Part shown: positions 1 to 64,000 of the stretch, piece after piece
How the letters are laid out: every line of letters starts with the position of its first letter
Position numbering within the stretch: the first letter of the stretch is position 1
Source of the DNA: Natronococcus sp. AD-5
GTDB lineage: Archaea; Halobacteriota; Halobacteria; Halobacteriales; Natrialbaceae
Direction of reading: 5' to 3'
Assembly (NCBI RefSeq): GCF_030734285.1
Contig: NZ_CP132294.1
Location: 744,001-808,000 of the forward strand
Length of the DNA: 64,000 nt
The notes under the pieces: model-generated
What the model saw: the letters and a program-made list of their open reading frames with translations, nothing else
The model's database searches: none
Told to the model about the DNA's origin: nothing
Translations under genes and position numbers: made by a program

Positions 1-593
1 AGGAACGCCTGCTCCATCGCCTCGCGCTCACCGGGGTAGCGCTCGCCGCAGCGATCGACGAACGTCCGCATCCAGTCGACGGCCTCGCGGAACTCCTCGC
101 TGGTGTACTTCTCGATGAACGGCGTGTAGCGGTGGTCCCCGTCGGCGAGGTCGGCCATGTACTCGGCGATATCGAGGTATCCCTGTCCGCAGGGGTAGAT
201 CGCGGCGGCGATCGCCGCGAGAGATCCCTCGTGGGCCGTCCGCACGAGGAAGTTCGTGTACGCGACGCAGGTCGGCGCCTTCTCGACGGTCTCGAGTTCC
301 GCCGGCGCGATGCCGTAGTCGGCGGCGAACTCCCGGTGGAGATCCATCTCGAAGTCGAGGATCTCGTGGGCGACGCCGAAGAGGTGCGTCATCGTCTCCT
401 CGTCGCGGGCTTTCGACCCCGCGATCGCGAACACGCGGGCGTAGTCCAGAAGGTACCGGTAGTCCTGGCGGACCCAGTGGAGAAACGCCGCCTCTTCGAG
501 CGTCCCCGCAGCGAGTTCGCGGACGAACGGGTGGTTTTTCTGTGCGTCCCAGATCGGTTCTCCTCCCTCGAGAAGGCGGTCGCTGAATGCCAT
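1..593 (-). CDS. tenA: TenA family protein (thiaminase II / aminopyrimidine aminohydrolase), 3' end off window
   Basis: TenA hydrolyses aminopyrimidine breakdown products of thiamine so that the pyrimidine can be salvaged. At least 197 residues are present and the reading frame runs off the left edge. The pattern fits the family closely: Asp44 in FLHWVRQDYRYLLDY, Cys135 in AIYPCGQGYLDIA and Tyr163, which match the residue numbers I remember for Bacillus subtilis TenA (D44, C135, Y163). The C-terminal glutamate lies outside the window. The start is the ATG at 593 and no earlier in-frame ATG is needed for homology. The catalytic cysteine suggests true salvage activity rather than a Cys-less TenA_E type; this is inferred from sequence alone. 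Confidence 0.88.
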   Translation of the reverse strand, partial: MAFSDRLLEGGEPIWDAQKNHPFVRELAAGTLEEAAFLHWVRQDYRYLLDYARVFAIAGSKARDEETMTHLFGVAHEILDFEMDLHREFAADYGIAPAELETVEKAPTCVAYTNFLVRTAHEGSLAAIAAAIYPCGQGYLDIAEYMADLADGDHRYTPFIEKYTSEEFREAVDWMRTFVDRCGERYPGEREAMEQAF

Positions 594-669
594 CGATCGG
601 GGGTATCAGGCGGTGGTACAACTATGTTGTGGGTCGTATCGGCCGAGAGACAACCGGCGACGACTCGAG

Positions 670-1209
670 TCAGGAGAACCGCGCGGCGATGTCGGCCTCG
701 GTGATGATGCCGACGGTCTCGCCCGCTTCGGTGATCATCACGGCCTTGTAGTGCTCGAGCAGGTTGCTGATCTCGTCCAGCGTGGCGTCTTTCGATACCG
801 TCGGGAAGCTCTCGCTCATGTGCTCTTCGATCGGTTCGTCGCGCGCCTCGGAGTCGAGGTGGACGAGGTCGCTCTGACTGATCGATCCGACGGGGATGCC
901 GTTCTGGATGACCGCGAGCTGCGAGTAGGCTTCCGCTTCCATCTTGCGGGCGGCCTCGCTGACGGGGTCGTCCGGCGCGACGCTCACGACCGCTTCGTTC
1001 ATGAGGTTCGCCGCGCGGACGACGTCGCTTTCGGCCTTCTCGAGCGCGTTGACGATCCGCCGCAGGGTCGAGAGGCGCGGATCGACGTCGCCGCCCTCGA
1101 TCCGGGCGATCAGCGGCTGGGAGACCTCGGCCTTGTCGGCGAGCTCGCTCTGGGTCAGCCCGAGTTCGGTACGGCGCTGGCGGAGATCCGCTGGCGTCGG
1201 GAGTTCCAT
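670..1209 (-). CDS. XRE-type HTH regulator with two CBS domains
   Basis: A 179-residue protein with an N-terminal helix-turn-helix (about residues 4-55, RTELGLTQSELADKAEVSQ) followed by two CBS motifs (about 65-120 and 125-179, the second ending in GIITEADIAARFS). CBS pairs usually bind adenosyl nucleotides, so this is likely a nucleotide-sensing transcription factor; its targets are unknown. The start at 1209 is preferred over a TTG three codons upstream because a TATA-like box sits about 25 nt before it, giving a leaderless mRNA. It stands alone between tenA and the UPF0212 gene, all on the minus strand. Confidence 0.85.
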   Translation of the reverse strand: MELPTPADLRQRRTELGLTQSELADKAEVSQPLIARIEGGDVDPRLSTLRRIVNALEKAESDVVRAANLMNEAVVSVAPDDPVSEAARKMEAEAYSQLAVIQNGIPVGSISQSDLVHLDSEARDEPIEEHMSESFPTVSKDATLDEISNLLEHYKAVMITEAGETVGIITEADIAARFS

Positions 1210-1229
1210 ACGGACCAATAACTGCGGGT

Positions 1230-1237
1230 TATAGAAA
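1230..1237 (-). promoter_or_regulatory. TATA-like box of the XRE-CBS gene
   Basis: On the minus strand this reads TTTCTATA and is centred about 25 nt before the ATG at 1209, the usual spacing for a leaderless haloarchaeal transcript. It decides the start codon. Confidence 0.5.
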
Positions 1238-1271
1238 GGTGTTTGGGTGCCGTCGAATCCGGCGGCGGCGG

Positions 1272-1625
1272 TTACTCGTCGTCCGGCGTCTCGACGATTT
1301 CGACGACGGAAAGCGGGACGTCGCGCAGCGCGCCGCCGACCTCGCTCTTCGCGATCCGAGAGGCGTGTTCTTCGCCGTCGGCGTTGAACACCTCCATCTC
1401 GAGCGCCAGCCCGACGAGCGCGGTGTCGGCGGCGACGAAGGCGGAATCGAACGGTTCGCCGCAGGCCGGACAGCCCGTTGCGCCGACCTCGACTTCCACG
1501 TAGTCCATGTTCTCGCTATTGAGTCGTTTGCCGGCCTCGCTGACGGCGACGCCGATCGCGTCGTCGATCTCCTCGACGTCACGAACCAACCATGCTGCTT
1601 CCATCGCGACGAGATAGTTGCCCAT
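1272..1625 (-). CDS. UPF0212 / DUF555 family protein
   Basis: A 117-residue protein of the conserved archaeal UPF0212 family, function unknown. It begins MGNYLVAMEAAWLVRDVEE and carries a CxxC pair (Cys52, Cys55 in GCPACGEPF) that may bind zinc or act in redox. Its C-terminal LSVVEIVETPDDE fits family members as I remember them. The ATG at 1625 is chosen because homologs start here; the frame stays open upstream, but that stretch is not protein-like. The 298 nt between this gene and the next plus-strand gene hold both promoters and no gene that I can support. Confidence 0.85.
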   Translation of the reverse strand: MGNYLVAMEAAWLVRDVEEIDDAIGVAVSEAGKRLNSENMDYVEVEVGATGCPACGEPFDSAFVAADTALVGLALEMEVFNADGEEHASRIAKSEVGGALRDVPLSVVEIVETPDDE

Positions 1626-1923
1626 ACGTGGTGGTCGTTCCGGGGGGTTTCCTGCTTTGCGGTTCCGGTCGCCGCGCGTGACCGTCGACCGGGACGCGGC
1701 GCGCACGCGAACCCGATGATGCGCATAAGTTACGAGAATCGGGCACGTCGATTCGAGTGGGGATAGTCGGATCTCGGCTCGAACTCGCACTGAGTTGTTG
1801 CTTCCACAAGCCAGGTTGAACCGCAAGCGGGCGTCGACCCAAATCTTGATGTACGATAATTATGAATGCCGCGTTTCAAGAAGACATATATACGACCTCG
1901 GTCTGACCATCGGGTGAACGTCG

Positions 1924-2097
1924 ATGAAATCCCGCGTGTACCGCGCGATGCTGCTCGCACTGTACCAGTTCTGTATTGTGGTCGGCATCATCGCGATGCC
2001 CGTCGCAATGGCCACCCGCCGGATCGGGTTCACCCTCCCCCTCCACCGACTGATCGAGAACGTCGGCGAGGCCTACGAAGCCGCACAGCCGGACTGA
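1924..2097 (+). CDS. small conserved haloarchaeal membrane protein
   Basis: A 57-residue protein with one hydrophobic segment (about residues 8-30, ALYQFCIVVGIIAMPVAMA) followed by a short basic and amphipathic tail. No function is recognised. A TATA-like run CATATATAC lies about 35 nt before the ATG. High-GC codon use and a clean stop support a real gene despite its size. It sits directly upstream of psmB in the same direction, but psmB has its own promoter. Confidence 0.6.
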   Translation: MKSRVYRAMLLALYQFCIVVGIIAMPVAMATRRIGFTLPLHRLIENVGEAYEAAQPD

Positions 2098-2244
2098 ACT
2101 GACGATCGTCCCTCGTTTCGTCGCAAACCGGTGAGCCGCCGGTATCGTCGTCCGCCGTCGTGACGAGCGAGAGCGAACGCGGTCCCGCTCTCGAGCGGCG
2201 TCCCCGGCCGGCGAAAGCGGAAACGACGGTTGTGACCGCCGGTG

Positions 2245-2252
2245 TTTTATAT
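2245..2252 (+). promoter_or_regulatory. TATA box of psmB
   Basis: TTTTATAT is centred about 28 nt before the ATG at 2277, predicting a leaderless psmB mRNA and fixing the start codon. Confidence 0.6.
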
Positions 2253-2276
2253 GGTCCCGGTCGTAAGCTTCGGGCA

Positions 2277-3008
2277 ATGCGTACGCCTACTCACGACTCG
2301 GACTTCTCCAGGACGAGCAGCCAACTGTCGGCCGACATGAACCCGTACGAGCCGGAAGTCGGGTCGCTGCCGCAGAACGATCTCTCGCGTGCCGACCTCG
2401 ACAACGTCAACAAGACCGGCACGACGACGATCGGCATCACGACCGCCGACGGCGTCGTCATCGCGACGGACATGCGCGCCAGCCTCGGCGGCCGGTTCGT
2501 CTCGAACAAGAACGTCCAGAAGGTCGAACAGATCCACCCGACCGGCGCGCTGACGATGGTCGGCAGCGTCGGCGGCGCCCAGTCGTTCATCTCGAGCCTT
2601 CGCGCGGAGGTCAACCTCTACGAGGCCCGCCGCGGCGAGGCGATGAGCATCGACGCGCTGGCGACGCTGGCCGGGAACTTCGCTCGCGGCGGCCCGTTCT
2701 TCGCCATCCACCCGATCCTCGGGGGCGTCGACGAGGAGGGGAGTCACGTCTACAGCATCGACCCCGCCGGCGGCGTCATGGAGGACGACTACACCGTCAC
2801 CGGCTCCGGGATGCAACTGGCCTACGGACACTTAGAGCAGTCCTACGAAGAGGACATGTCCAACGAGGAGGCGAAGACGGTCGCCGCCCGCGGCATCAAG
2901 TCCGCCGCCGAGCGCGACACCGGCTCCGGTAACGGCGTCTTCCTCTGTGAGATCACCGACGAGGGCGTCGACATCCACGGCCACACCGACTTCGACGAAG
3001 TCATCTAA
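2277..3008 (+). CDS. psmB: 20S proteasome beta subunit
   Basis: The catalytic subunit of the archaeal 20S proteasome, 243 residues. It has a propeptide of about 48 residues, removed autocatalytically after Gly48 to expose Thr49 (NKTGTTTIGITTADGV). The catalytic Asp and Lys lie in VVIATDMRASLGGRFVSNKNVQK, split here as ATDMRAS and SNKNVQK, followed by the GSVGGAQ loop. The C-terminus is acidic (TDFDEVI). The matching alpha subunit gene is about 34 kb away, so the two are not an operon. The start is set by the TATA box about 28 nt upstream. Confidence 0.96.
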   Translation: MRTPTHDSDFSRTSSQLSADMNPYEPEVGSLPQNDLSRADLDNVNKTGTTTIGITTADGVVIATDMRASLGGRFVSNKNVQKVEQIHPTGALTMVGSVGGAQSFISSLRAEVNLYEARRGEAMSIDALATLAGNFARGGPFFAIHPILGGVDEEGSHVYSIDPAGGVMEDDYTVTGSGMQLAYGHLEQSYEEDMSNEEAKTVAARGIKSAAERDTGSGNGVFLCEITDEGVDIHGHTDFDEVI

Positions 3009-3163
3009 GGCGGCCGTCCGATCCCGTTTCTCCGCCGCCCGCTTTTCGTGCGCGAGCACCGCGGCCGGCCGCGTACGCAGCCGACGCTACCAGCAGGACG
3101 TCGCAGCGCGGTCGTCCTCGAGGTAGGATAACAATTATACCGGACGTTGTTGGGTGGTATCAT

Positions 3164-4834
3164 ATGGCGACAGGGTACAACCTCGAGGACTACGAGACGG
3201 TCCGCGAATCGTTCAGCTGGGAGAACATTTACGCCGAAGCCGACTGGGACGCGCCGGAGTCGATAAATATCGCACACGAGGTGTGCGATCGCCACGTCGC
3301 GGACGGCGATCGCATCGCGCTCCGCCAGGTCGGAGTCGACGGCGAGTCGCGGACGCTGACGTTCGAGGAACTGACCGAGCGATCGAACCGGTTCGCGAAC
3401 GTTCTGGGCGATCTCGGCGTCGAGCGGGGCGAGCGCGTGTTCACGTACATGCCCCGAATTCCGGAGCACTACGTCGCGCTGGTGGGGACGCTCAAGCACG
3501 GCGCGGTCTTCGGCGGCATCAACGAGCGGTTCGGTCCCGACGGCATCTCCTACCGACTCGCGGACTGCGACGCGTCGGTGCTCGTCACGACGAGCGACAA
3601 CCGCGAGACCGTCGCCGAGGCGCTTTCGGACGCGCCGTCGGTCGAGCGCGTCCTCGTCGTCGATCGCGGCGACGGCGTCGAGTCGGACGAGGTCGACCTC
3701 GAGACCGCGCTCGAGGACGCCTCGCCGACCTACGACACCGTCCGAACGAACGGCGAGGACGACGCGCTGTTGTACTACACGAGCGGAACCACCGGCCCGG
3801 CGAAGGGCGTCCTTCACAAGCACCGCTGGGTTACCGGCGTCGCGGCGACGCAGCACTTCGCAACCGACCTGAGGGAGGACGACCTCTACTGGTCGACGGG
3901 CGACCTCGGCTGGCTCACCGGCCCGATCAACACGCTCGGGGCGTGGTTCTGGGGTACGTCGCTGTTCACCTACGAAGGAGAGTTCGACCCGGAGACGTGG
4001 GCCGAGTTGCTCGACGAGTACCCGATCTCGGTGCTGTTCAGCGTGCCGACGGCCTACCGGATGCTCCGTGAGAACGAGGGCCTGCTCGAGGGGGTCGACC
4101 TCGACCTCCGCCACGCCCTCTCGATCGGCGAACCGCTCTCCGCGGGCGTCGTCGAGTGGGGCGAAGAGACGCTCGGCGTGACGATCCACGACACCTACGG
4201 CCAGACCGAGACGGGGAACATGATCATCAACAACTACCCGTCGATGGAGGTGCGACCCGGGAGCATGGGGAAACCGCTTCCCGGGATCACCGCGGAGATC
4301 GTCGATCCGGAGACCGGCGAACCGCTCGAGCCGGGCGAGACCGGCGAGATCGCCCAGCGCGGCGACTACCCCTGTTTCTTCGCCGAGTACTGGGAGAAAC
4401 CCGAGAAAACCGACGGCTGTTTCGTCAACGACTGGTACCTCTCCGGCGACCTCGCCCACAAGGACGAGGACGGCTACTTCTGGTTCGAGGGGCGGGCCGA
4501 CGACGTCATCATCTCCTCGGGTTACCGGATCGGCCCCTTCGAGGTCGAGAGCTCCCTCGGCGAGCACCCGGCCGTCGCGGAGGCGGCGGTCGTCCCGAAG
4601 CCGGATCGCCAGCGCGGGACCATCGTCAAAGCCTACGTCGTCCCGAGCGAGGCGGCCGAGCCCTCGGCGGACCTCGCGGAGGACATCAAGAACCACGTCC
4701 GCGAGGAGCTGTCCGCGCACGAGTATCCCCGCGAGATCGAGTTCCGCGAGGAGCTTCCGAAGACGGTGACCGGCAAGATCCGGCGCACCGAGTTGCAGGA
4801 CGACGCCGCCGAGGAAGCGAGCGAAGCGGCGTGA
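3164..4834 (+). CDS. acyl-CoA synthetase (AMP-forming, acetyl/medium-chain type)
   Basis: A 556-residue member of the ANL adenylating family, activating a carboxylic acid to its CoA ester. ATP-binding motif YYTSGTTGPAKGVLHKH is near residue 204, the DTYGQTETG adenine-binding motif near 342, the hinge YLSGDLAHKDEDGYFWFEGR near 425, and the adenylation Lys in PKTVTGKIRR near 537. Overall pattern (WSTGDLGWLTGP, GMGKPLPG-like GSMGKPLPG) is closest to medium-chain acyl-CoA or acetate ligases; the substrate cannot be told by eye. A TATA-like AATTATAC lies about 28 nt before the ATG. The gene converges on the Gfo/Idh gene. Confidence 0.9.
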   Translation: MATGYNLEDYETVRESFSWENIYAEADWDAPESINIAHEVCDRHVADGDRIALRQVGVDGESRTLTFEELTERSNRFANVLGDLGVERGERVFTYMPRIPEHYVALVGTLKHGAVFGGINERFGPDGISYRLADCDASVLVTTSDNRETVAEALSDAPSVERVLVVDRGDGVESDEVDLETALEDASPTYDTVRTNGEDDALLYYTSGTTGPAKGVLHKHRWVTGVAATQHFATDLREDDLYWSTGDLGWLTGPINTLGAWFWGTSLFTYEGEFDPETWAELLDEYPISVLFSVPTAYRMLRENEGLLEGVDLDLRHALSIGEPLSAGVVEWGEETLGVTIHDTYGQTETGNMIINNYPSMEVRPGSMGKPLPGITAEIVDPETGEPLEPGETGEIAQRGDYPCFFAEYWEKPEKTDGCFVNDWYLSGDLAHKDEDGYFWFEGRADDVIISSGYRIGPFEVESSLGEHPAVAEAAVVPKPDRQRGTIVKAYVVPSEAAEPSADLAEDIKNHVREELSAHEYPREIEFREELPKTVTGKIRRTELQDDAAEEASEAA

Positions 4835-4882
4835 GTGCGTGAGAACAGCGGTCGCCGAGTCGCGTCGACCCGTGAGTGCGAT

Positions 4883-6079
4883 TCAGTCGATCTGCTGCGA
4901 GGCCTCGAGTTCGGCCGGCTCGGCCGACTCAGCAGATCCGGCCGGCTCGGCCGACTCAGCCGACTCAGCAGATCCAGCCGGCTCGGTTCGTTCGCGCTCG
5001 GGCGTCTCGATCCGCTGTGCGCGGCCCGTCTCGCTCGAGCGATAGATGGCGTCGATCACGCGCTGGACGGTCAGCGCCTCCTCGACGGTGTTCGTCTGGG
5101 GTTCGATACCCGCGGCGACGGTCTCGAGGAACGTCGCGTCCTGCTCCTTGTGGCCGGTCAGCGAGGAGTCGCCGGTCATGTTGACGTCGGCGTAGTGATC
5201 GCAGCCGGCGGTTCCGGCCTCGAGGATGTCCATGTCGGTGGAACCGATGTCGAACTGCGCGCCCGCGTCGGTGCCGCGCACGCGGAAGTCCATGCTCGGT
5301 TCGCGGTTCGTCGCCCAGGCGGCCTCGAGCGAGATCGTTTTGCCGCCTTCACACCGGATGAACGCGCTGACGGAGTCGTCGACCTCGTAGGTTTCGGCCG
5401 ACGCGTCCCAGGCGTCGCCGAAGCCGTCGGGGTCGGCGTACTCGTCGTTCCTGCCGAAGGTCGATCTGGCGATGCCGCTGACCTCGACGATCTCCGGGAA
5501 GTCCATCGCGTACAGCGCGAGGTCGAGCGCGTGGACGCCGATGTCGAGCAAGGAACCGCCCCCGGCGAGATCGGGATCGGTGAACCACGAGCCGGGACCC
5601 GGAACCCCGCGTCGGCGAACGTAGTTCGCCTCGACGTGGGTCAGGTCGCCGAACCGACTGCGCTCGTCTTGTTGGTCGAACATCGCCATCGACGCGGCGT
5701 GGCGGTTGTGGAAGCCGACCATGCAGATCCCGGCGGCTTCGGCCGCCGCGTCGGCGATCCGTTCCGCGCTCTCGAGCGTGTGCGCGAGCGGTTTCTCGAC
5801 GAGGACGTGACAGCCGGCCTCGAGCGCGTCGATGGTGATCGGTTCGTGAAACCGGTTCGGCGTGGTCACGATGACGGCGTCGACGTCGTCGTCGACGACG
5901 AGTCCCTCGTGGGTTTCGTAGGTTTTCGCCCCGAATTCGGCGGCGAACTGCTGTCGCTGGTTCTCGACGAGGTCCGCTCCGGCGACGACGTCCGCACCGA
6001 ACTCTTCGACGTTTCGCGCGTGGAGGTGGCCCATCCCGCCGAGACCGACGATTCCCACACCGATTCCGGCTCCGATCAC
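4883..6079 (-). CDS. Gfo/Idh/MocA family oxidoreductase
   Basis: A 398-residue NAD(P)-dependent sugar or inositol dehydrogenase. The Rossmann motif GIVGLGGMGHLHARN is near residue 9, EKPLAHT (the family EKP motif) near 90, and the substrate-domain GGGSLLDIGVHALDL near 185 carries the usual D-x3-H. The start is a GTG at 6079; a second in-frame GTG seven codons later is possible. The last 25 or so residues are a low-complexity tail built from EPAGSAES/AEPAGSAESAEPA units, beyond the normal end of the family. It is divergent from a ThuA gene, a common pairing in carbohydrate use. Confidence 0.9.
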   Translation of the reverse strand: MIGAGIGVGIVGLGGMGHLHARNVEEFGADVVAGADLVENQRQQFAAEFGAKTYETHEGLVVDDDVDAVIVTTPNRFHEPITIDALEAGCHVLVEKPLAHTLESAERIADAAAEAAGICMVGFHNRHAASMAMFDQQDERSRFGDLTHVEANYVRRRGVPGPGSWFTDPDLAGGGSLLDIGVHALDLALYAMDFPEIVEVSGIARSTFGRNDEYADPDGFGDAWDASAETYEVDDSVSAFIRCEGGKTISLEAAWATNREPSMDFRVRGTDAGAQFDIGSTDMDILEAGTAGCDHYADVNMTGDSSLTGHKEQDATFLETVAAGIEPQTNTVEEALTVQRVIDAIYRSSETGRAQRIETPERERTEPAGSAESAESAEPAGSAESAEPAELEASQQID

Positions 6080-6399
6080 GGAGAAACCCCCCGTTTCTCA
6101 CCCATCCTGCCAGTTGCCACGTGAAAAATGCCGCATTTCGACGTCGTTTGTGTGCGATCCCGATTCATATGAGAACGCGGGCAGCGATCGAAATAAGCGT
6201 TGTGTCCCACGAATCTGTACAACACTGGATCATATAATACGAGTTACAGTATTCCCGGGTGCGACAACCCGGTTATACGACGAGTAGCGTAGTATTACCC
6301 GGATCGAGCCGATAGCATTCGGATAAATTGGTGGTTTCGTTGACGGATCGCGGCGGCTGATCGGACCAGCTAAGGGCGTCGGGACGGGATCACCCGGCG
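6080..6399. other. intergenic control region between Gfo/Idh and thuA
   Basis: A 320-nt AT-rich divergent spacer without a gene. It holds an inverted repeat CCGGGT-N6-ACCCGG (6255-6272), a partial repeat ATTACCCGGAT (about 6295-6304) and TATA-like runs (CATATAATACG near 6233, GGATAAATTG at 6321). The palindrome is a plausible operator for a sugar regulator serving both genes; this is inference from position only. Confidence 0.4.
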
Positions 6400-7095
6400 A
6401 TGGTCGCAGTCACGATCTGGAACGAGTTCCGACACGAGCAGGAAGACGATGACGCCGCTGCGGTCTACCCCGACGGGATCCACGCGACGATCGCCGACGC
6501 CCTCGAGGACGACCACGAGGTGCGAACGGCGACGCTCGACGAACCCGAACACGGACTCACCGAGGCGGTCCTCGACGAGACGGACGTCTTGCTCTGGTGG
6601 GGTCACATCGCCCACGACGAGGTCGCGGACGAGGTCGTCGACCGCGTCCAGGAGCGCGTGCTCGAGGGGATGGGGCTGCTCGTCTTGCACTCCGGGCACT
6701 TCTCGAAAGTTTTCAAGCGACTCATGGGAACGACGTGCAACCTCCAGTGGCGCGAGGACGGCGCGAGGGAGCGACTGTGGGTCGTCGACCCCGGCCACCC
6801 GATCGCCGACGGGCTCGGCGAGTCGATCGAACTCCCGGAGACGGAGATGTACGGCGAGCCGTTCGACGTCCCCGAGCCCGACCGGCTGGTATTCACGAGC
6901 TGGTTCGAGGGCGGCGAAGTGTTCCGCAGCGGCTGCTGTTACCGCCGCGGGAACGGACGGATCTTCTACTTCCGGCCGGGCCACGAGACGTACCCGATCT
7001 ACGAGAACGAGGAGGTTCGGCGGGTGCTTCGAAACGCCGTCGACTGGGCGAGTCCGACCGACGGCTCTCCGCGAACGTTCGGCGAGCGGGCGTAA
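6400..7095 (+). CDS. ThuA-like domain protein (trehalose utilization family)
   Basis: A 231-residue protein of the ThuA family, which has a class I glutamine amidotransferase-like fold. Visible family features are [10 protein letters not shown] at the start, [14 protein letters not shown] near residue 52, [13 protein letters not shown] near 90 and a C-terminal [20 protein letters not shown]. ThuA proteins have been linked to disaccharide keto-derivative metabolism, so with the divergent Gfo/Idh dehydrogenase this probably forms a small sugar-modification module. The substrate is unknown. Confidence 0.85.
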
Positions 7096-7110
7096 GGACG
7101 GGCGCGCGGT

Positions 7111-8397
7111 TCACCCGCTTCGCTGCGTGTCGACCAGTTCGACGGTGACCTCGAGATCGACGCCGGTCGCAGTTTCCAGCCGTTCGCGAACCGCGTCGGC
7201 GAAATCGGGCGGTTCCGTCTCTCCAGGCGGCCGTTCGACGAGTACGACCACCGACGGCCGGGTATCGGTGTACACGTCGACGAGGTCGTACTCGACGCCG
7301 GTCTCCCGGAACTGCAGGTCAGCGAGGGCCGGATCGTCGCTCATCGCCTCGAGTTCGGTTTGGATGTCGTGCTCGACGGTCGCGGTCTGGTAGGTGCCGT
7401 AAGTGACGCCGCCGAGGACCACCGAGAGCACCGCGATCGCGACGAGGAGTACGACGACTCGCGAACGCAGTCGGCCGTAGACGCGGTCGATCCGATCCGT
7501 ACGATGGGGACGGTACCCCGAGACCCACAGCAGGATCAGCGCGGTCACGTTGATCGAGAGCAGGTTGACGAGAACGAGCGTGCCGGCGGTGAGGACGACC
7601 GTCGGGTGGCCCCAGGCGATGCCGAGGCCGACGGTCGCGGCGGGCGGGACGAGCGCGACCGCGATCGCGACGCCGACGAGCACCGACCCGACGTTTCGGA
7701 TGAGGCTGACCGCCCCGGCCACTCCGGATCCGAGGGCGAGAAACAGCGCGAGCAGGTTCGGAGTGATCCGTTCGTCGATCTGGGGAACCGTCGTGATATC
7801 GAACCCGGGCGGGAGCAACACCGTGCCCCGCAGCAGCGAGCCGATCGCGGCGGCCGTCAGGACCGCGAGCGCGAGGCCGGTTATCTGGAGGACGACGCCG
7901 CGGGTCGCGAGCTCCTCGTCGTCGACCACGACGCCGACGCTCGCCGCGAGCGCCGGTCCCATGAGCGGCGCGACGACCATCGCACCGATAATCGTCGCCG
8001 CGGAGTCGAGCAACAGCCCGGCCGTCGCGATGACGGTGCTCACCGCGAGCAGGACGAAGTACGTCGATGCGGCGGGCGCGAGGTCTTCCGCCCGCGACTG
8101 CAGCTCCTCCCGCGAGATTCTGGTCCCCTCGAACTCGCCGGACAGGCCGGCGGTCCTGTTCGAAACGATCGTCTCAGCGGCCGTGACGACGGTGTAAGAG
8201 TCCGGGTCCAGGCCGGCGGTGCGGAGCTCCGCGAGCAGCGGTTCGACGGCCGCCGGCGGAACGGGGATCGAGACGAGCGCTTCGAACTCTCCGCGGCTCG
8301 TCTCCTCGGAGACCGCGTAATCGACCCCCGTCGCGTCCGCCGTCTCGAGGACGAGCTCCAGATCGCCGCGCGGAACGAACACCTGTACGAGACGCAT
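7111..8397 (-). CDS. DUF389 / TIGR00341 family membrane protein
   Basis: A 428-residue integral membrane protein. Residues 1-75 form a soluble ferredoxin-like region (MRLVQVFVPRGDLELVLE), followed by about six hydrophobic segments with the DUF389 signature DSAATIIGAMVVAPLMGP near residue 140 and SLIRNVGSVLVGVAIAVALVPPAA near 230, split around VLVGV. The C-terminal 100 residues are soluble again. No transport or enzymatic role is established that I know of. The ATG at 8397 fits homologs; the frame stays open further upstream without protein-like sequence. Confidence 0.85.
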   Translation of the reverse strand: MRLVQVFVPRGDLELVLETADATGVDYAVSEETSRGEFEALVSIPVPPAAVEPLLAELRTAGLDPDSYTVVTAAETIVSNRTAGLSGEFEGTRISREELQSRAEDLAPAASTYFVLLAVSTVIATAGLLLDSAATIIGAMVVAPLMGPALAASVGVVVDDEELATRGVVLQITGLALAVLTAAAIGSLLRGTVLLPPGFDITTVPQIDERITPNLLALFLALGSGVAGAVSLIRNVGSVLVGVAIAVALVPPAATVGLGIAWGHPTVVLTAGTLVLVNLLSINVTALILLWVSGYRPHRTDRIDRVYGRLRSRVVVLLVAIAVLSVVLGGVTYGTYQTATVEHDIQTELEAMSDDPALADLQFRETGVEYDLVDVYTDTRPSVVVLVERPPGETEPPDFADAVRERLETATGVDLEVTVELVDTQRSG

Positions 8398-8465
8398 ACC
8401 CACACTACGCCGGTCTCCGCGATAGGCTGTCGCCACGCGGGCCCGACTGTCCGGCGATCGAACAG

Positions 8466-9317
8466 CTAGAACTCCTGGCGGCCCTCGTCGGTAACGACGC
8501 TCTCGAGCAGGGAAACGGGCGTGGCGTCGTAGGACGGGTTCTCGATCGTGAACCCTTCGGCCGGCTCGGACATGACTTCGCTTCCCGACCGGAACTCGTT
8601 CTCGAAGACGAAGCCGCTCCCGACGATCTTCGAGGCGGAACCGACGACGGTGACGGGGACGCCGAGCTGGTTCGCCGTCGACGCGATGGGGAGCGTGCCG
8701 ACGCGGTTGTACAGCGTCTCGTCGACGATGCAGTCCATGCCGATGACGACCCGATCGCACTCCTCGAGGTAGACCCCGTGCGCGCTGTCGGTGATCAGCG
8801 TCGCGTCGACGCCCTCGAGGTCGGCGAGCGACCGGGCGGTCTTGCGGCCGATGAAGCGCGGCCGGGCCTCGGTGATGTAGACGTCGAACTCCTTGCCCGC
8901 CTCGACGGCGCGCTCGAGGGCCTCGAGGACGGTCGAGGAGTAGTCGTGGGTCAGCAGCGTCGCGCCGTCCTCGAGGTGCTCGACGGCGTTTTCGGCGGCC
9001 AGATCTTTCCCCGACTCGACCCGGGAGACGACCGTGTCGATCCGCTCCTGGGTGAGTCGCTTGGCCTCGTCGACGCTGTCGACGTCGGCTTCGGTCACGT
9101 CGTCGACGACCTCCCGCACCGCGTTCTGGAGCGAGGCGTGCGAGGGGTTGGCCCGCCGGAGGACCGAGCCGTTCCGCTCGAGGGCGCGCTCGTACTCCTC
9201 GAGGGTGGCGAACTCGCGCTCGAGCAGTTCCTCGAGCGCGCGAGTCGCGTTCACGGCCACTACCGAGGAGCTGTGCGTCTGCATGTCCTTGATCTCCTCG
9301 ACCGTCTCATCGATCAT
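8466..9317 (-). CDS. eIF-2B alpha/beta/delta-related protein (possible ribose-1,5-bisphosphate isomerase relative)
   Basis: A 283-residue protein of the eIF2B/MtnA/R15P isomerase superfamily. Diagnostic segments include LLTHDYSSTVLEALERA near 140, VYITEARPRFIGRKTA near 165, GMDCIVDETLYNRVGTLPIA near 210 and the acidic NPSYDATP near the end. Archaeal members include translation-factor-like proteins and the AMP-pathway R15P isomerase; the shorter length (about 320 expected for the isomerase) leaves the choice open. The ATG at 9317 gives a good N-terminus MIDETVEEIKDM. Confidence 0.8.
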   Translation of the reverse strand: MIDETVEEIKDMQTHSSSVVAVNATRALEELLEREFATLEEYERALERNGSVLRRANPSHASLQNAVREVVDDVTEADVDSVDEAKRLTQERIDTVVSRVESGKDLAAENAVEHLEDGATLLTHDYSSTVLEALERAVEAGKEFDVYITEARPRFIGRKTARSLADLEGVDATLITDSAHGVYLEECDRVVIGMDCIVDETLYNRVGTLPIASTANQLGVPVTVVGSASKIVGSGFVFENEFRSGSEVMSEPAEGFTIENPSYDATPVSLLESVVTDEGRQEF

Positions 9318-9390
9318 ACCTGCACGAATTCCCGTGAGGGCAAAAGGTGTTCCGGGTAGCTCCGGACGTTTCTCGACGGGGCGACTCCGC

Positions 9391-9711
9391 TCAGGCGTCG
9401 AACTCGAAGATCCGAACCAGTTCGTTCTCGATCCGATCGACGAACTCCTCGAGAACGTCGTCGAACTGCTCGTCGTCCTCGACGCTGGCTCGAACCGTCT
9501 CGACGCGGTCGTCCGGCAGCTCGACGTCGAACTCGCCGTTCCCCCGATAGACGGGTTCGCTCTCGCTCAACACCTTTCGGTCGATCGCGCGGAGGATCTC
9601 GGAGTCGTACCGGCCGTGCAACTGCTGGTAGGCGTTCGAGTACGCCCGCTCGAGTTCCTCGAAGTAGTAGACGTACTTCTCCTCGAACTTCTCGGGATCG
9701 AACTGGGTCAC
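9391..9711 (-). CDS. DUF5783 family protein
   Basis: A 106-residue acidic, helical haloarchaeal protein starting with GTG (VTQFDPEKFEEKYVYYFEEL). No catalytic motif is seen. The start was placed here because homologs that I recall begin with FDPEKFEEKY and the sequence upstream of it is not protein-like. It diverges from the zinc-binding hypothetical gene that begins about 110 nt away. Confidence 0.7.
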   Translation of the reverse strand: MTQFDPEKFEEKYVYYFEELERAYSNAYQQLHGRYDSEILRAIDRKVLSESEPVYRGNGEFDVELPDDRVETVRASVEDDEQFDDVLEEFVDRIENELVRIFEFDA

Positions 9712-9823
9712 GGACGGTACTGGGAGGGCGAGCGAGTAAACGGTTCGGGAGCCCGACGGCTCGAGAACTGTCGGGTCCCGTCCCGCCCGCAGGCTTACGT
9801 CCTCGAGCGCCCTAGAACCGCCG

Positions 9824-10147
9824 ATGACAGTCACCGTTCGGTACACGTGCCCCCACTGCGGCGCCGTTCACAGTCTCGAGCGACCGCCGGACCTCGCGGA
9901 TCGGTCGGTGACGACGGTCTCGCAGCCGGGCTGGGAGTACGCCGAGCCCGACGATCCGGACCGCGAATCCGCAGACGGTATCGCCTTCGTCTGCGGCGAG
10001 GACGGCCCCGTCACCGACCTCGAGGGCGAGCCGGTCGCGGGCTGCGGTCGGCCCTTCTACCTCAATTTCGTCCGGTACGAGCACGGGGTCGAACTCGAGC
10101 CGGACCCGCCGACATACGGCGGACCGCGGTTCGATTTTAACGAGTGA
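9824..10147 (+). CDS. hypothetical zinc-binding protein
   Basis: A 107-residue haloarchaeal protein of unknown function. It has a zinc-ribbon-like half site YTCPHCGAVH (Cys10, Cys13), and two later cysteines in FVCGED and AGCGRPFYLNF that can complete a four-Cys site. The ending GGPRFDFNE is acidic. Nothing in the neighbourhood reveals its role. Confidence 0.65.
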   Translation: MTVTVRYTCPHCGAVHSLERPPDLADRSVTTVSQPGWEYAEPDDPDRESADGIAFVCGEDGPVTDLEGEPVAGCGRPFYLNFVRYEHGVELEPDPPTYGGPRFDFNE

Positions 10148-10576
10148 GGAACAGTCGGCCGGAACGATACGTACAGGTCAAGCAGGTAACGGAGCAACAA
10201 TCAACTTCACTGATAACTGTCAAGAGTAGCGTGCTGAATACAGAGGATGGATGCGGCACGGTCGCCTACGTTATTTCGCCCAGTTGACTCTGAACTACCC
10301 GGAAGAGAAGTGTGCTTATTGACCGACAAGATCCTAGTACATACCAAAAGCGTTTGTAGAGTAGTACGGTAGTACACTGTCCATATATTCTGTTATGATC
10401 CAGGGGTCTACTCGGAAAGAATACTATGTTCGTGCACGCGTATTTTATTGACAAATGTCGTTATCATCGAACTGAAATTGGTCAAGAAATACCGGATACT
10501 TTTATTTACGATCAAAAGAAGAAGATAACTCTACGCTTCTCTCCGACTATCTGGTCGGATACGAAGTATGCAACAC
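10148..10576. other. AT-rich intergenic region without a supported gene
   Basis: About 430 nt with clearly lower GC than the neighbours. I see no protein-like frame; the longest minus-strand frame (about 62 codons) lacks haloarchaeal composition. The promoter of the next gene is visible near its right end (CTTTTATTTACG, about 10498-10509), predicting a transcript start near 10531 and a leader of about 60 nt carrying a Shine-Dalgarno. Confidence 0.45.
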
Positions 10577-10584
10577 GGAGGTGA
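10577..10584 (+). promoter_or_regulatory. strong Shine-Dalgarno (GGAGGTGA)
   Basis: This is a perfect complement of the haloarchaeal 16S rRNA 3' end (AUCACCUCC), five nucleotides before the ATG at 10590. Most genes in this window are leaderless, so a leadered, SD-driven start is unusual here. It favours the ATG at 10590 over the GTG at 10581, which overlaps the site. Confidence 0.7.
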
Positions 10585-10589
10585 GATGC

Positions 10590-10994
10590 ATGGCAACAAC
10601 AGCCGATCAAAACAAGGAACTCGTAAGGCGAGACATCGAGGAAGTCTGGAACGAGGGGAACTACGATCTTATCGACGAATTGTATGCCGAAGACTTCGTT
10701 CATCACGACCCCGCATATCCCGACAAAATTCGTGGGCCAGACGAGCAAAAGGAGTTCGCAAGGATGTACAGAACCATCTTGGGGGGACCGAAGGTTACCA
10801 TTGAGGAACTGATCTCGGAAGGAGACGTGGTTACCCTTCGCTGGACCAGCCACGGAAAACACGAGAAAGAGTTTATGGGGGTTGAGCCGACGCACGAAGA
10901 AGTCACGGTGGAAGGAATGTGGATGGCGCGAATCGAAGATGGCAAGATCGCCGAGCTGTGGAATAACTACGACGCACTCGGACTTCTGACGTAA
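10590..10994 (+). CDS. SnoaL-like / ester cyclase family protein
   Basis: A 134-residue NTF2-fold protein. It shows the typical pattern NKELVRRDIEEVWNEGNYD (residues 8-26), YAEDFVHHDP, then IRGPDEQKEFARMYRTI, and ends WNNYDALGLL, as in the SnoaL/DUF4440 ester cyclase group. Members are cyclases, isomerases or have unknown roles; the substrate cannot be inferred. Base composition is lower in GC than neighbours and translation is SD-led, which may point to recent acquisition. Confidence 0.8.
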   Translation: MATTADQNKELVRRDIEEVWNEGNYDLIDELYAEDFVHHDPAYPDKIRGPDEQKEFARMYRTILGGPKVTIEELISEGDVVTLRWTSHGKHEKEFMGVEPTHEEVTVEGMWMARIEDGKIAELWNNYDALGLLT

Positions 10995-11454
10995 ATCGGT
11001 GCCGTGGAGTCTCCCGTAGAGTAAAGCAGTCGTCCTTTCTTTCGGAACCGCTGGACAAGATTTTGTGGCAGCGACGAGGAAGCTCGATGGCCCCGCCGCT
11101 AACCACTTGCCCCGTACTGACCGTGACTTTCACAGCTAGCTCTAAAGAAACCGCGCTACCAGCTACTGCTAACCGCGCTCTTTTTTGTAAATTCGACGGT
11201 CGACCTCCGAAACGGGTGCGAGGAGCCGGGTATCATCGACTCGAGATGGGGGAAGAGGGCCGAAAACCGGTCTCCGCTCCGTCGTTCCCGACGTTTCGCG
11301 TCTCTCGGTGTTCTCACAGACGGTCGTGAACACCGAAGCTCTGTTGAAATCATTGGAGATTGATAGAAGAGGCATGCTGACTCAAGAGAATGAATTCACC
11401 AGATCGTGCTAGAGGTACCTTTGCGATTTATCGTACTCGATAGCATCTGAGAAT
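10995..11454. other. intergenic region with a possible insertion-sequence scar
   Basis: No gene is supported in these 460 nt. An inverted repeat TCGGTGTTC-N14-GAACACCGA (11305-11336) is followed at once by AAGCTCTGTTGAAATCATTG, which resembles terminal sequence that I associate with haloarchaeal IS5-type elements. No transposase remains and the resemblance is from memory. The TATA-like TTTATC at 11427-11432 serves the next gene. Confidence 0.35.
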
Positions 11455-11754
11455 ATGGTGTGTCAAAACATGCCATACCTACTTATCGACCATACGGTTG
11501 AAGATTACGAGGAGTGGAAACCGTTCTTCGACGACCACGCGAGTAGTCGTGTGGAGAACGGGAGCAAGGGAGGCCAGTTATTCCACAAGGAAGGTGAACC
11601 CGATGAAGTCGTCGTGTTGTTCGAGTGGGATTCGCTCAAAAACGCCCACGAATTCGCCACCTCTGGCGATCTCCGTGAAGTGATGGAAGAGGCAGGTGTA
11701 GTCGGTGAACCAGACCTTCGCTTTCTCGAGAAAATCGAGGATGTCCCCGAATAG
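11455..11754 (+). CDS. small ABM/DUF-type dimeric alpha-beta barrel protein
   Basis: A 99-residue protein (94 if the ATG at 11470 is used, which fits homologs starting MPYLLIDHTVEDYEEWKPFF). The pattern with VVVLFEWDSLKNAHEFA and GVVGEPDLRFLEKIED is that of small dimeric alpha+beta barrel proteins related to antibiotic biosynthesis monooxygenases. No catalytic residue can be named. TTTATC centred about 26 nt before 11455 suggests a leaderless mRNA starting there. Confidence 0.7.
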   Translation: MVCQNMPYLLIDHTVEDYEEWKPFFDDHASSRVENGSKGGQLFHKEGEPDEVVVLFEWDSLKNAHEFATSGDLREVMEEAGVVGEPDLRFLEKIEDVPE

Positions 11755-12301
11755 GAACACATCACCTCTCCCCGACCGTCTCTTTTGTGTCGGGTTGAAG
11801 CGCGCTTCACCACTGACAAATACGCGCCTTGTATTCAGCACAGCTCTACTAACCCGGTAGCTGATAGAAGTAGCAGCGGTAGGTTCGCATCTGTACGTAA
11901 CGCAGCGTCTTCTCGAATCGAGTTGATTGCATCCCTGTTGTGGTCGGAGGCGGAACTACGAATTCGAGCGATCTGCCCAAACCGGCAACACGGAATTGCC
12001 ACACCCTCCCCAGCCGATTCGCTCAGGGGCCGTTCCCCTCCGTTCGCTCATCCACCGAAAGACGCAACGCGTCTTCCGAGCCATTCGCTCACGGCGTTCG
12101 CGAAGATCTCGCGCGGTATCGTCGATCGCCCTCGCTCACGCTCGGTCGGTCGACAGCACGCGCCACCGTGTACGGCACATCGTTACGGGCACGTCGTTAC
12201 GGGCAGGTCGCGTCGTGCTGGCGGACGTCGTGCCGACGGACGCCAATCGAGCCCGGTATCCGAACACAATCCTTTTCGACTCCGGGACGTACCCTTCGGG
12301 C
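11755..12301. other. intergenic region with palindromes, no supported gene
   Basis: About 550 nt. The left half is AT-rich. The right half holds a hairpin AAGACGC-AAC-GCGTCTT (12059-12075) and a short tandem repeat CGTTACGGGCACGT/CGTTACGGGCAGGT (about 12180-12208). A CTTTTCG box near 12268 can serve as the promoter of mrp. Frames that stay open here into mrp are not protein-like before the mrp ATG. Confidence 0.4.
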
Positions 12302-13378
12302 ATGGACGAAGCCGCCGTTCGCGACCGCCTCCGGACGGTCGAAGATCCGGAACTGGGGGATGACATCGTCTCGCTGGGGCTCGTCAACGAGCTCTCGGTC
12401 GAGGGCGACGAGGTCGACGTCGACCTCGCGCTCGGAGCGCCGTACTCACCGACCGAGACCGACATCGCGGGCGAGGTCCGCGAACTGCTCATCGAGGAGG
12501 GCCTCGAGCCGAATCTCTCCGCGAGCATCCCGGATCGCGACGCGACCTCGAGCGAGGAACAGGTGCTGCCGGGCGTCAAGAACGTCATCGCCGTCGCCTC
12601 CGGGAAGGGCGGGGTCGGCAAGTCGACCGTCGCGGTCAACCTCGCCGCCGGGCTCTCGGAGCTCGGCGCCCGGGTCGGGCTCTTCGACGCCGACGTTTAC
12701 GGCCCGAACGTGCCGCGGATGTTCGACGCCGACGAGCCGCCGATGGCCACCGAGGACGAGACCCTGGTGCCGCCCGAGAAGTACGGCGTGAAGCTGATGA
12801 GCATGGCCTTCCTCACCGGCGAGGACGACCCCGTCATCTGGCGCGGACCGATGGTCCACAAGGTCATCACGCAGCTCACCGAGGACGTCGAGTGGGGCGC
12901 CCTCGACTACCTCGTCATCGACCTCCCGCCGGGGACCGGCGACACCCAGCTGACGATGCTCCAGACGATGCCCGTGACCGGCGCCGTCATCGTCACGACC
13001 CCGCAGGACGTCGCGCTGGACGACGCCCGGAAGGGCCTCGAGATGTTCGCCAAACACGACACCGTCGTGCTCGGGATCGCCGAGAACATGTCGACGTTCG
13101 CCTGTCCCGACTGCGGCGGCGAGCACGACATCTTCGGCTCCGGCGGCGGCGAGGAGTTCGCCGAGACGCACAACATGCCGTTCCTGGGCGCGATCCCGCT
13201 CGATCCGACCGTCCGCGAGGGCGGCGACGGCGGGAAGCCGACCGTCCTCGCAGACGAGGGCGCGGCGGGTGATGCGTTCCGAACCATCACCGAGAACGTC
13301 GCGAACAACACCGGGATCGTCCACCGACGCGGCGTCTCGGAGACGACGCAGCGCCGGTCGCCCGCACCGGACCGATGA
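12302..13378 (+). CDS. Mrp/NBP35-type Fe-S cluster carrier ATPase
   Basis: A 358-residue P-loop ATPase that carries and transfers Fe-S clusters to apoproteins. An N-terminal MIP18/DUF59 domain (residues 1-75, DPELGDDIVSLGLV) is followed by the deviant Walker A SGKGGVGKST near residue 100, the DADVYGPNVPRM switch near 137, and a CxxC pair (Cys268, Cys271 in FACPDCGGEHD). These cysteines sit in the usual bridging-cluster region. The next small gene overlaps its stop by four bases (ATGA), so the two are translationally coupled. Confidence 0.93.
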   Translation: MDEAAVRDRLRTVEDPELGDDIVSLGLVNELSVEGDEVDVDLALGAPYSPTETDIAGEVRELLIEEGLEPNLSASIPDRDATSSEEQVLPGVKNVIAVASGKGGVGKSTVAVNLAAGLSELGARVGLFDADVYGPNVPRMFDADEPPMATEDETLVPPEKYGVKLMSMAFLTGEDDPVIWRGPMVHKVITQLTEDVEWGALDYLVIDLPPGTGDTQLTMLQTMPVTGAVIVTTPQDVALDDARKGLEMFAKHDTVVLGIAENMSTFACPDCGGEHDIFGSGGGEEFAETHNMPFLGAIPLDPTVREGGDGGKPTVLADEGAAGDAFRTITENVANNTGIVHRRGVSETTQRRSPAPDR

Positions 13379-13608
13379 GCGAGGACGACCACCCCGCGGA
13401 GTTCGAGCCGGATCCCGAACGCGTCGCCAGCCTGCGCGAGATCGCCGACGAGATCCGCGGCGACAGCAGCGAACGCAAACAGCTCGCGAACATCCTCTAC
13501 CGGACCAGCGACCTCTACGACGAGGACGAGGACACCTCCCCGGAGGAGATCGTCCGCAACGTGAAGTTCATCCTCGAGGTCACGGAGCGCGGCGGCCTCG
13601 GCCGCTGA
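13375..13608 (+). CDS. conserved haloarchaeal hypothetical protein coupled to mrp
   Basis: A 77-residue acidic helical protein (SLREIADEIRGDSSERKQLA near residues 19-38). The ATG overlaps the mrp TGA. There are no cysteines, so it is not itself an Fe-S ligand; coupling to mrp hints at a helper role, which is inference only. Confidence 0.7.
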   Translation: MSEDDHPAEFEPDPERVASLREIADEIRGDSSERKQLANILYRTSDLYDEDEDTSPEEIVRNVKFILEVTERGGLGR

Positions 13609-13671
13609 TTTTTCGCCCCCTCGATCGCCGCCAGGCGGGCCGCTTTTGGTTCCCTGCCCCGAGGCTCAACT

Positions 13672-14316
13672 GTGGACGCGAATCAGCGAACCCGCGCGAA
13701 CCCGTACGGCATGGACGAGGAGTGTCGGAACTGCCCGGCGCTCTGCGAGACGCGCACGCAGGTCGTCCACGGCTACGGCGACGTCGCGGCCGACTTCCTC
13801 TTCGTCGGCGAACGGCCGACCGCCCGCGCCGACGAGGTCGGCGTACCGTTTCTCGTCGGCGACGACGAGCCCGTCGGCGGGACGTCGCTTCGTCGGATGC
13901 TCGAGCGGCTCGGCCTCTGCGACGCCACCTCGCCCGCGGATCGGCCCGAACTCGAGAACGTCTACCTGACCAACCTCACCCGGTGTCGGGATCCCGACCG
14001 GAAGCCGACCGACGAGGAGATCGGCAACTGCGAACCCTACCTCAACGCCGAGATTCGGATGATCAACCCCGAGATCATCGTTCCCGTCGGCGAACGCGCG
14101 CTCGCCGAGATCGGCGCGGAGTACACGACGACGCCGGTCGCGGAACTCGATCTCGAGTCGGACCACGCGACGACGATCCGGGGTCGCGGGTTCGAACTCG
14201 TCCCGATGATCGAGCCGCGCGAGCAGACCGACGAGCAGACGCAGGCGTGGCTCGAGCGCTTCGTCGAGCTGATGGCGTCGGATTACCGACAGACGAAGGG
14301 ACGACGAGAGCGGTAG
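13672..14316 (+). CDS. uracil-DNA glycosylase-like protein, divergent (Fe-S type IV/V superfamily)
   Basis: A 214-residue protein starting with GTG; a TTTTGG box about 26 nt upstream supports this start. Cysteines CRNCPALCETR (from Cys19) and TRCRDPDRKPTDEEIGNCEP match the four-Cys cluster pattern of family 4 UDGs. However motif A reads GERPTARADEVGVPF instead of the usual GEAPG-x-ED-x-x-G-x-PF, and no H-P-S/A-P/A-L-type motif B is visible near the C-terminus (PMIEPREQTDEQ stands there). It may be an inactive or differently specific relative. Confidence 0.75.
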   Translation: MDANQRTRANPYGMDEECRNCPALCETRTQVVHGYGDVAADFLFVGERPTARADEVGVPFLVGDDEPVGGTSLRRMLERLGLCDATSPADRPELENVYLTNLTRCRDPDRKPTDEEIGNCEPYLNAEIRMINPEIIVPVGERALAEIGAEYTTTPVAELDLESDHATTIRGRGFELVPMIEPREQTDEQTQAWLERFVELMASDYRQTKGRRER

Positions 14317-14343
14317 TCGGCGAGTCGGGCGTCGAAACCGGGG

Positions 14344-14562
14344 TTACCAGTACGGGTTCTGCCGCCAGCGCCTCGACCGCGCGCCGACGACGATCAGCAG
14401 GCCGACGACGGCGACGACCACGACGAGCGTCCCGATCGTCGGCGCGAACCGCTCGCCGGGTGATTCGAGGACGTACCCGGTGAGAAAGCCCAAGAGGCCG
14501 ATCGCCGCCAAGAGGATGATCGCGAGCGTTGCGAGCAGTCCGGTACTCGAGCGCGTGTCCAT
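14344..14562 (-). CDS. small two-helix membrane protein
   Basis: A 72-residue protein with two hydrophobic segments (about residues 8-30 and 43-62) and a basic C-terminal tail RSRRWRQNPYW. The function is unknown. It converges on the UDG-like gene with a 27-nt gap. Confidence 0.65.
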   Translation of the reverse strand: MDTRSSTGLLATLAIILLAAIGLLGFLTGYVLESPGERFAPTIGTLVVVVAVVGLLIVVGARSRRWRQNPYW

Positions 14563-14668
14563 ACCGGAACGACGGTCGCAATCCGCATAATTCTACACGA
14601 AACGCCCGACGATTCAATTCGCGTGGGAAGCCGTCGCGTTCAAGGGCCGCGGCGACCGACGAACGCAT

Positions 14669-15409
14669 ATGATCGTCGTCGTCCCGGTCGATCCGCCGCG
14701 CGAGGGGCTCGTACTGCCGTCGCTCGTCGAACGAACGTCGCTGACGGAACGCGAGGCGGTCGCGCTCTACGAGGCCGCCGCCGTCGACGTCCTCCGGACC
14801 GTCGCGGCCAGCGGCGGCGACCTCCTGGTGAACCACCGCGACGCCGAGACCCTGCCGGACTCGGCGGCCGACGGCGACCCGGAGGGCGAGGTCCGCGACC
14901 TGGCAGCCGCGGCCCTCGAGGACCTCGAGGACGTCCGGTTCGAGCGCCAGGTCGGCTCGACGCGCGCCGCCCGCGTCGGCAACACGGTCACGCACCTGCT
15001 CGAGCGCGAAGACGCGGGGAACGTCGGCGTCCTCGAGCCGACGGCGCCGCTGGTCGAGCGAACGGAAATCGACGGCGCGGCGATGTCCCTTCGCCGTCAC
15101 GACGTCGTGCTCGGTCCGTCCTCGGCCGGCCGCACCTACTTCGCCGGCTTCGCCGAGCCGATCGACTTCACCGACGCCTACGCGGTGCCCGAACTGGCGG
15201 CCCTCGCCGAGCGGAGCGACGAGGACGGACTCGACGTCGGATTCGCGCCGATGCTCCCGAGCGTGGCGACCGAGTCCGGGCTGTGCGCGACGATCGCCGG
15301 TATTCGGGCTCGAGCGGTCGGAAACCGTCCCGGCGCGCCGGCGACGGCCGCCGTCGTCGACGAACTGGGGATCGGCGTTTCGGCGGACGAATCGCTCGAG
15401 CGCGAATAG
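14669..15409 (+). CDS. haloarchaeal protein of unknown function, nucleotidyl/glycosyltransferase-like
   Basis: A 246-residue protein beginning MIVVVPVDPPREGLVLPSL, typical of a GT-A or CofC-like Rossmann start. Later segments LEPTAPLVERTEIDGAA and HDVVLGPSSAGRTYFAGFAE resemble the acceptor region of DUF2064-type proteins. I do not recognise a specific enzyme. It ends about 40 nt before tRNA-Ser. Confidence 0.55.
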   Translation: MIVVVPVDPPREGLVLPSLVERTSLTEREAVALYEAAAVDVLRTVAASGGDLLVNHRDAETLPDSAADGDPEGEVRDLAAAALEDLEDVRFERQVGSTRAARVGNTVTHLLEREDAGNVGVLEPTAPLVERTEIDGAAMSLRRHDVVLGPSSAGRTYFAGFAEPIDFTDAYAVPELAALAERSDEDGLDVGFAPMLPSVATESGLCATIAGIRARAVGNRPGAPATAAVVDELGIGVSADESLERE

Positions 15410-15450
15410 ACCGATAACCCTTTTTGAACGCGGGGAAAAGACGGGGATGA

Positions 15451-15534
15451 GGTGGGGTGGCAGAGCGGCCTAACGCGCCTGCCTTGAGAGCAGGTGGCTG
15501 TCAAGCCTCATGGGTTCAAATCCCATCCCCACCG
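15451..15534 (+). tRNA. tRNA-Ser (anticodon TGA)
   Basis: Acceptor GGTGGGG pairs with CCCCACC and the discriminator is G. The anticodon loop CTTGAGA closes on a CCTGC/GCAGG stem with anticodon TGA, and a long class-II variable arm (TGGCTGTCAAGCCTCA region) is typical of serine. The T arm is ATGGG-TTCAAAT-CCCAT. There is no intron and CCA is not encoded. The 3' end is duplicated downstream. Confidence 0.95.
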
Positions 15535-15536
15535 TT
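15513..15536 (+). repeat. 24-bp direct repeat, copy 1 (tRNA-Ser 3' end)
   Basis: The 24 bases from the T loop through two bases past the tRNA are repeated perfectly at 15642-15665, 129 bp downstream. The arrangement resembles an attachment-site duplication. Confidence 0.9.
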
Positions 15537-15665
15537 TTCTCACGAGCAGTACGCGACGAGCATCGCGAGTGAGAAAACGTGGATGGTGTGATTTGAATCA
15601 GACCGAGGTTCTGCGAGCGAAGCGAGCAGGTTCTCGGGCGTGGTTCAAATCCCATCCCCACCGTT
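15533..15665 (+). repeat. tRNA-3'-end palindromic element A
   Basis: Two hairpins follow the tRNA. The first is CGTTTTCTCAC (15533-15543) with GTGAGAAAACG (15569-15579), a perfect 11-bp stem. The second has an outer arm GGATGG-tgt-GATTTGAA (15581-15597) that is an exact inverted copy, apart from a 3-nt bulge, of TTCAAATCCCATCC (15644-15657); this is the tRNA T-loop/acceptor sequence. Inside it lies CCGAGGTTCTGC/GCAGGTTCTCGG (15603-15614, 15626-15637). The element ends with the second copy of the 24-bp tRNA repeat. The same central hairpin recurs behind tRNA-Thr. Confidence 0.75.
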
Positions 15666-15673
15666 GCTGTCCT

Positions 15674-15818
15674 CGAAAGAGTGCTTTGCACTCTTTCGGT
15701 CTTCGCTCCGCTCGGTCGCGAACAGTTTCGTGAGCGACAGCGAGGTCGATGGGGTTGAATTACGGAACGAGGGAGCGAAGCGACCGGCGTTCGGACGGTT
15801 CGAATTCCATCCTCGCTA
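15674..15818 (+). repeat. tri-loop hairpin and degenerate third tRNA-end palindrome
   Basis: A perfect hairpin CGAAAGAGTGC-TTT-GCACTCTTTCG occupies 15674-15698. Further on, GCGAGG-tcg-ATGG (15740-15752) and TTGAA (755-759 of the same line) form an inverted copy of TTCGAATTCCATCCTCGC (15799-15816), a decayed version of the tRNA 3' end. This looks like an older third unit of the same element. The rest, up to the next gene at 15967, is AT-rich promoter DNA without a gene. Confidence 0.55.
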
Positions 15819-15966
15819 TCCCGATACGGCGGTTCCCGGCAGACGTCAGTCCCCTGGCTAAGTCGCAGCTGTTGCCAACCGGCACCGATCAGAACCTCGT
15901 TTTCACAAGAGAAACTGATTATCATCTTCATAATAATATCCTTCTTGTCAGTAGGTGTCGTAAGCA

Positions 15967-17280
15967 ATGTCGAATCAACGAAATACCCGGAGGCGGTTTC
16001 TCGCGCTCTCCGGAGCAGCGACGTTTGCAGGTCTCGCCGGCTGCATGGGTGAGGACCCGGAGACGTCCGAGGATCCTGGCTCGTCGGACGAAAACGGCAA
16101 CGAAAACGAGTCAACCAAGTACGGACCGCCGGAGCTCCAGGTCGAAACCGAGTACGATAGTCGCGAGGAGTTCAAACAACCCGGCGAGCAGTTCGACGAC
16201 TTCGAGGACCTCGAGCCGTGGGAGGTCGTTCAGGGCTCCGCGGAGGCGGACGAAGACGTCACCTTCGACGGCTCCCAGAGCCTCAAGCTCACCGCCGAAG
16301 ACAGCGAAAACGTCATCGTCGAGCGACGGATCGACACGACGGACATGACCGACCTCGAACTCTCGACGGCCGTGCGTACGTCTACGCCCGGAAACGTCGC
16401 CATCGACATCCGGCTCATCGACATCTACGGCGGCTACGCGCACCACCAGCTCCGATCGGTCACCTACCGCGACTCCGAGGTCGGCTGGTTCCGGACGAAC
16501 CCCGGGGTCTTCTCGGAAAGTACGACGCCGCTCGAGCGGGACGTCGTCGACAAGATCCAGCTCATCGTCTACAACACCGGCGACGCGGAGGTGTGGGTCG
16601 ACGACATGCGCATCCACGAGAAGCCCGAAAAGGGGTACGTCGTGCTCTGCTGGGACGACGGCCACGAGGACTTTTACGACCGGGCGAGTCCGCTGCACGA
16701 CGAGTACGGCGTCAACGCGGTCCAGGCCGCCGTTCGCCAGTGGACCCGGGGCCAGCGCAGCGGGGTTATGACGCCCGCACAGCTCAAGGAGCGCCAGGAG
16801 GCCGGCGACCAGATCGTCGCACACGGCACGCACACGCAGTTCGCGGATATGGACGAGGAAAGTCTCAGAGACGCCCTGCGGACGGACAAGAACTGGGCCG
16901 TCAGCAACGAGTTCGGCGGCGGACACTACATCGTCTATCCCCACAACAGCTTCGACCAGACGGCCCTCGACGTCATCTCCGAGTACTACTACGCGGGCGG
17001 GTTCAATCAGTCGGGGGACAAAAATCTCACCGGCGTTCACGGTTTCGATCCGCTCGTGCTGCCCCGAACGATCGGCCACGACCTCGACATCGCGATGCAG
17101 TGTGTCGATAACGCCGCTAAACACCGCCAGTGTACGATCCTGAACTTCCACGCCTTTGACCAGGACAACACGCTGGACGAAGACGAGTACGAACAGCTGC
17201 TCCAGCACATCAACGACACCGAGGACGTCGAGGTCATCGACTTCGACGACCTCTGGACGATGCGCCGCGAGGGACACTGA
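15967..17280 (+). CDS. Tat-exported lipoprotein, polysaccharide deacetylase-like
   Basis: A 437-residue protein with a twin-arginine lipobox signal (NTRRRFLALSGAATFAG, then LAGC at about residue 22), so it should be exported folded and lipid-anchored. An acidic linker is followed by a carbohydrate-binding-like beta region (about 85-220) and an NodB-like catalytic half starting VVLCWDDGHEDFYD near 225, with HGTHTQF near 280. The D-D and H-x-x-x-H elements suggest metal-dependent deacetylation, with the substrate unknown. It has its own AT-rich upstream region after the tRNA-linked repeats. Confidence 0.82.
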   Translation: MSNQRNTRRRFLALSGAATFAGLAGCMGEDPETSEDPGSSDENGNENESTKYGPPELQVETEYDSREEFKQPGEQFDDFEDLEPWEVVQGSAEADEDVTFDGSQSLKLTAEDSENVIVERRIDTTDMTDLELSTAVRTSTPGNVAIDIRLIDIYGGYAHHQLRSVTYRDSEVGWFRTNPGVFSESTTPLERDVVDKIQLIVYNTGDAEVWVDDMRIHEKPEKGYVVLCWDDGHEDFYDRASPLHDEYGVNAVQAAVRQWTRGQRSGVMTPAQLKERQEAGDQIVAHGTHTQFADMDEESLRDALRTDKNWAVSNEFGGGHYIVYPHNSFDQTALDVISEYYYAGGFNQSGDKNLTGVHGFDPLVLPRTIGHDLDIAMQCVDNAAKHRQCTILNFHAFDQDNTLDEDEYEQLLQHINDTEDVEVIDFDDLWTMRREGH

Positions 17281-17460
17281 TCGGATAGACGCGAGTCGTT
17301 CGAGCGCGTGACGTGCGGAGACGGGATTACGCGGACGGTCGCAACGAAATCGCCTTGCGACGGCTACGAACGCCGGCTCGAGGTATCACTGCCGTACGGT
17401 CGTTTCGCGAGCCGTTCCGGACGAAGGCGTGCACTATCGGCTGTCGATCGGCCGAGCGAA

Positions 17461-17682
17461 TCACCGGTAGACGCTCTGGTATCGCTCCCGGTACTCGCGG
17501 AGCGCGATCCGAGCGCGGCGCCTCGAGGCGAACCCGAATCCGACCGCGAGACAGCCGTTTTCTTCGCATTCCCACCGGAACGTCTCCGTCGCGGAATCCC
17601 GGTCGACCGAGACGTCCGTTTCGCACCGCGGACACCGCCACCCCCACCGCGTGTCGCCTGCGTACTCTCTGGAGCGATCCAT
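17461..17682 (-). CDS. small zinc-ribbon protein (DUF7837-like)
   Basis: A 73-residue protein beginning MDRSREYAGDTRWGWRCPRC, with cysteines in WRCPRCETD and WECEENGCLAV that can bind one zinc. The C-terminus is basic and aromatic (REYRERYQSVYR). Haloarchaea have many such small zinc-finger proteins, most uncharacterised. The ATG at 17682 is the first that precedes the ribbon. Confidence 0.6.
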   Translation of the reverse strand: MDRSREYAGDTRWGWRCPRCETDVSVDRDSATETFRWECEENGCLAVGFGFASRRRARIALREYRERYQSVYR

Positions 17683-17822
17683 GTCAACCCTGCGTCGAGA
17701 TTCGACTCGCCCCCGAAAGGGATGGGGGTGCACATAGCGTCGCTTTATGGCGCACCCATCCGCTCCGCTCGAGTCGCGACCAGATCGAAGACGGTCCGGA
17801 GAACGAACGTCGGTCCTGCGCG

Positions 17823-18872
17823 TTACCGGTAGGACAGCTCGAGTTCGAGCGCCCGCCCTAACAGGTCGTTGTCGTAGCGCTCTTCGGTCTGGTCCGGTCG
17901 GCGGTCGTGGATCGTCCGCACCGTCCGAACCGTGTTGCGGAAGTTCTTGAACGTCGCCTCGTCGACCATCTGGCCGTCGATGGTGACCGCGCCGGTGCCC
18001 TCGCGCTTGGCCTCGTTGAACCGCTCGATCTTGTGGACGTCGCGCTCGAGTTCGTCGGGCGTCGGCATGTGGATCGTGTTCGCCTGGATCGTCTGCTTGG
18101 GGTACAGCGACCAGGAGCCGTCGAGGCCGAGTCGCGCCTCGTGTTCGACCTGGTCGGCGTACTCGTCGGCGTTGTAGAACGTCAGCCCGGCGCGCTCCTT
18201 GAACAGGTCGTCGAACGGGCCGCCGATCGAGAGCAGGCCGCCGGCGCTGGCCTCGTTCGAGAGCGCCTCGAGCAGCCCGTCCCAGCGCGGGCGGCCGTCG
18301 CCGAGGTCGCGGCCGCCGAGTTCGGCGGTGTAGTCCACGGGGCCGAACACGAGGGCGGTGAGCCGCGAGTCGGCGCCGAATTTCGAGAGTTCCCGGAGGT
18401 CCGAGCGAGCGCGGCCCGTCTCGACGATGATCGAGAGTCCGATCGAACCGTCGGGGTAGCCGTGTTCGCGTTCGGCCTCCGCGACGGCCGCGGCGGCGCG
18501 CTCGACGTCCTCGAGGCGGCCGACCTTCGGGACCACGACGCCGTCGATCTCGTCGCCGATCTCGGCGACCAGCCGGTCGATCTGGTCGCGCCCCTTCTCG
18601 CAGTAACGCTCGTCCTCGTAGCTCCACTCGACGCGGGGCCAGATCTCGCCGGGGAACTCGTACTGCGGAACCGTCTCGACGGTGTTCTCGAGTCCCTCCG
18701 CTTTCATGTCGGGGGCGGTGCCGTCCTCCAGGTCGGGGACGAGCCAGTCGGGCGCCTGGAAGCCCTCCGCCTCGAGGGCGGAGACGAGGTACTTCGCCGT
18801 GTCGTCTTTGGGAACGGCGGCCGGTGCGGTCTGGAACGTGCGGCAGAGTCGGATGTCGGTGTCGTCGGTCAT
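17823..18872 (-). CDS. mcl: beta-methylmalyl-CoA / malyl-CoA lyase (HpcH/HpaI-CitE family)
   Basis: A 349-residue TIM-barrel lyase that cleaves beta-methylmalyl-CoA to glyoxylate and propionyl-CoA in the methylaspartate cycle. Metal and substrate elements are visible: LVPDLEDGTAPDMK near residue 44, VVPKVGRLEDVERA near 113, LSIIVETGRARSDLRELS near 150, and the C-terminal SLYPKQTIQANTIH near 258. It is the last gene of the minus-strand methylaspartate operon, 38 nt after mch. Confidence 0.88.
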   Translation of the reverse strand: MTDDTDIRLCRTFQTAPAAVPKDDTAKYLVSALEAEGFQAPDWLVPDLEDGTAPDMKAEGLENTVETVPQYEFPGEIWPRVEWSYEDERYCEKGRDQIDRLVAEIGDEIDGVVVPKVGRLEDVERAAAAVAEAEREHGYPDGSIGLSIIVETGRARSDLRELSKFGADSRLTALVFGPVDYTAELGGRDLGDGRPRWDGLLEALSNEASAGGLLSIGGPFDDLFKERAGLTFYNADEYADQVEHEARLGLDGSWSLYPKQTIQANTIHMPTPDELERDVHKIERFNEAKREGTGAVTIDGQMVDEATFKNFRNTVRTVRTIHDRRPDQTEERYDNDLLGRALELELSYR

Positions 18873-18910
18873 GCGTGTGCGTGATGTGTGTTAGATCGGT
18901 CGTAGACGGT

Positions 18911-20101
18911 TCAGCTCGAGCGCTTGTGAATCTCCGCGGTGCGGGTCCCGGAGTAAACCGGTTCGTCGTCCTGGTTGAACGCGATGTGCTCGAATCGAAC
19001 GGTGCCGGCCTCGTCGTGCGCGGCGTCCGCTTCGGCCTCGAGCACGCGCGTGAACGCGTAGACCGTATCTCCGGGGGTGACGAACGTGTGGAATTGCTCG
19101 TCGTCGAAGCCCACCTCGCGGCAGGTTTGCTCGTCGGATCGCGCGTGGCCGAGCGCGGTCGACCGGGTGACGTCGCCGTAGGTGACGATGTCGCCCGACG
19201 GCGAGTCGGCCATGACGTCGGCGTTGTGGTGCTGCTTGGCCGTGTTGAGCGTCGACAGCGGCAGTCCGGCGACGGTCAGGTCGTCCTGCGTGCGTCCGCG
19301 CTCGTGGCGGTAGGCGACGGCGGCGCCCCGCTCGTCGGCCCGCTCGAGCGCGTCGACGAAGTCCTCGAAGGAGCCGCCGTCGGGGGTGACGAACTCGTCG
19401 GGGAGGTCGTCGCCGTCGTTCGCGGCCGCCGACGCCGGCGAGCCGCCGTCGGAGCGGAGTCCCGACGAGGATCGCGAACCACCCTCGGAACGCGACGCGT
19501 TCCGACGTGGATCGCGCTCGCTTCGCTCGCGCTCACCATCGGTTCGCTCACCCCCGTCCGTCGCGACGGGTTCCCGCCGCGGGATCATGTTCGTCCGCTC
19601 GTAGGAGCACACCACCTCCCCCGTTTCGGCGTCCTTCCCGCGGGTTCGCCAGGTGACGATCCCGTACTCGGGGCGCGAACTCGAGGTCGCCGTGCCGACG
19701 ACTTCGCTCTCGACGCGCAGTTCGGTGCCGGCGTAGACCGGCGCGCCGGGGAATCGAACGTCGGTGCGTCCGAGGAAGTAGCCGCCCTTCTCGCTTAAGT
19801 CCTCGACGGTGATGCCGAGGGTTGCAGCAGTGAGGTAGTCGGGGTGGATCGGCGGTTCGTCGAACCCCCGTTCCTGCGCGGCGTCGGTTCGCCAGTAGGC
19901 CGGATCGTGGTTCAGGGTCTGGCTCATCCACGCCTCGTTGCCCCACCGTGAGAGCGTGAGGCCGGGGTCGTGTTCGATGAGGTCCCCCTCCTCGAAGGCC
20001 TCGAAGTAGTTCCCCTTCTCGCGGGTCTCGGCCCGCTCGAGCGCCCGTTCGAACGTCTCCGAATCGGTCCAGTCGATCGATTGCGTGTCGTCTTCAGTCA
20101 T
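18911..20101 (-). CDS. mch: mesaconyl-CoA hydratase (MaoC family) with an unusual internal insert
   Basis: A 396-residue double-hotdog MaoC enzyme hydrating mesaconyl-CoA to beta-methylmalyl-CoA. The N-terminal hotdog carries GGYFLGRTDVRFPGAPVYAG near 104-123, and the C-terminal one PLSTLNTAKQHHNADVM near 280 and YGDVTRSTALGHARSDEQ. Between them, about residues 180-235 form a charged low-complexity linker (GERERSERDPRRNASRSEGG and similar), whose DNA contains a perfect 19-bp palindrome at 19486-19504. The start overlaps the end of mal by eight bases. Confidence 0.88.
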   Translation of the reverse strand: MTEDDTQSIDWTDSETFERALERAETREKGNYFEAFEEGDLIEHDPGLTLSRWGNEAWMSQTLNHDPAYWRTDAAQERGFDEPPIHPDYLTAATLGITVEDLSEKGGYFLGRTDVRFPGAPVYAGTELRVESEVVGTATSSSRPEYGIVTWRTRGKDAETGEVVCSYERTNMIPRREPVATDGGERTDGERERSERDPRRNASRSEGGSRSSSGLRSDGGSPASAAANDGDDLPDEFVTPDGGSFEDFVDALERADERGAAVAYRHERGRTQDDLTVAGLPLSTLNTAKQHHNADVMADSPSGDIVTYGDVTRSTALGHARSDEQTCREVGFDDEQFHTFVTPGDTVYAFTRVLEAEADAAHDEAGTVRFEHIAFNQDDEPVYSGTRTAEIHKRSS

Positions 20102-21371
20102 CCGCAGTCACCTCGTCCGCGTTCGCGAGTCGCTGCTCCCGTTCTCGTCTGGCGATCGTTCGTCGCATCTCGTTCTCGACGATCATGTACCCTTCGTCGA
20201 AGCCCATGCCGGGTTTTGCGAGCACCTGCGCGGCGTCGGTCGCGAGCGCGACGTGTGCGCAGGCGCGTGCGGACGTTTCCGTCTCGTTGCAGGTGCCGCC
20301 GAGGTACGCCCGGGTGTCGGTCCCCTCGCAGTACCGGACTGCCTGGCCGCTGCGGTGGATTCCGCCGAGGTCGGGGGTCTTGACCTGCACGACGTCGGCC
20401 GCGCCCGCGTCGACGAACTCCCGGACGTCCTTGAAGGTGTTACACCACTCGTCGGCCACGACGTCGACGCCGACGTCGGCACCCTCAAGCCCCTCCCGGA
20501 GCTCCACCATCGCCGCGATCTGGTCGGCTCGGTCGCCGACGTCCATCGGCCCCTCGATCTGGATCGGGTACGGCGCGGCAGCCTCCTCGAGCGCCTCGAA
20601 GTAGTCGACGACTTCATCCCGGTCGTAGGGGGGCCCGAATATCTCGCCGATCATCCCGTACACGTCGATGTGGAACCGAGGATCGTAGCCCTCCGGGCCG
20701 AGTTCCTCGGAGCGTTCGACGAGCCACTCGACGTACTCGAGTAGGACCTCGCCGTCCGGGCCGATCTTCTCGACGCTGTTGATCAGCCCGTGGGGGAGCA
20801 CCGGGACACCCTTGATGAACATCTTCTCGGCGTTCCCGTAGCGGGCGTCGCCGGACTGGCCGAAGACCGGGACCGGCCCGGTCGCCGGCTCCGTCTCGAG
20901 TTCGTCGGCGAGCACGTCGGTTTGCGTGGTTCCCGAGTCGTGGGCGGCCGCGGCGAGCAGCGCCTGGGAGACGCCGTACCGGATCGCCGTGTGGAGTCGA
21001 GTACCTTCGATTTGAAGCTCCTCGAGCAGTTCGGCGATCGCGAGGAAGTCGCTCGCGTCGCGGCCGACCAGTTCTTCGGCGACCGGCCCCTCGACCACCG
21101 GGGCGTACGCCTCGGCCCGGAACAGCGGGTCGCGTCCGCCGGCGCCGGAGTACTGGACCGCGGCGCAGTCGCCGCGGTGGACGCTGCCGTCCTCGAGTTC
21201 GACGTCGACGATGAGCGTCTCGCCCGCCTGGCGGATCTCGTCGAAGCCGTCGGTGACGGGCTCGCCGTCGTAGGTGAATCCGTCTTGGCGGGCACCCCGC
21301 TTGATCGCGCGCTGGTCGTCGAAGAAGAATCCGGCGTAACCGGGCGTCGCGTGGACGGCGTCGATCCGCAT
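20094..21371 (-). CDS. mal: methylaspartate ammonia-lyase
   Basis: A 425-residue enolase-superfamily enzyme that deaminates 3-methylaspartate to mesaconate. It starts MRIDAVHATPGYAGFFFDDQ. Barrel residues are seen in FHIDVYGMIGEIFG near 237, IQIEGPMDVGDR near 277, VVADEWCNTFKDVREFVD near 308 and VQVKTPDLGGIHRSGQAVRY near 333, where the Lys is the expected base. The start codon shares one base with the glmE stop (TGATG) and the 3' end overlaps mch, so translation is tightly coupled. Confidence 0.93.
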   Translation of the reverse strand: MRIDAVHATPGYAGFFFDDQRAIKRGARQDGFTYDGEPVTDGFDEIRQAGETLIVDVELEDGSVHRGDCAAVQYSGAGGRDPLFRAEAYAPVVEGPVAEELVGRDASDFLAIAELLEELQIEGTRLHTAIRYGVSQALLAAAAHDSGTTQTDVLADELETEPATGPVPVFGQSGDARYGNAEKMFIKGVPVLPHGLINSVEKIGPDGEVLLEYVEWLVERSEELGPEGYDPRFHIDVYGMIGEIFGPPYDRDEVVDYFEALEEAAAPYPIQIEGPMDVGDRADQIAAMVELREGLEGADVGVDVVADEWCNTFKDVREFVDAGAADVVQVKTPDLGGIHRSGQAVRYCEGTDTRAYLGGTCNETETSARACAHVALATDAAQVLAKPGMGFDEGYMIVENEMRRTIARREREQRLANADEVTADD

Positions 21372-22804
21372 CAGGCATCACCCTGCGGGCGGCCGATGAG
21401 CTTGCCGTCGCTGATCGCGTCGACGTCGTCGGCGACCATCCGGAACGACTGGTCGCGCCCCTCGGTGTCGGCGCGCTGCGAGAGCCTGGCTTTGTGGATC
21501 TCCTTGATGTCTTCGTCCATCGCGAGGTCGCCCCACTCGAAGATGCGCACGCGACCGTCGTCGTCGCGGGCCGGCAACACGGCCCCTCTCGCGCTGTCGC
21601 TCGGGGCGAACGGGACGTCGAGCGCCCCCGAGTCGAAGGCCTCGAGCGTCCCTCGAACGACGTCGCCGTCCCCGTGTTCGAAGATCGTGTCCATGAGACA
21701 GCGCGTCTCGCGCTCGATGAGGTCCTGTTCCTCCGCGATGCCGTCGATGTCGATTTGCTGTTCGATCGCCATGTCGATAACCTGTCGCGTCGTTCGGAGT
21801 CCGGCGGCGTTCGCCTCCTTCGTCGGGACGCCCTGGAACTCCTGCGGAGACTTCGTGATGACCTTGTCCGGCCGGGCGATGGCGGCGGTCATCCCGCCGA
21901 GCCCGATGACGCCGTTGGCGCGGGCCTCGTCGGGCGGGAAGCCGCCCATCCACTCGTGGAAGACGGTCGTCACGCAGACCTCGTCGGGGAGGTACTCGTT
22001 GCCCAGCTTCTTGAGGGCGTTCAGCGCGGCGACGTCCTGGACGACGTTGCCGACCTGCCCGTAGCCGAGGGTGATCGATCGCACGCCCTGCGTCGCGGCG
22101 AGTTGTCCCTCGACGATCATGATCGCGATCGCGATCGAGGGCGGCACGAGCGTTCCGGTGAGCGGGCCGAACGGCTCGCGGTTGATCCGCACGCCGCGTT
22201 CGGTGTAGGCCCCCGCCAGCCGGTCGACGAACTGCCACTTCTCGATCGTCTCCTCGAGCCCGTGGCGCTTCGTGTACGGGATATTGTACGAGATCGGGCC
22301 CCCCTCGAAGCTCTGGAAGCCGCCGGCGAACGTGATCGCCGCCAGCAGCCGCGCGTCGGGCGTGCCGTGGCGGACCTCGATCGGGGCGTCGATCGCCTCG
22401 ATTAGCTCGCGACAGCCCTCGATCCCGTGGTTCACGGCGGGGAAGCCGTTGAGGGTATCCTCGCCCGTCTCGCGGGCCTTCTCGAGGCCCTCCTGGGCTT
22501 TTTCGTACTCGTTGTCGCGGGTGTACGAGTCGATCGTCGTCGGCAGCAGGTCCGCCTTCCCCTCCTCGTGGAGGTACTCGAGCAACTCGATCTGGTCGTC
22601 GAGCCGCGGGACGCCGGCCCGCGGCTGCAGGAGCGGCTTGTCCGCGGACTCGAGTACGTCCGCGAACCGCTTGTGTGCCGGCAGCGACTCGTGGTAGGCG
22701 ACGGCCTTCTCGAAGTCGACCGCCGCGCCGGTGGACCAGTCGGATCGGATCTCTTCGTCGATACGCCGTAGCTCGTCGGATGGGATGCGTTCGTCTCGTG
22801 TCAT
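21371..22804 (-). CDS. glmE: glutamate mutase epsilon subunit (methylaspartate mutase, large subunit)
   Basis: A 477-residue TIM-barrel subunit that holds glutamate and the coenzyme-B12 radical site for the glutamate to 3-methylaspartate rearrangement. Recognisable segments are LLQPRAGVPRLDDQIELLEY near 52, HGTPDARLLAAITFAGGFQS near 145, GPLTGTLVPPSIAIAIMIVE near 210 and the later YLPDEVCVTTVFHEWMGGFP. It follows glmS with an 11-nt gap and precedes mal with a one-base overlap. Confidence 0.93.
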   Translation of the reverse strand: MTRDERIPSDELRRIDEEIRSDWSTGAAVDFEKAVAYHESLPAHKRFADVLESADKPLLQPRAGVPRLDDQIELLEYLHEEGKADLLPTTIDSYTRDNEYEKAQEGLEKARETGEDTLNGFPAVNHGIEGCRELIEAIDAPIEVRHGTPDARLLAAITFAGGFQSFEGGPISYNIPYTKRHGLEETIEKWQFVDRLAGAYTERGVRINREPFGPLTGTLVPPSIAIAIMIVEGQLAATQGVRSITLGYGQVGNVVQDVAALNALKKLGNEYLPDEVCVTTVFHEWMGGFPPDEARANGVIGLGGMTAAIARPDKVITKSPQEFQGVPTKEANAAGLRTTRQVIDMAIEQQIDIDGIAEEQDLIERETRCLMDTIFEHGDGDVVRGTLEAFDSGALDVPFAPSDSARGAVLPARDDDGRVRIFEWGDLAMDEDIKEIHKARLSQRADTEGRDQSFRMVADDVDAISDGKLIGRPQGDA

Positions 22805-22815
22805 CGAGCCACCAG

Positions 22816-23256
22816 TTAGGTGCTGACAGTAACCTGCTCCGACTCGGTCGTCGTGACGTTGAGGTCGCGCTCGAGCGCCGCGATCGCTTCCTCGGGGTCG
22901 GTCTCCGAGTCGAAGACGCGGTCGAAGCCGAGCTCCTCGAAGGTCGCGCGCGTCCGCTCGAAGTCGTCCTGTCCGACGGCGAGGTTGCCGCCGATGTAGG
23001 TGAGCGCGTCGACGCCGGCCTCCTCGAGGACCTCGTGGAACCCTTGACAGTCCTGCTCGGCGTGCCCGTAGAGCGAGGAGACGAGTACAGCCTCCGCGGA
23101 GTGTGCTACTGCGGCGTCGGCGAACTCCTTCTGGGAGGTCTGGACGCCGAGGTTGACGACGTCGAAGCCAGCTGCACTGAGAGCCTGCTCCAAGATTGTG
23201 ATGCCAACGACGTGGGCGTCTGAGCCGATCACGCCGAGGACGACTGTTCGGGACAT
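22816..23256 (-). CDS. glmS: glutamate mutase sigma subunit (cobalamin-binding)
   Basis: A 146-residue B12-binding subunit. The DxHxxG signature is GVIGSDAHVVGITILEQAL, with His15 the expected lower cobalt ligand, followed by VSSLYGHAEQD and YIGGNLAVGQ for the nucleotide tail. The ATG at 23256 is preferred over 23271 because a TATAAA box on this strand is centred about 30 nt upstream, making a nearly leaderless mRNA. It is the first gene of the operon. Confidence 0.9.
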   Translation of the reverse strand: MSRTVVLGVIGSDAHVVGITILEQALSAAGFDVVNLGVQTSQKEFADAAVAHSAEAVLVSSLYGHAEQDCQGFHEVLEEAGVDALTYIGGNLAVGQDDFERTRATFEELGFDRVFDSETDPEEAIAALERDLNVTTTESEQVTVST

Positions 23257-23283
23257 CGTATCCACAACCATGATGAATTCCCG

Positions 23284-23289
23284 TATAAA
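23284..23289 (-). promoter_or_regulatory. TATA box of the methylaspartate operon
   Basis: On the minus strand it reads ACTTTATACGG. It lies in the 150-bp divergent spacer between glmS and the CoA-transferase gene, so one region can control both halves of the pathway. Confidence 0.5.
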
Positions 23290-23408
23290 GTTAATGGTCG
23301 ATCATGATAATACTCCTTAAACACCCTAACAGCCCCCCTTTGGCACACAACCACACCTTCATTATCTATTGCAAAGGTTTTTGCGCCTGTCCGAGGACAC
23401 TCGGCTCC

Positions 23409-24602
23409 ATGGGTGCACTGTCGAATCTCCGCGTGATCGACCTGACGCAGGTGCTCGCCGGGCCGTACTGTACGATGTTGCTCGCCGATATGGGCGCGGA
23501 CGTCGTCAAGATCGAACGCCCCGGCGGCGACCTGATCCGGTCGAATCCGCCGTTCGTCGAGGACGCCGACGCGGAGGCCTACGGCGGCTACTTCCAGAGC
23601 GTCAACCGCGGCAAGCGAAGCATCGAACTCGACTTCACCGACGAGGAGGATCGTCGGGACTTCCTCTCGCTCGTCGAGGAAGCCGACGTCGTCGTCGAGA
23701 ACTTCCGTTCGGGGACGATGGAGAAGTACGATCTGGGCTACGAGACCCTGCGAGAGCGCAATTCGCGGTTGATCTACTCCTCGATTCGCGGCTTCGGCGA
23801 CCCACGGACGGGCGAGACGCACCGACAGGGCCAGCCGTCGTTCGACCTCATCGCCCAGGCGCTGGGCGGCGTGATGGAGATCACCGGCCAGGAGGACGGA
23901 CCGCCGACGAAGGTCGGTCCCGGCATCGGCGACCTCTTCACCGCGACGCTGAACTGCATCGGCATCCTCGCCGCCGTCAACCACCGCGAACAGACCGGCG
24001 AGGGGCAGTACGTCGACACCGCGATGTACGACGCGATGCTCAGCATGACCGAACGCGCCATCTACCAGCACTCCTACACCGGCGACCCTCCCTCGCGTCG
24101 CGGCAACTCCCACCCGACGCTGTTCCCCTACGACGCCTTCGAGACCGAGGACGGGTACGCCGTCATCGCGGCCTTCGGGACGAATCACTGGAACGAGGTC
24201 TGCGCGGCGATGGAGCGGGAAGAACTGGCCGAGGCGTACCCCACCGCCGCCGACCGCCTCGAGCACCGCACGGAACTCCGCGAGGAGATCGCCGCGTGGG
24301 CGGCCGACCTCGAGACCGAGGAACTCGTCGAGACGCTCGAGGGTCGCGTCCCCGTCGCGCCGGTCCAGAACACGGCCGACATCTTCGACGACCCGCACGT
24401 CCGCGACCGGGAGATGCTCGTGCCGGTCGAGCAACCCGGTGCGGACGAGACGGTCGAGATCGCCGGTTCGCCGATCAAGATGACCGAGACGCCGCCCGAA
24501 CCGGGCAGCCGAGCGCCGCTGCTCGACGAACACCGCGAGGAACTGCTCGAGGACGACGACGAAGCGGAACGCACCGACGCCGAGACCGCGGCGGACGACT
24601 GA
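23409..24602 (+). CDS. mct: succinyl-CoA:mesaconate CoA-transferase (family III), probable
   Basis: A 397-residue class III CoA-transferase. The N-terminus LRVIDLTQVLAGPYCTMLLA and the catalytic Asp175 in GPGIGDLFTATLNCIG are clear, as is the glycine loop GQPSFDLIAQALGGVM. Position opposite the mutase/lyase/hydratase operon suggests that it activates mesaconate with succinyl-CoA, as in the Haloarcula methylaspartate cycle; family assignment alone would not give the substrate. The C-terminal tail is acidic and variable. Confidence 0.85.
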   Translation: MGALSNLRVIDLTQVLAGPYCTMLLADMGADVVKIERPGGDLIRSNPPFVEDADAEAYGGYFQSVNRGKRSIELDFTDEEDRRDFLSLVEEADVVVENFRSGTMEKYDLGYETLRERNSRLIYSSIRGFGDPRTGETHRQGQPSFDLIAQALGGVMEITGQEDGPPTKVGPGIGDLFTATLNCIGILAAVNHREQTGEGQYVDTAMYDAMLSMTERAIYQHSYTGDPPSRRGNSHPTLFPYDAFETEDGYAVIAAFGTNHWNEVCAAMEREELAEAYPTAADRLEHRTELREEIAAWAADLETEELVETLEGRVPVAPVQNTADIFDDPHVRDREMLVPVEQPGADETVEIAGSPIKMTETPPEPGSRAPLLDEHREELLEDDDEAERTDAETAADD

Positions 24603-24697
24603 TCGCGCGACCGACGCCGATCGCGCGGCAGTTTCGGTCCGCGGCGCGGTCGAGCGGGAGAGTAATCCTTTTGCGCCCCCCACACGCACCTCGGAGT

Positions 24698-25018
24698 ATG
24701 GACTGGCCGCACGACCCGGACGGCGAGGAGGGAAGCGAGGGCAAGCGCAAGTACGACATGGCGATTATCGCCAAGAAGGTCGACGAACACGAGGACTTCC
24801 CCCTCGACCGCGACGAGTTCGTCGCGGAGTACGGCGACGACCCGATCCGGATCAACTACGAGCGAGTGGTCCCGCTGCGTGAGATCTTCGAGCACGTCGA
24901 AGCCGAGGAGTTCGAGACGATGGTCGACATGCACAAGGCCGTCGGCGCGGCGATGCGCGCCGGCGACTTCTGGGAGTACCACCCGCAGGGCGCGAACCCC
25001 GAGAAGAAACACGCCTGA
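24698..25018 (+). CDS. DUF5785 family protein
   Basis: A 106-residue haloarchaeal protein of unknown function, with conserved-looking MDWPHDPDGEEGSEGKRKYD at the start and DMHKAVGAAMRAGDFWEYHP near residue 78. It is acidic and soluble, with no cysteines. A CCTTTTGCG box about 28 nt upstream fits a leaderless start. Confidence 0.75.
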   Translation: MDWPHDPDGEEGSEGKRKYDMAIIAKKVDEHEDFPLDRDEFVAEYGDDPIRINYERVVPLREIFEHVEAEEFETMVDMHKAVGAAMRAGDFWEYHPQGANPEKKHA

Positions 25019-25083
25019 GACCCCCCATCACGGATCTGGATTACGTACCACTTATACGACGGCGTTCGAAACCTTCGGTCACC

Positions 25084-25845
25084 GTGACTAACACGCAGGT
25101 TACGCTCCTTCAGATCGACAACTACGGGCCGTGGACGGTGACGCCCGAGCCGCGACGGGAGGCCGACCTCCAGACGCTCCAGTCCCGGCTGTACGCCGAC
25201 ATCTCCCAGTTCGTCGGCAACCGCGACGGCTACGTCTTCTTCACTCGATTCGACAACATGATCGCCGTTACGAACGGACTCTCGTTCGAGGACCACGCGC
25301 TCCTCCAGGAGTCCGTCGGCAACCGCTACCCCGTCACGCTCAGTCTCGGCGTCGCGACCGGAAAAACCCCCGTCCAGGCGCTCTCCGACGCGACCACGCT
25401 GGTTCAGGATGCGGGAAGCGCACAGGACAAGAACCGCCGCGAGTGCCTCGAGGGACGCGTCATCGACGACGATCATCGGACCGACGACGACGTCCAGATC
25501 GCCCACTTCGACGTCATCGACGCGACCGGCGAGTACACGGACGAACTCAACGCGTTCGATACGTTCATCGAGATCGAGCAGGGGTACGCCTCGCTCATGC
25601 GCTACATGCGCGAGGCCCACGACAGTCTCGCGTTCTTCGTCGGCGGCGACAACGTCATCGTCGTTTGTCCGGACCTCGGGGAGGGGGAGTACGAGGACGC
25701 GATCTACCACGTCCAGGAGTCCGTCGACGTCGACCTCCAGGTCGGCGTCGGCCGGGGCGAAACCGCTCACGAGGCGGGGATCGCCGCGAAACACGCGCTG
25801 GAAGACTGCCGCGCGAACGGGACCAGAGTCGAACTCGGCTGGTAA
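25084..25845 (+). CDS. gch3: GTP cyclohydrolase III (GTP cyclohydrolase IIa)
   Basis: A 253-residue archaeal enzyme that converts GTP to a formylaminopyrimidine intermediate for riboflavin and F420 synthesis. The N-terminal TQVTLLQIDNYGPWTVTPEP, the cyclase-like FFTRFDNMIAVTNG near 55-70, and FFVGGDNVIVVCPD near 185 represent the two tandem ferredoxin-like domains. The start is a GTG. Length and pattern match the archaeal family throughout. Confidence 0.92.
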   Translation: MTNTQVTLLQIDNYGPWTVTPEPRREADLQTLQSRLYADISQFVGNRDGYVFFTRFDNMIAVTNGLSFEDHALLQESVGNRYPVTLSLGVATGKTPVQALSDATTLVQDAGSAQDKNRRECLEGRVIDDDHRTDDDVQIAHFDVIDATGEYTDELNAFDTFIEIEQGYASLMRYMREAHDSLAFFVGGDNVIVVCPDLGEGEYEDAIYHVQESVDVDLQVGVGRGETAHEAGIAAKHALEDCRANGTRVELGW

Positions 25846-25943
25846 GCGGTCTCGAGTCGGCTTTTAATCCTTGAAAGTTCGGTACGCGTTCACTTAACCG
25901 TGCCGGAGGTAGTTTTTAGCCCGTCCGTGGGCTTTGTTCGCAC

Positions 25944-26549
25944 ATGGAATCGGAACTGTCCGTCAGGGACGTCCTGACGACCGAATACGTCGGCGTCAGC
26001 GAGTCTGACCCCGTCCTCGGCGCCGTCCGGCTGATGCGCGAGGAGCGATCGGGCTGCGTTCTCGTCGTCCGCGGATCGGAGCCCGTCGGGATCATGACCG
26101 AGTGGGACGTACTCGGCCTCGTCGACGACGAGCGCGATCCCGCCGAAACGACCGTCGGAGAGATCATGACGAGCCCCGTCATCTCGATCGGTGCCGACTG
26201 GTCGCTCGCCGACGCCGCCACGACGATGGGGCGACAGAACATCCGTAACCTGGTCGTCGAGAGCGACGACGGGATCCTCGGTGTGCTCACCCAGCGCGAC
26301 GTCATCGCCGCCGCCGGTTCCTTCCAGGGCACGACGTCCCCGGCGAGCGAGTCGAACGAATCCCTGCTCGAGACCACCCGTCCGATCGACGAGACGGCTC
26401 GCTCCAACGAGGACGTCGACACTCAGCTGCTTCCGAACGGTGGCGACGAGTTCTCGACGCAGGGCGTCTGCGAGGTGTGCGGCTCGCTCGTGGACTCGCT
26501 GTGGGACGCCAACGGGCAACTGGTCTGTTCGGACTGCCGATCGGTGTGA
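25944..26549 (+). CDS. CBS-domain protein with C-terminal zinc ribbon
   Basis: A 201-residue protein with a CBS pair (residues about 5-60 and 70-127, with TVGEIMTSPVISIGADWSLA opening the second), a disordered acidic linker, and a four-Cys ribbon CEVCGSLVDSLWDANG then CSDC at the end. CBS pairs sense adenosyl ligands; the ribbon may bind nucleic acid or protein. A GTTTTTAG box near 25911 gives a promoter. Confidence 0.82.
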   Translation: MESELSVRDVLTTEYVGVSESDPVLGAVRLMREERSGCVLVVRGSEPVGIMTEWDVLGLVDDERDPAETTVGEIMTSPVISIGADWSLADAATTMGRQNIRNLVVESDDGILGVLTQRDVIAAAGSFQGTTSPASESNESLLETTRPIDETARSNEDVDTQLLPNGGDEFSTQGVCEVCGSLVDSLWDANGQLVCSDCRSV

Positions 26550-26609
26550 TCGCGCGTCGCTCGCCCTCGATAGCAAGGACTTTCGGCCGCTGTGGCCGAG
26601 CGACGGACG

Positions 26610-26687
26610 ATGAGTGACGGATTCGACGACCGCGAGGACGACGAACCGCGGGACGGCGGTGACAGTTTCGGACGGCGGCGCACATGA
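26610..26687 (+). CDS. possible 25-codon leader ORF upstream of the GNAT gene
   Basis: A short frame MSDGFDDREDDEPRDGGDSF plus five residues ends in a TGA overlapping the ATG of the acetyltransferase (ATGA). It has acidic haloarchaeal composition and could couple translation. Nothing else proves that it is expressed. Confidence 0.35.
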   Translation: MSDGFDDREDDEPRDGGDSFGRRRT

Positions 26688-27196
26688 CCGCGGACACACG
26701 ACCCGTTATCGAGTCGGCGACGCAGGACGACCTCGAGGCGATCGCGGAGCTGTGGGTCAGACTGGCTCGCGACCAGCGCGACCACGATTCGTTCGTTCGC
26801 GCCGACGCCAACCGCGAGATAATGCGAGAGACGCTCGCGGCGCACGTACACGCCGGCGGACTCCTCGTCGCACGCGACGAGGGGTCGATCGTCGGGTTTA
26901 CGTCGTTTTCCATCGAGCGAGGTTCCCTGGCGCTCGACGCGACGCGAGGGGTGCTCTCGAACATCTACGTCGAGCCCGCGTACCGCGGCCGCGGCGTCGG
27001 AACGGCGCTTCTCGAGGCCGCCGAGGCCTCGCTCCGCGAGCAGGGTGCGGAGGTCGTGATTCTCGAGGTGATGGCCGACAACAAGGCGGCGAGGGGATTC
27101 TACGAGCGTCGAGAGTACGACGCGTACCGCGTCGCGATGAAACGGTCGCTCGGTGACCCATCGGAAAACGATACACACTCAAAGGAGGACAGCTAA
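26684..27196 (+). CDS. GNAT family N-acetyltransferase
   Basis: A 170-residue acyl-CoA-dependent acetyltransferase. Motif A is LSNIYVEPAYRGRGVGTALL near residues 90-109, with the RxxGxG pyrophosphate loop, and motif B is VMADNKAARGFYERREYDAY near 126. The N-terminus IESATQDDLEAIAELW is standard. The substrate is unknown (amine, protein N-terminus or antibiotic). It ends 12 nt before tRNA-Thr. Confidence 0.86.
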   Translation: MTADTRPVIESATQDDLEAIAELWVRLARDQRDHDSFVRADANREIMRETLAAHVHAGGLLVARDEGSIVGFTSFSIERGSLALDATRGVLSNIYVEPAYRGRGVGTALLEAAEASLREQGAEVVILEVMADNKAARGFYERREYDAYRVAMKRSLGDPSENDTHSKEDS

Positions 27197-27208
27197 TTAT
27201 CCACCCGC

Positions 27209-27282
27209 GCCAGGGGAGCATGGGCGGTTCATGCACTCGACTTGTAATCGAGACTTCGTGGGTTCAAATCCCACCCCTGGCT
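27209..27282 (+). tRNA. tRNA-Thr (anticodon TGT)
   Basis: Acceptor GCCAGGG pairs with CCCTGGC and the discriminator is T. The D arm is GCATGGGCGGTTCATGC, the anticodon stem CTCGA/TCGAG encloses loop CTTGTAA with anticodon TGT, and the T arm is GTGGG-TTCAAAT-CCCAC. There is no intron and no encoded CCA. A degenerate copy of its 3' end lies about 110 bp downstream. Confidence 0.95.
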
Positions 27283-27393
27283 TGACTGGCGCGAGCAATT
27301 TTGCGAGTGACAGCCAACGGGGAATTCGAACGAGACCGAGGTTCTGCGCTTTGCGCAGGTTCTCGGGAGTTGTTCAAATCCCGCCCTGGCTTT
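27283..27393 (+). repeat. tRNA-3'-end palindromic element B
   Basis: Behind tRNA-Thr lies the same design as behind tRNA-Ser: a GCGAGCA...TTGCGAGTGA segment, an inverted arm CGGGGAATTCGAA (27318-27330), a central hairpin CCGAGGTTCTGCGC-TTT-GCGCAGGTTCTCGG (27336-27366; outer strands as in element A), then GTTCAAATCCCGCCCTGGCTT (27372-27392), an imperfect copy of the tRNA-Thr 3' end (one deletion, one change). Here the copied end matches the local tRNA, not tRNA-Ser. Confidence 0.75.
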
Positions 27394-27954
27394 TCTACGT
27401 AATCGAACGAACAGCGGAATTTGGATTCGACCGTGGAGCAGCCCGACTTTCGGAACGATATCCGACCAGTGACGCTCCACTCGAGTCGTTGCGAGGCTGC
27501 GGTACGGTTCAGTCGCGGGAGGTGTTTTTGAACGGATATGACACATAGAACGTATTAACGAACTGCCGGTTTCGAGGCGAGACGCGGTCGCTCGGCGAGC
27601 GTCGGCTTTATCGTTCACTAATCCGACACTGATCGGTCGTCAGTCCGTACTCAGTTCTGCAATCGACCCGCCGAACAGGTGTGCATTCTGCAACGCTCTG
27701 TTTCGGAGCGCGAAATCGTTCGATAGGTATAAGAAGCTGTGTCGATCGACGACGAAACTGTTCGATTCCCGCACCCGTCAGCTGTCAGTGTTTTACGCGT
27801 CTGATAAGTAGTCCGAGTGCTATCGGGTTCAAACGCGAAGCAGACTCTCGCTACCCGTCCGAAAACAGTTGAGGAGTGCCGTTCGCGAACTGCGATAATT
27901 TTCCCTCAGATTACTTAGAGTATATGTATTACTTACCCGTTTTTAGGGGGGAAC
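27394..27954. other. AT-rich intergenic region upstream of the beta-helix gene
   Basis: About 560 nt without a gene that I can support; a 63-codon plus-strand frame near 27681 lacks haloarchaeal composition. The promoter of the next gene is visible as TATATG at 27921-27926, giving a transcript start close to the GTG at 27955, which follows a G-rich run. Confidence 0.4.
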
Positions 27955-29457
27955 GTGACGTCGAACGACTCACGTAATTGGCTGACAGGTAGACGATCGT
28001 ATCTAAAGGGGTGTCTCGCTGGGATCGGAACGGCGCTTTCGGTCACTGGTGTGGCCGCTGCAAGCGGACGGGAGGAGCAGTACAGTACCGTGGTCGACAT
28101 GGTCGACGCCGGTGCGGATCCCGAGGGAAACGAATCGGCGTCTCCCGTCATTCAGGACGAAATCGACGATGACACGCTTCTCAAGTTCCCCGAAGGGGAG
28201 TACTACATGGACGAGCAGGTCCGGTTCACGTCCTTCGAGAACGTCGGCATCGTCTCGGAGGACGGGGCGGAGGTAACGCTGGTACCGGCGAACTATCACG
28301 AGTTCGACGGTCCGCCGCGCCTGTTCCGACTCGGAACCAGCGAGAATCCCGGCCGCGATCTGCACTTCGAGGGATTCTACGTCGATCAGACCGCCGAGGA
28401 TACGGGGATCCGCGTCATCAACGCCGAGGTCGAAGACGGCCTCTATGTGGGGAGCGTCTTCATCCACGGCGAACACGACAGCGGGACGTGGGGCCCCGGA
28501 CTGTTCAACGTCGTCGATTCGAACGGAGAGGGTGTCGTCGAGTGTTTCCGCGCGTTCGACGGTGGAGTGTTCTCCGACGAAACGCCGAACAGCGGAACGG
28601 TTCGACGGGGCTCGAGCGGCATTCACGTCAACGGCAACCACCGGGGAACGCTCACCTTCAAGAGCTGCGTGCTCGGCGGGTTCGCGGGAACCGGTCTGTA
28701 CGCGTCCAGCAACGGCCGGGTCGACGTCGAGGGTGGCTGGTACGAGAACAGCGTGACCGGTTCGCTCCGCATGGGCGTCTCCGAAGGACGAATCGAAGAC
28801 GCGGTCGCCGTCGTCGACGATCCGATCGAGGATCGAGAGGTCCTCCAGCATCCGATTCGCCTCGATCACGGCGACCGGATCGAGGTCGAAAACGTCACCA
28901 TCAACACGCCGGACCCCAACGGTAACGCGCTTCGGGTGATGGAGGGAGTCGACGAGGCGACGATTTCGGACACGAAGATCGCCGTCGGAGGCGATAGCAC
29001 CGCAGTCCGGATCGACGAGGGTGCGGGGTCGACGACCTTCGAAAACGTCGAACTCGAGATGAACGGCGACGCGTACGCGTTCCGAATCCTCGGCGACGAT
29101 GCCGGCGCCGTCGCGCTTCGAAACGTCGACGTCACCGGCGACGCGAGCGGCTCTCCGGTTCCGCCGGCGATCTTCTGTACGCGGAACGATTGCGACTTCG
29201 AGAGCCTCTCCGTCGATCAACCGGGCGACGAGGGTCGACGCGGCATCGAACTTCGCGGCGAGAACTACGTCGTCGCCGACAGCGAGTTCGATACGACCGG
29301 GGTTCCGATCACCGTCCACAACGCGGACGACGTCCGCATCGAAAACACTTACGCGCAGGCCTACGAGGACAGTTACTCGCTGCGCATCTTCGACGACTCC
29401 GGCACCGTCAATCTCGAGAACAACGAGTTCCCCGACGGCGTAGACGACCGTCGGTAA
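27955..29457 (+). CDS. secreted right-handed beta-helix protein
   Basis: A 500-residue exported protein. A Tat-like N-terminus GRRSYLKGCLAGIGTALSVT ends with an AAAS cleavage site near residue 37. The rest shows repeated short beta-strand turns (IEVENVTINTPDPNGNAL, ATISDTKIAVGGDS, TTFENVELEMNGD, VALRNVDVTGD), the pattern of pectin-lyase-like parallel beta-helices. No catalytic site is identifiable; such proteins act on or bind polysaccharides, or are surface structures. The start is a GTG supported by the promoter position. Confidence 0.78.
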   Translation: MTSNDSRNWLTGRRSYLKGCLAGIGTALSVTGVAAASGREEQYSTVVDMVDAGADPEGNESASPVIQDEIDDDTLLKFPEGEYYMDEQVRFTSFENVGIVSEDGAEVTLVPANYHEFDGPPRLFRLGTSENPGRDLHFEGFYVDQTAEDTGIRVINAEVEDGLYVGSVFIHGEHDSGTWGPGLFNVVDSNGEGVVECFRAFDGGVFSDETPNSGTVRRGSSGIHVNGNHRGTLTFKSCVLGGFAGTGLYASSNGRVDVEGGWYENSVTGSLRMGVSEGRIEDAVAVVDDPIEDREVLQHPIRLDHGDRIEVENVTINTPDPNGNALRVMEGVDEATISDTKIAVGGDSTAVRIDEGAGSTTFENVELEMNGDAYAFRILGDDAGAVALRNVDVTGDASGSPVPPAIFCTRNDCDFESLSVDQPGDEGRRGIELRGENYVVADSEFDTTGVPITVHNADDVRIENTYAQAYEDSYSLRIFDDSGTVNLENNEFPDGVDDRR

Positions 29458-29826
29458 CCCGGCGCCGAGAACGCAGGGTTCTCGCGGTTCATATCTACCG
29501 GCGGGTGACCGGTTCTGTTCTTCGTCTCGAGGGCCGTGGAGGGGGCGAGCGCGTTGCGAGCGGAACGGTCGCTCGAGAACCGCGCGTACGACCCGTATCC
29601 GGTTGGAAGCGTAAGACGACTTTCGAGAGCGATCACAACGAGAGCCTGTACGACGAATATTACTCATTGAACTGTTTCCACAAAAAAGAACGTGACAATT
29701 TTAACCCTTACTCGATACCCAAATAGGCGGCTAATGGATAATAATGTATACTATCTGCCGAAGGTGTACGGCACGATCGGATTGAGGACAGTGGATTTAT
29801 ATACACCGACAGAAAGACTCCGGTCA
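29458..29826. other. intergenic region upstream of the HalOD1 gene
   Basis: About 370 nt with no supported gene. A stretch from 29690 is AT-rich. An in-frame ATG at 29734 would extend the HalOD1 protein, but the promoter lies downstream of it, so that extension is rejected. Confidence 0.4.
29796..29804 (+). promoter_or_regulatory. TATA box of the HalOD1 gene
   Basis: TTTATATAC is centred 27 nt before the ATG at 29827. It decides that start and predicts a leaderless mRNA. Confidence 0.65.
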
Positions 29827-30120
29827 ATGCTACTCTCAGTCGATCGTCCGGACGCAGCTAGCGCTACGTCGTTAAGTTACAAGGTAATCACCGCTGTCGC
29901 CGAACGAGAGGGCGTCGAACCGACCGAAATCGAGCCGCCGGAGTACAACGCGCTCTACGAGGTCGTCAATCCGGAGGCGCTCGATTCCCTGTTTGCCCCC
30001 CGTGAGAACGGCGCCCACCGGACGGCCGGCCGCATCGAATTCGACTACTGCGGCTACCACATCACGGTCACCAGCGACGGCGAGGTCGACGTCTCCGATC
30101 GCGACCAGCACCGCGACTAA
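29827..30120 (+). CDS. HalOD1 output-domain protein
   Basis: A 97-residue stand-alone HalX/HalOD1-type domain: SLSYKVITAVAEREGVEPTE near residues 16-35, YEVVNPEALDSLFAP near 46 and RIEFDYCGYHITVTSDGEV near 70. The domain is found as an output module of haloarchaeal signalling proteins; single-domain copies are common and their role is unknown. Confidence 0.82.
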   Translation: MLLSVDRPDAASATSLSYKVITAVAEREGVEPTEIEPPEYNALYEVVNPEALDSLFAPRENGAHRTAGRIEFDYCGYHITVTSDGEVDVSDRDQHRD

Positions 30121-30212
30121 GTTCGCGAACGCCGGTGAGCGTCCGCTCTGCTTCGGCCTACGCCAGACTGATGAACTCGTGAGTCCGCTCGTCGAGCTCG
30201 AGCAGATCGCGG

Positions 30213-30965
30213 TTACTCGTCCCGACAGGCCGCTTCGAACACCGATTCGTGGAGGCGATCCGCGACGATATCCATCAGCGGCTCCATGTTTTTCGTGTCC
30301 GCACGGTTGTACTCGACGAGCGTCTCGAGGGCGGCGTCGTCGCCGCGCTCGTACTCGTGCCAGAGCCGGACGGCGTCGCGACCGCTGAGATCGGGCATGT
30401 CGCGGTCGATGCCGAGGTCCCGTTCGATCGCCTTCAGCCCGCCGTCGAGACCGATTTTCTTGCACGGATACATGAGATCGACGTGGGGGACCGTGACGTT
30501 CAGGTCGTAACGCGTCTCGAGGAACGGCACGTCGAACCGCTGTCCGTTGAAGGTGACGAGCAGCGAGGCTCGCTCGAGTTCCGACGCCAACCGTCGGGCT
30601 GTCAGGTCGCGGCCGTTGACAAAGGTCTTGGTCTCGCCGCCGCGGTGCAGGCTAACCGTTGTCACGTCGTTACGAGTCGCGTCGAGACCGGTCGTTTCGA
30701 TGTCCAGAAAACACGCCTCTTCGCGGACGTTCTCGTAAAGGCGCCACCGGCTCGCGGCCGGGAGCGCGTCGGCGAAGACGGAAACGTCGCCGCGCTCGAG
30801 GTGGTCCCACCCGTCGTCGATGAACTGCCCGATTCGGTCGGCGAGCGTGTCGCCGACGACGCTCCCGTCGAACTCCTCCCAGTGGGTGACCCCGTTTTCC
30901 CAGAGCCGACGTTCCGTCGCTTCCCCGACGCCGTGGACGGGAATGAAGCTGTTCTCGATTCGCAC
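30213..30965 (-). CDS. RNase H-like 3'-5' exonuclease (YprB/MrfB-like) with N-terminal HhH
   Basis: A 250-residue protein. Residues 9-25 (VHGVGEATERRLWENGV) look like a helix-hairpin-helix. A DEDD nuclease core follows: ACFLDIETTGLDATRNDVTT near 85, LLVTFNGQRFDVPFLETRYD near 135, and LVEYNRADTKNMEPLM near 220. This is the ribonuclease_H_2 family that includes YprB. It is a paralogue of the nuclease at the right edge of the window, but without a helicase beside it. Confidence 0.82.
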   Translation of the reverse strand: MRIENSFIPVHGVGEATERRLWENGVTHWEEFDGSVVGDTLADRIGQFIDDGWDHLERGDVSVFADALPAASRWRLYENVREEACFLDIETTGLDATRNDVTTVSLHRGGETKTFVNGRDLTARRLASELERASLLVTFNGQRFDVPFLETRYDLNVTVPHVDLMYPCKKIGLDGGLKAIERDLGIDRDMPDLSGRDAVRLWHEYERGDDAALETLVEYNRADTKNMEPLMDIVADRLHESVFEAACRDE

Positions 30966-31091
30966 ACCAGTGTAGGGGAGCTAACGGGTCAAAAACGCTC
31001 GGTTTCGCGCGGGCGGCGGCTTCCGGCGACGCGTTCGAAACGATGTTCGCGCGATCACCCGGCTTTTCATCCGGGCGACCGTAGAGGAGGT

Positions 31092-31832
31092 ATGGCCGAT
31101 CCCGACGACGACCTTGCCGACGCCATCCGGGAGCTCACGCGAACGATCGACGAGCTTCGAACCGAACTCGAGGACTCGCGCGGCCGGCCCCGCCGTCGGC
31201 CACCCGCGCCTCGTCCGCCGACCCCCCGCGAACTCCTTCGTCTGGCCGACGAGGTCGCGATTCCGGCGCTGCTCGCCGCCCTCGAGTCGAGCGTGCGGAC
31301 GCTCGAGGCCGTCCAGCGCGGGCTCGAGATCGTGCGGACGGAACGGGAGGTTCGCGACCGCGTCGACGAGACGACCGACCGGACGAGTACGCGCGCGAGC
31401 GACCTGCGCCGGACGACCCTTTCGCAACTGGATACCGTGCTGGCCGAACTCCAGCGGGCAGCCTCGGAGGGGTCGTTGCCCGCGGACGACGACGCCCGCG
31501 AGTTACTGACGGAGGCGCGCGAACTCCGCGACGAGGTCGACAGCCGATTACAGCGCGCCGTGCGCGACCGAAGCCCGGGGCGGGAGAAACCGATTCAGAT
31601 CGACATCGAACAGCCGGACGGCGACGAGGATCCGGCCGACGGCGAGTCGGACGATCGCGACCCGAGCGTCGACGTGGATGCGGAACTCGAGACGCTCAAA
31701 GACCGCTACGCGTCGGACGATCGGGCGGATACCGACGAGGGAGAAGGGAACGACGGTGACGACGGCGCCGAGGCGGGAGACGCGAACCGCAGCGACGCGG
31801 ACGACGAAAACGACGACGACTCGACCAGTTAG
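31092..31832 (+). CDS. haloarchaeal DUF7547-like coiled-coil acidic protein
   Basis: A 246-residue protein with a helical N-terminal part (LADAIRELTRTIDELRTELE, probably coiled coil), a proline-arginine-rich segment near 35-50, a conserved-looking helical core (LRLADEVAIPALLAALESSV near 50), and a very acidic tail from about residue 165. Function is unknown. The TTTTCAT box near 31063 gives a leaderless start at 31092. Its 3' end overlaps by four bases the convergent DUF35 gene. Confidence 0.65.
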   Translation: MADPDDDLADAIRELTRTIDELRTELEDSRGRPRRRPPAPRPPTPRELLRLADEVAIPALLAALESSVRTLEAVQRGLEIVRTEREVRDRVDETTDRTSTRASDLRRTTLSQLDTVLAELQRAASEGSLPADDDARELLTEARELRDEVDSRLQRAVRDRSPGREKPIQIDIEQPDGDEDPADGESDDRDPSVDVDAELETLKDRYASDDRADTDEGEGNDGDDGAEAGDANRSDADDENDDDSTS

Positions 31833-32230
31833 ACCGGCTCGAACCGGTAGCCGTCCCAGTCCTGGCTGTCGGGCTCTCTGATGCCGGCGCCGGGCTCGCG
31901 GAGCTCTTCGGTGTAGACGGGTCGGACCTCGTCGCCCGTCTCGGCGTCGCCGCTGGCGAGTTGAACGACGGCGCGAACCGACGTCTCGTCGCCGCCCGCC
32001 GTCGCGCCCTTCGAGTCGTCCACTTCCTCGCTCACGTCGAACTCGACGATGGCGAGGTGGTTCGGCTCGCGGACGCCGGGCGGGGTCGCGGTGCTGGTCG
32101 TCCACGTCACGACTTCCGCGGTGTGCTCGCTCAGATCGATCGTCTCGACCGGCTCCGCGCCGTTCTCGCTGCGCGGGTGTCCGGGGTAGCTGATCGTGCC
32201 GTCCTCGTATCGAGTCGCTTCCATCGTCAT
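31829..32230 (-). CDS. DUF35 OB-fold subunit of a thiolase complex (BktB/PhaA beta-type)
   Basis: A 133-residue OB-fold protein (VREPNHLAIVEFDVSEEVDD near 52; GDEVRPVYTEELREPG near 98) that lacks the usual zinc-ribbon cysteines. Its start overlaps the stop of the thiolase gene (ATGA), so the two are made together. In Haloferax mediterranei, beta-ketothiolases for PHBV synthesis consist of such an alpha (thiolase) and beta (OB-fold) pair, and this is the likely role of the complex. Confidence 0.8.
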   Translation of the reverse strand: MTMEATRYEDGTISYPGHPRSENGAEPVETIDLSEHTAEVVTWTTSTATPPGVREPNHLAIVEFDVSEEVDDSKGATAGGDETSVRAVVQLASGDAETGDEVRPVYTEELREPGAGIREPDSQDWDGYRFEPV

Positions 32231-33384
32231 CGTGCTGCCTCCATGATGGTGGTGATAACGCAGTTCCCGAAGCCGCCGACGTTACAACAGAGGCCGACGT
32301 CGGCCTCGACCTGGCGCGGGCCGGCCTCGCCGACGAGCTGTTCGTAGATCTCGACGCCCTGCGCGACGCCGCTCGCGCCGAGCGGGTGACCCTTCGACTT
32401 GAGGCCCCCGGAGGTATTGATCGGGAGTTCGCCGGTGTCTCGCTCGGTGTACCCGTCCTCGACGAGTTTCCAGGCCTCGCCCTGCTCGGCGAAGCCGAGC
32501 CCCTCCATCTGGAGGAACTCGAGGATCGTGAACATGTCGTGGAGCTCCGCCACGTCGATGTCCTCGGGGCCGCGGCCGCTCATCTCGTAGGCGCCCTCGC
32601 CGCTCTCGACGACGCCGCCCATGACGGTCGGGTCCTCGCGCTCGTGGACGACGTGGGTGTCGGTGGCGCCGTCGATACCCGCGATGACGGCGTAGTCGTC
32701 GGTGTACTCCTGGGCTACGGCTTCGGGACAGAGCATCAGCGCCGCGCTCCCGTCGGTGATCGGGCAGAAGTCGTACAGCCGCAGCGGGTCCGCGACGATC
32801 GGCGACTCGAGCACCGTCTCGAGGTCGACCTCCTTCCGGAACTGGGCGTGCGGGTTGTCGACGCCGTTTCTGTGGTTCTTGACGGCGACCTTCGCTAAGC
32901 TCTCGCGGGGCGCGTCGAACCGCTCGAGGTAGTGGCGCGCGGTGAGCCCGGCGAACGACGGCAGGGTGACGCCGGTCTTGTACTCGACCGGGTGCGTCAG
33001 CGACGCGATGACGTCGGTCGACTCGCCGGTCGTCCGGTGGGTCATCTTCTCGCCGCCGACGAGCATCGTCATCTCGCTGGCCCCGCTCGCGACCGACTGC
33101 CAGGCGGCGTAGATCCCCGCGCCGCCGCTGGAACTCGTCTGGTCGACCCGCTGGGTGTACGCCGGAATCGCACCGAGATCGTGCGCCAGTCCGTTCATCA
33201 CGCCCGTCTGCCCTTCGAACTCGCCGCTGGCCATGTTCGAAACGTACAGGTGCTCGACGTCCGCCGCGTCGACACCCGAATCCTCGAGACACTCGAGTCC
33301 GGCCTCCGCGAGGAGGGCCTGGATCCAGCCCTCCCGCTTCCCGAACTGGGTCATCGAGGCGCCGATGATTGCAACACGTTCCAT
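32227..33384 (-). CDS. beta-ketothiolase, SCP-x/haloarchaeal type, with Ser at the nucleophile position
   Basis: A 385-residue thiolase-fold protein. The position usually held by Cys (C-x-S-G-G) reads Ser84 in QTSSSGGAGIYAAW. The two His regions are present: AELHDMFTILEF near 275 and KGHPLGASGVAQG near 330. A Ser-His-His centre has been reported for Haloferax BktB alpha, so activity is plausible and condensation of acetyl- with propionyl-CoA is a reasonable guess. TATATAAACC-like sequence on this strand about 27 nt upstream fixes the ATG at 33384. Confidence 0.85.
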   Translation of the reverse strand: MERVAIIGASMTQFGKREGWIQALLAEAGLECLEDSGVDAADVEHLYVSNMASGEFEGQTGVMNGLAHDLGAIPAYTQRVDQTSSSGGAGIYAAWQSVASGASEMTMLVGGEKMTHRTTGESTDVIASLTHPVEYKTGVTLPSFAGLTARHYLERFDAPRESLAKVAVKNHRNGVDNPHAQFRKEVDLETVLESPIVADPLRLYDFCPITDGSAALMLCPEAVAQEYTDDYAVIAGIDGATDTHVVHEREDPTVMGGVVESGEGAYEMSGRGPEDIDVAELHDMFTILEFLQMEGLGFAEQGEAWKLVEDGYTERDTGELPINTSGGLKSKGHPLGASGVAQGVEIYEQLVGEAGPRQVEADVGLCCNVGGFGNCVITTIMEAAR

Positions 33385-33527
33385 ATGCTACTCGACTCGA
33401 GTCAACGGTTTATATGGATGGGTTCGAGGCAGCTTCGGCGGACGCAAGCGGGCCCGAGACCGAATCTGGCGAGTGTTCGTCGAGAACGAACTGGAACGGA
33501 ATGCGATCGCGACGCCGGTTCAGCGTC

Positions 33528-34829
33528 CTACGCCGACTCCGCCGCGGCCGTCTGTAGTTCGCTCGCGCGCGAACGCGCCTGCGAGATGACAGCGGGCCGG
33601 GCCTCGAAGGCGACGAGCACGTCCTCGTCCCCGTAGGTGACGTCCTCGACGTGGGCGTTATCGTGGATCCACGAAACCACGCTCATCGTGTCGTCGGTCA
33701 TCGGGAGGACGAGTCGCTCTTCCTCCCAGTCCGGCAGCTCCCCGTCGATGCGCTCTAGCAACGCGCCGATATTCGCCCCTTCCTTCGCGCTAACGGCGAC
33801 CGGGTTCGGCGCGAGCGCCGAGAGCGCCTCGCGCTTTTCGGCGAGTTCCCCGTCGCTCACCCGGTCGATCTTGTTCAGCACCGTCACGATCGGCGCCTCG
33901 TTGCGCTCGTAGAGGGTATCGTGGCTGGTGACCAGTTTCTCGTGGATCTCGTCGACGTCTTCGCTGACGTCGACGACGAGCAGGACCAGGTCCGCCCGGT
34001 AGACCGAGTCGAGCGTCGACTTGAACGACTCGACCAGCCAGTGGGGCAGGTCGCTGATGAAGCCGACGGTGTCGGTCACCAGCACGTCCCGGGGCTCGAT
34101 AGCCGCGCGACGGGTCGTCGTCCCGAGCGTCGTGAACAGCTTGTCCTGTGATTCGGCGGTCGCGTCGAGATCCGGGTGGAGATCCTCGTTCTCCTCGACG
34201 TCGAGATCGGACGCGAGCCGGCGCAGCAGCGTCGACTTGCCGGCGTTGGTGTAGCCGGCGAGCGCGACCAGATCGAATCCGGAGTCGCGCCGGCGCTCGC
34301 GGCGATGCTCCTCGGTCTGCTCTATCTGCTCGAGCTCGTCCCTGATGCGGCTGATCTGGGCCTTGATGTCCTGTTCGCGGCTCTCGTCGTACTCGCCCAG
34401 CCCCATGAACCCGGGGTGTTCCTCCCGCTTGGCCAGGCTCGTCTTGGCTTCCGCCCGCGGCAGTTCGTAGCGAAGTTCGGCGAGTTCGACCTGGAGCTGC
34501 GCTTTCCGGGTCTGGGCGCGCTGGCCGAAGATCTCGAGGATCAGCGTGAACCGGTCGATGACCTCCGTGCCCTCGGGCAGGAGTCGCCCGAGGTTGTACG
34601 TCTGATACGGGCCGAGTCGGTTGTCGAAGATGACCGTCGTCGCCTCCGTCCGCTCGACCGTTGCGGCCAGCTCTTCGGCCTTCCCTTCGCCGATCTGGAG
34701 GGCTGGATCCGCCGATCGTGACTGTGTGAGTTCGCCGACGACGGTGTATCCCGCCGCCTGGGCGAGGTCGCGGATCTCGGTCGTATCTGCGATACCGGAA
34801 TCGACGCGTTTTGCGATGATCGCGTTCAT
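33528..34829 (-). CDS. hflX: GTPase HflX
   Basis: A 433-residue ribosome-associated GTPase that splits or rescues ribosomes. The HflX domain shows TVIFDNRLGPYQTYNLGRLL near 65 and the coiled region ELAELRYELPRAEAKTSLAK near 115. The G domain has G1 LAGYTNAGKST near 195, G3 DTVGFISDLPHWLVESFKST near 255, G4 LNKIDRV near 315 and G5 VSAKEG near 345. A short C-terminal domain follows. It stands alone between intergenic regions. Confidence 0.93.
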   Translation of the reverse strand: MNAIIAKRVDSGIADTTEIRDLAQAAGYTVVGELTQSRSADPALQIGEGKAEELAATVERTEATTVIFDNRLGPYQTYNLGRLLPEGTEVIDRFTLILEIFGQRAQTRKAQLQVELAELRYELPRAEAKTSLAKREEHPGFMGLGEYDESREQDIKAQISRIRDELEQIEQTEEHRRERRRDSGFDLVALAGYTNAGKSTLLRRLASDLDVEENEDLHPDLDATAESQDKLFTTLGTTTRRAAIEPRDVLVTDTVGFISDLPHWLVESFKSTLDSVYRADLVLLVVDVSEDVDEIHEKLVTSHDTLYERNEAPIVTVLNKIDRVSDGELAEKREALSALAPNPVAVSAKEGANIGALLERIDGELPDWEEERLVLPMTDDTMSVVSWIHDNAHVEDVTYGDEDVLVAFEARPAVISQARSRASELQTAAAESA

Positions 34830-35109
34830 GCGGGTGGTCGTGCGTAGGTCGGGCGTGAGTGATCGCTCGAGACGGGACGCTCGTCGACGGCGCGGTCGGC
34901 CGCCATCACGGCGCGGTCGTTCCGGCGACGTCGCGCGCGCCCGGACACGCTATCGATGCCGGTCGAACACCTCCGTTGGACGGCTGTCGGTCATACGCCC
35001 GGATACGCGCCCGATCGTCTTGAATCCCGTGCACGATACGGAGTGTCACGGGTCGCCGGTTCGGCCGTACCCGCAACAGTCATTATCTGTGACGCGAATG
35101 CCTGCCGTG

Positions 35110-35424
35110 ATGATCGACGTCGACCCGACGGCGCTCGGCCTCGAGTTCGGTGCTGGTGCGGTGATCGGCGGGCTCATCGGTTTCGCGGCGAAGAAGGTCG
35201 CGAAGGTGCTCGCAGTCATCGTCGGCGTACAGCTGATGCTCTTTCGGTATCTCGAATCCCAGGAGATTCTCGTCGTCGATTGGAACCGCCTCTCGGCCGG
35301 TCTCGTCGGCGCACAGGAGCGCACGCAGGGAACGGAGATCCACTGGCTCCAATCGTTCCTCTCGACGCTCTCGCTCGGCGCCGGCTTCACCAGCGGGTTT
35401 CTGATCGGATTCTACCGAGGGTAG
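35110..35424 (+). CDS. FUN14 domain membrane protein
   Basis: A 104-residue protein of the FUN14 family with two to three hydrophobic segments (LEFGAGAVIGGLIGFAAKK at residues 9-27, AVIVGVQLMLFRYLES near 34, and LGAGFTSGFLIGFYRG at the end). Glycine-rich helices are typical. The archaeal role is unknown. The ATG at 35110 matches a TATTAT-like box 26 nt upstream and the homologs; the ATG at 35098 is an alternative. Confidence 0.82.
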   Translation: MIDVDPTALGLEFGAGAVIGGLIGFAAKKVAKVLAVIVGVQLMLFRYLESQEILVVDWNRLSAGLVGAQERTQGTEIHWLQSFLSTLSLGAGFTSGFLIGFYRG

Positions 35425-35439
35425 TTCGGTCGGTAACGC

Positions 35440-36165
35440 CTATCGCGTATTGAGATCGTCTTTGTCCTTGATCAGTTCGGTTTCGGCTTCGCCGCTCGAG
35501 TGTTCGTTGACGGTTTCGTAGAAGTCGTTCTGGAGTCCAGCCGGGAACGTCAACACGCCGATCCACGAGCCGTCGGCCTGCCACTCCTCCCGTTCGAGTT
35601 CGCCGAAGCCGCGGATCTTCGCCTGGGCGCTGCCGGCGTACTCCGCGGGGATCTGAACGGCCATCGTCACCTCCTCGAACCGGATCGGGATCACCGGCCG
35701 GAGCGCGTCCAGCGCGTCGTCGACCTGCTGTTGGACGGGTTCCATCGGATCGACGGTGAACCCCGCCTCCTCGAGCGCGTTGTCGATCCGCTCGGGCGGA
35801 TGGGGCGCGTTGTCCATCTGCGGGTTGACGGCGTTGCGCGTGATCGTGTCGATCAGCTGTTTGCGCTTCTGTTCTTGCATCTCGCGGCGCTGCTCGGCCG
35901 TGATCTGGATCTCCCCTTCCGCTATCACCTCGGGGATGATCTCGAGGGGATCGGTCGTGTCGAAGACCTTCTCGAGGTCGTTCTCGGCGGGACGGTCGCC
36001 GCGGGAGGCGTCCTCGAAGACGTCCTCGGCGGCGATGACCTCCTCCAGATCGCCCTCGAATTCGCCGCGCTTGATCGCGAGCGCCGCGTCCGGGTCGACC
36101 AGCACTTCGAAGCGCGCCCCGTGTGACTCGAGCCGCGCAGTTACCGCCTCGTCGAGTGATATCAT
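35440..36165 (-). CDS. ribosome maturation factor SBDS
   Basis: A 241-residue orthologue of the Shwachman-Bodian-Diamond protein, which with EF-2-like factors frees aIF6 from the large subunit. All three domains are visible: the N-terminal FYSH domain (EAVTARLESHGARFEVLVDP, then EVFEDASRG-like DVFEDASRG), the helical middle (NAVNPQMDNAPHPPERIDNA), and the C-terminal ferredoxin-like domain (VIPIRFEEVTMAVQIPAEYA). It follows psmA, with an 84-nt gap, at the end of the RNase P/proteasome gene string. Confidence 0.93.
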   Translation of the reverse strand: MISLDEAVTARLESHGARFEVLVDPDAALAIKRGEFEGDLEEVIAAEDVFEDASRGDRPAENDLEKVFDTTDPLEIIPEVIAEGEIQITAEQRREMQEQKRKQLIDTITRNAVNPQMDNAPHPPERIDNALEEAGFTVDPMEPVQQQVDDALDALRPVIPIRFEEVTMAVQIPAEYAGSAQAKIRGFGELEREEWQADGSWIGVLTFPAGLQNDFYETVNEHSSGEAETELIKDKDDLNTR

Positions 36166-36249
36166 ACCGGAGCATACCTCCGGCCGATTAAAAGAGCTTT
36201 TCCTGCTGGACCGCCGTCGGCGGGTGATCGCCGGCCCCGTGACGCTCGA

Positions 36250-37005
36250 TTACTCGTCGATCTCGTCTTCGCCCTCGTCGAGCAGGTCGTTCTCTTCGAG
36301 GTGGCTCTCGATGCGATCGTAGTCGAACTGTTCGAAGCTCTCGCTCTCGGCGTCGATGGTCGCGAGTCCGACCTCGTTCGGCAGCAAGGAGCCGTCGTTG
36401 ACCGACGCGAGCGCGTCGAGTGCGAGCGAGATGCCGCCGTCGAGGTCGGCATCCCCGTCGTAGTTCTCCTCTAGGTACTCCTGGAGTTCGCCGCGGTCGG
36501 AGCCGACGGCGAGGGCCTTCCACTCGTAGGGCGTGCCGGAGGGATCGGTCTCGAACAGGCGCGGTTCGCCGTTCTCGACGCCGCCGACGATCAGCGCGAC
36601 GCCGAACGGGCGGGCGCCGCCGACTTGCGTGTACTGCTGGATGTGGTCGGTGACCTCCTTCGTCAGCGTCTCGACGCCGATCGGCTCGCCGTAGCGCAGC
36701 TGGTTGACCTGCGCCTGACGGCGGGCGAAGTCGATCAGCTGGCGGGCGTCGGCGACGTGGCCGGCGCTCGCGATGCCGATGTGGTTGTCGGCCTTGTGGA
36801 TCTTCTCGACGCTCGAGTCCTCGAGCAGCGGCGACGGGACTCGCTTGTCGACGGCGAGAACGACACCGTTGCTCGTTCGAACGCCGATGCTCGCCGTTCC
36901 TCGCTTGACCGCCTCGCGAGCGTACTCGACCTGGTAGAGTCGGCCGTCGGGCGAGAAGATCGTGATGCCTCGGTCGTACGCCTGCTGTTGTTGTTGTCCC
37001 TGCAT
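36250..37005 (-). CDS. psmA: 20S proteasome alpha subunit
   Basis: A 251-residue structural and gating subunit. The N-terminal gate helix region AYDRGITIFSPDGRLYQVEY is the archaeal/eukaryal alpha signature, with YDR at residues 10-12 and EYAREAVKRG after it. GSDRGELQEYLEENY sits near 168. The long acidic C-terminus (ENDLLDEGEDEIDE) carries no clear HbYX ligand, as expected for a 20S subunit. It lies 4 nt after rnp2. Confidence 0.96.
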   Translation of the reverse strand: MQGQQQQQAYDRGITIFSPDGRLYQVEYAREAVKRGTASIGVRTSNGVVLAVDKRVPSPLLEDSSVEKIHKADNHIGIASAGHVADARQLIDFARRQAQVNQLRYGEPIGVETLTKEVTDHIQQYTQVGGARPFGVALIVGGVENGEPRLFETDPSGTPYEWKALAVGSDRGELQEYLEENYDGDADLDGGISLALDALASVNDGSLLPNEVGLATIDAESESFEQFDYDRIESHLEENDLLDEGEDEIDE

Positions 37006-37009
37006 AGTA

Positions 37010-37495
37010 TCACGCTAAATCGTAATCGAGGTCTGTCGCGCCCGCGAACGCATCATCGAGTCGCACGTCTGCAGACCCGTCGCGCACGACGGCGACTCGC
37101 TCCTCGTTCCCGAACACGACGTTTCTCTCTTCGAATTCTTGCCGGCGGCGTCCTAAATAGTTTTCTTCACCGGCACGGATCGTACCACTGATACCGCGGA
37201 CACGAATTCCGACCGGAGAGCCGTCGATCTCGTCGATACAGGCGATCGCCGCTCGCGCCGGCTCGGTTTCGCCGCGACGTACCCTGACGATTGCCGAGCC
37301 GATTCCCTCCTCGAACTCGAACCTGATGACCGTCAGGTCGGCCGCCGCGCTGCCCGGATCGCCCAGCAGGTTCTGGCCTGCGTACCAGCACTCCCGCTGG
37401 AAGGCGTGCCTGTCGATCGACGCATCGGGCCAGCCCTCGAGTTCGACGGCGAGGTACCGCCACCGGGGCTGAAGGTGTTTCGGGAGGTGTTTCAT
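37010..37495 (-). CDS. rnp2: RNase P protein component 2 (Pop5 homolog)
   Basis: A 161-residue protein that assists RNase P RNA in tRNA 5' maturation. It begins MKHLPKHLQPRWRYLAVELE, typical of archaeal Pop5, and contains FQRECWYAGQNLLGDPGSAA near 28 and RGETEPARAAIACIDEIDG near 74. The C-terminal 40 residues are a family-variable acidic tail. The start overlaps the methyltransferase stop by four bases and psmA follows after 4 nt. Confidence 0.92.
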   Translation of the reverse strand: MKHLPKHLQPRWRYLAVELEGWPDASIDRHAFQRECWYAGQNLLGDPGSAAADLTVIRFEFEEGIGSAIVRVRRGETEPARAAIACIDEIDGSPVGIRVRGISGTIRAGEENYLGRRRQEFEERNVVFGNEERVAVVRDGSADVRLDDAFAGATDLDYDLA

Positions 37496-38142
37496 TCGCT
37501 CGGCTGCGCGTCGGGCGTCTCGGCCTCAGCCCCGGCCAGCGGCCCGCGCTCGGCGACGAGCACGCCGACCTGATCGTGGACGCGTTCGACCGCGGTCAGC
37601 GAGAAGCCCGCGTCCGTGAAGGCGTCCGCGAGCGTGCCGACCGTCGCGGGGTCGTCGACGTCGGGCGAGTAGAACGGGTCGCCGGGATTCGGCTCGCCGA
37701 AGAACATCACGTCTCCGAGGACGAACCTTCGGGGCTCGAGGGCCGCGATAACCTCGATCGCCTCGCGTTTCTCCTCGTCCGAGAGGTGGTGCATCGCGAA
37801 GTTCGAGGTGATCACGTCGACGGGACCGTCGTACGCGGGTTCGCGGAAGGTTCCGTGACCGAACTCGACGGTTTCGAGCCCTTCCTCCTCGGCTTTCGCT
37901 CTGGCCTCGTCCATCATTCCCTCGCTGATGTCGCGGCCGACGACGCTGTCCGCGTCGGGAGCGAGGGCGAGCGCGATGGCGCCCGTCCCGGTTCCCAGGT
38001 CGAGCACGACGTCGTCCGCTTCGGGCGCGGCGTGTTCGATCACCAGGTTCGCACAGGCGCGGTACTCGTCGGACTTCGAGTCGTCGTACTCGCTCGCCTT
38101 CTCGTCGAAGCGGGCGGCGTGATCCTCAAGATTCCTCTTCAT
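37492..38142 (-). CDS. class I SAM-dependent methyltransferase within the RNase P operon
   Basis: A 216-residue Rossmann methyltransferase: motif I VVLDLGTGTGAIALALAP near residue 46, post-I RDISEGMMDEARAKAEEEGL near 68, and motif IV-like VITSNFAMHHLSDEEKREAI near 110. The N-terminus MKRNLEDHAARFDEKASEYD resembles UbiE/tRNA-type enzymes. It overlaps rnp3 by 17 nt and rnp2 by 4 nt, so it is tightly coupled to RNase P and a tRNA or rRNA substrate is a reasonable guess. The substrate is not known to me. Confidence 0.85.
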   Translation of the reverse strand: MKRNLEDHAARFDEKASEYDDSKSDEYRACANLVIEHAAPEADDVVLDLGTGTGAIALALAPDADSVVGRDISEGMMDEARAKAEEEGLETVEFGHGTFREPAYDGPVDVITSNFAMHHLSDEEKREAIEVIAALEPRRFVLGDVMFFGEPNPGDPFYSPDVDDPATVGTLADAFTDAGFSLTAVERVHDQVGVLVAERGPLAGAEAETPDAQPSE

Positions 38143-38830
38143 ACCTGCCCCGTTGGACCCCGGGCTCAATGAACGACTCGGACTGGACGTGCCGATTGCG
38201 CTCGGCCAGTCGCCCCCACTCGGCGAGCCCGTCTTCGATGAAGCCGCTCGAGAAGCCGACCTCTTCCCCGATCGCCTTCAGCTCCCGCGGCGCGCGAAGC
38301 TCGAGGTGCGAGTGCGGATCCGCGCTCACGACGTACGGCGCGTCGTAGTAGTCGACGATTTCCTCCAGTTTCCGCAGCGACTGGATGGTCCGGACGCGGC
38401 GGCCGCCGCTGGTCCGGAGCACGCCGGAGAGGTCGAACTCGAGTCGCACGCCGTTCTCGACGGCGGCTTTCGCGAGGACGTGGTTGACGTCGCCGTTTCC
38501 GGCCATCGGCTGGGCGAGGACGTCCACCTTCGGTTGCTCGACGGCGAACCGGTTCAGGGCGTTCGAGCCGCCCTCGAGCGCGACGACCGTGTGCGACGGA
38601 CGGTAGTTTCCGACGGAGCCGCTCGCCTGCTCGGGGTCGTCGGCCCGGATCTCGACGCCCTCGACGACGTCGATCCCGTACTCGTCGGCGATCCGGTCGG
38701 GATCGTAGTCGGCTCGCGCGCTCGAGTGGTTGCGCACGACCACGCCCTCGAAGCCGTAGTCGGCCGCCGTCCTGGCGAGCCTGGCGACCGTGCTCTCTCC
38801 GTCGGGGTGGGCGTGGACGGCCTCGTACAT
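38126..38830 (-). CDS. rnp3: RNase P protein component 3 (Rpp30 homolog)
   Basis: A 234-residue TIM-barrel-like RNase P protein. It shows MYEAVHAHPDGESTVARLAR at the start, GFEGVVVRNHSSA near 28, VEGVEIRADDPEQ near 56, DVLAQPMAGNGDVNHVLAKA near 103 and VVSADPHSHLELRAPRELKA near 167. It is the first gene of the string rnp3, methyltransferase, rnp2, psmA, sbds, a conserved archaeal grouping related to the exosome superoperon. Confidence 0.93.
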   Translation of the reverse strand: MYEAVHAHPDGESTVARLARTAADYGFEGVVVRNHSSARADYDPDRIADEYGIDVVEGVEIRADDPEQASGSVGNYRPSHTVVALEGGSNALNRFAVEQPKVDVLAQPMAGNGDVNHVLAKAAVENGVRLEFDLSGVLRTSGGRRVRTIQSLRKLEEIVDYYDAPYVVSADPHSHLELRAPRELKAIGEEVGFSSGFIEDGLAEWGRLAERNRHVQSESFIEPGVQRGRYEEES

Positions 38831-39210
38831 ACTCGAACGGATTCACGGCGGCGACTTGGGGTTTGCGCCATCCACCGACGCTAAACCGCTGCCAGAAACG
38901 GAATCGAACGGCCGGGAGCACGCTCGAACGGAAGTGAAGGCGTGTGACCCGGGGAAGGGCAGGCAAACACACCGTAACCGACCGCGAGCGAACCCGAAGG
39001 GTGAGCGAGCGGGCCGACGACTGATGTGAACGAGCGACGATGCGGCGCAAAGCGCCGCTACGGAGCGAGAGAACGGAAGGAGAAGTGCTTTTCATCAACG
39101 TTTTGCCGAGTGCGGTCGCTTCGCGACCGCACGTGGTTCGAGACGCCTTCGGCGTCTCGTCATCACGGAAGACGCTTTGCGTCTTCCGAACGACAGAGCA
39201 AAAGGTTGCT
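38831..39210. other. intergenic region between tbsP and the rnp3 operon
   Basis: About 380 nt with no gene that I can support. The part next to rnp3 should hold its promoter, although no clear TATA box stands out. The right half is occupied by a run of four perfect tri-loop hairpins (listed separately) that follow the tbsP stop codon. Confidence 0.45.
39041..39188. repeat. array of four perfect tri-loop hairpins
   Basis: In 150 bp there are GCGGCGC-AAA-GCGCCGC (39042-39058), GTGCGGTCGC-TTC-GCGACCGCAC (39110-39132), CGAGACGCC-TTC-GGCGTCTCG (39139-39159) and CGGAAGACGC-TTT-GCGTCTTCCG (39166-39188). All have 7-10 bp perfect stems and three-base loops. They lie 3' of tbsP and could end its transcription, or be mobile palindromic repeats; the related AAGACGC-N3-GCGTCTT at 12059 supports dispersal. 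Confidence 0.8.
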
Positions 39211-40029
39211 TCAGTTGAGAATGCTCTGCGCTACGGTCGCGAGCTGGCCGTTGTCGGCCTCGTTGAGGCGCTCGTCGCCGATTTTCAGGCGCAGGCGTGG
39301 GCGACCGACGTCGATCGGAACCTTCTCGGTGTCGATCAGGCCCATGTCCTCGAGTTTGGTCTTCGTCCGGCTAAAGGTCGCCTTCGAGGCGATGCCGACG
39401 TCCTCGCCCCACTTGCTGATGTCGTACAGCAGCGCCTCGTTCTTGGCGGCCACGAGCAGCGAGATGGTGACCTCGTCGAGGCCGTCGCCGTCGCCGCGAG
39501 CGGTCTCGAGCGAGTTGAGGATCGAGGTGAAGTCCTCCTCGGCGTCGGGGCTGATCTCCTCGGAGAGCGTCTCGCGCACGTTGGTGATCGGCGGCGTCCG
39601 GAGGTTGAACGTCGGGGCGTCCTCCCAGCGGGCCGCGTAGGCGTCGCGAGTGTCGCCGACGAAGCTCTCGTCGTCGGTGACGAGACCGCCGACGCGGTCG
39701 CCCGCGTGGACGACGGCGATGACGCGGTCTTCGGTGATCAGCAGCGAATTCTCGGGCGCCTCCTCGAGCGTTCGAAGCGCGAGCGCGTCCTCGGTGATGA
39801 GGTCGGCGGCGTTCGAAGCGACGATGAAGTCGTCCATGACTTCCTTGAGCGTGCGCTCGTCGGCGAGCATGTGTACCGACGGGAGCGTCCCGTCGAACGA
39901 CGTCGCGACGGAGACGAACTCTTCGATGGCGTCCCGGGATGGGTTCACCATGTATACGTCCCCTGACGCATCTTCGAGAACCGATTCGAGGATATCGTCA
40001 ATCTGGTGATTGAGTAAATTCGAGGTCAT
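39211..40029 (-). CDS. tbsP: transcriptional regulator TbsP
   Basis: A 272-residue haloarchaeal regulator (DUF5821). It begins MTSNLLNHQIDDILESVLED, with a CheY/phosphopeptide-like sensor region (LLITEDRVIAVVHAGDRVGG near 108) and a C-terminal winged helix (ISKWGEDVGIASKATFSRTK near 220, DTEKVPIDVGRPRLRLKIGD). In Haloferax, TbsP acts together with TrmB on gluconeogenic gapII expression; in this window the nearby trmB-like gene is broken. The ATG at 40029 is the natural start. Confidence 0.86.
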   Translation of the reverse strand: MTSNLLNHQIDDILESVLEDASGDVYMVNPSRDAIEEFVSVATSFDGTLPSVHMLADERTLKEVMDDFIVASNAADLITEDALALRTLEEAPENSLLITEDRVIAVVHAGDRVGGLVTDDESFVGDTRDAYAARWEDAPTFNLRTPPITNVRETLSEEISPDAEEDFTSILNSLETARGDGDGLDEVTISLLVAAKNEALLYDISKWGEDVGIASKATFSRTKTKLEDMGLIDTEKVPIDVGRPRLRLKIGDERLNEADNGQLATVAQSILN

Positions 40030-40250
40030 GCCAGTACAGAAGTAAACGAGATACAATTACTTAATTTTGGTGGCCGTTTTTCCGTCAGAACCCCCGTACG
40101 ACGGCTGAACTGGAAATTTTGATTCGAATTGTATCGAATATCCTGTCGAGTTCGGGCGGCAGGATCGATATCTCCTTTTGAGAGATTTCCTGAGTGTAAG
40201 TTTATACTGAAAGTATGCTATCTACCCATATTTGTAAATAATATTACAAT

Positions 40251-40260
40251 AAATATATAC
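40251..40260 (+). promoter_or_regulatory. TATA box before a 40-codon ORF
   Basis: AAATATATAC is centred about 30 nt before the ATG at 40286, a spacing that would give a transcript starting just before that codon. Confidence 0.45.
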
Positions 40261-40285
40261 CCTTCATCTGATATTGTAAGACTGC

Positions 40286-40408
40286 ATGGGAGTCATTGAC
40301 TATCGGCTACGAACGGTGCGTGGCTTCGTCGAACGACAGTTGATGGATCGCCCGAAGGAACAGCGACTCGTTCGCGCGAGCGGCATAAGCACCTATAGCG
40401 GACCGTAG
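40286..40408 (+). CDS. candidate small protein (40 aa)
   Basis: The frame encodes MGVIDYRLRTVRGFVERQLM then DRPKEQRLVRASGISTYSGP. I recognise no family. The support is a well-placed TATA box and a basic helical look with GC-rich third positions inside otherwise AT-rich surroundings. It may be a true small protein, or the stub of an older gene. Confidence 0.4.
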   Translation: MGVIDYRLRTVRGFVERQLMDRPKEQRLVRASGISTYSGP

Positions 40409-40486
40409 GTTGTTCAGACTACCGGAGGAGTCACCCGAATTTTCGACCGAACGGGGGGCGAAAACCTGTGAAACATCACGTTCGCA

Positions 40487-42574
40487 TTATCCGAACTGCG
40501 GCGAGAGTTCTTCCGACCAGTAGACGTCGCCGTCGTAGATAACGGACGCTTCCGTCTCCTCGAGCAATGACGCGAGCTCCGACCCGGTCACGGTAAAGCT
40601 GGATTCGTTGCCACAGAGGTAGGCGTACTCCTCGTCCACGGTGTGGGGAACGTAGTACGAGCCGGTCGCGCGCGTCGAGTAGCAATCGAAGGTCAGCAGG
40701 TAGTGGTCGTCCTCGAGTTCCTCGAGCGTCGCCGTCGTCGGCAGCCGACTGTCGCTCTGGGTGAGCGAGTGGGTTCCGTCGCCGACGACGGCGTAGTCCT
40801 TCCCCATCATGATACGCCTGCGCGCGAGACGGAGCGCCCGTTCGATGCTGAACCCGTGGACGAGCAGTTTGGCGAACGTCGAGCCGACCTTGACGGCGTG
40901 GTCGTTCAGGACCTTTCTGAACGTCACTGCGCCGGCGACGCTGCCCTTCTCGATGAGGTTCATCCCCTCGTAGAAGGAGCCACAGGCGTTGAGGAAGAAC
41001 GTCTGTGCGGAACACTGCTCGAGGCTCGAGGCCGCGAGGTAGCCGTCGGCACAGCGGAGTCCGTCGGTTTCGCAGTGGCCGATGTAGTGGACGAAGTCGT
41101 AGTCGTCCTCGAACACGCGGGCGAGTTCGGCTTTCGTGAGCCCCTCCTCGACGGTAACGTCCATCGTCACTTCCTGCGATCGACGCCGGTAGATGGTCGC
41201 GACGTGGTCGTGCTCGCCGGCCATGTCGGGGTCGTTCAGGACGACGCAGATCGAGGTCGACTCGCTCGAGCGCTCGAGATACGCCAGGCGGTTGTGGTAG
41301 GCTGCGGGCGTGGATTTGAAGACGTCGATCGGAACCCCCGCGGCGAGCCAGCCGTGGATCCGCGCATCCCTGAGATCCGGCTTGACGATGTCCACCGAGG
41401 CGACTTGCCCGGCGTGAGCCCTGGATCTGGGCGGCGCGTCGCCGCGGTAGAAGTCGGCCAGCGATCGCTCGATGAGTTCGCGGCCCTCGAGTTCGGAGGT
41501 TCGCGGCGTGTAGAGCATGCTCATCCGGTCGAGCAGGAAGGGAAGCGCCTCGACCATCTCGTAGTCGGGGGCCACGTACGTCGCGAGGTGCCACTCGGGA
41601 AGGCGGTGTTCGACCGCCTCGTACGGCACGTCGAGGTACGCTGCGAGGCGATCGGCCGGGGTCGCCTCGTAGAGCGCGTCGCTATCCAGCCCCAGCACCT
41701 CGAGGAGGCTCGACTCCGCGAGCCTCGTCCCGTAGGGGCCGGCGTTGCGGACCAGACAGTCCAGGAAGAACGTCTTGCGGAGGAGGCGTTCGACGGTCCG
41801 CTCGAGGCCGGGCATGTTCGGAAGCTCCGTTTCGACGCCCCGGTCGGGGATCCGAAGCCGGGGCTGGGTTCCGACCGCGTCGGCTGCGTCGGTCGTCCGG
41901 ACCGTCGCCTGGAGGTAGTACGCGAGCGGTGCGGTGACGTACAGCGACTCGTAACAGGGCGGGACGACGAGTTCGATCCCGGCGTCGCGTCTCTCGGTCC
42001 GGATTTCGTCGGGAACGTCGAGTTCGTCGCCGAACTCGATCAGCGGCGGGTGCCCGCGGAGCGTCGGGTAGGTGCGATCCGGCTGACCGGTCTTGTGCGA
42101 GGACGCGAGGTGGGTGATCGCCGTCGCGACGTCGGCCGGCGAGTCGGGGACGGTTATCGTCCCGGCGGGGAGTTCGTGGCGGCTTCTGAAGCCGATAATA
42201 ACGCGCGTTCGTTCCGGGAACGAGACCACGATCGACTCGAAGTCGTCGGTCTTTTCGACGGTGGCCGGTCCGGAAAAGCGAAGGTAGCTCTTTATCTCCG
42301 TGTCGACGTCGACGACGTACTCGCTGGGCGGCAAGGCGAGGGGCTCACCGCTGTGATCGAGTTCGTACCGGTCGCTCGAGCCGAGCGCGAAGGCGTAGAC
42401 GACCGCGTACGGAAACCTGAGCTCGTCCGTCGTAACGGTGACCGTATCATCGACCGGACGGGGGATCTCTCGGCCGGATCCGGAAACCGCGAGGTCGGCC
42501 CCCGTCACCGAGAGTTCGGCGTTGTCCGTGTCCATGACGTGGAGCGTGTCCTCCGCCGACGCCCACTCTATCAT
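40487..42574 (-). CDS. CHAT-domain (caspase-like) protease protein
   Basis: A 695-residue soluble protein. The last third is a CHAT peptidase domain: His500 in FVHYIGHCETDGLR and Cys531 in TFFLNACGSFYEGMNLIEKG form the expected His/Cys dyad, followed by VAGAVTFRKVLNDHAVKVGS and FSIERALRLARRRIMMGKDY. The first 450 residues have no domain that I recognise; the N-terminus MIEWASAEDTLHVMDTDNAE is beta-rich. The start is set by a TATA-like box 26 nt upstream. No obvious substrate, effector or toxin is adjacent; the divergent neighbour is glyA. Some CHAT proteases are activated by defence or stress systems, so the role is open. Confidence 0.8.
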   Translation of the reverse strand: MIEWASAEDTLHVMDTDNAELSVTGADLAVSGSGREIPRPVDDTVTVTTDELRFPYAVVYAFALGSSDRYELDHSGEPLALPPSEYVVDVDTEIKSYLRFSGPATVEKTDDFESIVVSFPERTRVIIGFRSRHELPAGTITVPDSPADVATAITHLASSHKTGQPDRTYPTLRGHPPLIEFGDELDVPDEIRTERRDAGIELVVPPCYESLYVTAPLAYYLQATVRTTDAADAVGTQPRLRIPDRGVETELPNMPGLERTVERLLRKTFFLDCLVRNAGPYGTRLAESSLLEVLGLDSDALYEATPADRLAAYLDVPYEAVEHRLPEWHLATYVAPDYEMVEALPFLLDRMSMLYTPRTSELEGRELIERSLADFYRGDAPPRSRAHAGQVASVDIVKPDLRDARIHGWLAAGVPIDVFKSTPAAYHNRLAYLERSSESTSICVVLNDPDMAGEHDHVATIYRRRSQEVTMDVTVEEGLTKAELARVFEDDYDFVHYIGHCETDGLRCADGYLAASSLEQCSAQTFFLNACGSFYEGMNLIEKGSVAGAVTFRKVLNDHAVKVGSTFAKLLVHGFSIERALRLARRRIMMGKDYAVVGDGTHSLTQSDSRLPTTATLEELEDDHYLLTFDCYSTRATGSYYVPHTVDEEYAYLCGNESSFTVTGSELASLLEETEASVIYDGDVYWSEELSPQFG

Positions 42575-42596
42575 TCGATACGCTGAATGTCCGCCC

Positions 42597-42695
42597 GATA
42601 AGTTAGGTGTATCGGACGGGACCACGCCGTGATTTTTGAGGGCGAGCGCGATCGCGCGTACTGGCTCGACTTGCCGAAGACGGGTACACTTATAC
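42597..42695. promoter_or_regulatory. divergent promoters of the CHAT gene and glyA
   Basis: On the minus strand CTAACTTATC (42597-42606) lies 26 nt before the CHAT start. On the plus strand CTTATAC (42689-42695) lies 27 nt before the glyA ATG. Both predict leaderless mRNAs from a shared 144-bp spacer. Confidence 0.6.
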
Positions 42696-42718
42696 GCACA
42701 CCGGACAGCACACCAGAC

Positions 42719-43966
42719 ATGGAACACGAGCACGTCCGGGACGTCGATCCCGCCGTGGCCGACGCCCTCGAGGCGGAGGTCGATCGCCAGCGCGAGTCGC
42801 TCCAGATGATCGCCAGCGAGAACCACGTCAGCCGCGCCGTCGTCGACGCCCAGGGGAGTGTCCTGACGAACAAGTACGCCGAGGGGTACCCCGGCGCCCG
42901 GTACTACGGCGGCTGCGAGCACGCCGACGAGGTCGAACAGTTCGCGATCGACCGCGCGAAGGAACTGTTCGCCGCCGAGCACGTCAACGTCCAGCCCCAC
43001 TCCGGAACGCAGGCCAACCAGGCCGTTTACTTCGCGATGCTCGAGCCCGGCGACAAGATCCTCTCGCTCGATCTGACCCACGGCGGGCACCTGAGCCACG
43101 GCCACCCCGCGAACTTCGTGGGGCAGCTGTACGAGGTCGAGCAGTACGAGGTCGACCCCGAAACGGGCTACCTCGACTACGAGGGACTCGCCGAGCACGC
43201 CGCCGAGTTCGAACCGGACGTCATCGTCTCCGGCTACTCGGCGTACCCGCGCGAGGTCGAGTGGGAGCGGATCCAGGAGGCCGCCGACGAGGTCGGCGCC
43301 TACCACCTCGCGGACATCGCCCACATCACCGGGCTCGTCGCCGCCGGCGTCCACGAGTCGCCCGTCGGCGTCGCCGACTTCGTCACCGGCAGCACGCACA
43401 AGACCATCCGGTCCGGCCGCGGCGGAATCGTGATGACCAGTGAAGAGTACGCCGACGACATCGACTCGGCGGTCTTCCCGGGCGGCCAGGGCGGTCCGCT
43501 CATGCACAACGTCGCCGGCAAGGCCGTCGGCTTCGCGGAAGCCCTCGAGCCCGAATTCGAGGACTACGCCTCCCAGACCGTCGCAAATGCGAAAGCGCTG
43601 GGCGACCGGCTCTCCGAACGCGGCTTCTCGCTGGTCTCGGGCGGCACCGACAACCACCTCGTGCTCGTGGACCTCCGCGAGAGCCACCCCGACACCAGCG
43701 GCGGCGACGCCGAGGTGGCTCTCGAGGAGGCCGGCATCGTCCTCAACGGGAACACGGTCCCCGGCGAGACCCGCTCGGCGTTCGATCCGTCCGGGATCCG
43801 CGCCGGCACGCCGGCGCTGACGACCCGCGGCTTCGACGAGGACGACTGTCGCACCGTCGCCGACTTGATCGCCCGCGTCGTCGACGCACCCGACGACGAA
43901 GACGTCATCGACGACGTTCACGAGGAAGTCGCGGCGCTGTGCGACGCGAACCCGCTGTACGAGTAG
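42719..43966 (+). CDS. glyA: serine hydroxymethyltransferase
   Basis: A 415-residue PLP enzyme interconverting serine and glycine with a one-carbon folate. Hallmarks: SLQMIASENHVSRAVVDAQG near 22, NKYAEGYPGARYYGG near 45, LDLTHGGHLSHG near 115 and the PLP-Lys region VTGSTHKTIRSGRGG near 220. The C-terminus has GIRAGTPALTTRGFDEDDC. Together with folD (3 kb away) it makes the one-carbon supply. The leaderless start is supported by its TATA box. Confidence 0.96.
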   Translation: MEHEHVRDVDPAVADALEAEVDRQRESLQMIASENHVSRAVVDAQGSVLTNKYAEGYPGARYYGGCEHADEVEQFAIDRAKELFAAEHVNVQPHSGTQANQAVYFAMLEPGDKILSLDLTHGGHLSHGHPANFVGQLYEVEQYEVDPETGYLDYEGLAEHAAEFEPDVIVSGYSAYPREVEWERIQEAADEVGAYHLADIAHITGLVAAGVHESPVGVADFVTGSTHKTIRSGRGGIVMTSEEYADDIDSAVFPGGQGGPLMHNVAGKAVGFAEALEPEFEDYASQTVANAKALGDRLSERGFSLVSGGTDNHLVLVDLRESHPDTSGGDAEVALEEAGIVLNGNTVPGETRSAFDPSGIRAGTPALTTRGFDEDDCRTVADLIARVVDAPDDEDVIDDVHEEVAALCDANPLYE

Positions 43967-44158
43967 GAACGCGCGACGCCCGTCGGTTCGCGCTCCGTCG
44001 CTCGAGGATGCGGCGCGAATCGGTCTACCGGATCCGATTTTTCACGGGCTGTCACCGGAACAGCCATGCAGAACGGCCAAGCAAGACGCGCGCTCACGTC
44101 TAGCATAATACGCACCGACGTATCGTCTCGCAATCGACAACCCTGGATCACCACGACG

Positions 44159-44398
44159 ATGACCGACGAACCCAGCACGGAGACCGACGACGAGCGGGAA
44201 CAGTTCGCGGATCAGGACCCCGACGACGATCCGTCCACCGATTCCGAATCCGGTGACGGCGAGGAAGCGACCGGCGACGCCATCGAGGGTGACGAGAGCG
44301 GCGAATCGGACCCGCAACAGGATCGGGAACGCGCCGAGGCGGAGGCGAGGCCGTCGACCCCGACGAGGACGCGTAGGGGAGCGACGAGACGACGCTGA
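44159..44398 (+). CDS. acidic low-complexity hypothetical protein, possible 3' frameshift
   Basis: A 79-residue protein made mostly of D, E, S and G (TDEPSTETDDEREQFADQDP at the start). The last 17 residues switch abruptly to Arg/Thr/Pro (RPSTPTRTRRGATRRR), while the next frame reads GEAVDPDEDA and stops at 44376, which is the style expected for such a protein. A one-base shift near 44345 is therefore likely. The upstream TAGCATAATACG may be its promoter. Confidence 0.5.
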   Translation: MTDEPSTETDDEREQFADQDPDDDPSTDSESGDGEEATGDAIEGDESGESDPQQDRERAEAEARPSTPTRTRRGATRRR

Positions 44399-44502
44399 GT
44401 ACCGGAACGACGACCCCGCTCGCCGCGTCAGTCACGGCTGGTTCCCCGGCCCTGTCAGTCGCTGGCACGCGGCTTATCCGGGCGCTTCCTGTACGACCGG
44501 CT

Positions 44503-45444
44503 ATGTCAAAACGTCCGACCGGCACGTCGATGGACGACGACCGATTGCACGAACTCAGAGAGACCGACGAGACGGCCGCGTCGACGCTCGCGATCGACGT
44601 CTCGGCGCTCGCCGACCGGATGCGAGCGAGTCCCGGCGACCCGATCGACTGGGCCGTCGACGACGACGAGCGCGAGGACCTCCCGATGCTCGTCTTGAGC
44701 GCGATCGACGAAGAAGCGACGGGAGAGGCCCCGTACGCGCGCCAGCTCCGCGAGGAAGGGGAAGCCGTCGTCGCACCCGTTCCAGATGCGCTCCTCGAGG
44801 CGGACCCGCCCGACGGCCTCGGGCTCGATCTCGCCGCGTACGACGAGAGCCGGGCGCTCCTGTTCGACGCCGTGACGACCGACGAGACGATCGGACTCGT
44901 TCCGGTCCGGTTCAGCGACGGCGAACCGTTCGCGGCGGATCCGCTCCCGGGCGTCGCCGAGGACAGCGACCCCGTCGCGGAGGAGACGCTCGAGCACGAG
45001 TCCGGCGGCGATCCGACGCCGCGACTCGAGACGATCTCCGCGCCGGTCGACGCCGACCTGCTCGAGTCGGTGCTGGCCGACGCCGACGCGTCCGACTCGG
45101 ACGTCGTCGGAATCCTCGAGGCGATCGACCGCCACGACGCCGTCGGCCCGGACGATATCGTCTCGGCGTACCCGCCCCTCTCGGTCGGGGGCCGGGTTTG
45201 CTGCCTCCTCGGGGAGGGGTTCTGGACGAGCGAGATGGCGCCGCGACTCGAGGCGGTCGGCGTCGACGTCGGCGACGACGCGCTCGAGGTCGCCCGCGAG
45301 GTCCACGAACGGCAGGCGGAGCAGCTGATCGAAACGGCGGGCGAACCCGAGTACCGCGACGCGACGTCGGAGTACGAGGTCGCGGTCACCGGGGAGCGCG
45401 ATACCGCCGAGTGGGAAGTCTCGGAGCCGGGGACGAGTCGCTGA
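44503..45444 (+). CDS. haloarchaeal hypothetical protein
   Basis: A 313-residue acidic protein that I cannot assign. It is mostly helical, with repeated short motifs such as LLESVLADADASDSDVVGIL near 175, AYPPLSVGGRVCCLLGEGFW near 220, and a helical end VAREVHERQAEQLIETAGEP. The GGCTTATCC box 27 nt upstream supports the ATG at 44503; MDDDRLHELRE nine codons later is an alternative. There are no membrane segments. Confidence 0.65.
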   Translation: MSKRPTGTSMDDDRLHELRETDETAASTLAIDVSALADRMRASPGDPIDWAVDDDEREDLPMLVLSAIDEEATGEAPYARQLREEGEAVVAPVPDALLEADPPDGLGLDLAAYDESRALLFDAVTTDETIGLVPVRFSDGEPFAADPLPGVAEDSDPVAEETLEHESGGDPTPRLETISAPVDADLLESVLADADASDSDVVGILEAIDRHDAVGPDDIVSAYPPLSVGGRVCCLLGEGFWTSEMAPRLEAVGVDVGDDALEVAREVHERQAEQLIETAGEPEYRDATSEYEVAVTGERDTAEWEVSEPGTSR

Positions 45445-45684
45445 GCTGAAACGGGCTTCGATCGCGTCGCGTCCGTTCGCGGCCGTGCCGTCCTCTTTCA
45501 CGACCCGGCGCAGGCGAGCGCTCGGCGTAATTCGTTTTCCTACCGCTCCGGGCAGTGACGCAGTAGCGCGTTCTTCGCGGTGCTGCGGTACGCCCTGCGC
45601 GAGGTGACCGTCGTCGATCTCGAGTACCACCACTCGAGCACCGCGATCGGGCGCGAAAAACCGTCGCCGACCCCCTCGTACCGT

Positions 45685-46760
45685 TCAGTTCTCGCGAACG
45701 TTTCCGACGACGATCGAGTGAGCCTCGACGTCCTCGAGTAACGCACCCCAGCCGCCGACCTCGTAGCGTTCGTCGTCGGTCTCGAGCACGAAGTTCGCCG
45801 CTTCGGCGAAGGAGGCGAGCGACGGACTCGCCTCGGCGCCGGCGTACGTAGCGTCGGTGACGTGCCCGTCGAGGGCCACGTCCGCTCCCGTCGAACGATC
45901 CCGTCCCTCGACGCGCACGCGGACGTCGCGACCGGCGTCGACGTGAGGTGCGATGTCGGCGAGACAGTTCCGCATATCGGTGTACGTCGCCGGCCACTTC
46001 GCGTCGCGGGCGGAGTAGAGCGCGTCCCAGGATTCCCAGATCGCGGTCTGGTAGTACCAGTCGAAGAGCTGCGAGAGGGAATCGTCGTCGACGAGAACGC
46101 CGTACTCCTCCCCCCCGGGGCGTCGTTTCATCGGTGCGAAGCAGATCCTGGTTCGGTCGGAGAGGACCAGAAACGGCGTCGGGAGCCGACGGTGCCTGAC
46201 TTCGGTCGCGACGCCTGCGAAGCGCTATTCCGGATCGTCGAGGGAGACGTCCGTCAAACCCGTCGTGATCGTCACCTTCACCACGACGCCGCGGTCGAGC
46301 GCCGCCGCGAGGTCGTCGCGGAGTTGCTCGTACTGTTCGAGGGACGTCGCGACCTCCACTTCGTACTCGGCGTTCTCGACGGCTTCGCGGGCGTGATCGA
46401 GCACCGTCCGGAATCGTTTGACGACGCCGACGGTGTGGTCGTGGTCGCTCGGCTTCTGCCAGCGCTCTTCGAGTTCCTCGGCGGCCGCGGACATGAGCTT
46501 CGCCTGATCGGTGATCTCCTCGATGACGTCCGAGGGATCGCTCGCTTCGGCGCGCAGCGTCCCCTCCTGGTAGAGTTCGACGTAGCTCCGCGTCTCGAGT
46601 TCGCGGAGGATGTCGTAGATGCGCGCCTGTGGAACGTCGGAGCGCTCGGAGACTTCGACGGCGGTCGCAGAGCCGAGTTCGACGAGGTCAGGTACGCGTC
46701 GGCCTCGTACTGCGTGAGACCGGACCGTTCGAGGACGTCCCTGAGCGTCGAGGTATCCAT
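45685..46760 (-). pseudogene. trmB: TrmB family sugar-responsive regulator, broken by a frameshift and an in-frame TAG
   Basis: Three pieces read as one TrmB. MDTSTLRDVLERSGLTQYEA (from 46760) leads into DLVELGSATAVEVSERSDVP only after a one-base shift near 46686-46690 (ACCTC where ACCCTC is expected). That frame runs through the HTH and coiled linker to SLDDPE, then meets TAG at 46225-46227. Beyond the stop, in the same frame, come EVRHRRLPTPFLVLSDRTR and YGVLVDDDSLSQLFDWYYQT, the standard TrmB effector domain, ending GNVREN. Both lesions argue for a dead gene. A 148-residue C-terminal frame starting at 46131 survives, but is probably not functional. Confidence 0.8.
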
Positions 46761-47023
46761 GTGAGCTGACTGGTATCACGGACCTGTAAACAGTTCAGAG
46801 TTATAGCGTTGCTGGCTGTGACAATTTGTTTCCGCTCGCGAGTGGAGACGAGTTCACCCGAACCGGACGGTTCCCTTCCCGCCGGTTCGGCGGACCCCGC
46901 GTCAGCTCCGACGGTCATCAAATCGAACGAATAATCCACGATCGTGCACATGTTGTGGTTCTCGAGACCGAATATGAGCACGAATCCGAGAATTAATTAC
47001 GCTCGCGACCGCCCACTCGAGTG

Positions 47024-47917
47024 ATGACCGAGATCATCGATGGCAAGGCCGTCGCGAGCGAGATCCGTGACGACCTGACCGATGCGATCGAGACGCTGGC
47101 CGACGCCGGCGCGCGCCCGGGGCTGGCGACGGTTCTGATGGGAGACGATCCCGCGAGCCAGACGTACGTCACCATGAAGCAGCGCGACTGCGAGGAGGTC
47201 GGAATCGAGAGCGTTCACGTCGACGTCGACGGCGACGCCCCGCCCGAAGAGCTGTACGACGCGATCGCCGACCTCAACGACGATCCGTCCGTCCACGGGT
47301 ACATCGTCCAGGCGCCCGTTCCGGACCACGTCGACTACCGCGAGGTGATCCGCCGGGTCGACCCCCGCAAGGACGTCGACGGGTTTCACCCGGAGAACGT
47401 CGGCCGGCTCGTCGCCGGCGACGCCCGGTTCCGACCGTGTACGCCCCACGGCGTCCAGAAGCTGCTCGAGTCCGCCGGCGTCGAGACCGAGGGCGCGGAC
47501 GTGACGATCGTCGGCCGCTCGGAGATCGTCGGCAAGCCGCTGGCGAACCTGCTGATCCGGAAGGCCGACGACGGCAACGCGACGGTCACCGTCTGTCACT
47601 CCCGGACGGAGAACCTCGCGGAGAAGACCCGCCGGGCGGACGTCGTCGTCGCGGCCGCGGGCGCGCCCGAACTGATCGACGGTTCGATGATCGGCGAGGG
47701 AGCGGTCGTGATCGACGTCGGCGTCAACCGGGTCGACGCGGACACCGAGAAAGGGTACGAACTCGTCGGCGACGTCGAGTTCGAGAGCGCGAAGGAGCGA
47801 GCGAGCGCGATCACGCCGGTCCCCGGCGGCGTCGGCCCGATGACCCGCGCGATGCTGCTCTACAACACGGTCAAAGCGGCGAGCCGGCAGGAAGACGTGG
47901 CCGTCGACCTTCCCTGA
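47024..47917 (+). CDS. folD: bifunctional methylenetetrahydrofolate dehydrogenase/cyclohydrolase
   Basis: A 297-residue enzyme that oxidises methylene-THF and hydrolyses methenyl-THF. Typical residues are SQTYVTMKQRDCEEVGIESV near 45 (Tyr and Lys of the active site), VQAPVPDHVDYREVIRRVDP, DVDGFHPENVGRLVAGD near 121, PCTPHGVQKLLE, and the cofactor loop VGRSEIVGKPLANLLIRK near 165. The ATG at 47024 is preferred to the GTG before it because of a TAATTA box about 27 nt upstream. Confidence 0.95.
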   Translation: MTEIIDGKAVASEIRDDLTDAIETLADAGARPGLATVLMGDDPASQTYVTMKQRDCEEVGIESVHVDVDGDAPPEELYDAIADLNDDPSVHGYIVQAPVPDHVDYREVIRRVDPRKDVDGFHPENVGRLVAGDARFRPCTPHGVQKLLESAGVETEGADVTIVGRSEIVGKPLANLLIRKADDGNATVTVCHSRTENLAEKTRRADVVVAAAGAPELIDGSMIGEGAVVIDVGVNRVDADTEKGYELVGDVEFESAKERASAITPVPGGVGPMTRAMLLYNTVKAASRQEDVAVDLP

Positions 47918-47945
47918 TCGAGTCCCTCGAGTCGCAGGCCTCTTC

Positions 47946-48671
47946 TCACTTCGTTTCGCCGAACTCGAGCCCCTCGAGTCGGTCCTGCGCCCGCGCGAAC
48001 GCGAGGTCGTCGCCGCGCAGTCCGTCCGCGAGGTCGCGGGTCGCGTCGACCAGCCGCTCGGCCGTTCGCGGCTCGACGTCGCCGTCGAGCATCCGGATGC
48101 GCTTGACGTGTTCGCCGAGCGTCTCCAAGGCGCCGCGTTCGGCCGGCGTCAGGTCCCGGTCCTCGGCCCAGGTCCGGACGTCACGACGGTACTCGCGAAC
48201 CGCGTTCGCGTACGCGAGCCCGCGGGCGTCCCGGAGCGTCGGCGGAACCTCGTCGATCGGCGGCCGCTCGCCCTCGTCGGCGTCGCGCAACAGCGAGAGG
48301 AAGTACAGTTCCTCGCGCTCCTCGAGGCGAACCTCGCGGCCGACGACGTCGGCGACGTGTAACAGTTCGGTCGCCGCCAGGTAGGTATCGTCGAGTTCGC
48401 GGAGGTCCCCGGCGTTGATGAAGCCGCGCCGACGAACGTACTTGCGTGCGTGCTCGCGCGCTCGATCCGCGAGTTCGTCGGTCGAAACCTCGTCGATGGC
48501 GTTTCGCGCTGCGGTGAGGTCGAACTCGACGGTGAGGTCCGTGTGTTCCGTTCGGTCGTCGAGTCCCACGCTGCGGAGACTTCCGCAGGCCGGACAGCCG
48601 ACGCTGCCGGTCTCGTAGTACGACCAGCGCGTCCCGCAGTCCTTGCACTCGCGCTCGCCCCGGATCTTCAT
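47946..48671 (-). CDS. zinc-ribbon hypothetical protein (DUF7117-like)
   Basis: A 241-residue haloarchaeal protein with an N-terminal zinc ribbon (ECKDCGTRWSYYETGSVG, then CPACGSLRSV) and a long helical remainder (RAREHARKYVRRRGFINAGD near 68, AANAVREYRRDV-like NAVREYRRDVRTWAEDRDLT near 155). It may bind nucleic acid through the ribbon; the function is unknown. It converges on folD with a 28-nt gap. Confidence 0.75.
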   Translation of the reverse strand: MKIRGERECKDCGTRWSYYETGSVGCPACGSLRSVGLDDRTEHTDLTVEFDLTAARNAIDEVSTDELADRAREHARKYVRRRGFINAGDLRELDDTYLAATELLHVADVVGREVRLEEREELYFLSLLRDADEGERPPIDEVPPTLRDARGLAYANAVREYRRDVRTWAEDRDLTPAERGALETLGEHVKRIRMLDGDVEPRTAERLVDATRDLADGLRGDDLAFARAQDRLEGLEFGETK

Positions 48672-48715
48672 GCGCGACGCTACGGTCGGACGCCAAAAAG
48701 ACCCACCGACCCGCG

Positions 48716-49728
48716 CTACGAGTCGCGGAGTAAGGGGAGGCCGGCGGCCGCCCCGCCGACGGCGATCGTGAGCCAGTACGTACAGGCCCGGTAGACGAGC
48801 GCGATCGTCAGCGCGGCCGCCGGCTCGAGCCCGCCGAGGGTCGTGAGGACGGCCGTGACCATCGCTTCGGCGCCGCCGGTGCCGCTGGGCGCAGGGACCA
48901 CCGAACCGAGCTTCCCGAACGCGACGGCGAGGACGACGACCGACAGCGGGAGGCGGTACCCGAGCGACGTCGCCCCGATGTACGCCGGGAGCACGAGAAA
49001 GACTACCCCGAAATGGGCGTAGACGGCCGCGACGACCACGGTGCCCCCGTCGGCCGCGATCGTGTCAATGGTTTCGTAGATCCCCTCGAGACGATGCCGG
49101 ACTGATTCCGCGGTGAGGCGCTCGTCGAACCGGGCGGGGAACCGACCGCCGAGACGGCGGACGACGCTCGTTGTACCCAGTACGAACGCGTACACGGCTT
49201 CGGGTCGCCGTACGACGAGACCGACGACGGTGACGACGGCGAGAAACAGCCCGCCGAAGGCCGCGAACTGGTCGATCAGGCCGTCGCCGAACGCGTCGTC
49301 GGCGACGATCAGCCCGAGCGCGACGAAGCCGAACGTGTAGTAGGGAACGTAGTTCAGCAGATCCGCGGAGAGGACGCTCGCGAGCCCGTCCTCGTAGGCC
49401 ATCCCCTCGTCCCGGGAGACCAGCGCTGGTAGGCGACGAACGGCTCGGTCGCGATCTAGCCGTGCGGCGTGACGTACTTGACGAACATCGCCGTCAGAAA
49501 CAACCCTGCGATCCGGTCGCGGGAGACCGTCTCGTCGGTCAGCGAGAGGAACCGATCCCAGACCAGCCCGCGAAACAGCGCGAGGAGCCCGGAGAGAACG
49601 CCGCGTGCGAGGATGCGAAAATCCGCCTCCAAGAGCTCCGCGATGAGGTCCCGGCCGCCGACGGTACCTATCAGGTCCGCGAGGAGGAAAACGGCGAACG
49701 TGAACCCGACCGCGATCCGTCGTTTCAC
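48716..49728 (-). pseudogene. lysylphosphatidylglycerol synthase/flippase-like (UPF0104) membrane protein, interrupted
   Basis: The N-terminal part from 49728 (MKRRIAVGFTFAVFLLADLI, ending FVKYVTPHG) stops at TAG. The same frame goes on IATEPFVAY, then a 5-base insertion shifts the frame; the remainder VSRDEGMAYEDGLASVLSAD continues to the end through several membrane helices and the family SGTGGAEAMVTAVL motif (PAPSGTGGAEAM). The insertion near 49416-49427 creates a perfect palindrome ACCAGCGCTGGT. A C-terminal fragment beginning at 49402 remains open, but lacks the first helices. Confidence 0.78.
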
Positions 49729-50033
49729 AATACTATCGCCGTACTAGGTGTTCAACTATTTTGTCATCCCATCCAGATTTTACCGATGGAAGCGTCTCGC
49801 TGCGCTGTGGGTCTCTTCGCGTAATAGCCGTTTTTCTCGGGTAATAGCTGTTTTTCGCCCGACATTCGCGGGTACGGTGCAACGACAAACGGTTTTAGTA
49901 TCGTGATAGTTACGCTCGAGAAACGATATACGCTCGATGATGGTCACGAGATCCTGTCTACTTTTCAATATGTAATTAACGTACGGCAGATGCAGGCCAC
50001 ATCGAAACCAACGTGAGCGTTCTACCGGGAGAC
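49729..50033. other. intergenic region with a short tandem repeat
   Basis: About 305 nt without a gene. GTAATAGCCGTTTTTCTCGG is followed directly by GTAATAGCTGTTTTTCGCCC (49821-49860), a 20-bp tandem repeat with T5 runs that could act as an archaeal terminator. AATATGTAATTAAC near 49968 is a candidate promoter element for the lipoprotein. Confidence 0.45.
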
Positions 50034-50660
50034 ATGTCCCGCCCAGAACTCAACCGACGCAAGTTCGTTGCCGCAGCAGGTACCGCAAGCGCGCTCGTCC
50101 TCGCCGGCTGTGCCGACGAGGGCCCCGGTGACGAGGCAGACGAGATGGAAAACGGCGAAGAGCCGGCCGGCGACGGCGAAGAAGACGACGACACGATGGG
50201 CGATGACGGGGACGAGACGTACACGCTGACGGTAACCGTCGAAGACGAGGACGGTGAACCCGCCGAAGGCGCAACCGTCACCCTCGAGGAGGCGGATACG
50301 AGCGGCGACGAGATGGAAGACGGCGAAACGGGCGACGGCAATGAGACGAGTGAAGGTAATGAGACGGGTGAAGGCAATGAAACGAGCGAAGACGACGACG
50401 CGATGGGCGACGATGATAACGAGACGGAAAGTGGCGAAGACGACGGAACCGGTGGGGAAAATGGAACCGGTGAGGAAGACGAAACCGACGAGAACGGCGA
50501 AGTCGAGTTCGAGGACCTCGAGGACGGCGAGTACACCGTTACCGCCGAACACGAGGGCCAGGAGGCCGAAGAGGACGTCGAGATAGATGGCGACGACGAG
50601 GAAGTTACGCTGACGCTCGGCGAGGAGGGCGAAACCACCGGGTCCGGCGAGGACGAATAG
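50034..50660 (+). CDS. Tat lipoprotein with acidic, N-glycosylation-rich stalk and Ig-like domain
   Basis: A 208-residue exported lipoprotein. The signal is LNRRKFVAAAGTASALVLAG then Cys. A beta-sandwich half (TYTLTVTVEDEDGEPAEGAT) is interrupted by a long acidic insert with a threefold GNETSE/GNETGE/GNETSE repeat (50337-50390) and further NET and NGT sites, five N-x-T sequons in all. The fold then resumes (EVEFEDLEDGEYTVTAEHEG), like a carboxypeptidase-regulatory domain. The ATG at 50034 fits the Tat signal better than the upstream frame start. It is probably a surface-anchored glycoprotein. Confidence 0.78.
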   Translation: MSRPELNRRKFVAAAGTASALVLAGCADEGPGDEADEMENGEEPAGDGEEDDDTMGDDGDETYTLTVTVEDEDGEPAEGATVTLEEADTSGDEMEDGETGDGNETSEGNETGEGNETSEDDDAMGDDDNETESGEDDGTGGENGTGEEDETDENGEVEFEDLEDGEYTVTAEHEGQEAEEDVEIDGDDEEVTLTLGEEGETTGSGEDE

Positions 50661-50987
50661 GAAGAGGACGACGGCCTCTGATCGCCAGTCACCACACGGA
50701 TCGATCGAACCGACGACGCGTCTGATCCGGTTTTTCGACCCGAACCGAGATCGGTAGCCGACGCCGGGGCGCTGGAACCGAACGGCGACGACCGACTCGA
50801 GGTCTCGATACTACCCGCACACGTCCGTGCGAAGTGATCCCAAGTCGGCTATTAGAACCTCGAAAAGCACCACTTACCGGTGAAACGAACGCGCGTAGCG
50901 CTCGGGAACCGAATCCGGTCGTGCCAATGGCTCACTAGCGGCCGACCACGGCGAGCTTTTTTGCGTGTCACAGGGGTAGTGGTGCAT
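50661..50987. other. intergenic region, nothing recognised
   Basis: About 330 nt after the lipoprotein. I see no gene or strong repeat. The right end holds AGCTTTTTTGCGTG (50952-50965), a likely promoter of the small gene that starts at 50988. Confidence 0.4.
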
Positions 50988-51134
50988 ATGCGCGACGAGG
51001 AAGAAATTCGCGAGCAGTACGAGTTCCTCGAGGAGCAACTCGAGAGCGAAGAGATGCGACACGACGGCGTCAGAGAGATGTTTACCTACTACAAGCGCGC
51101 GCTCGGCTGGGTGCTCGAGGAGGAACACATCTGA
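50988..51134 (+). CDS. small acidic helical protein (48 aa)
   Basis: The protein begins MRDEEEIREQYEFLEEQLES and continues to FTYYKRALGWVLEEEHI. It looks like two amphipathic helices, is conserved-looking in haloarchaeal style and has unknown function. A T-rich box about 28 nt upstream supports the start. Confidence 0.6.
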   Translation: MRDEEEIREQYEFLEEQLESEEMRHDGVREMFTYYKRALGWVLEEEHI

Positions 51135-51484
51135 GCGGCGCCGCTCGGCGGAACGTCTCACCGCGTCGGTCGGTTGCGACACATTTAAGTATGGAGAGCG
51201 GAATCTTTCAATTGACGCTTCGCTTGGAGGGCCGAAGCGTCAGCGGGGACCAATTCAGGGCGGCAAGCGGTCGTGCGACACTTTTCCGTCGCGCGACCTG
51301 CTTTCCTGTTTACTGTCGATAACTCGAGTTCGAGTGACCAGCAGTTCGTTTTCTCGCGTCCTCGCTATCGCCGACGAGCGACGGCGGGGCAGATACCGGT
51401 GCGAACGAGACGTACTGTAAACATGAAATCGGAATTATGTATGCGCGGATGCGGTACTTATCACCGTTGTTACCATTTGAAACT
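51135..51484. other. AT-rich intergenic region with a promoter-linked hairpin
   Basis: No gene is supported here. CATTTAAGTA (51182-51191) would start a transcript near 51213, exactly where a perfect 10-bp hairpin begins: TGACGCTTCG (51213-51222) and CGAAGCGTCA (51233-51242), with a 10-nt loop that exposes GGAGG. This could be a small RNA; the evidence is structural only. Confidence 0.35.
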
Positions 51485-51579
51485 GGTCGAAACAGCTATC
51501 TTCGATGGTAATATCCCTGTTTCGGTCGAAACAACCCGATAGCCTTATTAAAATTCGACAGTAAGTACGGGTGGTACTT
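51485..51579 (+). promoter_or_regulatory. palindromic operators upstream of the PadR gene
   Basis: GGTCGAAACA occurs at 51485-51494 and 51524-51533; the second is part of a perfect 16-bp palindrome TGTTTCG-GT-CGAAACA (51518-51533). A second inverted repeat AAGTAC-GGGTG-GTACTT (51563-51579) overlaps the predicted transcript start of the PadR gene, after the TATA-like TTATTAAAAT (51546-51555). Autoregulation is a fair inference. Confidence 0.5.
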
Positions 51580-51584
51580 TCCCA

Positions 51585-51860
51585 ATGTACGACCTGACAG
51601 GATTCCAGCGTGATCTGCTCTACGTCATCGCTGGCGAGGAGGAGCCCCACGGACTAGCGATCAAGGAGGAACTCGAACAGTACTACGAGAAAGAGATCCA
51701 CCACGGCCGCCTCTATCCGAACCTCGATACGCTCGTCGACAAAGGTCTCGTCGAGAAGGGGCGCCGAGATCGGCGGACCAACTTCTATACACTCACCCGC
51801 CGCGGTCGTCGCGAGCTCGAGGCGCGCAGAGAGTGGGAAGCCCAGTACGTCGATCTGTGA
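51585..51860 (+). CDS. PadR family transcriptional regulator
   Basis: A 91-residue winged-helix protein, essentially only the DNA-binding domain: LTGFQRDLLYVIAGEEEPHG at residues 4-23, IKEELEQYYEKEIHHGRLYP as the recognition region, and KGRRDRRTNFYTLTRRGRRE as the wing. The C-terminal dimerisation domain is short or missing. It resembles haloarchaeal PadR-type stress regulators such as RosR, but I cannot claim orthology. It has palindromic candidate operators immediately upstream. Confidence 0.85.
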   Translation: MYDLTGFQRDLLYVIAGEEEPHGLAIKEELEQYYEKEIHHGRLYPNLDTLVDKGLVEKGRRDRRTNFYTLTRRGRRELEARREWEAQYVDL

Positions 51861-51864
51861 GAGC

Positions 51865-52056
51865 GTGGTCGCCGCACGGACGGTTCCGGCCCCCGTTGGA
51901 CTGGCGGTCGGGCTCCTCGTGAGCCTCGCCGCCCGAATCTCTCTCGAGGCGGTCCTGCTCTTCGCGTCCCTTCCGTTCGTTCCGTTTCTCTTCCCGGGCC
52001 GAGGAGAGTCGCAAACCGAATCCGATCGTCGGCACCGTCCGGGCTGTACCTTCTAA
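51865..52056 (+). CDS. possible small membrane protein next to PadR
   Basis: A 63-residue frame with a GTG start 5 nt after the PadR stop. It has a hydrophobic stretch with two parts (PVGLAVGLLVSLAAR and LEAVLLFASLPFVPFLFPG) and a polar tail. Co-transcription with PadR is likely from spacing. No homolog is recognised, so it remains tentative. Confidence 0.45.
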   Translation: MVAARTVPAPVGLAVGLLVSLAARISLEAVLLFASLPFVPFLFPGRGESQTESDRRHRPGCTF

Positions 52057-52222
52057 ACAACGGCTACGGAGTATCCCGTCGGCTGCAACTGTTCGGAGGA
52101 TTCTCCAGGCAGTCTCGACGAATCCGATTCACTATGTGCGCTCATCGGCTCACCACTCCGGACGCCGTTCGGGCTCGACGGCCGGCACGTCGTTTATGTA
52201 TTGTCGCGGTGAACTACGTGAA

Positions 52223-53515
52223 GTGAACGGGGTCACGTTGCAGGTCGCCGAAGGACCGCTCGACGAAACCGTCGTTCGGATCGCCCTCGCCGGTGCGCTC
52301 GGACTGTTCCTGGGACTCGAGCGCGAGTGGTCCCAGAAGTCCGCCGGGATTCGAACCTTCTCACTGATCAGTCTCCTCGCCGCCGTCTTCACGATTCTCG
52401 TTCTCGAGACGGCCGTCGGGGAGAGCCTGTTGATCCTCGGTGGACTGCTCGTGATCGTTCAGGGCGTGTTGCTCGCCGCGCAGGGGCTCACGGGCGACGA
52501 AGACGCCGGGCTCTCGCTGACGACCTCGGTCTCGATGCTCGTCGCCTACGGCGTCGGCGCGCTCGTCGCCGCGGGATTCATCATCGAGGGGGTCACCGTC
52601 GCCGTGCTCTCGTCGCTGTTACTCGTGTTGAAACGGGAGCTCCACGAGTTCGCGTGGGGGCTCTCGCGCGAGGAGATGCGCTCGACGGTCGAGTTCGCCA
52701 TCCTCGCGTTCGTCATCTATCCGTTGCTCCCGGCCGAAACGACCCTCGATCTCGGCGGGCTGACGATCCCGCTCGAGCCGCAGGTCATCTGGCTGATGGT
52801 CGTTGCGGTCGCCGGGATCGGGATCGTCAACTACGCGATCGTCTCGACCTACGGCGGTCGCGGCATCGCCATCACGGGCTTTTTCGGCGGACTCGCCTCC
52901 TCGACGGCCGTCGTCGGAACCATGCTCGATCACGTTCGCCAGCGACCGGAGGCCGCCTCGTACGCCGTCGCCGCGATCCTGCTCGCGAACGCGGCGATGG
53001 CCGCGCGGAACCTCGCGATCGCCGTCGGCTTCACGATCGGCAGCGGGAGCGCCGTCCTTATCGAGGCCATCGTCCCGCTCGGCGCCGTCATTCTGGTCGC
53101 GTTCGCCATCGCCGGACTCACGGCCGACTGGAGCGAGTCCGGAGAGATGGGACTCGAGAGCCCGTTCTCGATGAAGAACGCGCTCGGTTTCGGCGCCGTC
53201 TTCCTCGTCGTGCTCGTGTTCGGGTCGCTCGCGGAGTCGTGGTTCGGGACGCTCGGCTTCTACGCGACCGCGGTCGCGAGCGGGTTCGTCTCGAGTGCCG
53301 GCGCGACCACGTCCGCCGTCGTCCTCTACCGCGGCGGCCAGCTCGGCGCTCCGGAGGCGACGGTCGCGATCCTGCTGGCAACGGTCTCGAGCATCCTGGT
53401 CAAGACGGCGCTGGCGGCGACCTCCTCGAACCACAGCTTCCGGAATCAGGTCGCGGCCTACAGCGTGCTGTTGCTGGTCGGCGGCGGGCTAGCGACCCTG
53501 GTCGTCGTTATCTAG
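52223..53515 (+). CDS. MgtC/SapB family membrane protein with DUF4010 domain
   Basis: A 430-residue integral membrane protein. The N-terminal MgtC domain has IALAGALGLFLGLEREWSQK near residue 18 (the conserved GLEREW) and the C-terminal DUF4010 part has GGRGIAITGFFGGLASSTAV near 215, with about 11-13 hydrophobic segments. MgtC proteins are tied to magnesium or phosphate homeostasis in bacteria; the archaeal substrate is unknown. A TTTATGTA box 27 nt upstream selects the GTG at 52223. Confidence 0.82.
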   Translation: MNGVTLQVAEGPLDETVVRIALAGALGLFLGLEREWSQKSAGIRTFSLISLLAAVFTILVLETAVGESLLILGGLLVIVQGVLLAAQGLTGDEDAGLSLTTSVSMLVAYGVGALVAAGFIIEGVTVAVLSSLLLVLKRELHEFAWGLSREEMRSTVEFAILAFVIYPLLPAETTLDLGGLTIPLEPQVIWLMVVAVAGIGIVNYAIVSTYGGRGIAITGFFGGLASSTAVVGTMLDHVRQRPEAASYAVAAILLANAAMAARNLAIAVGFTIGSGSAVLIEAIVPLGAVILVAFAIAGLTADWSESGEMGLESPFSMKNALGFGAVFLVVLVFGSLAESWFGTLGFYATAVASGFVSSAGATTSAVVLYRGGQLGAPEATVAILLATVSSILVKTALAATSSNHSFRNQVAAYSVLLLVGGGLATLVVVI

Positions 53516-53566
53516 ACGCGACGAACGGGTCGGACATCTTTAATCGATGAGGTCCAACTGGACTGC

Positions 53567-54922
53567 ATGGACCGCGACACGGTCGAACCCGAGGTGGAGA
53601 CGATTCCCGGCGAGCGAGCGAAACGGTGGGCCGAGTACCACCACCAGCACGCCGCTCCGAGCACGTACGTCTACGAGTTCGTCTGGGACGCCCAGGCCGA
53701 CGCGACCGGTCCGTTCTGTACGGACGTCGACGGCAACGTCCTGCTCGACTTCACGAGCCACGTCGCCGCCGCCCCGCTCGGCTACAACAACCCGCTCGTC
53801 CGCGAGAAACTCGAGGAGTTCGACCTCGTCGACCCGCTGAAGATCGCCGGCCAGGACTTCTACGTCAGCGGCGGCTGGCCGCCGGAGGACCCCGAGTTCC
53901 CCGGCCCGACCCAGCTGCAGGATCGGCTGGTCGCGATGACCGACCACTACGACATGGATCGGGTCTTCCTCTCGAACTCCGGCGCGGAGGCCGTCGAGAA
54001 CGCCATCAAGATCTGTTACGCCTCGGGCGGCCACCGGGCGTTCACCTTCGACGGCGCGTTCCACGGCCGCACCCTGGGTGCGCTCTCGCTCAACCGCTCG
54101 AAGGCCGTCCACCGGACGGGCTACCCCGAGGTTCCGGGCGTCGTCAGCGTCCCCTATCCCTCGACGCAGGACGACTACGAGAGCGACTGGCTGACCGACG
54201 GTCCCGGCGGAAACGTCGTCGCGGACAAACTCCACCCCGACCGGGGCGTCGTCGATCCCGCGGAGGTCGCCTACCTCATCCTCGAGCCGATCCAGGGCGA
54301 AGGCGGTTACCGCGTCGCTCACCCCGAGTTCGCCCGCGACCTCGAGGAGCTGCGCGAGCGCTACGACCTGAAGATCATCGCCGACGAGATCCAGTCCGGG
54401 CTGGGTCGCACCGGCGAACTGTGGGGCGTCGATCACCTCGATCTCACCCCCGACGTCATCACCAGCGCGAAGGGGCTGCGCGTCGGCGCGACCATCTCCC
54501 GGTCGGACGTCTTTCCCGAGGAGACGGGACGGATCTCCTCCACCTGGGGCGCCGGCGACGTGATGGCAGCGATGCAGGGCGTGCTGACGATCGACGCCAT
54601 CCACGAGGAAAACCTCCTCGCGAACGTCCGCGAACGCGGCGAGCAGCTCCAAACGCGTCTCGAGGAGTCCGACGCGCCGGGGATGACCGACGTCCGCGGA
54701 CGGGGACTGATGCTCGCCGTCGAGTTCGACAGCAAGGAGCGCCGGGAGGCCGTCGTCGAGGCCGCGTTCGAGCGCGGGCTGCTCACGCTCGGTTGCGGCT
54801 ACAAGACGCTTCGACTGCTCCCGCCGCTCGACGTCACCGGACGGGAGATCGATCTCGGCGCGGAGCTCTTCCTCGAGGCGGTCGACGACGTCGCCGCCGA
54901 GATCCGGGCGCCGTCCTCGTAA
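53567..54922 (+). CDS. class III aminotransferase (4-aminobutyrate/ornithine type)
   Basis: A 451-residue PLP-dependent aminotransferase. The pattern includes LLDFTSHVAAAPLGYNNPLV near 64, VFLSNSGAEAVENAIKICYA near 132, FDGAFHGRTLGALSLNRSKA near 160, ILEPIQGEGGYRVAHPEF near 240, IADEIQSGLGRTGELWG near 267 and the Schiff-base Lys302 in ITSAKGLRVGATISRS. Substrate could be GABA, ornithine or a related omega-amine. TTTAAT about 26 nt upstream supports the ATG. Confidence 0.9.
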   Translation: MDRDTVEPEVETIPGERAKRWAEYHHQHAAPSTYVYEFVWDAQADATGPFCTDVDGNVLLDFTSHVAAAPLGYNNPLVREKLEEFDLVDPLKIAGQDFYVSGGWPPEDPEFPGPTQLQDRLVAMTDHYDMDRVFLSNSGAEAVENAIKICYASGGHRAFTFDGAFHGRTLGALSLNRSKAVHRTGYPEVPGVVSVPYPSTQDDYESDWLTDGPGGNVVADKLHPDRGVVDPAEVAYLILEPIQGEGGYRVAHPEFARDLEELRERYDLKIIADEIQSGLGRTGELWGVDHLDLTPDVITSAKGLRVGATISRSDVFPEETGRISSTWGAGDVMAAMQGVLTIDAIHEENLLANVRERGEQLQTRLEESDAPGMTDVRGRGLMLAVEFDSKERREAVVEAAFERGLLTLGCGYKTLRLLPPLDVTGREIDLGAELFLEAVDDVAAEIRAPSS

Positions 54923-55000
54923 GTTCGCGCCGCTCCGTTTTGGCTCGCTTCCCCACGAAAGCCCCACGCTCTTGCTACCGCCGATACTACGGTACGCGTC

Positions 55001-55375
55001 ATGATCGGCGCACTCACTGCGGGGAAGAAAGCGGTAACGTTCGGGTACAAACGCTACGGAATTCCGGGTGCGATCGCCGCCGGCGGACTCGTACTGGTGG
55101 GGTACGTCGCCGTCCGACGAGCGATGGACGCGGCCGCGGAGTCCGACAGGATCAACGAAGCCGTCGACGTGAAGCTGCTCCTCTCCGCCGTCGAGGACGA
55201 GGGGCTGGACGCGATCGCCGACCCGAACCTCCTCGACGAAGCGGTCAACCCCGACAGGCTGGGCTCTGCGCTCGCGATGGACGACGTTCGATCAGAGGGA
55301 ATCGACGAACACGAACTCGACGACTTCGTCCCCGACGACGCACGGGATAATCTGGACCCGAACGCAGACGGCTAA
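55001..55375 (+). CDS. haloarchaeal hypothetical membrane-anchored protein
   Basis: A 124-residue protein with an N-terminal hydrophobic segment (YGIPGAIAAGGLVLVGYVAV, residues 19-38) and a soluble acidic tail rich in D and E (DFVPDDARDNLDPNADG at the end). Function is unknown. It lies in the same direction as the aminotransferase, 78 nt downstream. Confidence 0.65.
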   Translation: MIGALTAGKKAVTFGYKRYGIPGAIAAGGLVLVGYVAVRRAMDAAAESDRINEAVDVKLLLSAVEDEGLDAIADPNLLDEAVNPDRLGSALAMDDVRSEGIDEHELDDFVPDDARDNLDPNADG

Positions 55376-55446
55376 TCCGTCCGTCGAGCGCCGCGGTCGC
55401 TCGCGCTCGAGCGACGACCCGTCCCCCGCCTACCGGCCGCGGTACG

Positions 55447-56739
55447 TCACTCGCCGCGAAGTTCGTTCACGTGATCGATCCGCTGCTGGACGAGATCGGG
55501 TTTTCCGATGTCGTGGCGCACGTGAAGCCCCTCTTCGCCGGCGACGGCGAGGGCGTCCTCGGCGATCTCCTCCGCGTCGGTGATCGAGTCAGCGAGACCG
55601 ACGACGGCGAACGACCGCGACGTCGTCGTGTAGATGCCGTCGTCGCGTTCGTCGACGCTGGCGTAGTACAGGAGTGCGTCCCCAGCGCTTTCCTCGTCGA
55701 CCTGTACCTTCGCACCCGCCTCGGGATCCGTCGGATACCCCTCCGGCACTGCGTACTTGCAGACCGTCGCCCGGGAGGCGAAGTCGAGGTCCGGCAGCCG
55801 GTCGCCGTCCCGCGCGGCGGTCAGGATCTCGAGGAGGTCGGTCTCGAGCACGGGCAGGGTGTTCATCGCCTCGGGATCGCCGAAGCGGGCGTTGAACTCG
55901 ACGACCTTCGGCCCCTCGGCGGTGAGCATAAACTGGCCGTAGAGGATCCCGCGGTAGTCCTCGAGGGCGTCGACGGTCCCCTTGATGATCGAGACCGCCT
56001 CGGCGTAGTCCGCCTCGGTCATGAACGGGAGTTCGAAGGTGGCGTCGGAGTAGCTCCCCATTCCGCCGGTGTTGGGTCCCTCGTCGCCCTCGTAGGCGCG
56101 CTTGTGGTCCTGCACCGCGGGCGCGGTCCGGACCTCGTCGTTGGCGACGAACGCCTGGACCGTGAACTCCTCGCCGATCAGCCGTTCCTCGAGGACGATC
56201 CGGTCGTAGTCGGAGTCGCGGATGTACTCCTTGCCTTCCTCGGCGGTAACCTGGTCGCCGATGACCTTCACGCCCTTCCCGCCGGTCAGCCCCGCGGGCT
56301 TGATCGCGAGGTCGCCGTCGTACTCGTCGACGAAGTCGCAGGCGGCCTCCGCGTCGACGAAGGTCTCGAAGTCCGGACAGCCGGGGACGTCGTGTTCGGC
56401 CATGAACCGCCGCTGGAAGGCCTTGTCCGTCTCGATGCGGGCGTCCTCGGCCTTCGGGCCGAACGCGTAGATGCCGGCCGCCTCGAGTTCGTCCGCGACG
56501 CCGGCCTCGAGGGGCGCCTCGGGGCCGACGACGGCGATCGTCGCCTCGACCTCCTCGGCGTACTCGCGGACGGCCTTCGGGTTGGTCGTCTCGAGGGCCT
56601 CGAAATCGGTCGCGATCCGGGCGATGCCCGGGTTTCGGTTCCCGGCGCAGGCGTAGAGGTCGGCCTCGCTGTCCTCGAGCGCGCGGGCGATCGCGTGTTC
56701 GCGCCCGCCGCCGCCGATCAGGAGCACGGTCTCCGTCAT
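55447..56739 (-). CDS. purD: phosphoribosylamine-glycine ligase
   Basis: A 430-residue ATP-grasp enzyme of purine synthesis that joins glycine to phosphoribosylamine. It begins TETVLLIGGGGREHAIARAL, with AVVGPEAPLEAGVADELEAA near 70, AIKPAGLTGGKGVKVI near 145, the DEGPNTGGMGSYS loop (GDEGPNTGGMG) near 218, and VVEFNARFGDPEAMNTLPVL near 283. A CTTTAC box on this strand about 27 nt upstream fixes the ATG. It is divergent from the oligopeptidase. Confidence 0.95.
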   Translation of the reverse strand: MTETVLLIGGGGREHAIARALEDSEADLYACAGNRNPGIARIATDFEALETTNPKAVREYAEEVEATIAVVGPEAPLEAGVADELEAAGIYAFGPKAEDARIETDKAFQRRFMAEHDVPGCPDFETFVDAEAACDFVDEYDGDLAIKPAGLTGGKGVKVIGDQVTAEEGKEYIRDSDYDRIVLEERLIGEEFTVQAFVANDEVRTAPAVQDHKRAYEGDEGPNTGGMGSYSDATFELPFMTEADYAEAVSIIKGTVDALEDYRGILYGQFMLTAEGPKVVEFNARFGDPEAMNTLPVLETDLLEILTAARDGDRLPDLDFASRATVCKYAVPEGYPTDPEAGAKVQVDEESAGDALLYYASVDERDDGIYTTTSRSFAVVGLADSITDAEEIAEDALAVAGEEGLHVRHDIGKPDLVQQRIDHVNELRGE

Positions 56740-56867
56740 GGTCGCTAGCGGAACGCACGTTGGTGTAAAGGTTGCCTTTTCCTGACTCTCGCATATCCGT
56801 ATCCGTGCGCATCGGGCGAACTTCCGCGACCGGTCGCTTCAAGGTATCAGCGTCGGATAGCGTCGGT

Positions 56868-58901
56868 ATGAACCCGGGTGGTCCCCCGCAGACGAAACGC
56901 GAGAACACGAGTTACGAACGCCACGGCGACTTCGTCGACGATCCGTATCTCTGGCTCGAAAACGGCGGCGAGGCGGTCGACGAGTGGGTCGATCGGCAAA
57001 ACGAGTACGCCGCCGCGTACCTCGAGTCGGTCGACGTCCGCGAGCAGTTGCGGCCGCGCTTCGAGTCGCTCGCGCGGACGACCGACTACGGGACGATCAC
57101 GGCGGCTCCGACGGGCTACTTCCAGGAGGTCGAGACGGCCGAGGACGACCAGCCGGTCCTGTACTTCCGGGAGTCGCTCGAGGCGGACCGCGAGGTTCTC
57201 GTCGACCCCAACGGGTTCAGCGAGGACGCCACGAAGTCGATGGGGTGGTGGACCGTCTCGCCGGACGGCGAGCGCCTCGCGTACGGCGTCGACGAGGGCG
57301 GAAACGAGCTGTACGACGTGACCGTCGTCGAAGTTCCCTCGGGAACCGTCGTCGAGGAACTGTCCGACCTCGGCCGCGCGAATCTCGGCATGTTCGCGTG
57401 GACGCCCGGCGGGTTCTACTACGGACGCACGGGTCTGGCCGGCGAAGCCCAGCTCGAGAAGGCGATCCACTACCACGAGCACGGCGACGATCCCGACGAG
57501 GACGAACTCGTCTTCGAGGTCGACGAACCGTCGACGTGGCCGCTGCTCTCGACGGACCGAGACGGGACCCACCTGCTCGTCGCGCTCGTGACCGACTGGG
57601 AGCGAAGCGACTTGCTGTACGCCGAGGTCGGCGAAACCGAACTGACGCCCGTGATCGCCGGCGCCGAGCACTTCTACACGCCGCTGATTCACGGCGACAC
57701 GGCGTACGTACGGACCGACCTGAATGCTCCGTACTACCGATTCCTCGAGCTCGATCTCTCGGGAGACGTCGGCGAGGTCGACCCGGCCGAGTTGTCCGAA
57801 ATCGTCCCCGAACGCGACGCGATCGTCACGGGCGCGACGGTCGCGGACGATCGCCTGCTGATCCAGTACGAGCGCGCGGCCGTCTCCGAACTCGAGGCGT
57901 TCGATCTGGACGGCGACCACCGAGGAACGGTCGACCTCCCGGGGACGGGAACGCTCGTCGGCCTGAGCGGCAACCGCGACGCCCCCGAGGCGTTCTTCGG
58001 CTACCAGTCGTTCGATCACCCGCCGACGGTGTTCCGCTACGACCTCGACGCGGACGACTCCGAGGAACTGGACCGGCCAGACGTCTCCCTCGAGTTCGAC
58101 GTGACCGTCGAGCAGGTCCGGTACGAGTCGGCCGACGGGACCGAGGTTCCACTGTTCGTCGTTCACCGTGACGACCTCGAGCGCGACGGCGACAACCCGA
58201 CGCTGCTGTACGGCTACGGCGGCTTCGAGAACAGCCTGACGCCGGGCTTTCAGAAGTTCGGGAGCGAGTTCCTTCGCGCCGGCGGGGTCTACGCCCAGGC
58301 GAACCTCCGCGGCGGCGGCGAGTTCGGGAAGGAGTGGCACGAAGCGGCCCGCCACGAGGACAAACAGAACACGTTCGACGACATGATCGCCGCCGCGGAG
58401 TTCCTGATCGACGAGGGCTACACCTCGAGCGAACGGCTGGCGATCCAGGGCGGATCGAACGGCGGGCTGACCGTCGGCGCGGTGCTGACCCAGCGGCCGG
58501 ACCTGATGACGGCCGTCTGCTGTCACGTCCCCCTGCTCGACATGCTCCGCTTCCACACCTTCCTGCTCGGCGCGTCCTGGACGAGCGAGTACGGCTCGCC
58601 GGACGACCCGGAGGCCTACGGGTGGATCGAGGAGTACTCGCCGTACCACAATATCGAGGATCGAGAGTATCCGGCCGTTTTCTTCAAAACCGCCGAGGGC
58701 GACACTCGCGTCCACCCGGTTCACGCCTGGAAGATGGCCGCCCGCATGCAATCCGTCGCGGACGGCGGTCCGTTCCTCTGCAAGACTCACCGCGACACCG
58801 GCCACGGGACGGGCAAACCGACCTGGATGGTCGTCGAGGAACAACTCGACGTCTGGTCGTTCGTCTTCGATCAGCTCGAGGTTGAGTACGTCGAGCCGTA
58901 G
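56868..58901 (+). CDS. prolyl oligopeptidase (S9 family)
   Basis: A 677-residue serine peptidase cleaving after proline in short peptides. The N-terminal beta-propeller (about residues 70-410) starts after the DDPYLWLENGGEAVDEWVDR lid motif. The hydrolase domain has the nucleophile Ser530 in IQGGSNGGLTVGAVL, Asp612 in EGDTRVHPVHAWKMA and His646 in DTGHGTGKPTW. PTLLYGYGGFENSLTPGF near 445 forms the oxyanion region. There is no signal peptide, so it is cytoplasmic. Confidence 0.93.
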   Translation: MNPGGPPQTKRENTSYERHGDFVDDPYLWLENGGEAVDEWVDRQNEYAAAYLESVDVREQLRPRFESLARTTDYGTITAAPTGYFQEVETAEDDQPVLYFRESLEADREVLVDPNGFSEDATKSMGWWTVSPDGERLAYGVDEGGNELYDVTVVEVPSGTVVEELSDLGRANLGMFAWTPGGFYYGRTGLAGEAQLEKAIHYHEHGDDPDEDELVFEVDEPSTWPLLSTDRDGTHLLVALVTDWERSDLLYAEVGETELTPVIAGAEHFYTPLIHGDTAYVRTDLNAPYYRFLELDLSGDVGEVDPAELSEIVPERDAIVTGATVADDRLLIQYERAAVSELEAFDLDGDHRGTVDLPGTGTLVGLSGNRDAPEAFFGYQSFDHPPTVFRYDLDADDSEELDRPDVSLEFDVTVEQVRYESADGTEVPLFVVHRDDLERDGDNPTLLYGYGGFENSLTPGFQKFGSEFLRAGGVYAQANLRGGGEFGKEWHEAARHEDKQNTFDDMIAAAEFLIDEGYTSSERLAIQGGSNGGLTVGAVLTQRPDLMTAVCCHVPLLDMLRFHTFLLGASWTSEYGSPDDPEAYGWIEEYSPYHNIEDREYPAVFFKTAEGDTRVHPVHAWKMAARMQSVADGGPFLCKTHRDTGHGTGKPTWMVVEEQLDVWSFVFDQLEVEYVEP

Positions 58902-59041
58902 TCCGGACGCGGAGTCCGCGGTCGTCGGGAATCGAACGACCGACGCCTCCACGCGATCGATCGAATCGACGACAGTCGGTCGCTCGAGGCATTCTGTTGT
59001 GACCCCCGGTACTATGGCGGCCACCGGTGTAGGCCGGGTGC

Positions 59042-60271
59042 ATGTCCGAGGGAGTCTCCCGCTATCGGTGGCGGTTCGTCGTCGCCGCGGCGCTGGCCGC
59101 CGGCCTCGCCGGCACCTACCAGTTCGCCTGGCCGGTGCTCCGGGATCCGATCGTCAGCGAGTCCGGCGCCTCGAGCGTGACGATCGGGACCGTCTTCACG
59201 GTGTTAGTCGTCACGCAGACGCTCGCGGCGTTTCCGTCCGGGTGGGGCCGAGATCGGCTGGGGCCGCGCGTCCCGATGCTGATCGCGACGCTGTTCGTCG
59301 TCGTCGGCTACGCGGGCGTCGCGATCGTCCCCGAGGTTCCCGAACTATACCTCTGGTTCGCGGTCGGCGGCGCGGGCGTCGGCATCGCCTACAACGTGGC
59401 GATCAACACGCCCGCGGAGTGGTTCCGCACGCGACGCGGGCTGACGACCGGCGTGGTGAGCATGTCGTTCAGCCTGATGAGTTTCGCCCTGATCCCGGCG
59501 CTGCGCTGGGGCATCCGCGCCGACTACGCCGCCACCATGCTGATGCTCGCCGCCGCAGCGGGCGTCGCCTCGCTGCTCGCCGCGTTCGTCCTCAGGGATC
59601 CGGCTCCGGGAGACGGGGCCGGCGAGACGGCCGCGAACGGCGGGACCAGGCCCGTCGGCACCGACGCTCCCGCCGACCCCGAGGCGGCGGTCGCCTGGCG
59701 GGCGATGATCCGAACGCGCGAGTTCTGGCTGCTGTACGCCGCCTTCGTCGCCGTCAACGGCGTCGGGCTCATGGTCCTCGAGAAGGTGGTCACTTACGGG
59801 AGCCAGCTCGGGTTCACGGGGGCGCAGGCGACCGCGGCGGCGGCGGTCGTCGCGCTCGGCCAGGGGCTGGGCGTGCTCGTGGGCGGCGCGACCTCGGACA
59901 AACTCGGCCCGAAGCGAACGATCGCCGGCTCGCTGTTCCTCGCGGGAATCGCCGTCGGGGGGATCGTCGCTGCGGGTCGCTTCGGGTTCGGGTGGGCGTT
60001 CGTCGTCTTCGCCGGGCTCGTGATGTTCTTCCGGAGCCCCGCCTTCGGCATCCTGCCGGGCGTGGTCAACGAGCGCTACGGCCAGACGTACGCCTCGGAG
60101 AACTACGGCGTGATGCTCACGGCGAAGCTCTGGGGCGGCGTCTTCGGGGGGATCGCGACCAGCCTGCTCGTCGTGTCCGTCGGTTGGTCCGCCGCCTTCC
60201 TCGTCGGCGCGGCGCTGGCCCTCGTCGTCGGTGCAATCGCGCTCGTCGCGTTCCACCGCGAAGCGGCGTGA
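59042..60271 (+). CDS. MFS transporter (OFA-like)
   Basis: A 409-residue permease with about 12 membrane helices. Motif A after helix 2 is GWGRDRLGPRVPMLIATLFV and its second-half counterpart is ATSDKLGPKRTIAGSLFLAG near 282. A hydrophilic loop (about residues 182-215) divides the halves. INTPAEWFRTRRGLTTGVVS near 120 resembles oxalate/formate antiporter-type members, so an organic acid substrate is possible. Confidence 0.85.
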   Translation: MSEGVSRYRWRFVVAAALAAGLAGTYQFAWPVLRDPIVSESGASSVTIGTVFTVLVVTQTLAAFPSGWGRDRLGPRVPMLIATLFVVVGYAGVAIVPEVPELYLWFAVGGAGVGIAYNVAINTPAEWFRTRRGLTTGVVSMSFSLMSFALIPALRWGIRADYAATMLMLAAAAGVASLLAAFVLRDPAPGDGAGETAANGGTRPVGTDAPADPEAAVAWRAMIRTREFWLLYAAFVAVNGVGLMVLEKVVTYGSQLGFTGAQATAAAAVVALGQGLGVLVGGATSDKLGPKRTIAGSLFLAGIAVGGIVAAGRFGFGWAFVVFAGLVMFFRSPAFGILPGVVNERYGQTYASENYGVMLTAKLWGGVFGGIATSLLVVSVGWSAAFLVGAALALVVGAIALVAFHREAA

Positions 60272-60301
60272 GCGGCTCGGGGAAGCCCGGCTCGGGTCGA
60301 A

Positions 60302-63022
60302 CTACGAGTAGAACAGCGGCGGCCGTCGGTCGCCGCCGTACTCGCCCTCGGGCAGGTGTGCCTCGAGCGCGTCCAGATCCTCGTTCCCGAGCAGCTGGTC
60401 CAGCACGTCGACGGCCGCCTCGCGGTGCAGCGGCTGATTGTCGTTGCCGCACTGGTCGTCCATCACGCAGGCGGGACAGCCGTCGACGCGGCCGCAGTCA
60501 CAGTTCGCGATGAGGTCGCGTGCTCGCCTCGCGACGGCCTCGAAGTTCTCGTAGATCGCCCGCGCGAAGCCGAGGCCGCCGTCGATCCCGTCGTAGATGA
60601 ACCAACCGCCGGCCGGCTCGCGTTCGAGGCCGTTGGCGATCCGCCTGACCGTCGCTTCGGCTGCGGCGACGTTCCGGGGAGCGTCACCGCCCGCTGCAAC
60701 TTCAGCTTCTGCAGTCCCCTCCTGCTCGAGGTGCGAATCGATCGAGAGCGTCGCGAGCCCGCCGAGGTCGCGCTTGTCGACCATCAGCTCGAGCGGCGCG
60801 ACGCCGATCGTCGCGTGCTCGGCGGCGTGGAGCCCGCCCGCGTAGCCGAGGTGGGCCGTCTCCGCGAGGTCGCCGTCCATCTCCGGCACCGAGAAGTTGC
60901 GGTGGTTCTCGACGAGTGCGCGCTCGACCCGATCGGGTACCTCGAGCCAGCAGAGCTGCGTCTCGATCGACAGCGGCGGGTTCTCGGTCGGGATTCCCTG
61001 CTCCTTTTTCTCGCCGCCGTGGACGGCGACCTTGTCGTAGGTGCCGTGGTAGACCAGCACCCGACCGCGGCCGAAGTGGAGCGTGAACGCGCCGACGTCG
61101 CGGGACTCCTCCGAGACGGCGTCGAGAATCGTCACGTCGGTTCGAGTTCGCGTGTAGTAGTCGACGTCGGTCGGCCGGAGCGTCACCGTGGGTCGCGGCG
61201 AGCCGTGATCGACCGCGCACACCTCGTACTGCTGGCCCTGGTGGAGCCTGACCGCGCCCTCGTGGAAGTCCCGTAGGACCCGTTCCTCGGCGAGCGGTTC
61301 CATCTCCGGGTCGTGCGCCTCGTCGACGCCGTCGGCGAGTTCGACCTCGTACTCCTCGCCCGACGTCGCGTACAGCGAGATCGATCCCTGCGGCCGCGGC
61401 GGACCGACGTAGGAGACGCCCGTCTCGAGGTAACCCGTAAGCTGACCCGCGCGGCGCCACATCTCGACGGCGCGTTCGAGTCGCTCTCGCTCTGCGAACG
61501 CGTCGGCGTCGGATTCGTCGATCGCGAGTTCGTCCGCCGCACACCGGAGGTGCTGGGCGAAGACCGCGTCGTTGCCGATATCGACGACCGCGTCCTCCAC
61601 GTCGGACTCGAGCAGGTACTCCGGATTGTTCACGACGTACTGGTCGAGCGTGCGGTGGTCGGCGACCAGCACCGAGAGCGCCCGCTTCGTCCCCCGTCCC
61701 GCGCGGCCGATCTGCTGCCAGAACGACTGGCGCTGGCCGGGGTAGCCCAGCTGGACGGTCGCGTCCATCTCCCCGACGTTGATCCCCAGCTCGAGGGCGT
61801 TCGTCGAGGCGACGCCGTCGAGAGCGCCGGTCTTGAGCTGGTGTTCGGTGCCGTGGCGGTTGGCCCGCGAGTGGCCGGCGTGGTAGGGTTCCAAGGCGGC
61901 GCCGCGGCCGGGATTCGCGTAGTACCGACGCCGGTCGCGGCGGTGTTTCGACGCGCGCTTGACCGAGAGTTCGGCGAGCTTCCTCGAGGGCGTGAACAGC
62001 AGCGTGTGGGCGTCGTGGTAGGTCAGGTGCGAGAGGAGCTTCGGCGCCTCGACGGTGGCCGGGACGCGCTCGACGATGGCGTCCCCGTCTTCGGGTTCGT
62101 GGTCCTCGATATCGTCCGCTTCGCCGTTCCCGTCCGCGCCGTCCGTATCGTCTTCGCTCTCCTCCCGCGCTCGAGGCGGCGGGTTCCAGAGCACCAGATC
62201 ACGCGGCCCCGTCGGGGAGCCGTCCTCGTCGACCACGGATACCGGCTCGTCGATCAGCGCGCTCGAGTGGTCGCCGGGGTTGCCGATCGTCGCGCTCGTG
62301 AGGACGAACTGCGGGTCGGTGCCGTAGTACTCGAGCACGCGCTTCAGTCGGCGGACGATCCAGGCGACGTGCATGCCGTGGACGCCGGTGTAGGTGTGGG
62401 ACTCGTCGATCACGACGAGGTCGCAGGCAGAGAGGAATCGCGCCCAGCGGTCGTGGTCGTGCAGGTACGTGTTCACCCCCGCGAAGTTCGAGATTATGAC
62501 GTCGGCCTCCTCGCGAATCCGGCGGCGCGCGTCGCCGCGTTCGGTGTCGCCGTCGTAGACGCGCACCGAGACGTCGAGCCCGAGTTGATCGAAGAAGTCG
62601 TTCAGTTCCCGCTCCTGGTCGCGCGAGAGCGCCTTCGTCGGGTAGAGCACGTACGCCGTCGCGTCCGCGTCTCGAGCGCGCGCTTCGAGGCAGTTCCGGG
62701 CGATCTGGAGCGCGTAGATCCGGGTCTTTCCCGAGGAGGTGCTCGTCGCGACGCAGACGTTCTCGTCCCGCTCGAGCGCCGCGAGGGCGTCGGCCTGGTG
62801 GGAGTAGAGGTCGTTCTCGAGCGGTCCCGCGAGTTCGGGTCGGAGCACCGCCTCGTTCGAGACCGTCGCGGCCGAGCGGCCGGGTAGCTCGAGGACGGAG
62901 ACGTCGCCCTCCTCACGGTAGCGGGGGAACGTGTCGACCAGCTCGTCGCCGGTGATCGGGATGTCGTCTCCGCCGTCTTCACGAGACTCCTCCGGAGTCT
63001 CGCCGTCCTCTTGGCTGCGCAT
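60302..63022 (-). CDS. DEAD/DEAH-box helicase with DUF1998 (MrfA/YprA-like)
   Basis: A 906-residue superfamily 2 helicase. Walker A is VATSTSSGKTRIYALQIARN near 92, motif II is VVIDESHTYTGVHGMH near 215, motif III LTSATIGNPG, and motif VI QIGRAGRGTKRALSVLVAD near 442. The C-terminal DUF1998 region ends in a four-Cys site CDCGRVDGCPACVMDDQC near 843. Bacillus MrfA (YprA) has the same architecture and works with the MrfB nuclease in DNA-damage repair. A nuclease of that family ends only 2 nt upstream, so they form an operon. Confidence 0.9.
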   Translation of the reverse strand: MRSQEDGETPEESREDGGDDIPITGDELVDTFPRYREEGDVSVLELPGRSAATVSNEAVLRPELAGPLENDLYSHQADALAALERDENVCVATSTSSGKTRIYALQIARNCLEARARDADATAYVLYPTKALSRDQERELNDFFDQLGLDVSVRVYDGDTERGDARRRIREEADVIISNFAGVNTYLHDHDRWARFLSACDLVVIDESHTYTGVHGMHVAWIVRRLKRVLEYYGTDPQFVLTSATIGNPGDHSSALIDEPVSVVDEDGSPTGPRDLVLWNPPPRAREESEDDTDGADGNGEADDIEDHEPEDGDAIVERVPATVEAPKLLSHLTYHDAHTLLFTPSRKLAELSVKRASKHRRDRRRYYANPGRGAALEPYHAGHSRANRHGTEHQLKTGALDGVASTNALELGINVGEMDATVQLGYPGQRQSFWQQIGRAGRGTKRALSVLVADHRTLDQYVVNNPEYLLESDVEDAVVDIGNDAVFAQHLRCAADELAIDESDADAFAERERLERAVEMWRRAGQLTGYLETGVSYVGPPRPQGSISLYATSGEEYEVELADGVDEAHDPEMEPLAEERVLRDFHEGAVRLHQGQQYEVCAVDHGSPRPTVTLRPTDVDYYTRTRTDVTILDAVSEESRDVGAFTLHFGRGRVLVYHGTYDKVAVHGGEKKEQGIPTENPPLSIETQLCWLEVPDRVERALVENHRNFSVPEMDGDLAETAHLGYAGGLHAAEHATIGVAPLELMVDKRDLGGLATLSIDSHLEQEGTAEAEVAAGGDAPRNVAAAEATVRRIANGLEREPAGGWFIYDGIDGGLGFARAIYENFEAVARRARDLIANCDCGRVDGCPACVMDDQCGNDNQPLHREAAVDVLDQLLGNEDLDALEAHLPEGEYGGDRRPPLFYS

Positions 63023-63024
63023 AC

Positions 63025-64000
63025 TCAGAAATCACCCAGTCCGGTCTGTTCGCTGTCGGCCGTTGCGGTCGACCGGCTCGAGTCGGACCCGCTCGAACCC
63101 GCCGCCGCAGTTCTACTCGCGTCCTGCCGCACCCGCGGCGCGTCCCGGAGCCGTTCGTAGACGTGCCACAGCGCCCGACAGTCGTCCTCGCAGTAGGCCT
63201 CGTGGCGGTCCCACTCGAGCGGCTCGCCGGTTCGCGCGAACCGCTGGTAGGCCGCCGCCGTTTGCGCGCCGTCGAGGCCGGTGTCCGCGTCCTCGTAGCC
63301 GAGCGCGTCGGCGACGACCGCGAGTTCGTTCGTCCGGCCGGGGAGGAGCGCGTTCTCGTCCCCGACCGCCCAGAGGTAGAGATCGAACTTGGGGATCGAC
63401 TCCCACTCGTCGGCGTAGTAGGGGAGGTGACGAGCGATGAAGGCCCCGAGGTGGCGGTAGTCGAAGCGCCAGCCGTTCCAGGTGAGCAGCGCCCGGTTCG
63501 GGTGGACGCCCAGCAGCCAGTCGCAGACGGCCTCGAGCACCGACGCCGGATCGTCGGGGTCGTCGCGCTCGACGAACGCGCGGTAGGCGTCCGTCGCGGG
63601 GTCGTAGACCCCGACCTGCCAGAGGATCGTCGGCGAGAGGCCGTCGGTTTCGACGTCGAGGCACAGCGGCGGCTGCGACCAGTTCTCGCCCGGCAGCGAC
63701 TCGTCGGTGAGCCGCCGCGGTTCGCCCGTCTCGAGGACGGTCGCGTGGTGGTGCATCTCGCGCGCGCGGTCTCGGCCAACGCGGGGACAGTCGGCGAGCG
63801 TCTCGATCGACGTCTCGAGCAGCGCCTCTCGGGTCGTCACCCCGCGCTCGGCGAGTCGCGCGGCCGTCTTCGGACCGATTCCGGCGACGGCCTCGAGGCC
63901 GAAGTCGGTCGCCTCGTAGGTATCGACGGCCGCGACGCCGTCTGGAGCGCACTCGAGGACGGCGAACGACGTCGATCCGCCGTAGCCCTCGGTAGGACCC
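63025..64000 (-). CDS. RNase H-like exonuclease (MrfB/YprB-like), 5' end off window
   Basis: At least 325 residues; the frame is open to the right edge. Helix-hairpin-helix-like repeats come first (EAVAGIGPKTAARLAERGVT), then a DEDD nuclease: PPLCLDVETDGLSPTILWQV, LLTWNGWRFDYRHLGAF, and AYCEDDCRALWHVYERLRD for the last acidic residues. The C-terminal tail is disordered (SSGSDSSRSTATADSEQTG). It lies directly upstream of the helicase, as yprB and yprA are paired in Bacillus. Confidence 0.86.
   Translation of the reverse strand, partial: GPTEGYGGSTSFAVLECAPDGVAAVDTYEATDFGLEAVAGIGPKTAARLAERGVTTREALLETSIETLADCPRVGRDRAREMHHHATVLETGEPRRLTDESLPGENWSQPPLCLDVETDGLSPTILWQVGVYDPATDAYRAFVERDDPDDPASVLEAVCDWLLGVHPNRALLTWNGWRFDYRHLGAFIARHLPYYADEWESIPKFDLYLWAVGDENALLPGRTNELAVVADALGYEDADTGLDGAQTAAAYQRFARTGEPLEWDRHEAYCEDDCRALWHVYERLRDAPRVRQDASRTAAAGSSGSDSSRSTATADSEQTGLGDF

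Follow-up and report, generated by a model that had tools for sequence, protein, structure and literature searches.

The 3′ end of the tRNA-Ser(UGA) gene is duplicated behind the gene, and the duplication belongs to a small gene-free unit whose architecture recurs behind many tRNAs, each time with the end of the tRNA concerned, across Halobacteria. These units change quickly between species, and they are real and widespread. With confidence a little short of even, they can be read as non-autonomous integrative att-site cassettes that are moved by tRNA-targeting tyrosine recombinases and probably folded as DNA hairpins. The sequence-only reading had taken the repeat at tRNA-Ser for either a tiny insertion or the mark of a lost larger element, which the recurrence of the same architecture does not bear out; a single scar left by a lost island was dismissed on the ground that units of this kind stand behind many tRNAs. 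Its comparison with attL/attR fared better, since the repeats resemble the attachment sites of tRNA integrases of the T-loop type and the repeated block (tRNA positions 53-73) is that of two integrase-bearing islands. In what follows, the window is the whole stretch of 64,000 nucleotides analysed, and G000 is its source genome.

Anatomy and occurrence of the units

The 24-bp repeat GGTTCAAATCCCATCCCCACCGTT stands at 15513-15536 and 15642-15665, identical at 24 of 24 positions, with 129 bp from start to start and 105 bp between the copies. Copy 1 is the 3′ end of the tRNA gene and no integrase gene is present in the element, as the sequence-only reading had described; the 105 bp are too short for a gene. 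A third copy of GGTTCAAATCCCATCCCCACCGTT, 71% identical, at 15797-15820 was absent from its list, and a copy of the T-arm in inverted orientation lies between copies 1 and 2. The repeated segment is denoted R, the 21 nt at tRNA positions 53-73, which comprise G53, the T-loop, the 3′ strands of the T-stem and acceptor, and the discriminator. The 3′ part of the tRNA is directly repeated in the units, and the tRNA gene is left intact. Each unit leads from a first hairpin (H1) through the inverted T-arm and a second hairpin (H2) to the direct copy of R (Table 1). When 15451-15825 was folded as single-stranded RNA, the z-score was -6.1 and 0 of 100 shuffles were as good; the hairpin at 15580-15664 folded as DNA gave a z-score of -4.5 (0 of 200 shuffles as good), and the DNA fold of 15742-15818 in unit 2 was no better than shuffles.

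Table 1. Coordinates of the unit arrays behind tRNA-Ser(UGA) and tRNA-Thr(UGU) in the window
Feature	Position	Strand	Remarks
tRNA-Ser(UGA) gene	15451-15534	+	last 21 nt, 15514-15534 (positions 53-73), are R
H1 hairpin, unit 1	15535-15579	+	opens with a T-run immediately 3′ of the tRNA
Inverted T-arm copy, unit 1	15580-15597	+	coordinates approximate; core GATTTGAA at 15590-15597
H2 hairpin, unit 1	15598-15642	+	TCAGACCGAGG... family, apex GAGCGAAGCGAGC
R2, direct copy of tRNA-Ser 53-73	15643-15663	+	21/21; copy 2 of the sequence-only reading
Unit 2 H1, TTGCTGTCGCGAACA...GTGAGCGACAGC type, and decayed inverted T-arm (about 15752-15759)	15664-15759	+	
Unit 2 H2, decayed	15760-15797	+	
Third R copy, decayed	15798-15818	+	15/21
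tRNA-Thr(UGU), also unit-bearing	27209-27282	+	R 27262-27282
Unit behind tRNA-Thr	27283-27392	+	H1 27283-27321, inverted T-arm about 27322-27330, H2 27331-27371, R copy 27372-27392

The H1 hairpin of unit 2, for which the proximal unit of G004 offers a comparison, is split by a 43-bp palindromic insert (15672-15714) between two GTC copies, a nested insertion into a hairpin that recalls SMR elements entering palindromes. An ORF of 214 codons on the minus strand (15470-16114) runs antisense to tRNA-Ser and the unit and encodes VGMGFEP twice, once per T-arm copy; ORFs of this type probably account for spurious hypothetical proteins in haloarchaea. The H2 apex motif GAGCGAAGCGAGC also occurs at 19516-19528 on the minus strand, in a low-complexity part of the ORF 18911-20101.

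The H2 of the tRNA-Thr unit belongs to the same family as that of tRNA-Ser, and the order H1, inverted T-arm, H2 and own R is common to many tRNAs of G000, for which 49 tRNA matches were listed and their downstream DNA was inspected. In ungapped scoring with a threshold of 16/21 or better, 21 of 47 G000 tRNAs have their own R again within 300 nt downstream, compared with 1.95 expected from the Rs of foreign tRNAs; one of the 21, tRNA-Asp, is a tandem tRNA gene. The corresponding counts in G003 (21 of 32 tRNAs, 2.93 expected) and G008 (15 of 30, 2.72 expected), two genomes of one genus, cover the best 30 of 45 and the best 30 of 48 tRNA loci, respectively, plus the tRNA-Ser locus, where the tRNA was parsed, and include the tandem genes of tRNA-Asp and tRNA-Thr. 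The scores are bimodal, falling at 10-14 or at 16-21. The duplication at tRNA-Ser is beyond chance.

Parsing of 211 tRNA loci yielded 155 units behind 32 tRNA kinds. A unit has about 60-180 bp plus R and no genes, and its ends are H1 and R rather than an inverted pair of the kind that marks a MITE. Over 138 units, the direct copy matches its own tRNA at a level of 0.90-1.00 at all counted positions, and the inverted arm matches it over the T-arm only: the own and foreign values are 0.97 vs 0.80 at position 57, 0.89 vs 0.57 at position 62 and 0.58 vs 0.24 at position 64, own values at positions 63 and 65 are 0.62 and 0.43, and the acceptor is near background. The T-stem value observed was reached in 0 of 2000 trials of shuffled tRNA labels. 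By plain best match over 220 nt the inverted arm is weaker, with the own 13-mer strictly best in 2/47, 4/32 and 4/30 tRNAs of G000, G003 and G008, respectively. H2 positions 3-4 are AG in 124 of the 155 units, part of whose source loci had been preselected on the other border. A shorter variant occurs at tRNA-Pro(GGG) in G003 (L423) and G008 (L441), where the same short H2 hairpin stands between an inverted and a direct copy that extend over no more than the final 6-7 nt of the tRNA.

The hairpins are not tied to one tRNA, as can be seen from H2 families, which reach as many as 15 tRNA kinds and 30 genomes or loci; the five largest have 33, 25, 19, 16 and 11 members over 15, 13, 11, 9 and 6 tRNA kinds, and an identical H2 is found behind tRNA-Ser and tRNA-Arg. 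Alike H2 make up 3.0% of pairs from unrelated tRNAs and genomes, 3.7% of pairs from the same genome and 6.9% of pairs from the same tRNA. Among pairs that differ in both tRNA and genome, H1 is alike in 1.6% of the 317 with alike H2 vs 0.5% of the 10257 others, and likeness so rare indicates that H1 and H2 are largely separate modules. Exchange at the T-arm is seen between relatives: the tRNA-Ser units of G003 and G005 have identical H1 and unlike H2, and the tRNA-Val units of G008 and L271 have identical H2 and unlike H1. Inversion of H2 at the inverted T-arms was also considered and rejected, as no pair with a reversed H2 was seen among the parsed units.

A pattern scan of a bacterial and archaeal genome collection gave at least 80 loci, 72 of those listed being taken as haloarchaeal; a CGTG border and the T-loop TTCAAATC had been conditions of the selection. 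Among the loci listed there are 81 haloarchaeal matches. For 70 of them a tRNA stands on the same strand no more than 400 nt upstream, and 66 of these 70 agree at 18/22 or better with the end of that tRNA, the tRNAs concerned being those for Arg, Met, Val, Gly, Leu, Ser, Asp, Ile, Glu, Thr, Lys and Ala. The other 11 listed include three behind intron-bearing tRNA-Trp ends (by our own reading; ARAGORN missed them), one behind a cut tRNA-Met, two at contig edges, three palindromic units read from the opposite strand and one behind an island; one of the 81 (L231) is tied to no tRNA array, contig edge, opposite-strand reading or island. None of the eight matches in the non-haloarchaeal loci listed is near a tRNA. 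Counted within these eight is L268, on a contig binned as Thermoplasmata and possibly misbinned, with a unit-like match whose R resembles a haloarchaeal tRNA-Met end.

Of 292 Halobacteria genomes, 237 contain a stricter pattern in which 20-50 nt are enclosed by an inverted and a direct T-arm; its reversed control gave no match among those listed. Across 392 genomes of the phylum, this pattern, which would miss units having other T-loops, matches 64, all within the 81 Halobacteria, and 0 of the 311 others. A phage collection gave no match to the unit, viral contigs none to the strict pattern, and a plasmid collection one matching record (L479, NZ_CP031306, Natronorubrum bangense), which carries ribosomal protein genes and may therefore be a second chromosome or misnamed. 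An origin from phages or plasmids was rejected on these results.

Turnover between relatives and islands at the same block

An identical arrangement throughout the class would, according to the sequence-only reading, have favoured a fixed structural role. Among 30 tRNA-Ser(TGA) loci, that of G000 included, a further R copy (14/21 or better) is present in 24 and absent from six, and the loci with copies have one to three of them, differing in copy number and hairpin types. The comparison of related loci that this reading had proposed was productive in that some sites proved to have no unit, others one or several, and some sites have islands. A fixed structural feature of the class was rejected, as relatives differ in both the number and the kind of units.

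The turnover is also visible between G003 and G008, which belong to one genus. At tRNA-Glu(TTC), tRNA-Met, tRNA-Tyr and tRNA-Ser(CGA), one of the two genomes has a unit, placed between the tRNA and a shared older one, that the other lacks, each time precisely at R; the first three cases are from among those listed in the comparison of the best 30 of 45 (G003) and best 30 of 48 (G008) tRNA loci, and tRNA-Ser(CGA) from the remaining loci. Recombination between Rs, with precise loss of a unit, could also account for these differences, and for tRNA-Ser(CGA) losses from an ancestral three-unit array fit equally well. Only five of 30 G003 units reach a score of at least 0.7 at the orthologous tRNA of G008 (45-row comparison, the tandem tRNA-Asp row excluded), and tRNA-Val(GAC) of G008 carries two near-identical units in tandem.

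The arrays show an age gradient. In 42 arrays with at least two copies (14/21 or better, at least one at 16/21), the proximal copy is closer to the tRNA sequence in 25, the distal copy in two, and the copies are equal in 15. At tRNA-Asn, a leading segment specific to this tRNA, which contains two extra hairpins, follows immediately after R in several genomes and in differing orders (L445-L448, from G008, G007, G002 and G014). The locus had been considered a clean empty site, a reading withdrawn once the same leading segment was seen in G002 and G007 in a different order.

Islands are bounded by the same block. Behind tRNA-Phe of G000, a 3.9-kb island lies between the tRNA and its unit, encodes a tyrosine integrase of 337 aa (PF00589) and is bounded by the same 21-bp block as the units, starting at G53. 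At L266, a 3.1-kb island behind tRNA-Val is bounded by a degenerate block (19/21) followed by a unit, and contains fragments of a disrupted integrase that belongs to the family of the tRNA-Phe island's enzyme (48% identity over 103 aa). Since both islands are bounded by the R block, tRNA-targeting recombinases in these hosts act on the very block repeated in the units. A search of the 20 kb downstream of each of 20 mostly unit-free G000 tRNA loci (L412 was dropped, having no tRNA at its start) gave the tRNA-Phe island, a tRNA-Pro copy at +195, and R-like copies behind tRNA-Glu(CTC) (+5425, 18/21) and tRNA-Leu(CAA) (+1080, 19/21), near which none of the ORFs looked integrase-like by eye.

Explanations for the units

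The reading as att-site cassettes could be pictured as follows. A tyrosine recombinase acting in trans would recombine the T-arm of the cassette with that of the tRNA gene; the tRNA would be restored because R is identical, and its old 3′ end would be displaced downstream. H1 would provide a new T-run directly behind the tRNA, H2 with the inverted arm would probably form a folded DNA site, and older units would decay downstream of newer ones. The anatomy, the match to the individual tRNA, the presence/absence differences and the exchange of modules among relatives, the age gradient and the use of the block by integrase islands are shown above. We infer that the agent is a tyrosine recombinase; the intermediate would be single-stranded DNA, at least partly, and gains would dominate over precise losses.

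Several observations speak against the cassette reading. The enzyme is neither encoded in the unit nor linked to the units by data, and an excised form was not seen in the phage and viral-contig searches, with one plasmid record only. The inverted arm tracks the individual tRNA beyond what simple integration explains; inverted sites should permit flips, yet no H2 pair is reversed; and H1 and H2 do not travel jointly, so that the moving piece is uncertain. The presence/absence differences fit precise loss as well, and at tRNA-Asn a change in either direction would fit. Moreover, the hairpin formed by arm, H2 and arm is richer in G-T than in A-C.

A rival explanation is local templated duplication with gene conversion, which needs no dedicated mobility enzyme and which we consider unlikely overall. 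In this picture tRNA genes are spots of replication conflict, strand switching at hairpins would copy the end of the tRNA in both directions, quasi-palindrome correction would keep the arms matched, and recombination between Rs would expand, shrink and shuffle the array. The match of the inverted arm that falls away from the apex, from 0.97 at position 57 through 0.89, 0.62 and 0.58 at positions 62, 63 and 64 to 0.43 at position 65, suits this explanation, as do the near-identical tandem units of G008, and the age gradient could be conversion by the tRNA that weakens with distance. It is opposed by the same H2 families behind many tRNAs in many genomes, with the identical H2 at tRNA-Ser and tRNA-Arg, and by the placement of the units, 80 of the 81 matches listed being tied to a tRNA array, contig edge or island, which is stricter than would be expected of palindromes generally.

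Alternatively, a transposase or a Cas1-like (casposase-like) integrase could act at tRNA 3′ ends and duplicate a target site of 21 bp there. Casposons target tRNA genes and make target-site duplications. With such an enzyme, the end of any tRNA would be copied automatically and new units would enter beside the tRNA, as in CRISPR arrays, which would account for the constant agreement of R with the local tRNA, irrespective of the H1/H2 type, and for the proximal polarity. We nevertheless regard this as quite improbable, because it leaves the tRNA-matched inverted arm and the precise H1/H2 exchange at the arm unexplained, and because the boundaries of R are exactly those of the tyrosine-integrase island in the same genome.

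Whether the hairpins act as DNA or RNA can be approached through their base pairs and loops. The H1 pair beside the tandem G-A motif (n = 110) is A-T in 52, G-C in 37, G-T in nine and A-C in five cases, and this covariation shows that the hairpins are real pairs. An excess of G-T mismatches, predicted under selection on RNA, is missing both in H1 (69 G-T vs 88 A-C) and in H2 alone (56 vs 68). The arm-H2-arm hairpin has 207 G-T vs 142 A-C, an excess that may be due in part to consensus bases fixed where H2 begins and ends. Of 150 distinct H2, 89 have a C-GNA-G apex (mean of 21.4 and maximum of 35 in shuffled sequences), and GNRA loops of the RNA type show no excess (12 vs 17.1 shuffled). Together with the G-T counts in H1 and H2 alone, these features are of the DNA type and favour the cassette reading. 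GNA loops give very stable DNA hairpins. In 400 kb downstream of the mostly unit-free tRNAs, the complete apex motif did not occur. In Rfam only the tRNA reaches its gathering score; sX4 scored 32.6 bits against a cut-off of 70. A conserved RNA role, in which trailer hairpins would aid tRNA 3′ processing or termination or act as small RNAs and the distal R would shield the tRNA T-arm from the inverted copy, agrees with the strong folding, the T-run that opens many H1 at the termination position and the H1 covariation, but is hardly probable given the G-T counts in H1 and H2 alone, the many orthologous tRNAs with no or an unrelated unit (the five of 30 above) and a unit covered by no Rfam family.

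Relation to known systems

It can be proposed, tentatively and with confidence well below even, that the units form a new class of elements confined to Halobacteria as far as searched: gene-free cassettes with two exchangeable DNA hairpins that enter tRNA 3′ ends only, copy the end of the entered tRNA in both orientations and build age-ordered arrays, so that tRNA genes would receive arrays resembling those of integrons or CRISPR but lacking genes and spacers. If this is true, a large share of the tRNA genes in a whole archaeal class carry arrays of a nameless mobile element, and each such tRNA keeps an ordered record of insertions. The system would then be one in which target matching in both orientations needs explaining, and a natural test of how recombinases change targets. 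It may also explain odd haloarchaeal annotations, such as short hypothetical proteins antisense through T-arm copies. A literature survey, with subscription papers outside its scope, found no published description of these units; as far as the consulted parts of the sources go, the nearest are the SMRs of Haloquadratum (PMC3119063) and tRNA-integrated elements (PMC8371274).

Archaeal elements with tyrosine recombinases are described, in the consulted part of PMC8371274, as duplicating the 3′ part of the tRNA and restoring the gene, the T stem-loop being a known sub-site. The units resemble such tRNA-targeting integrative elements in duplicating the tRNA 3′ part with the gene intact and in sharing the 21-bp block with islands of the same genome. 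They differ in having only about 60-180 bp and no genes, in being arrayed behind many tRNA kinds and in holding an inverted T-arm between two exchangeable hairpins. SMR-A and SMR-B of Haloquadratum, according to the consulted part of PMC3119063, are non-coding sequences of about 80-110 bp with inverted repeats whose mover is unknown; they do not duplicate their target, and the sites entered by SMR-A are IS605-type elements and PATEs. As far as this description reaches, the units share with SMRs their small size, non-coding nature, haloarchaeal hosts and inverted repeats, but differ in the 21-bp direct copy and in their location at tRNA ends (70 of the 81 matches listed).

The same can be asked of casposons and CRISPR arrays, which the units recall by targeting tRNA ends with a target duplication and by leader-proximal growth, respectively; unlike casposons, they lack cas1 (casposase) and polB genes, and unlike CRISPR arrays they consist of shared hairpin families instead of unique spacers. 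In integrons, the newest cassette stands beside a fixed receiving site, and the recombination sites are imperfect hairpins. The units are comparable in forming an array with the newest member at a fixed site and in the exchange of modules, and the hairpin of arm, H2 and arm may be a candidate for such an imperfect site, whereas they carry no genes and their receiving site is a tRNA gene.
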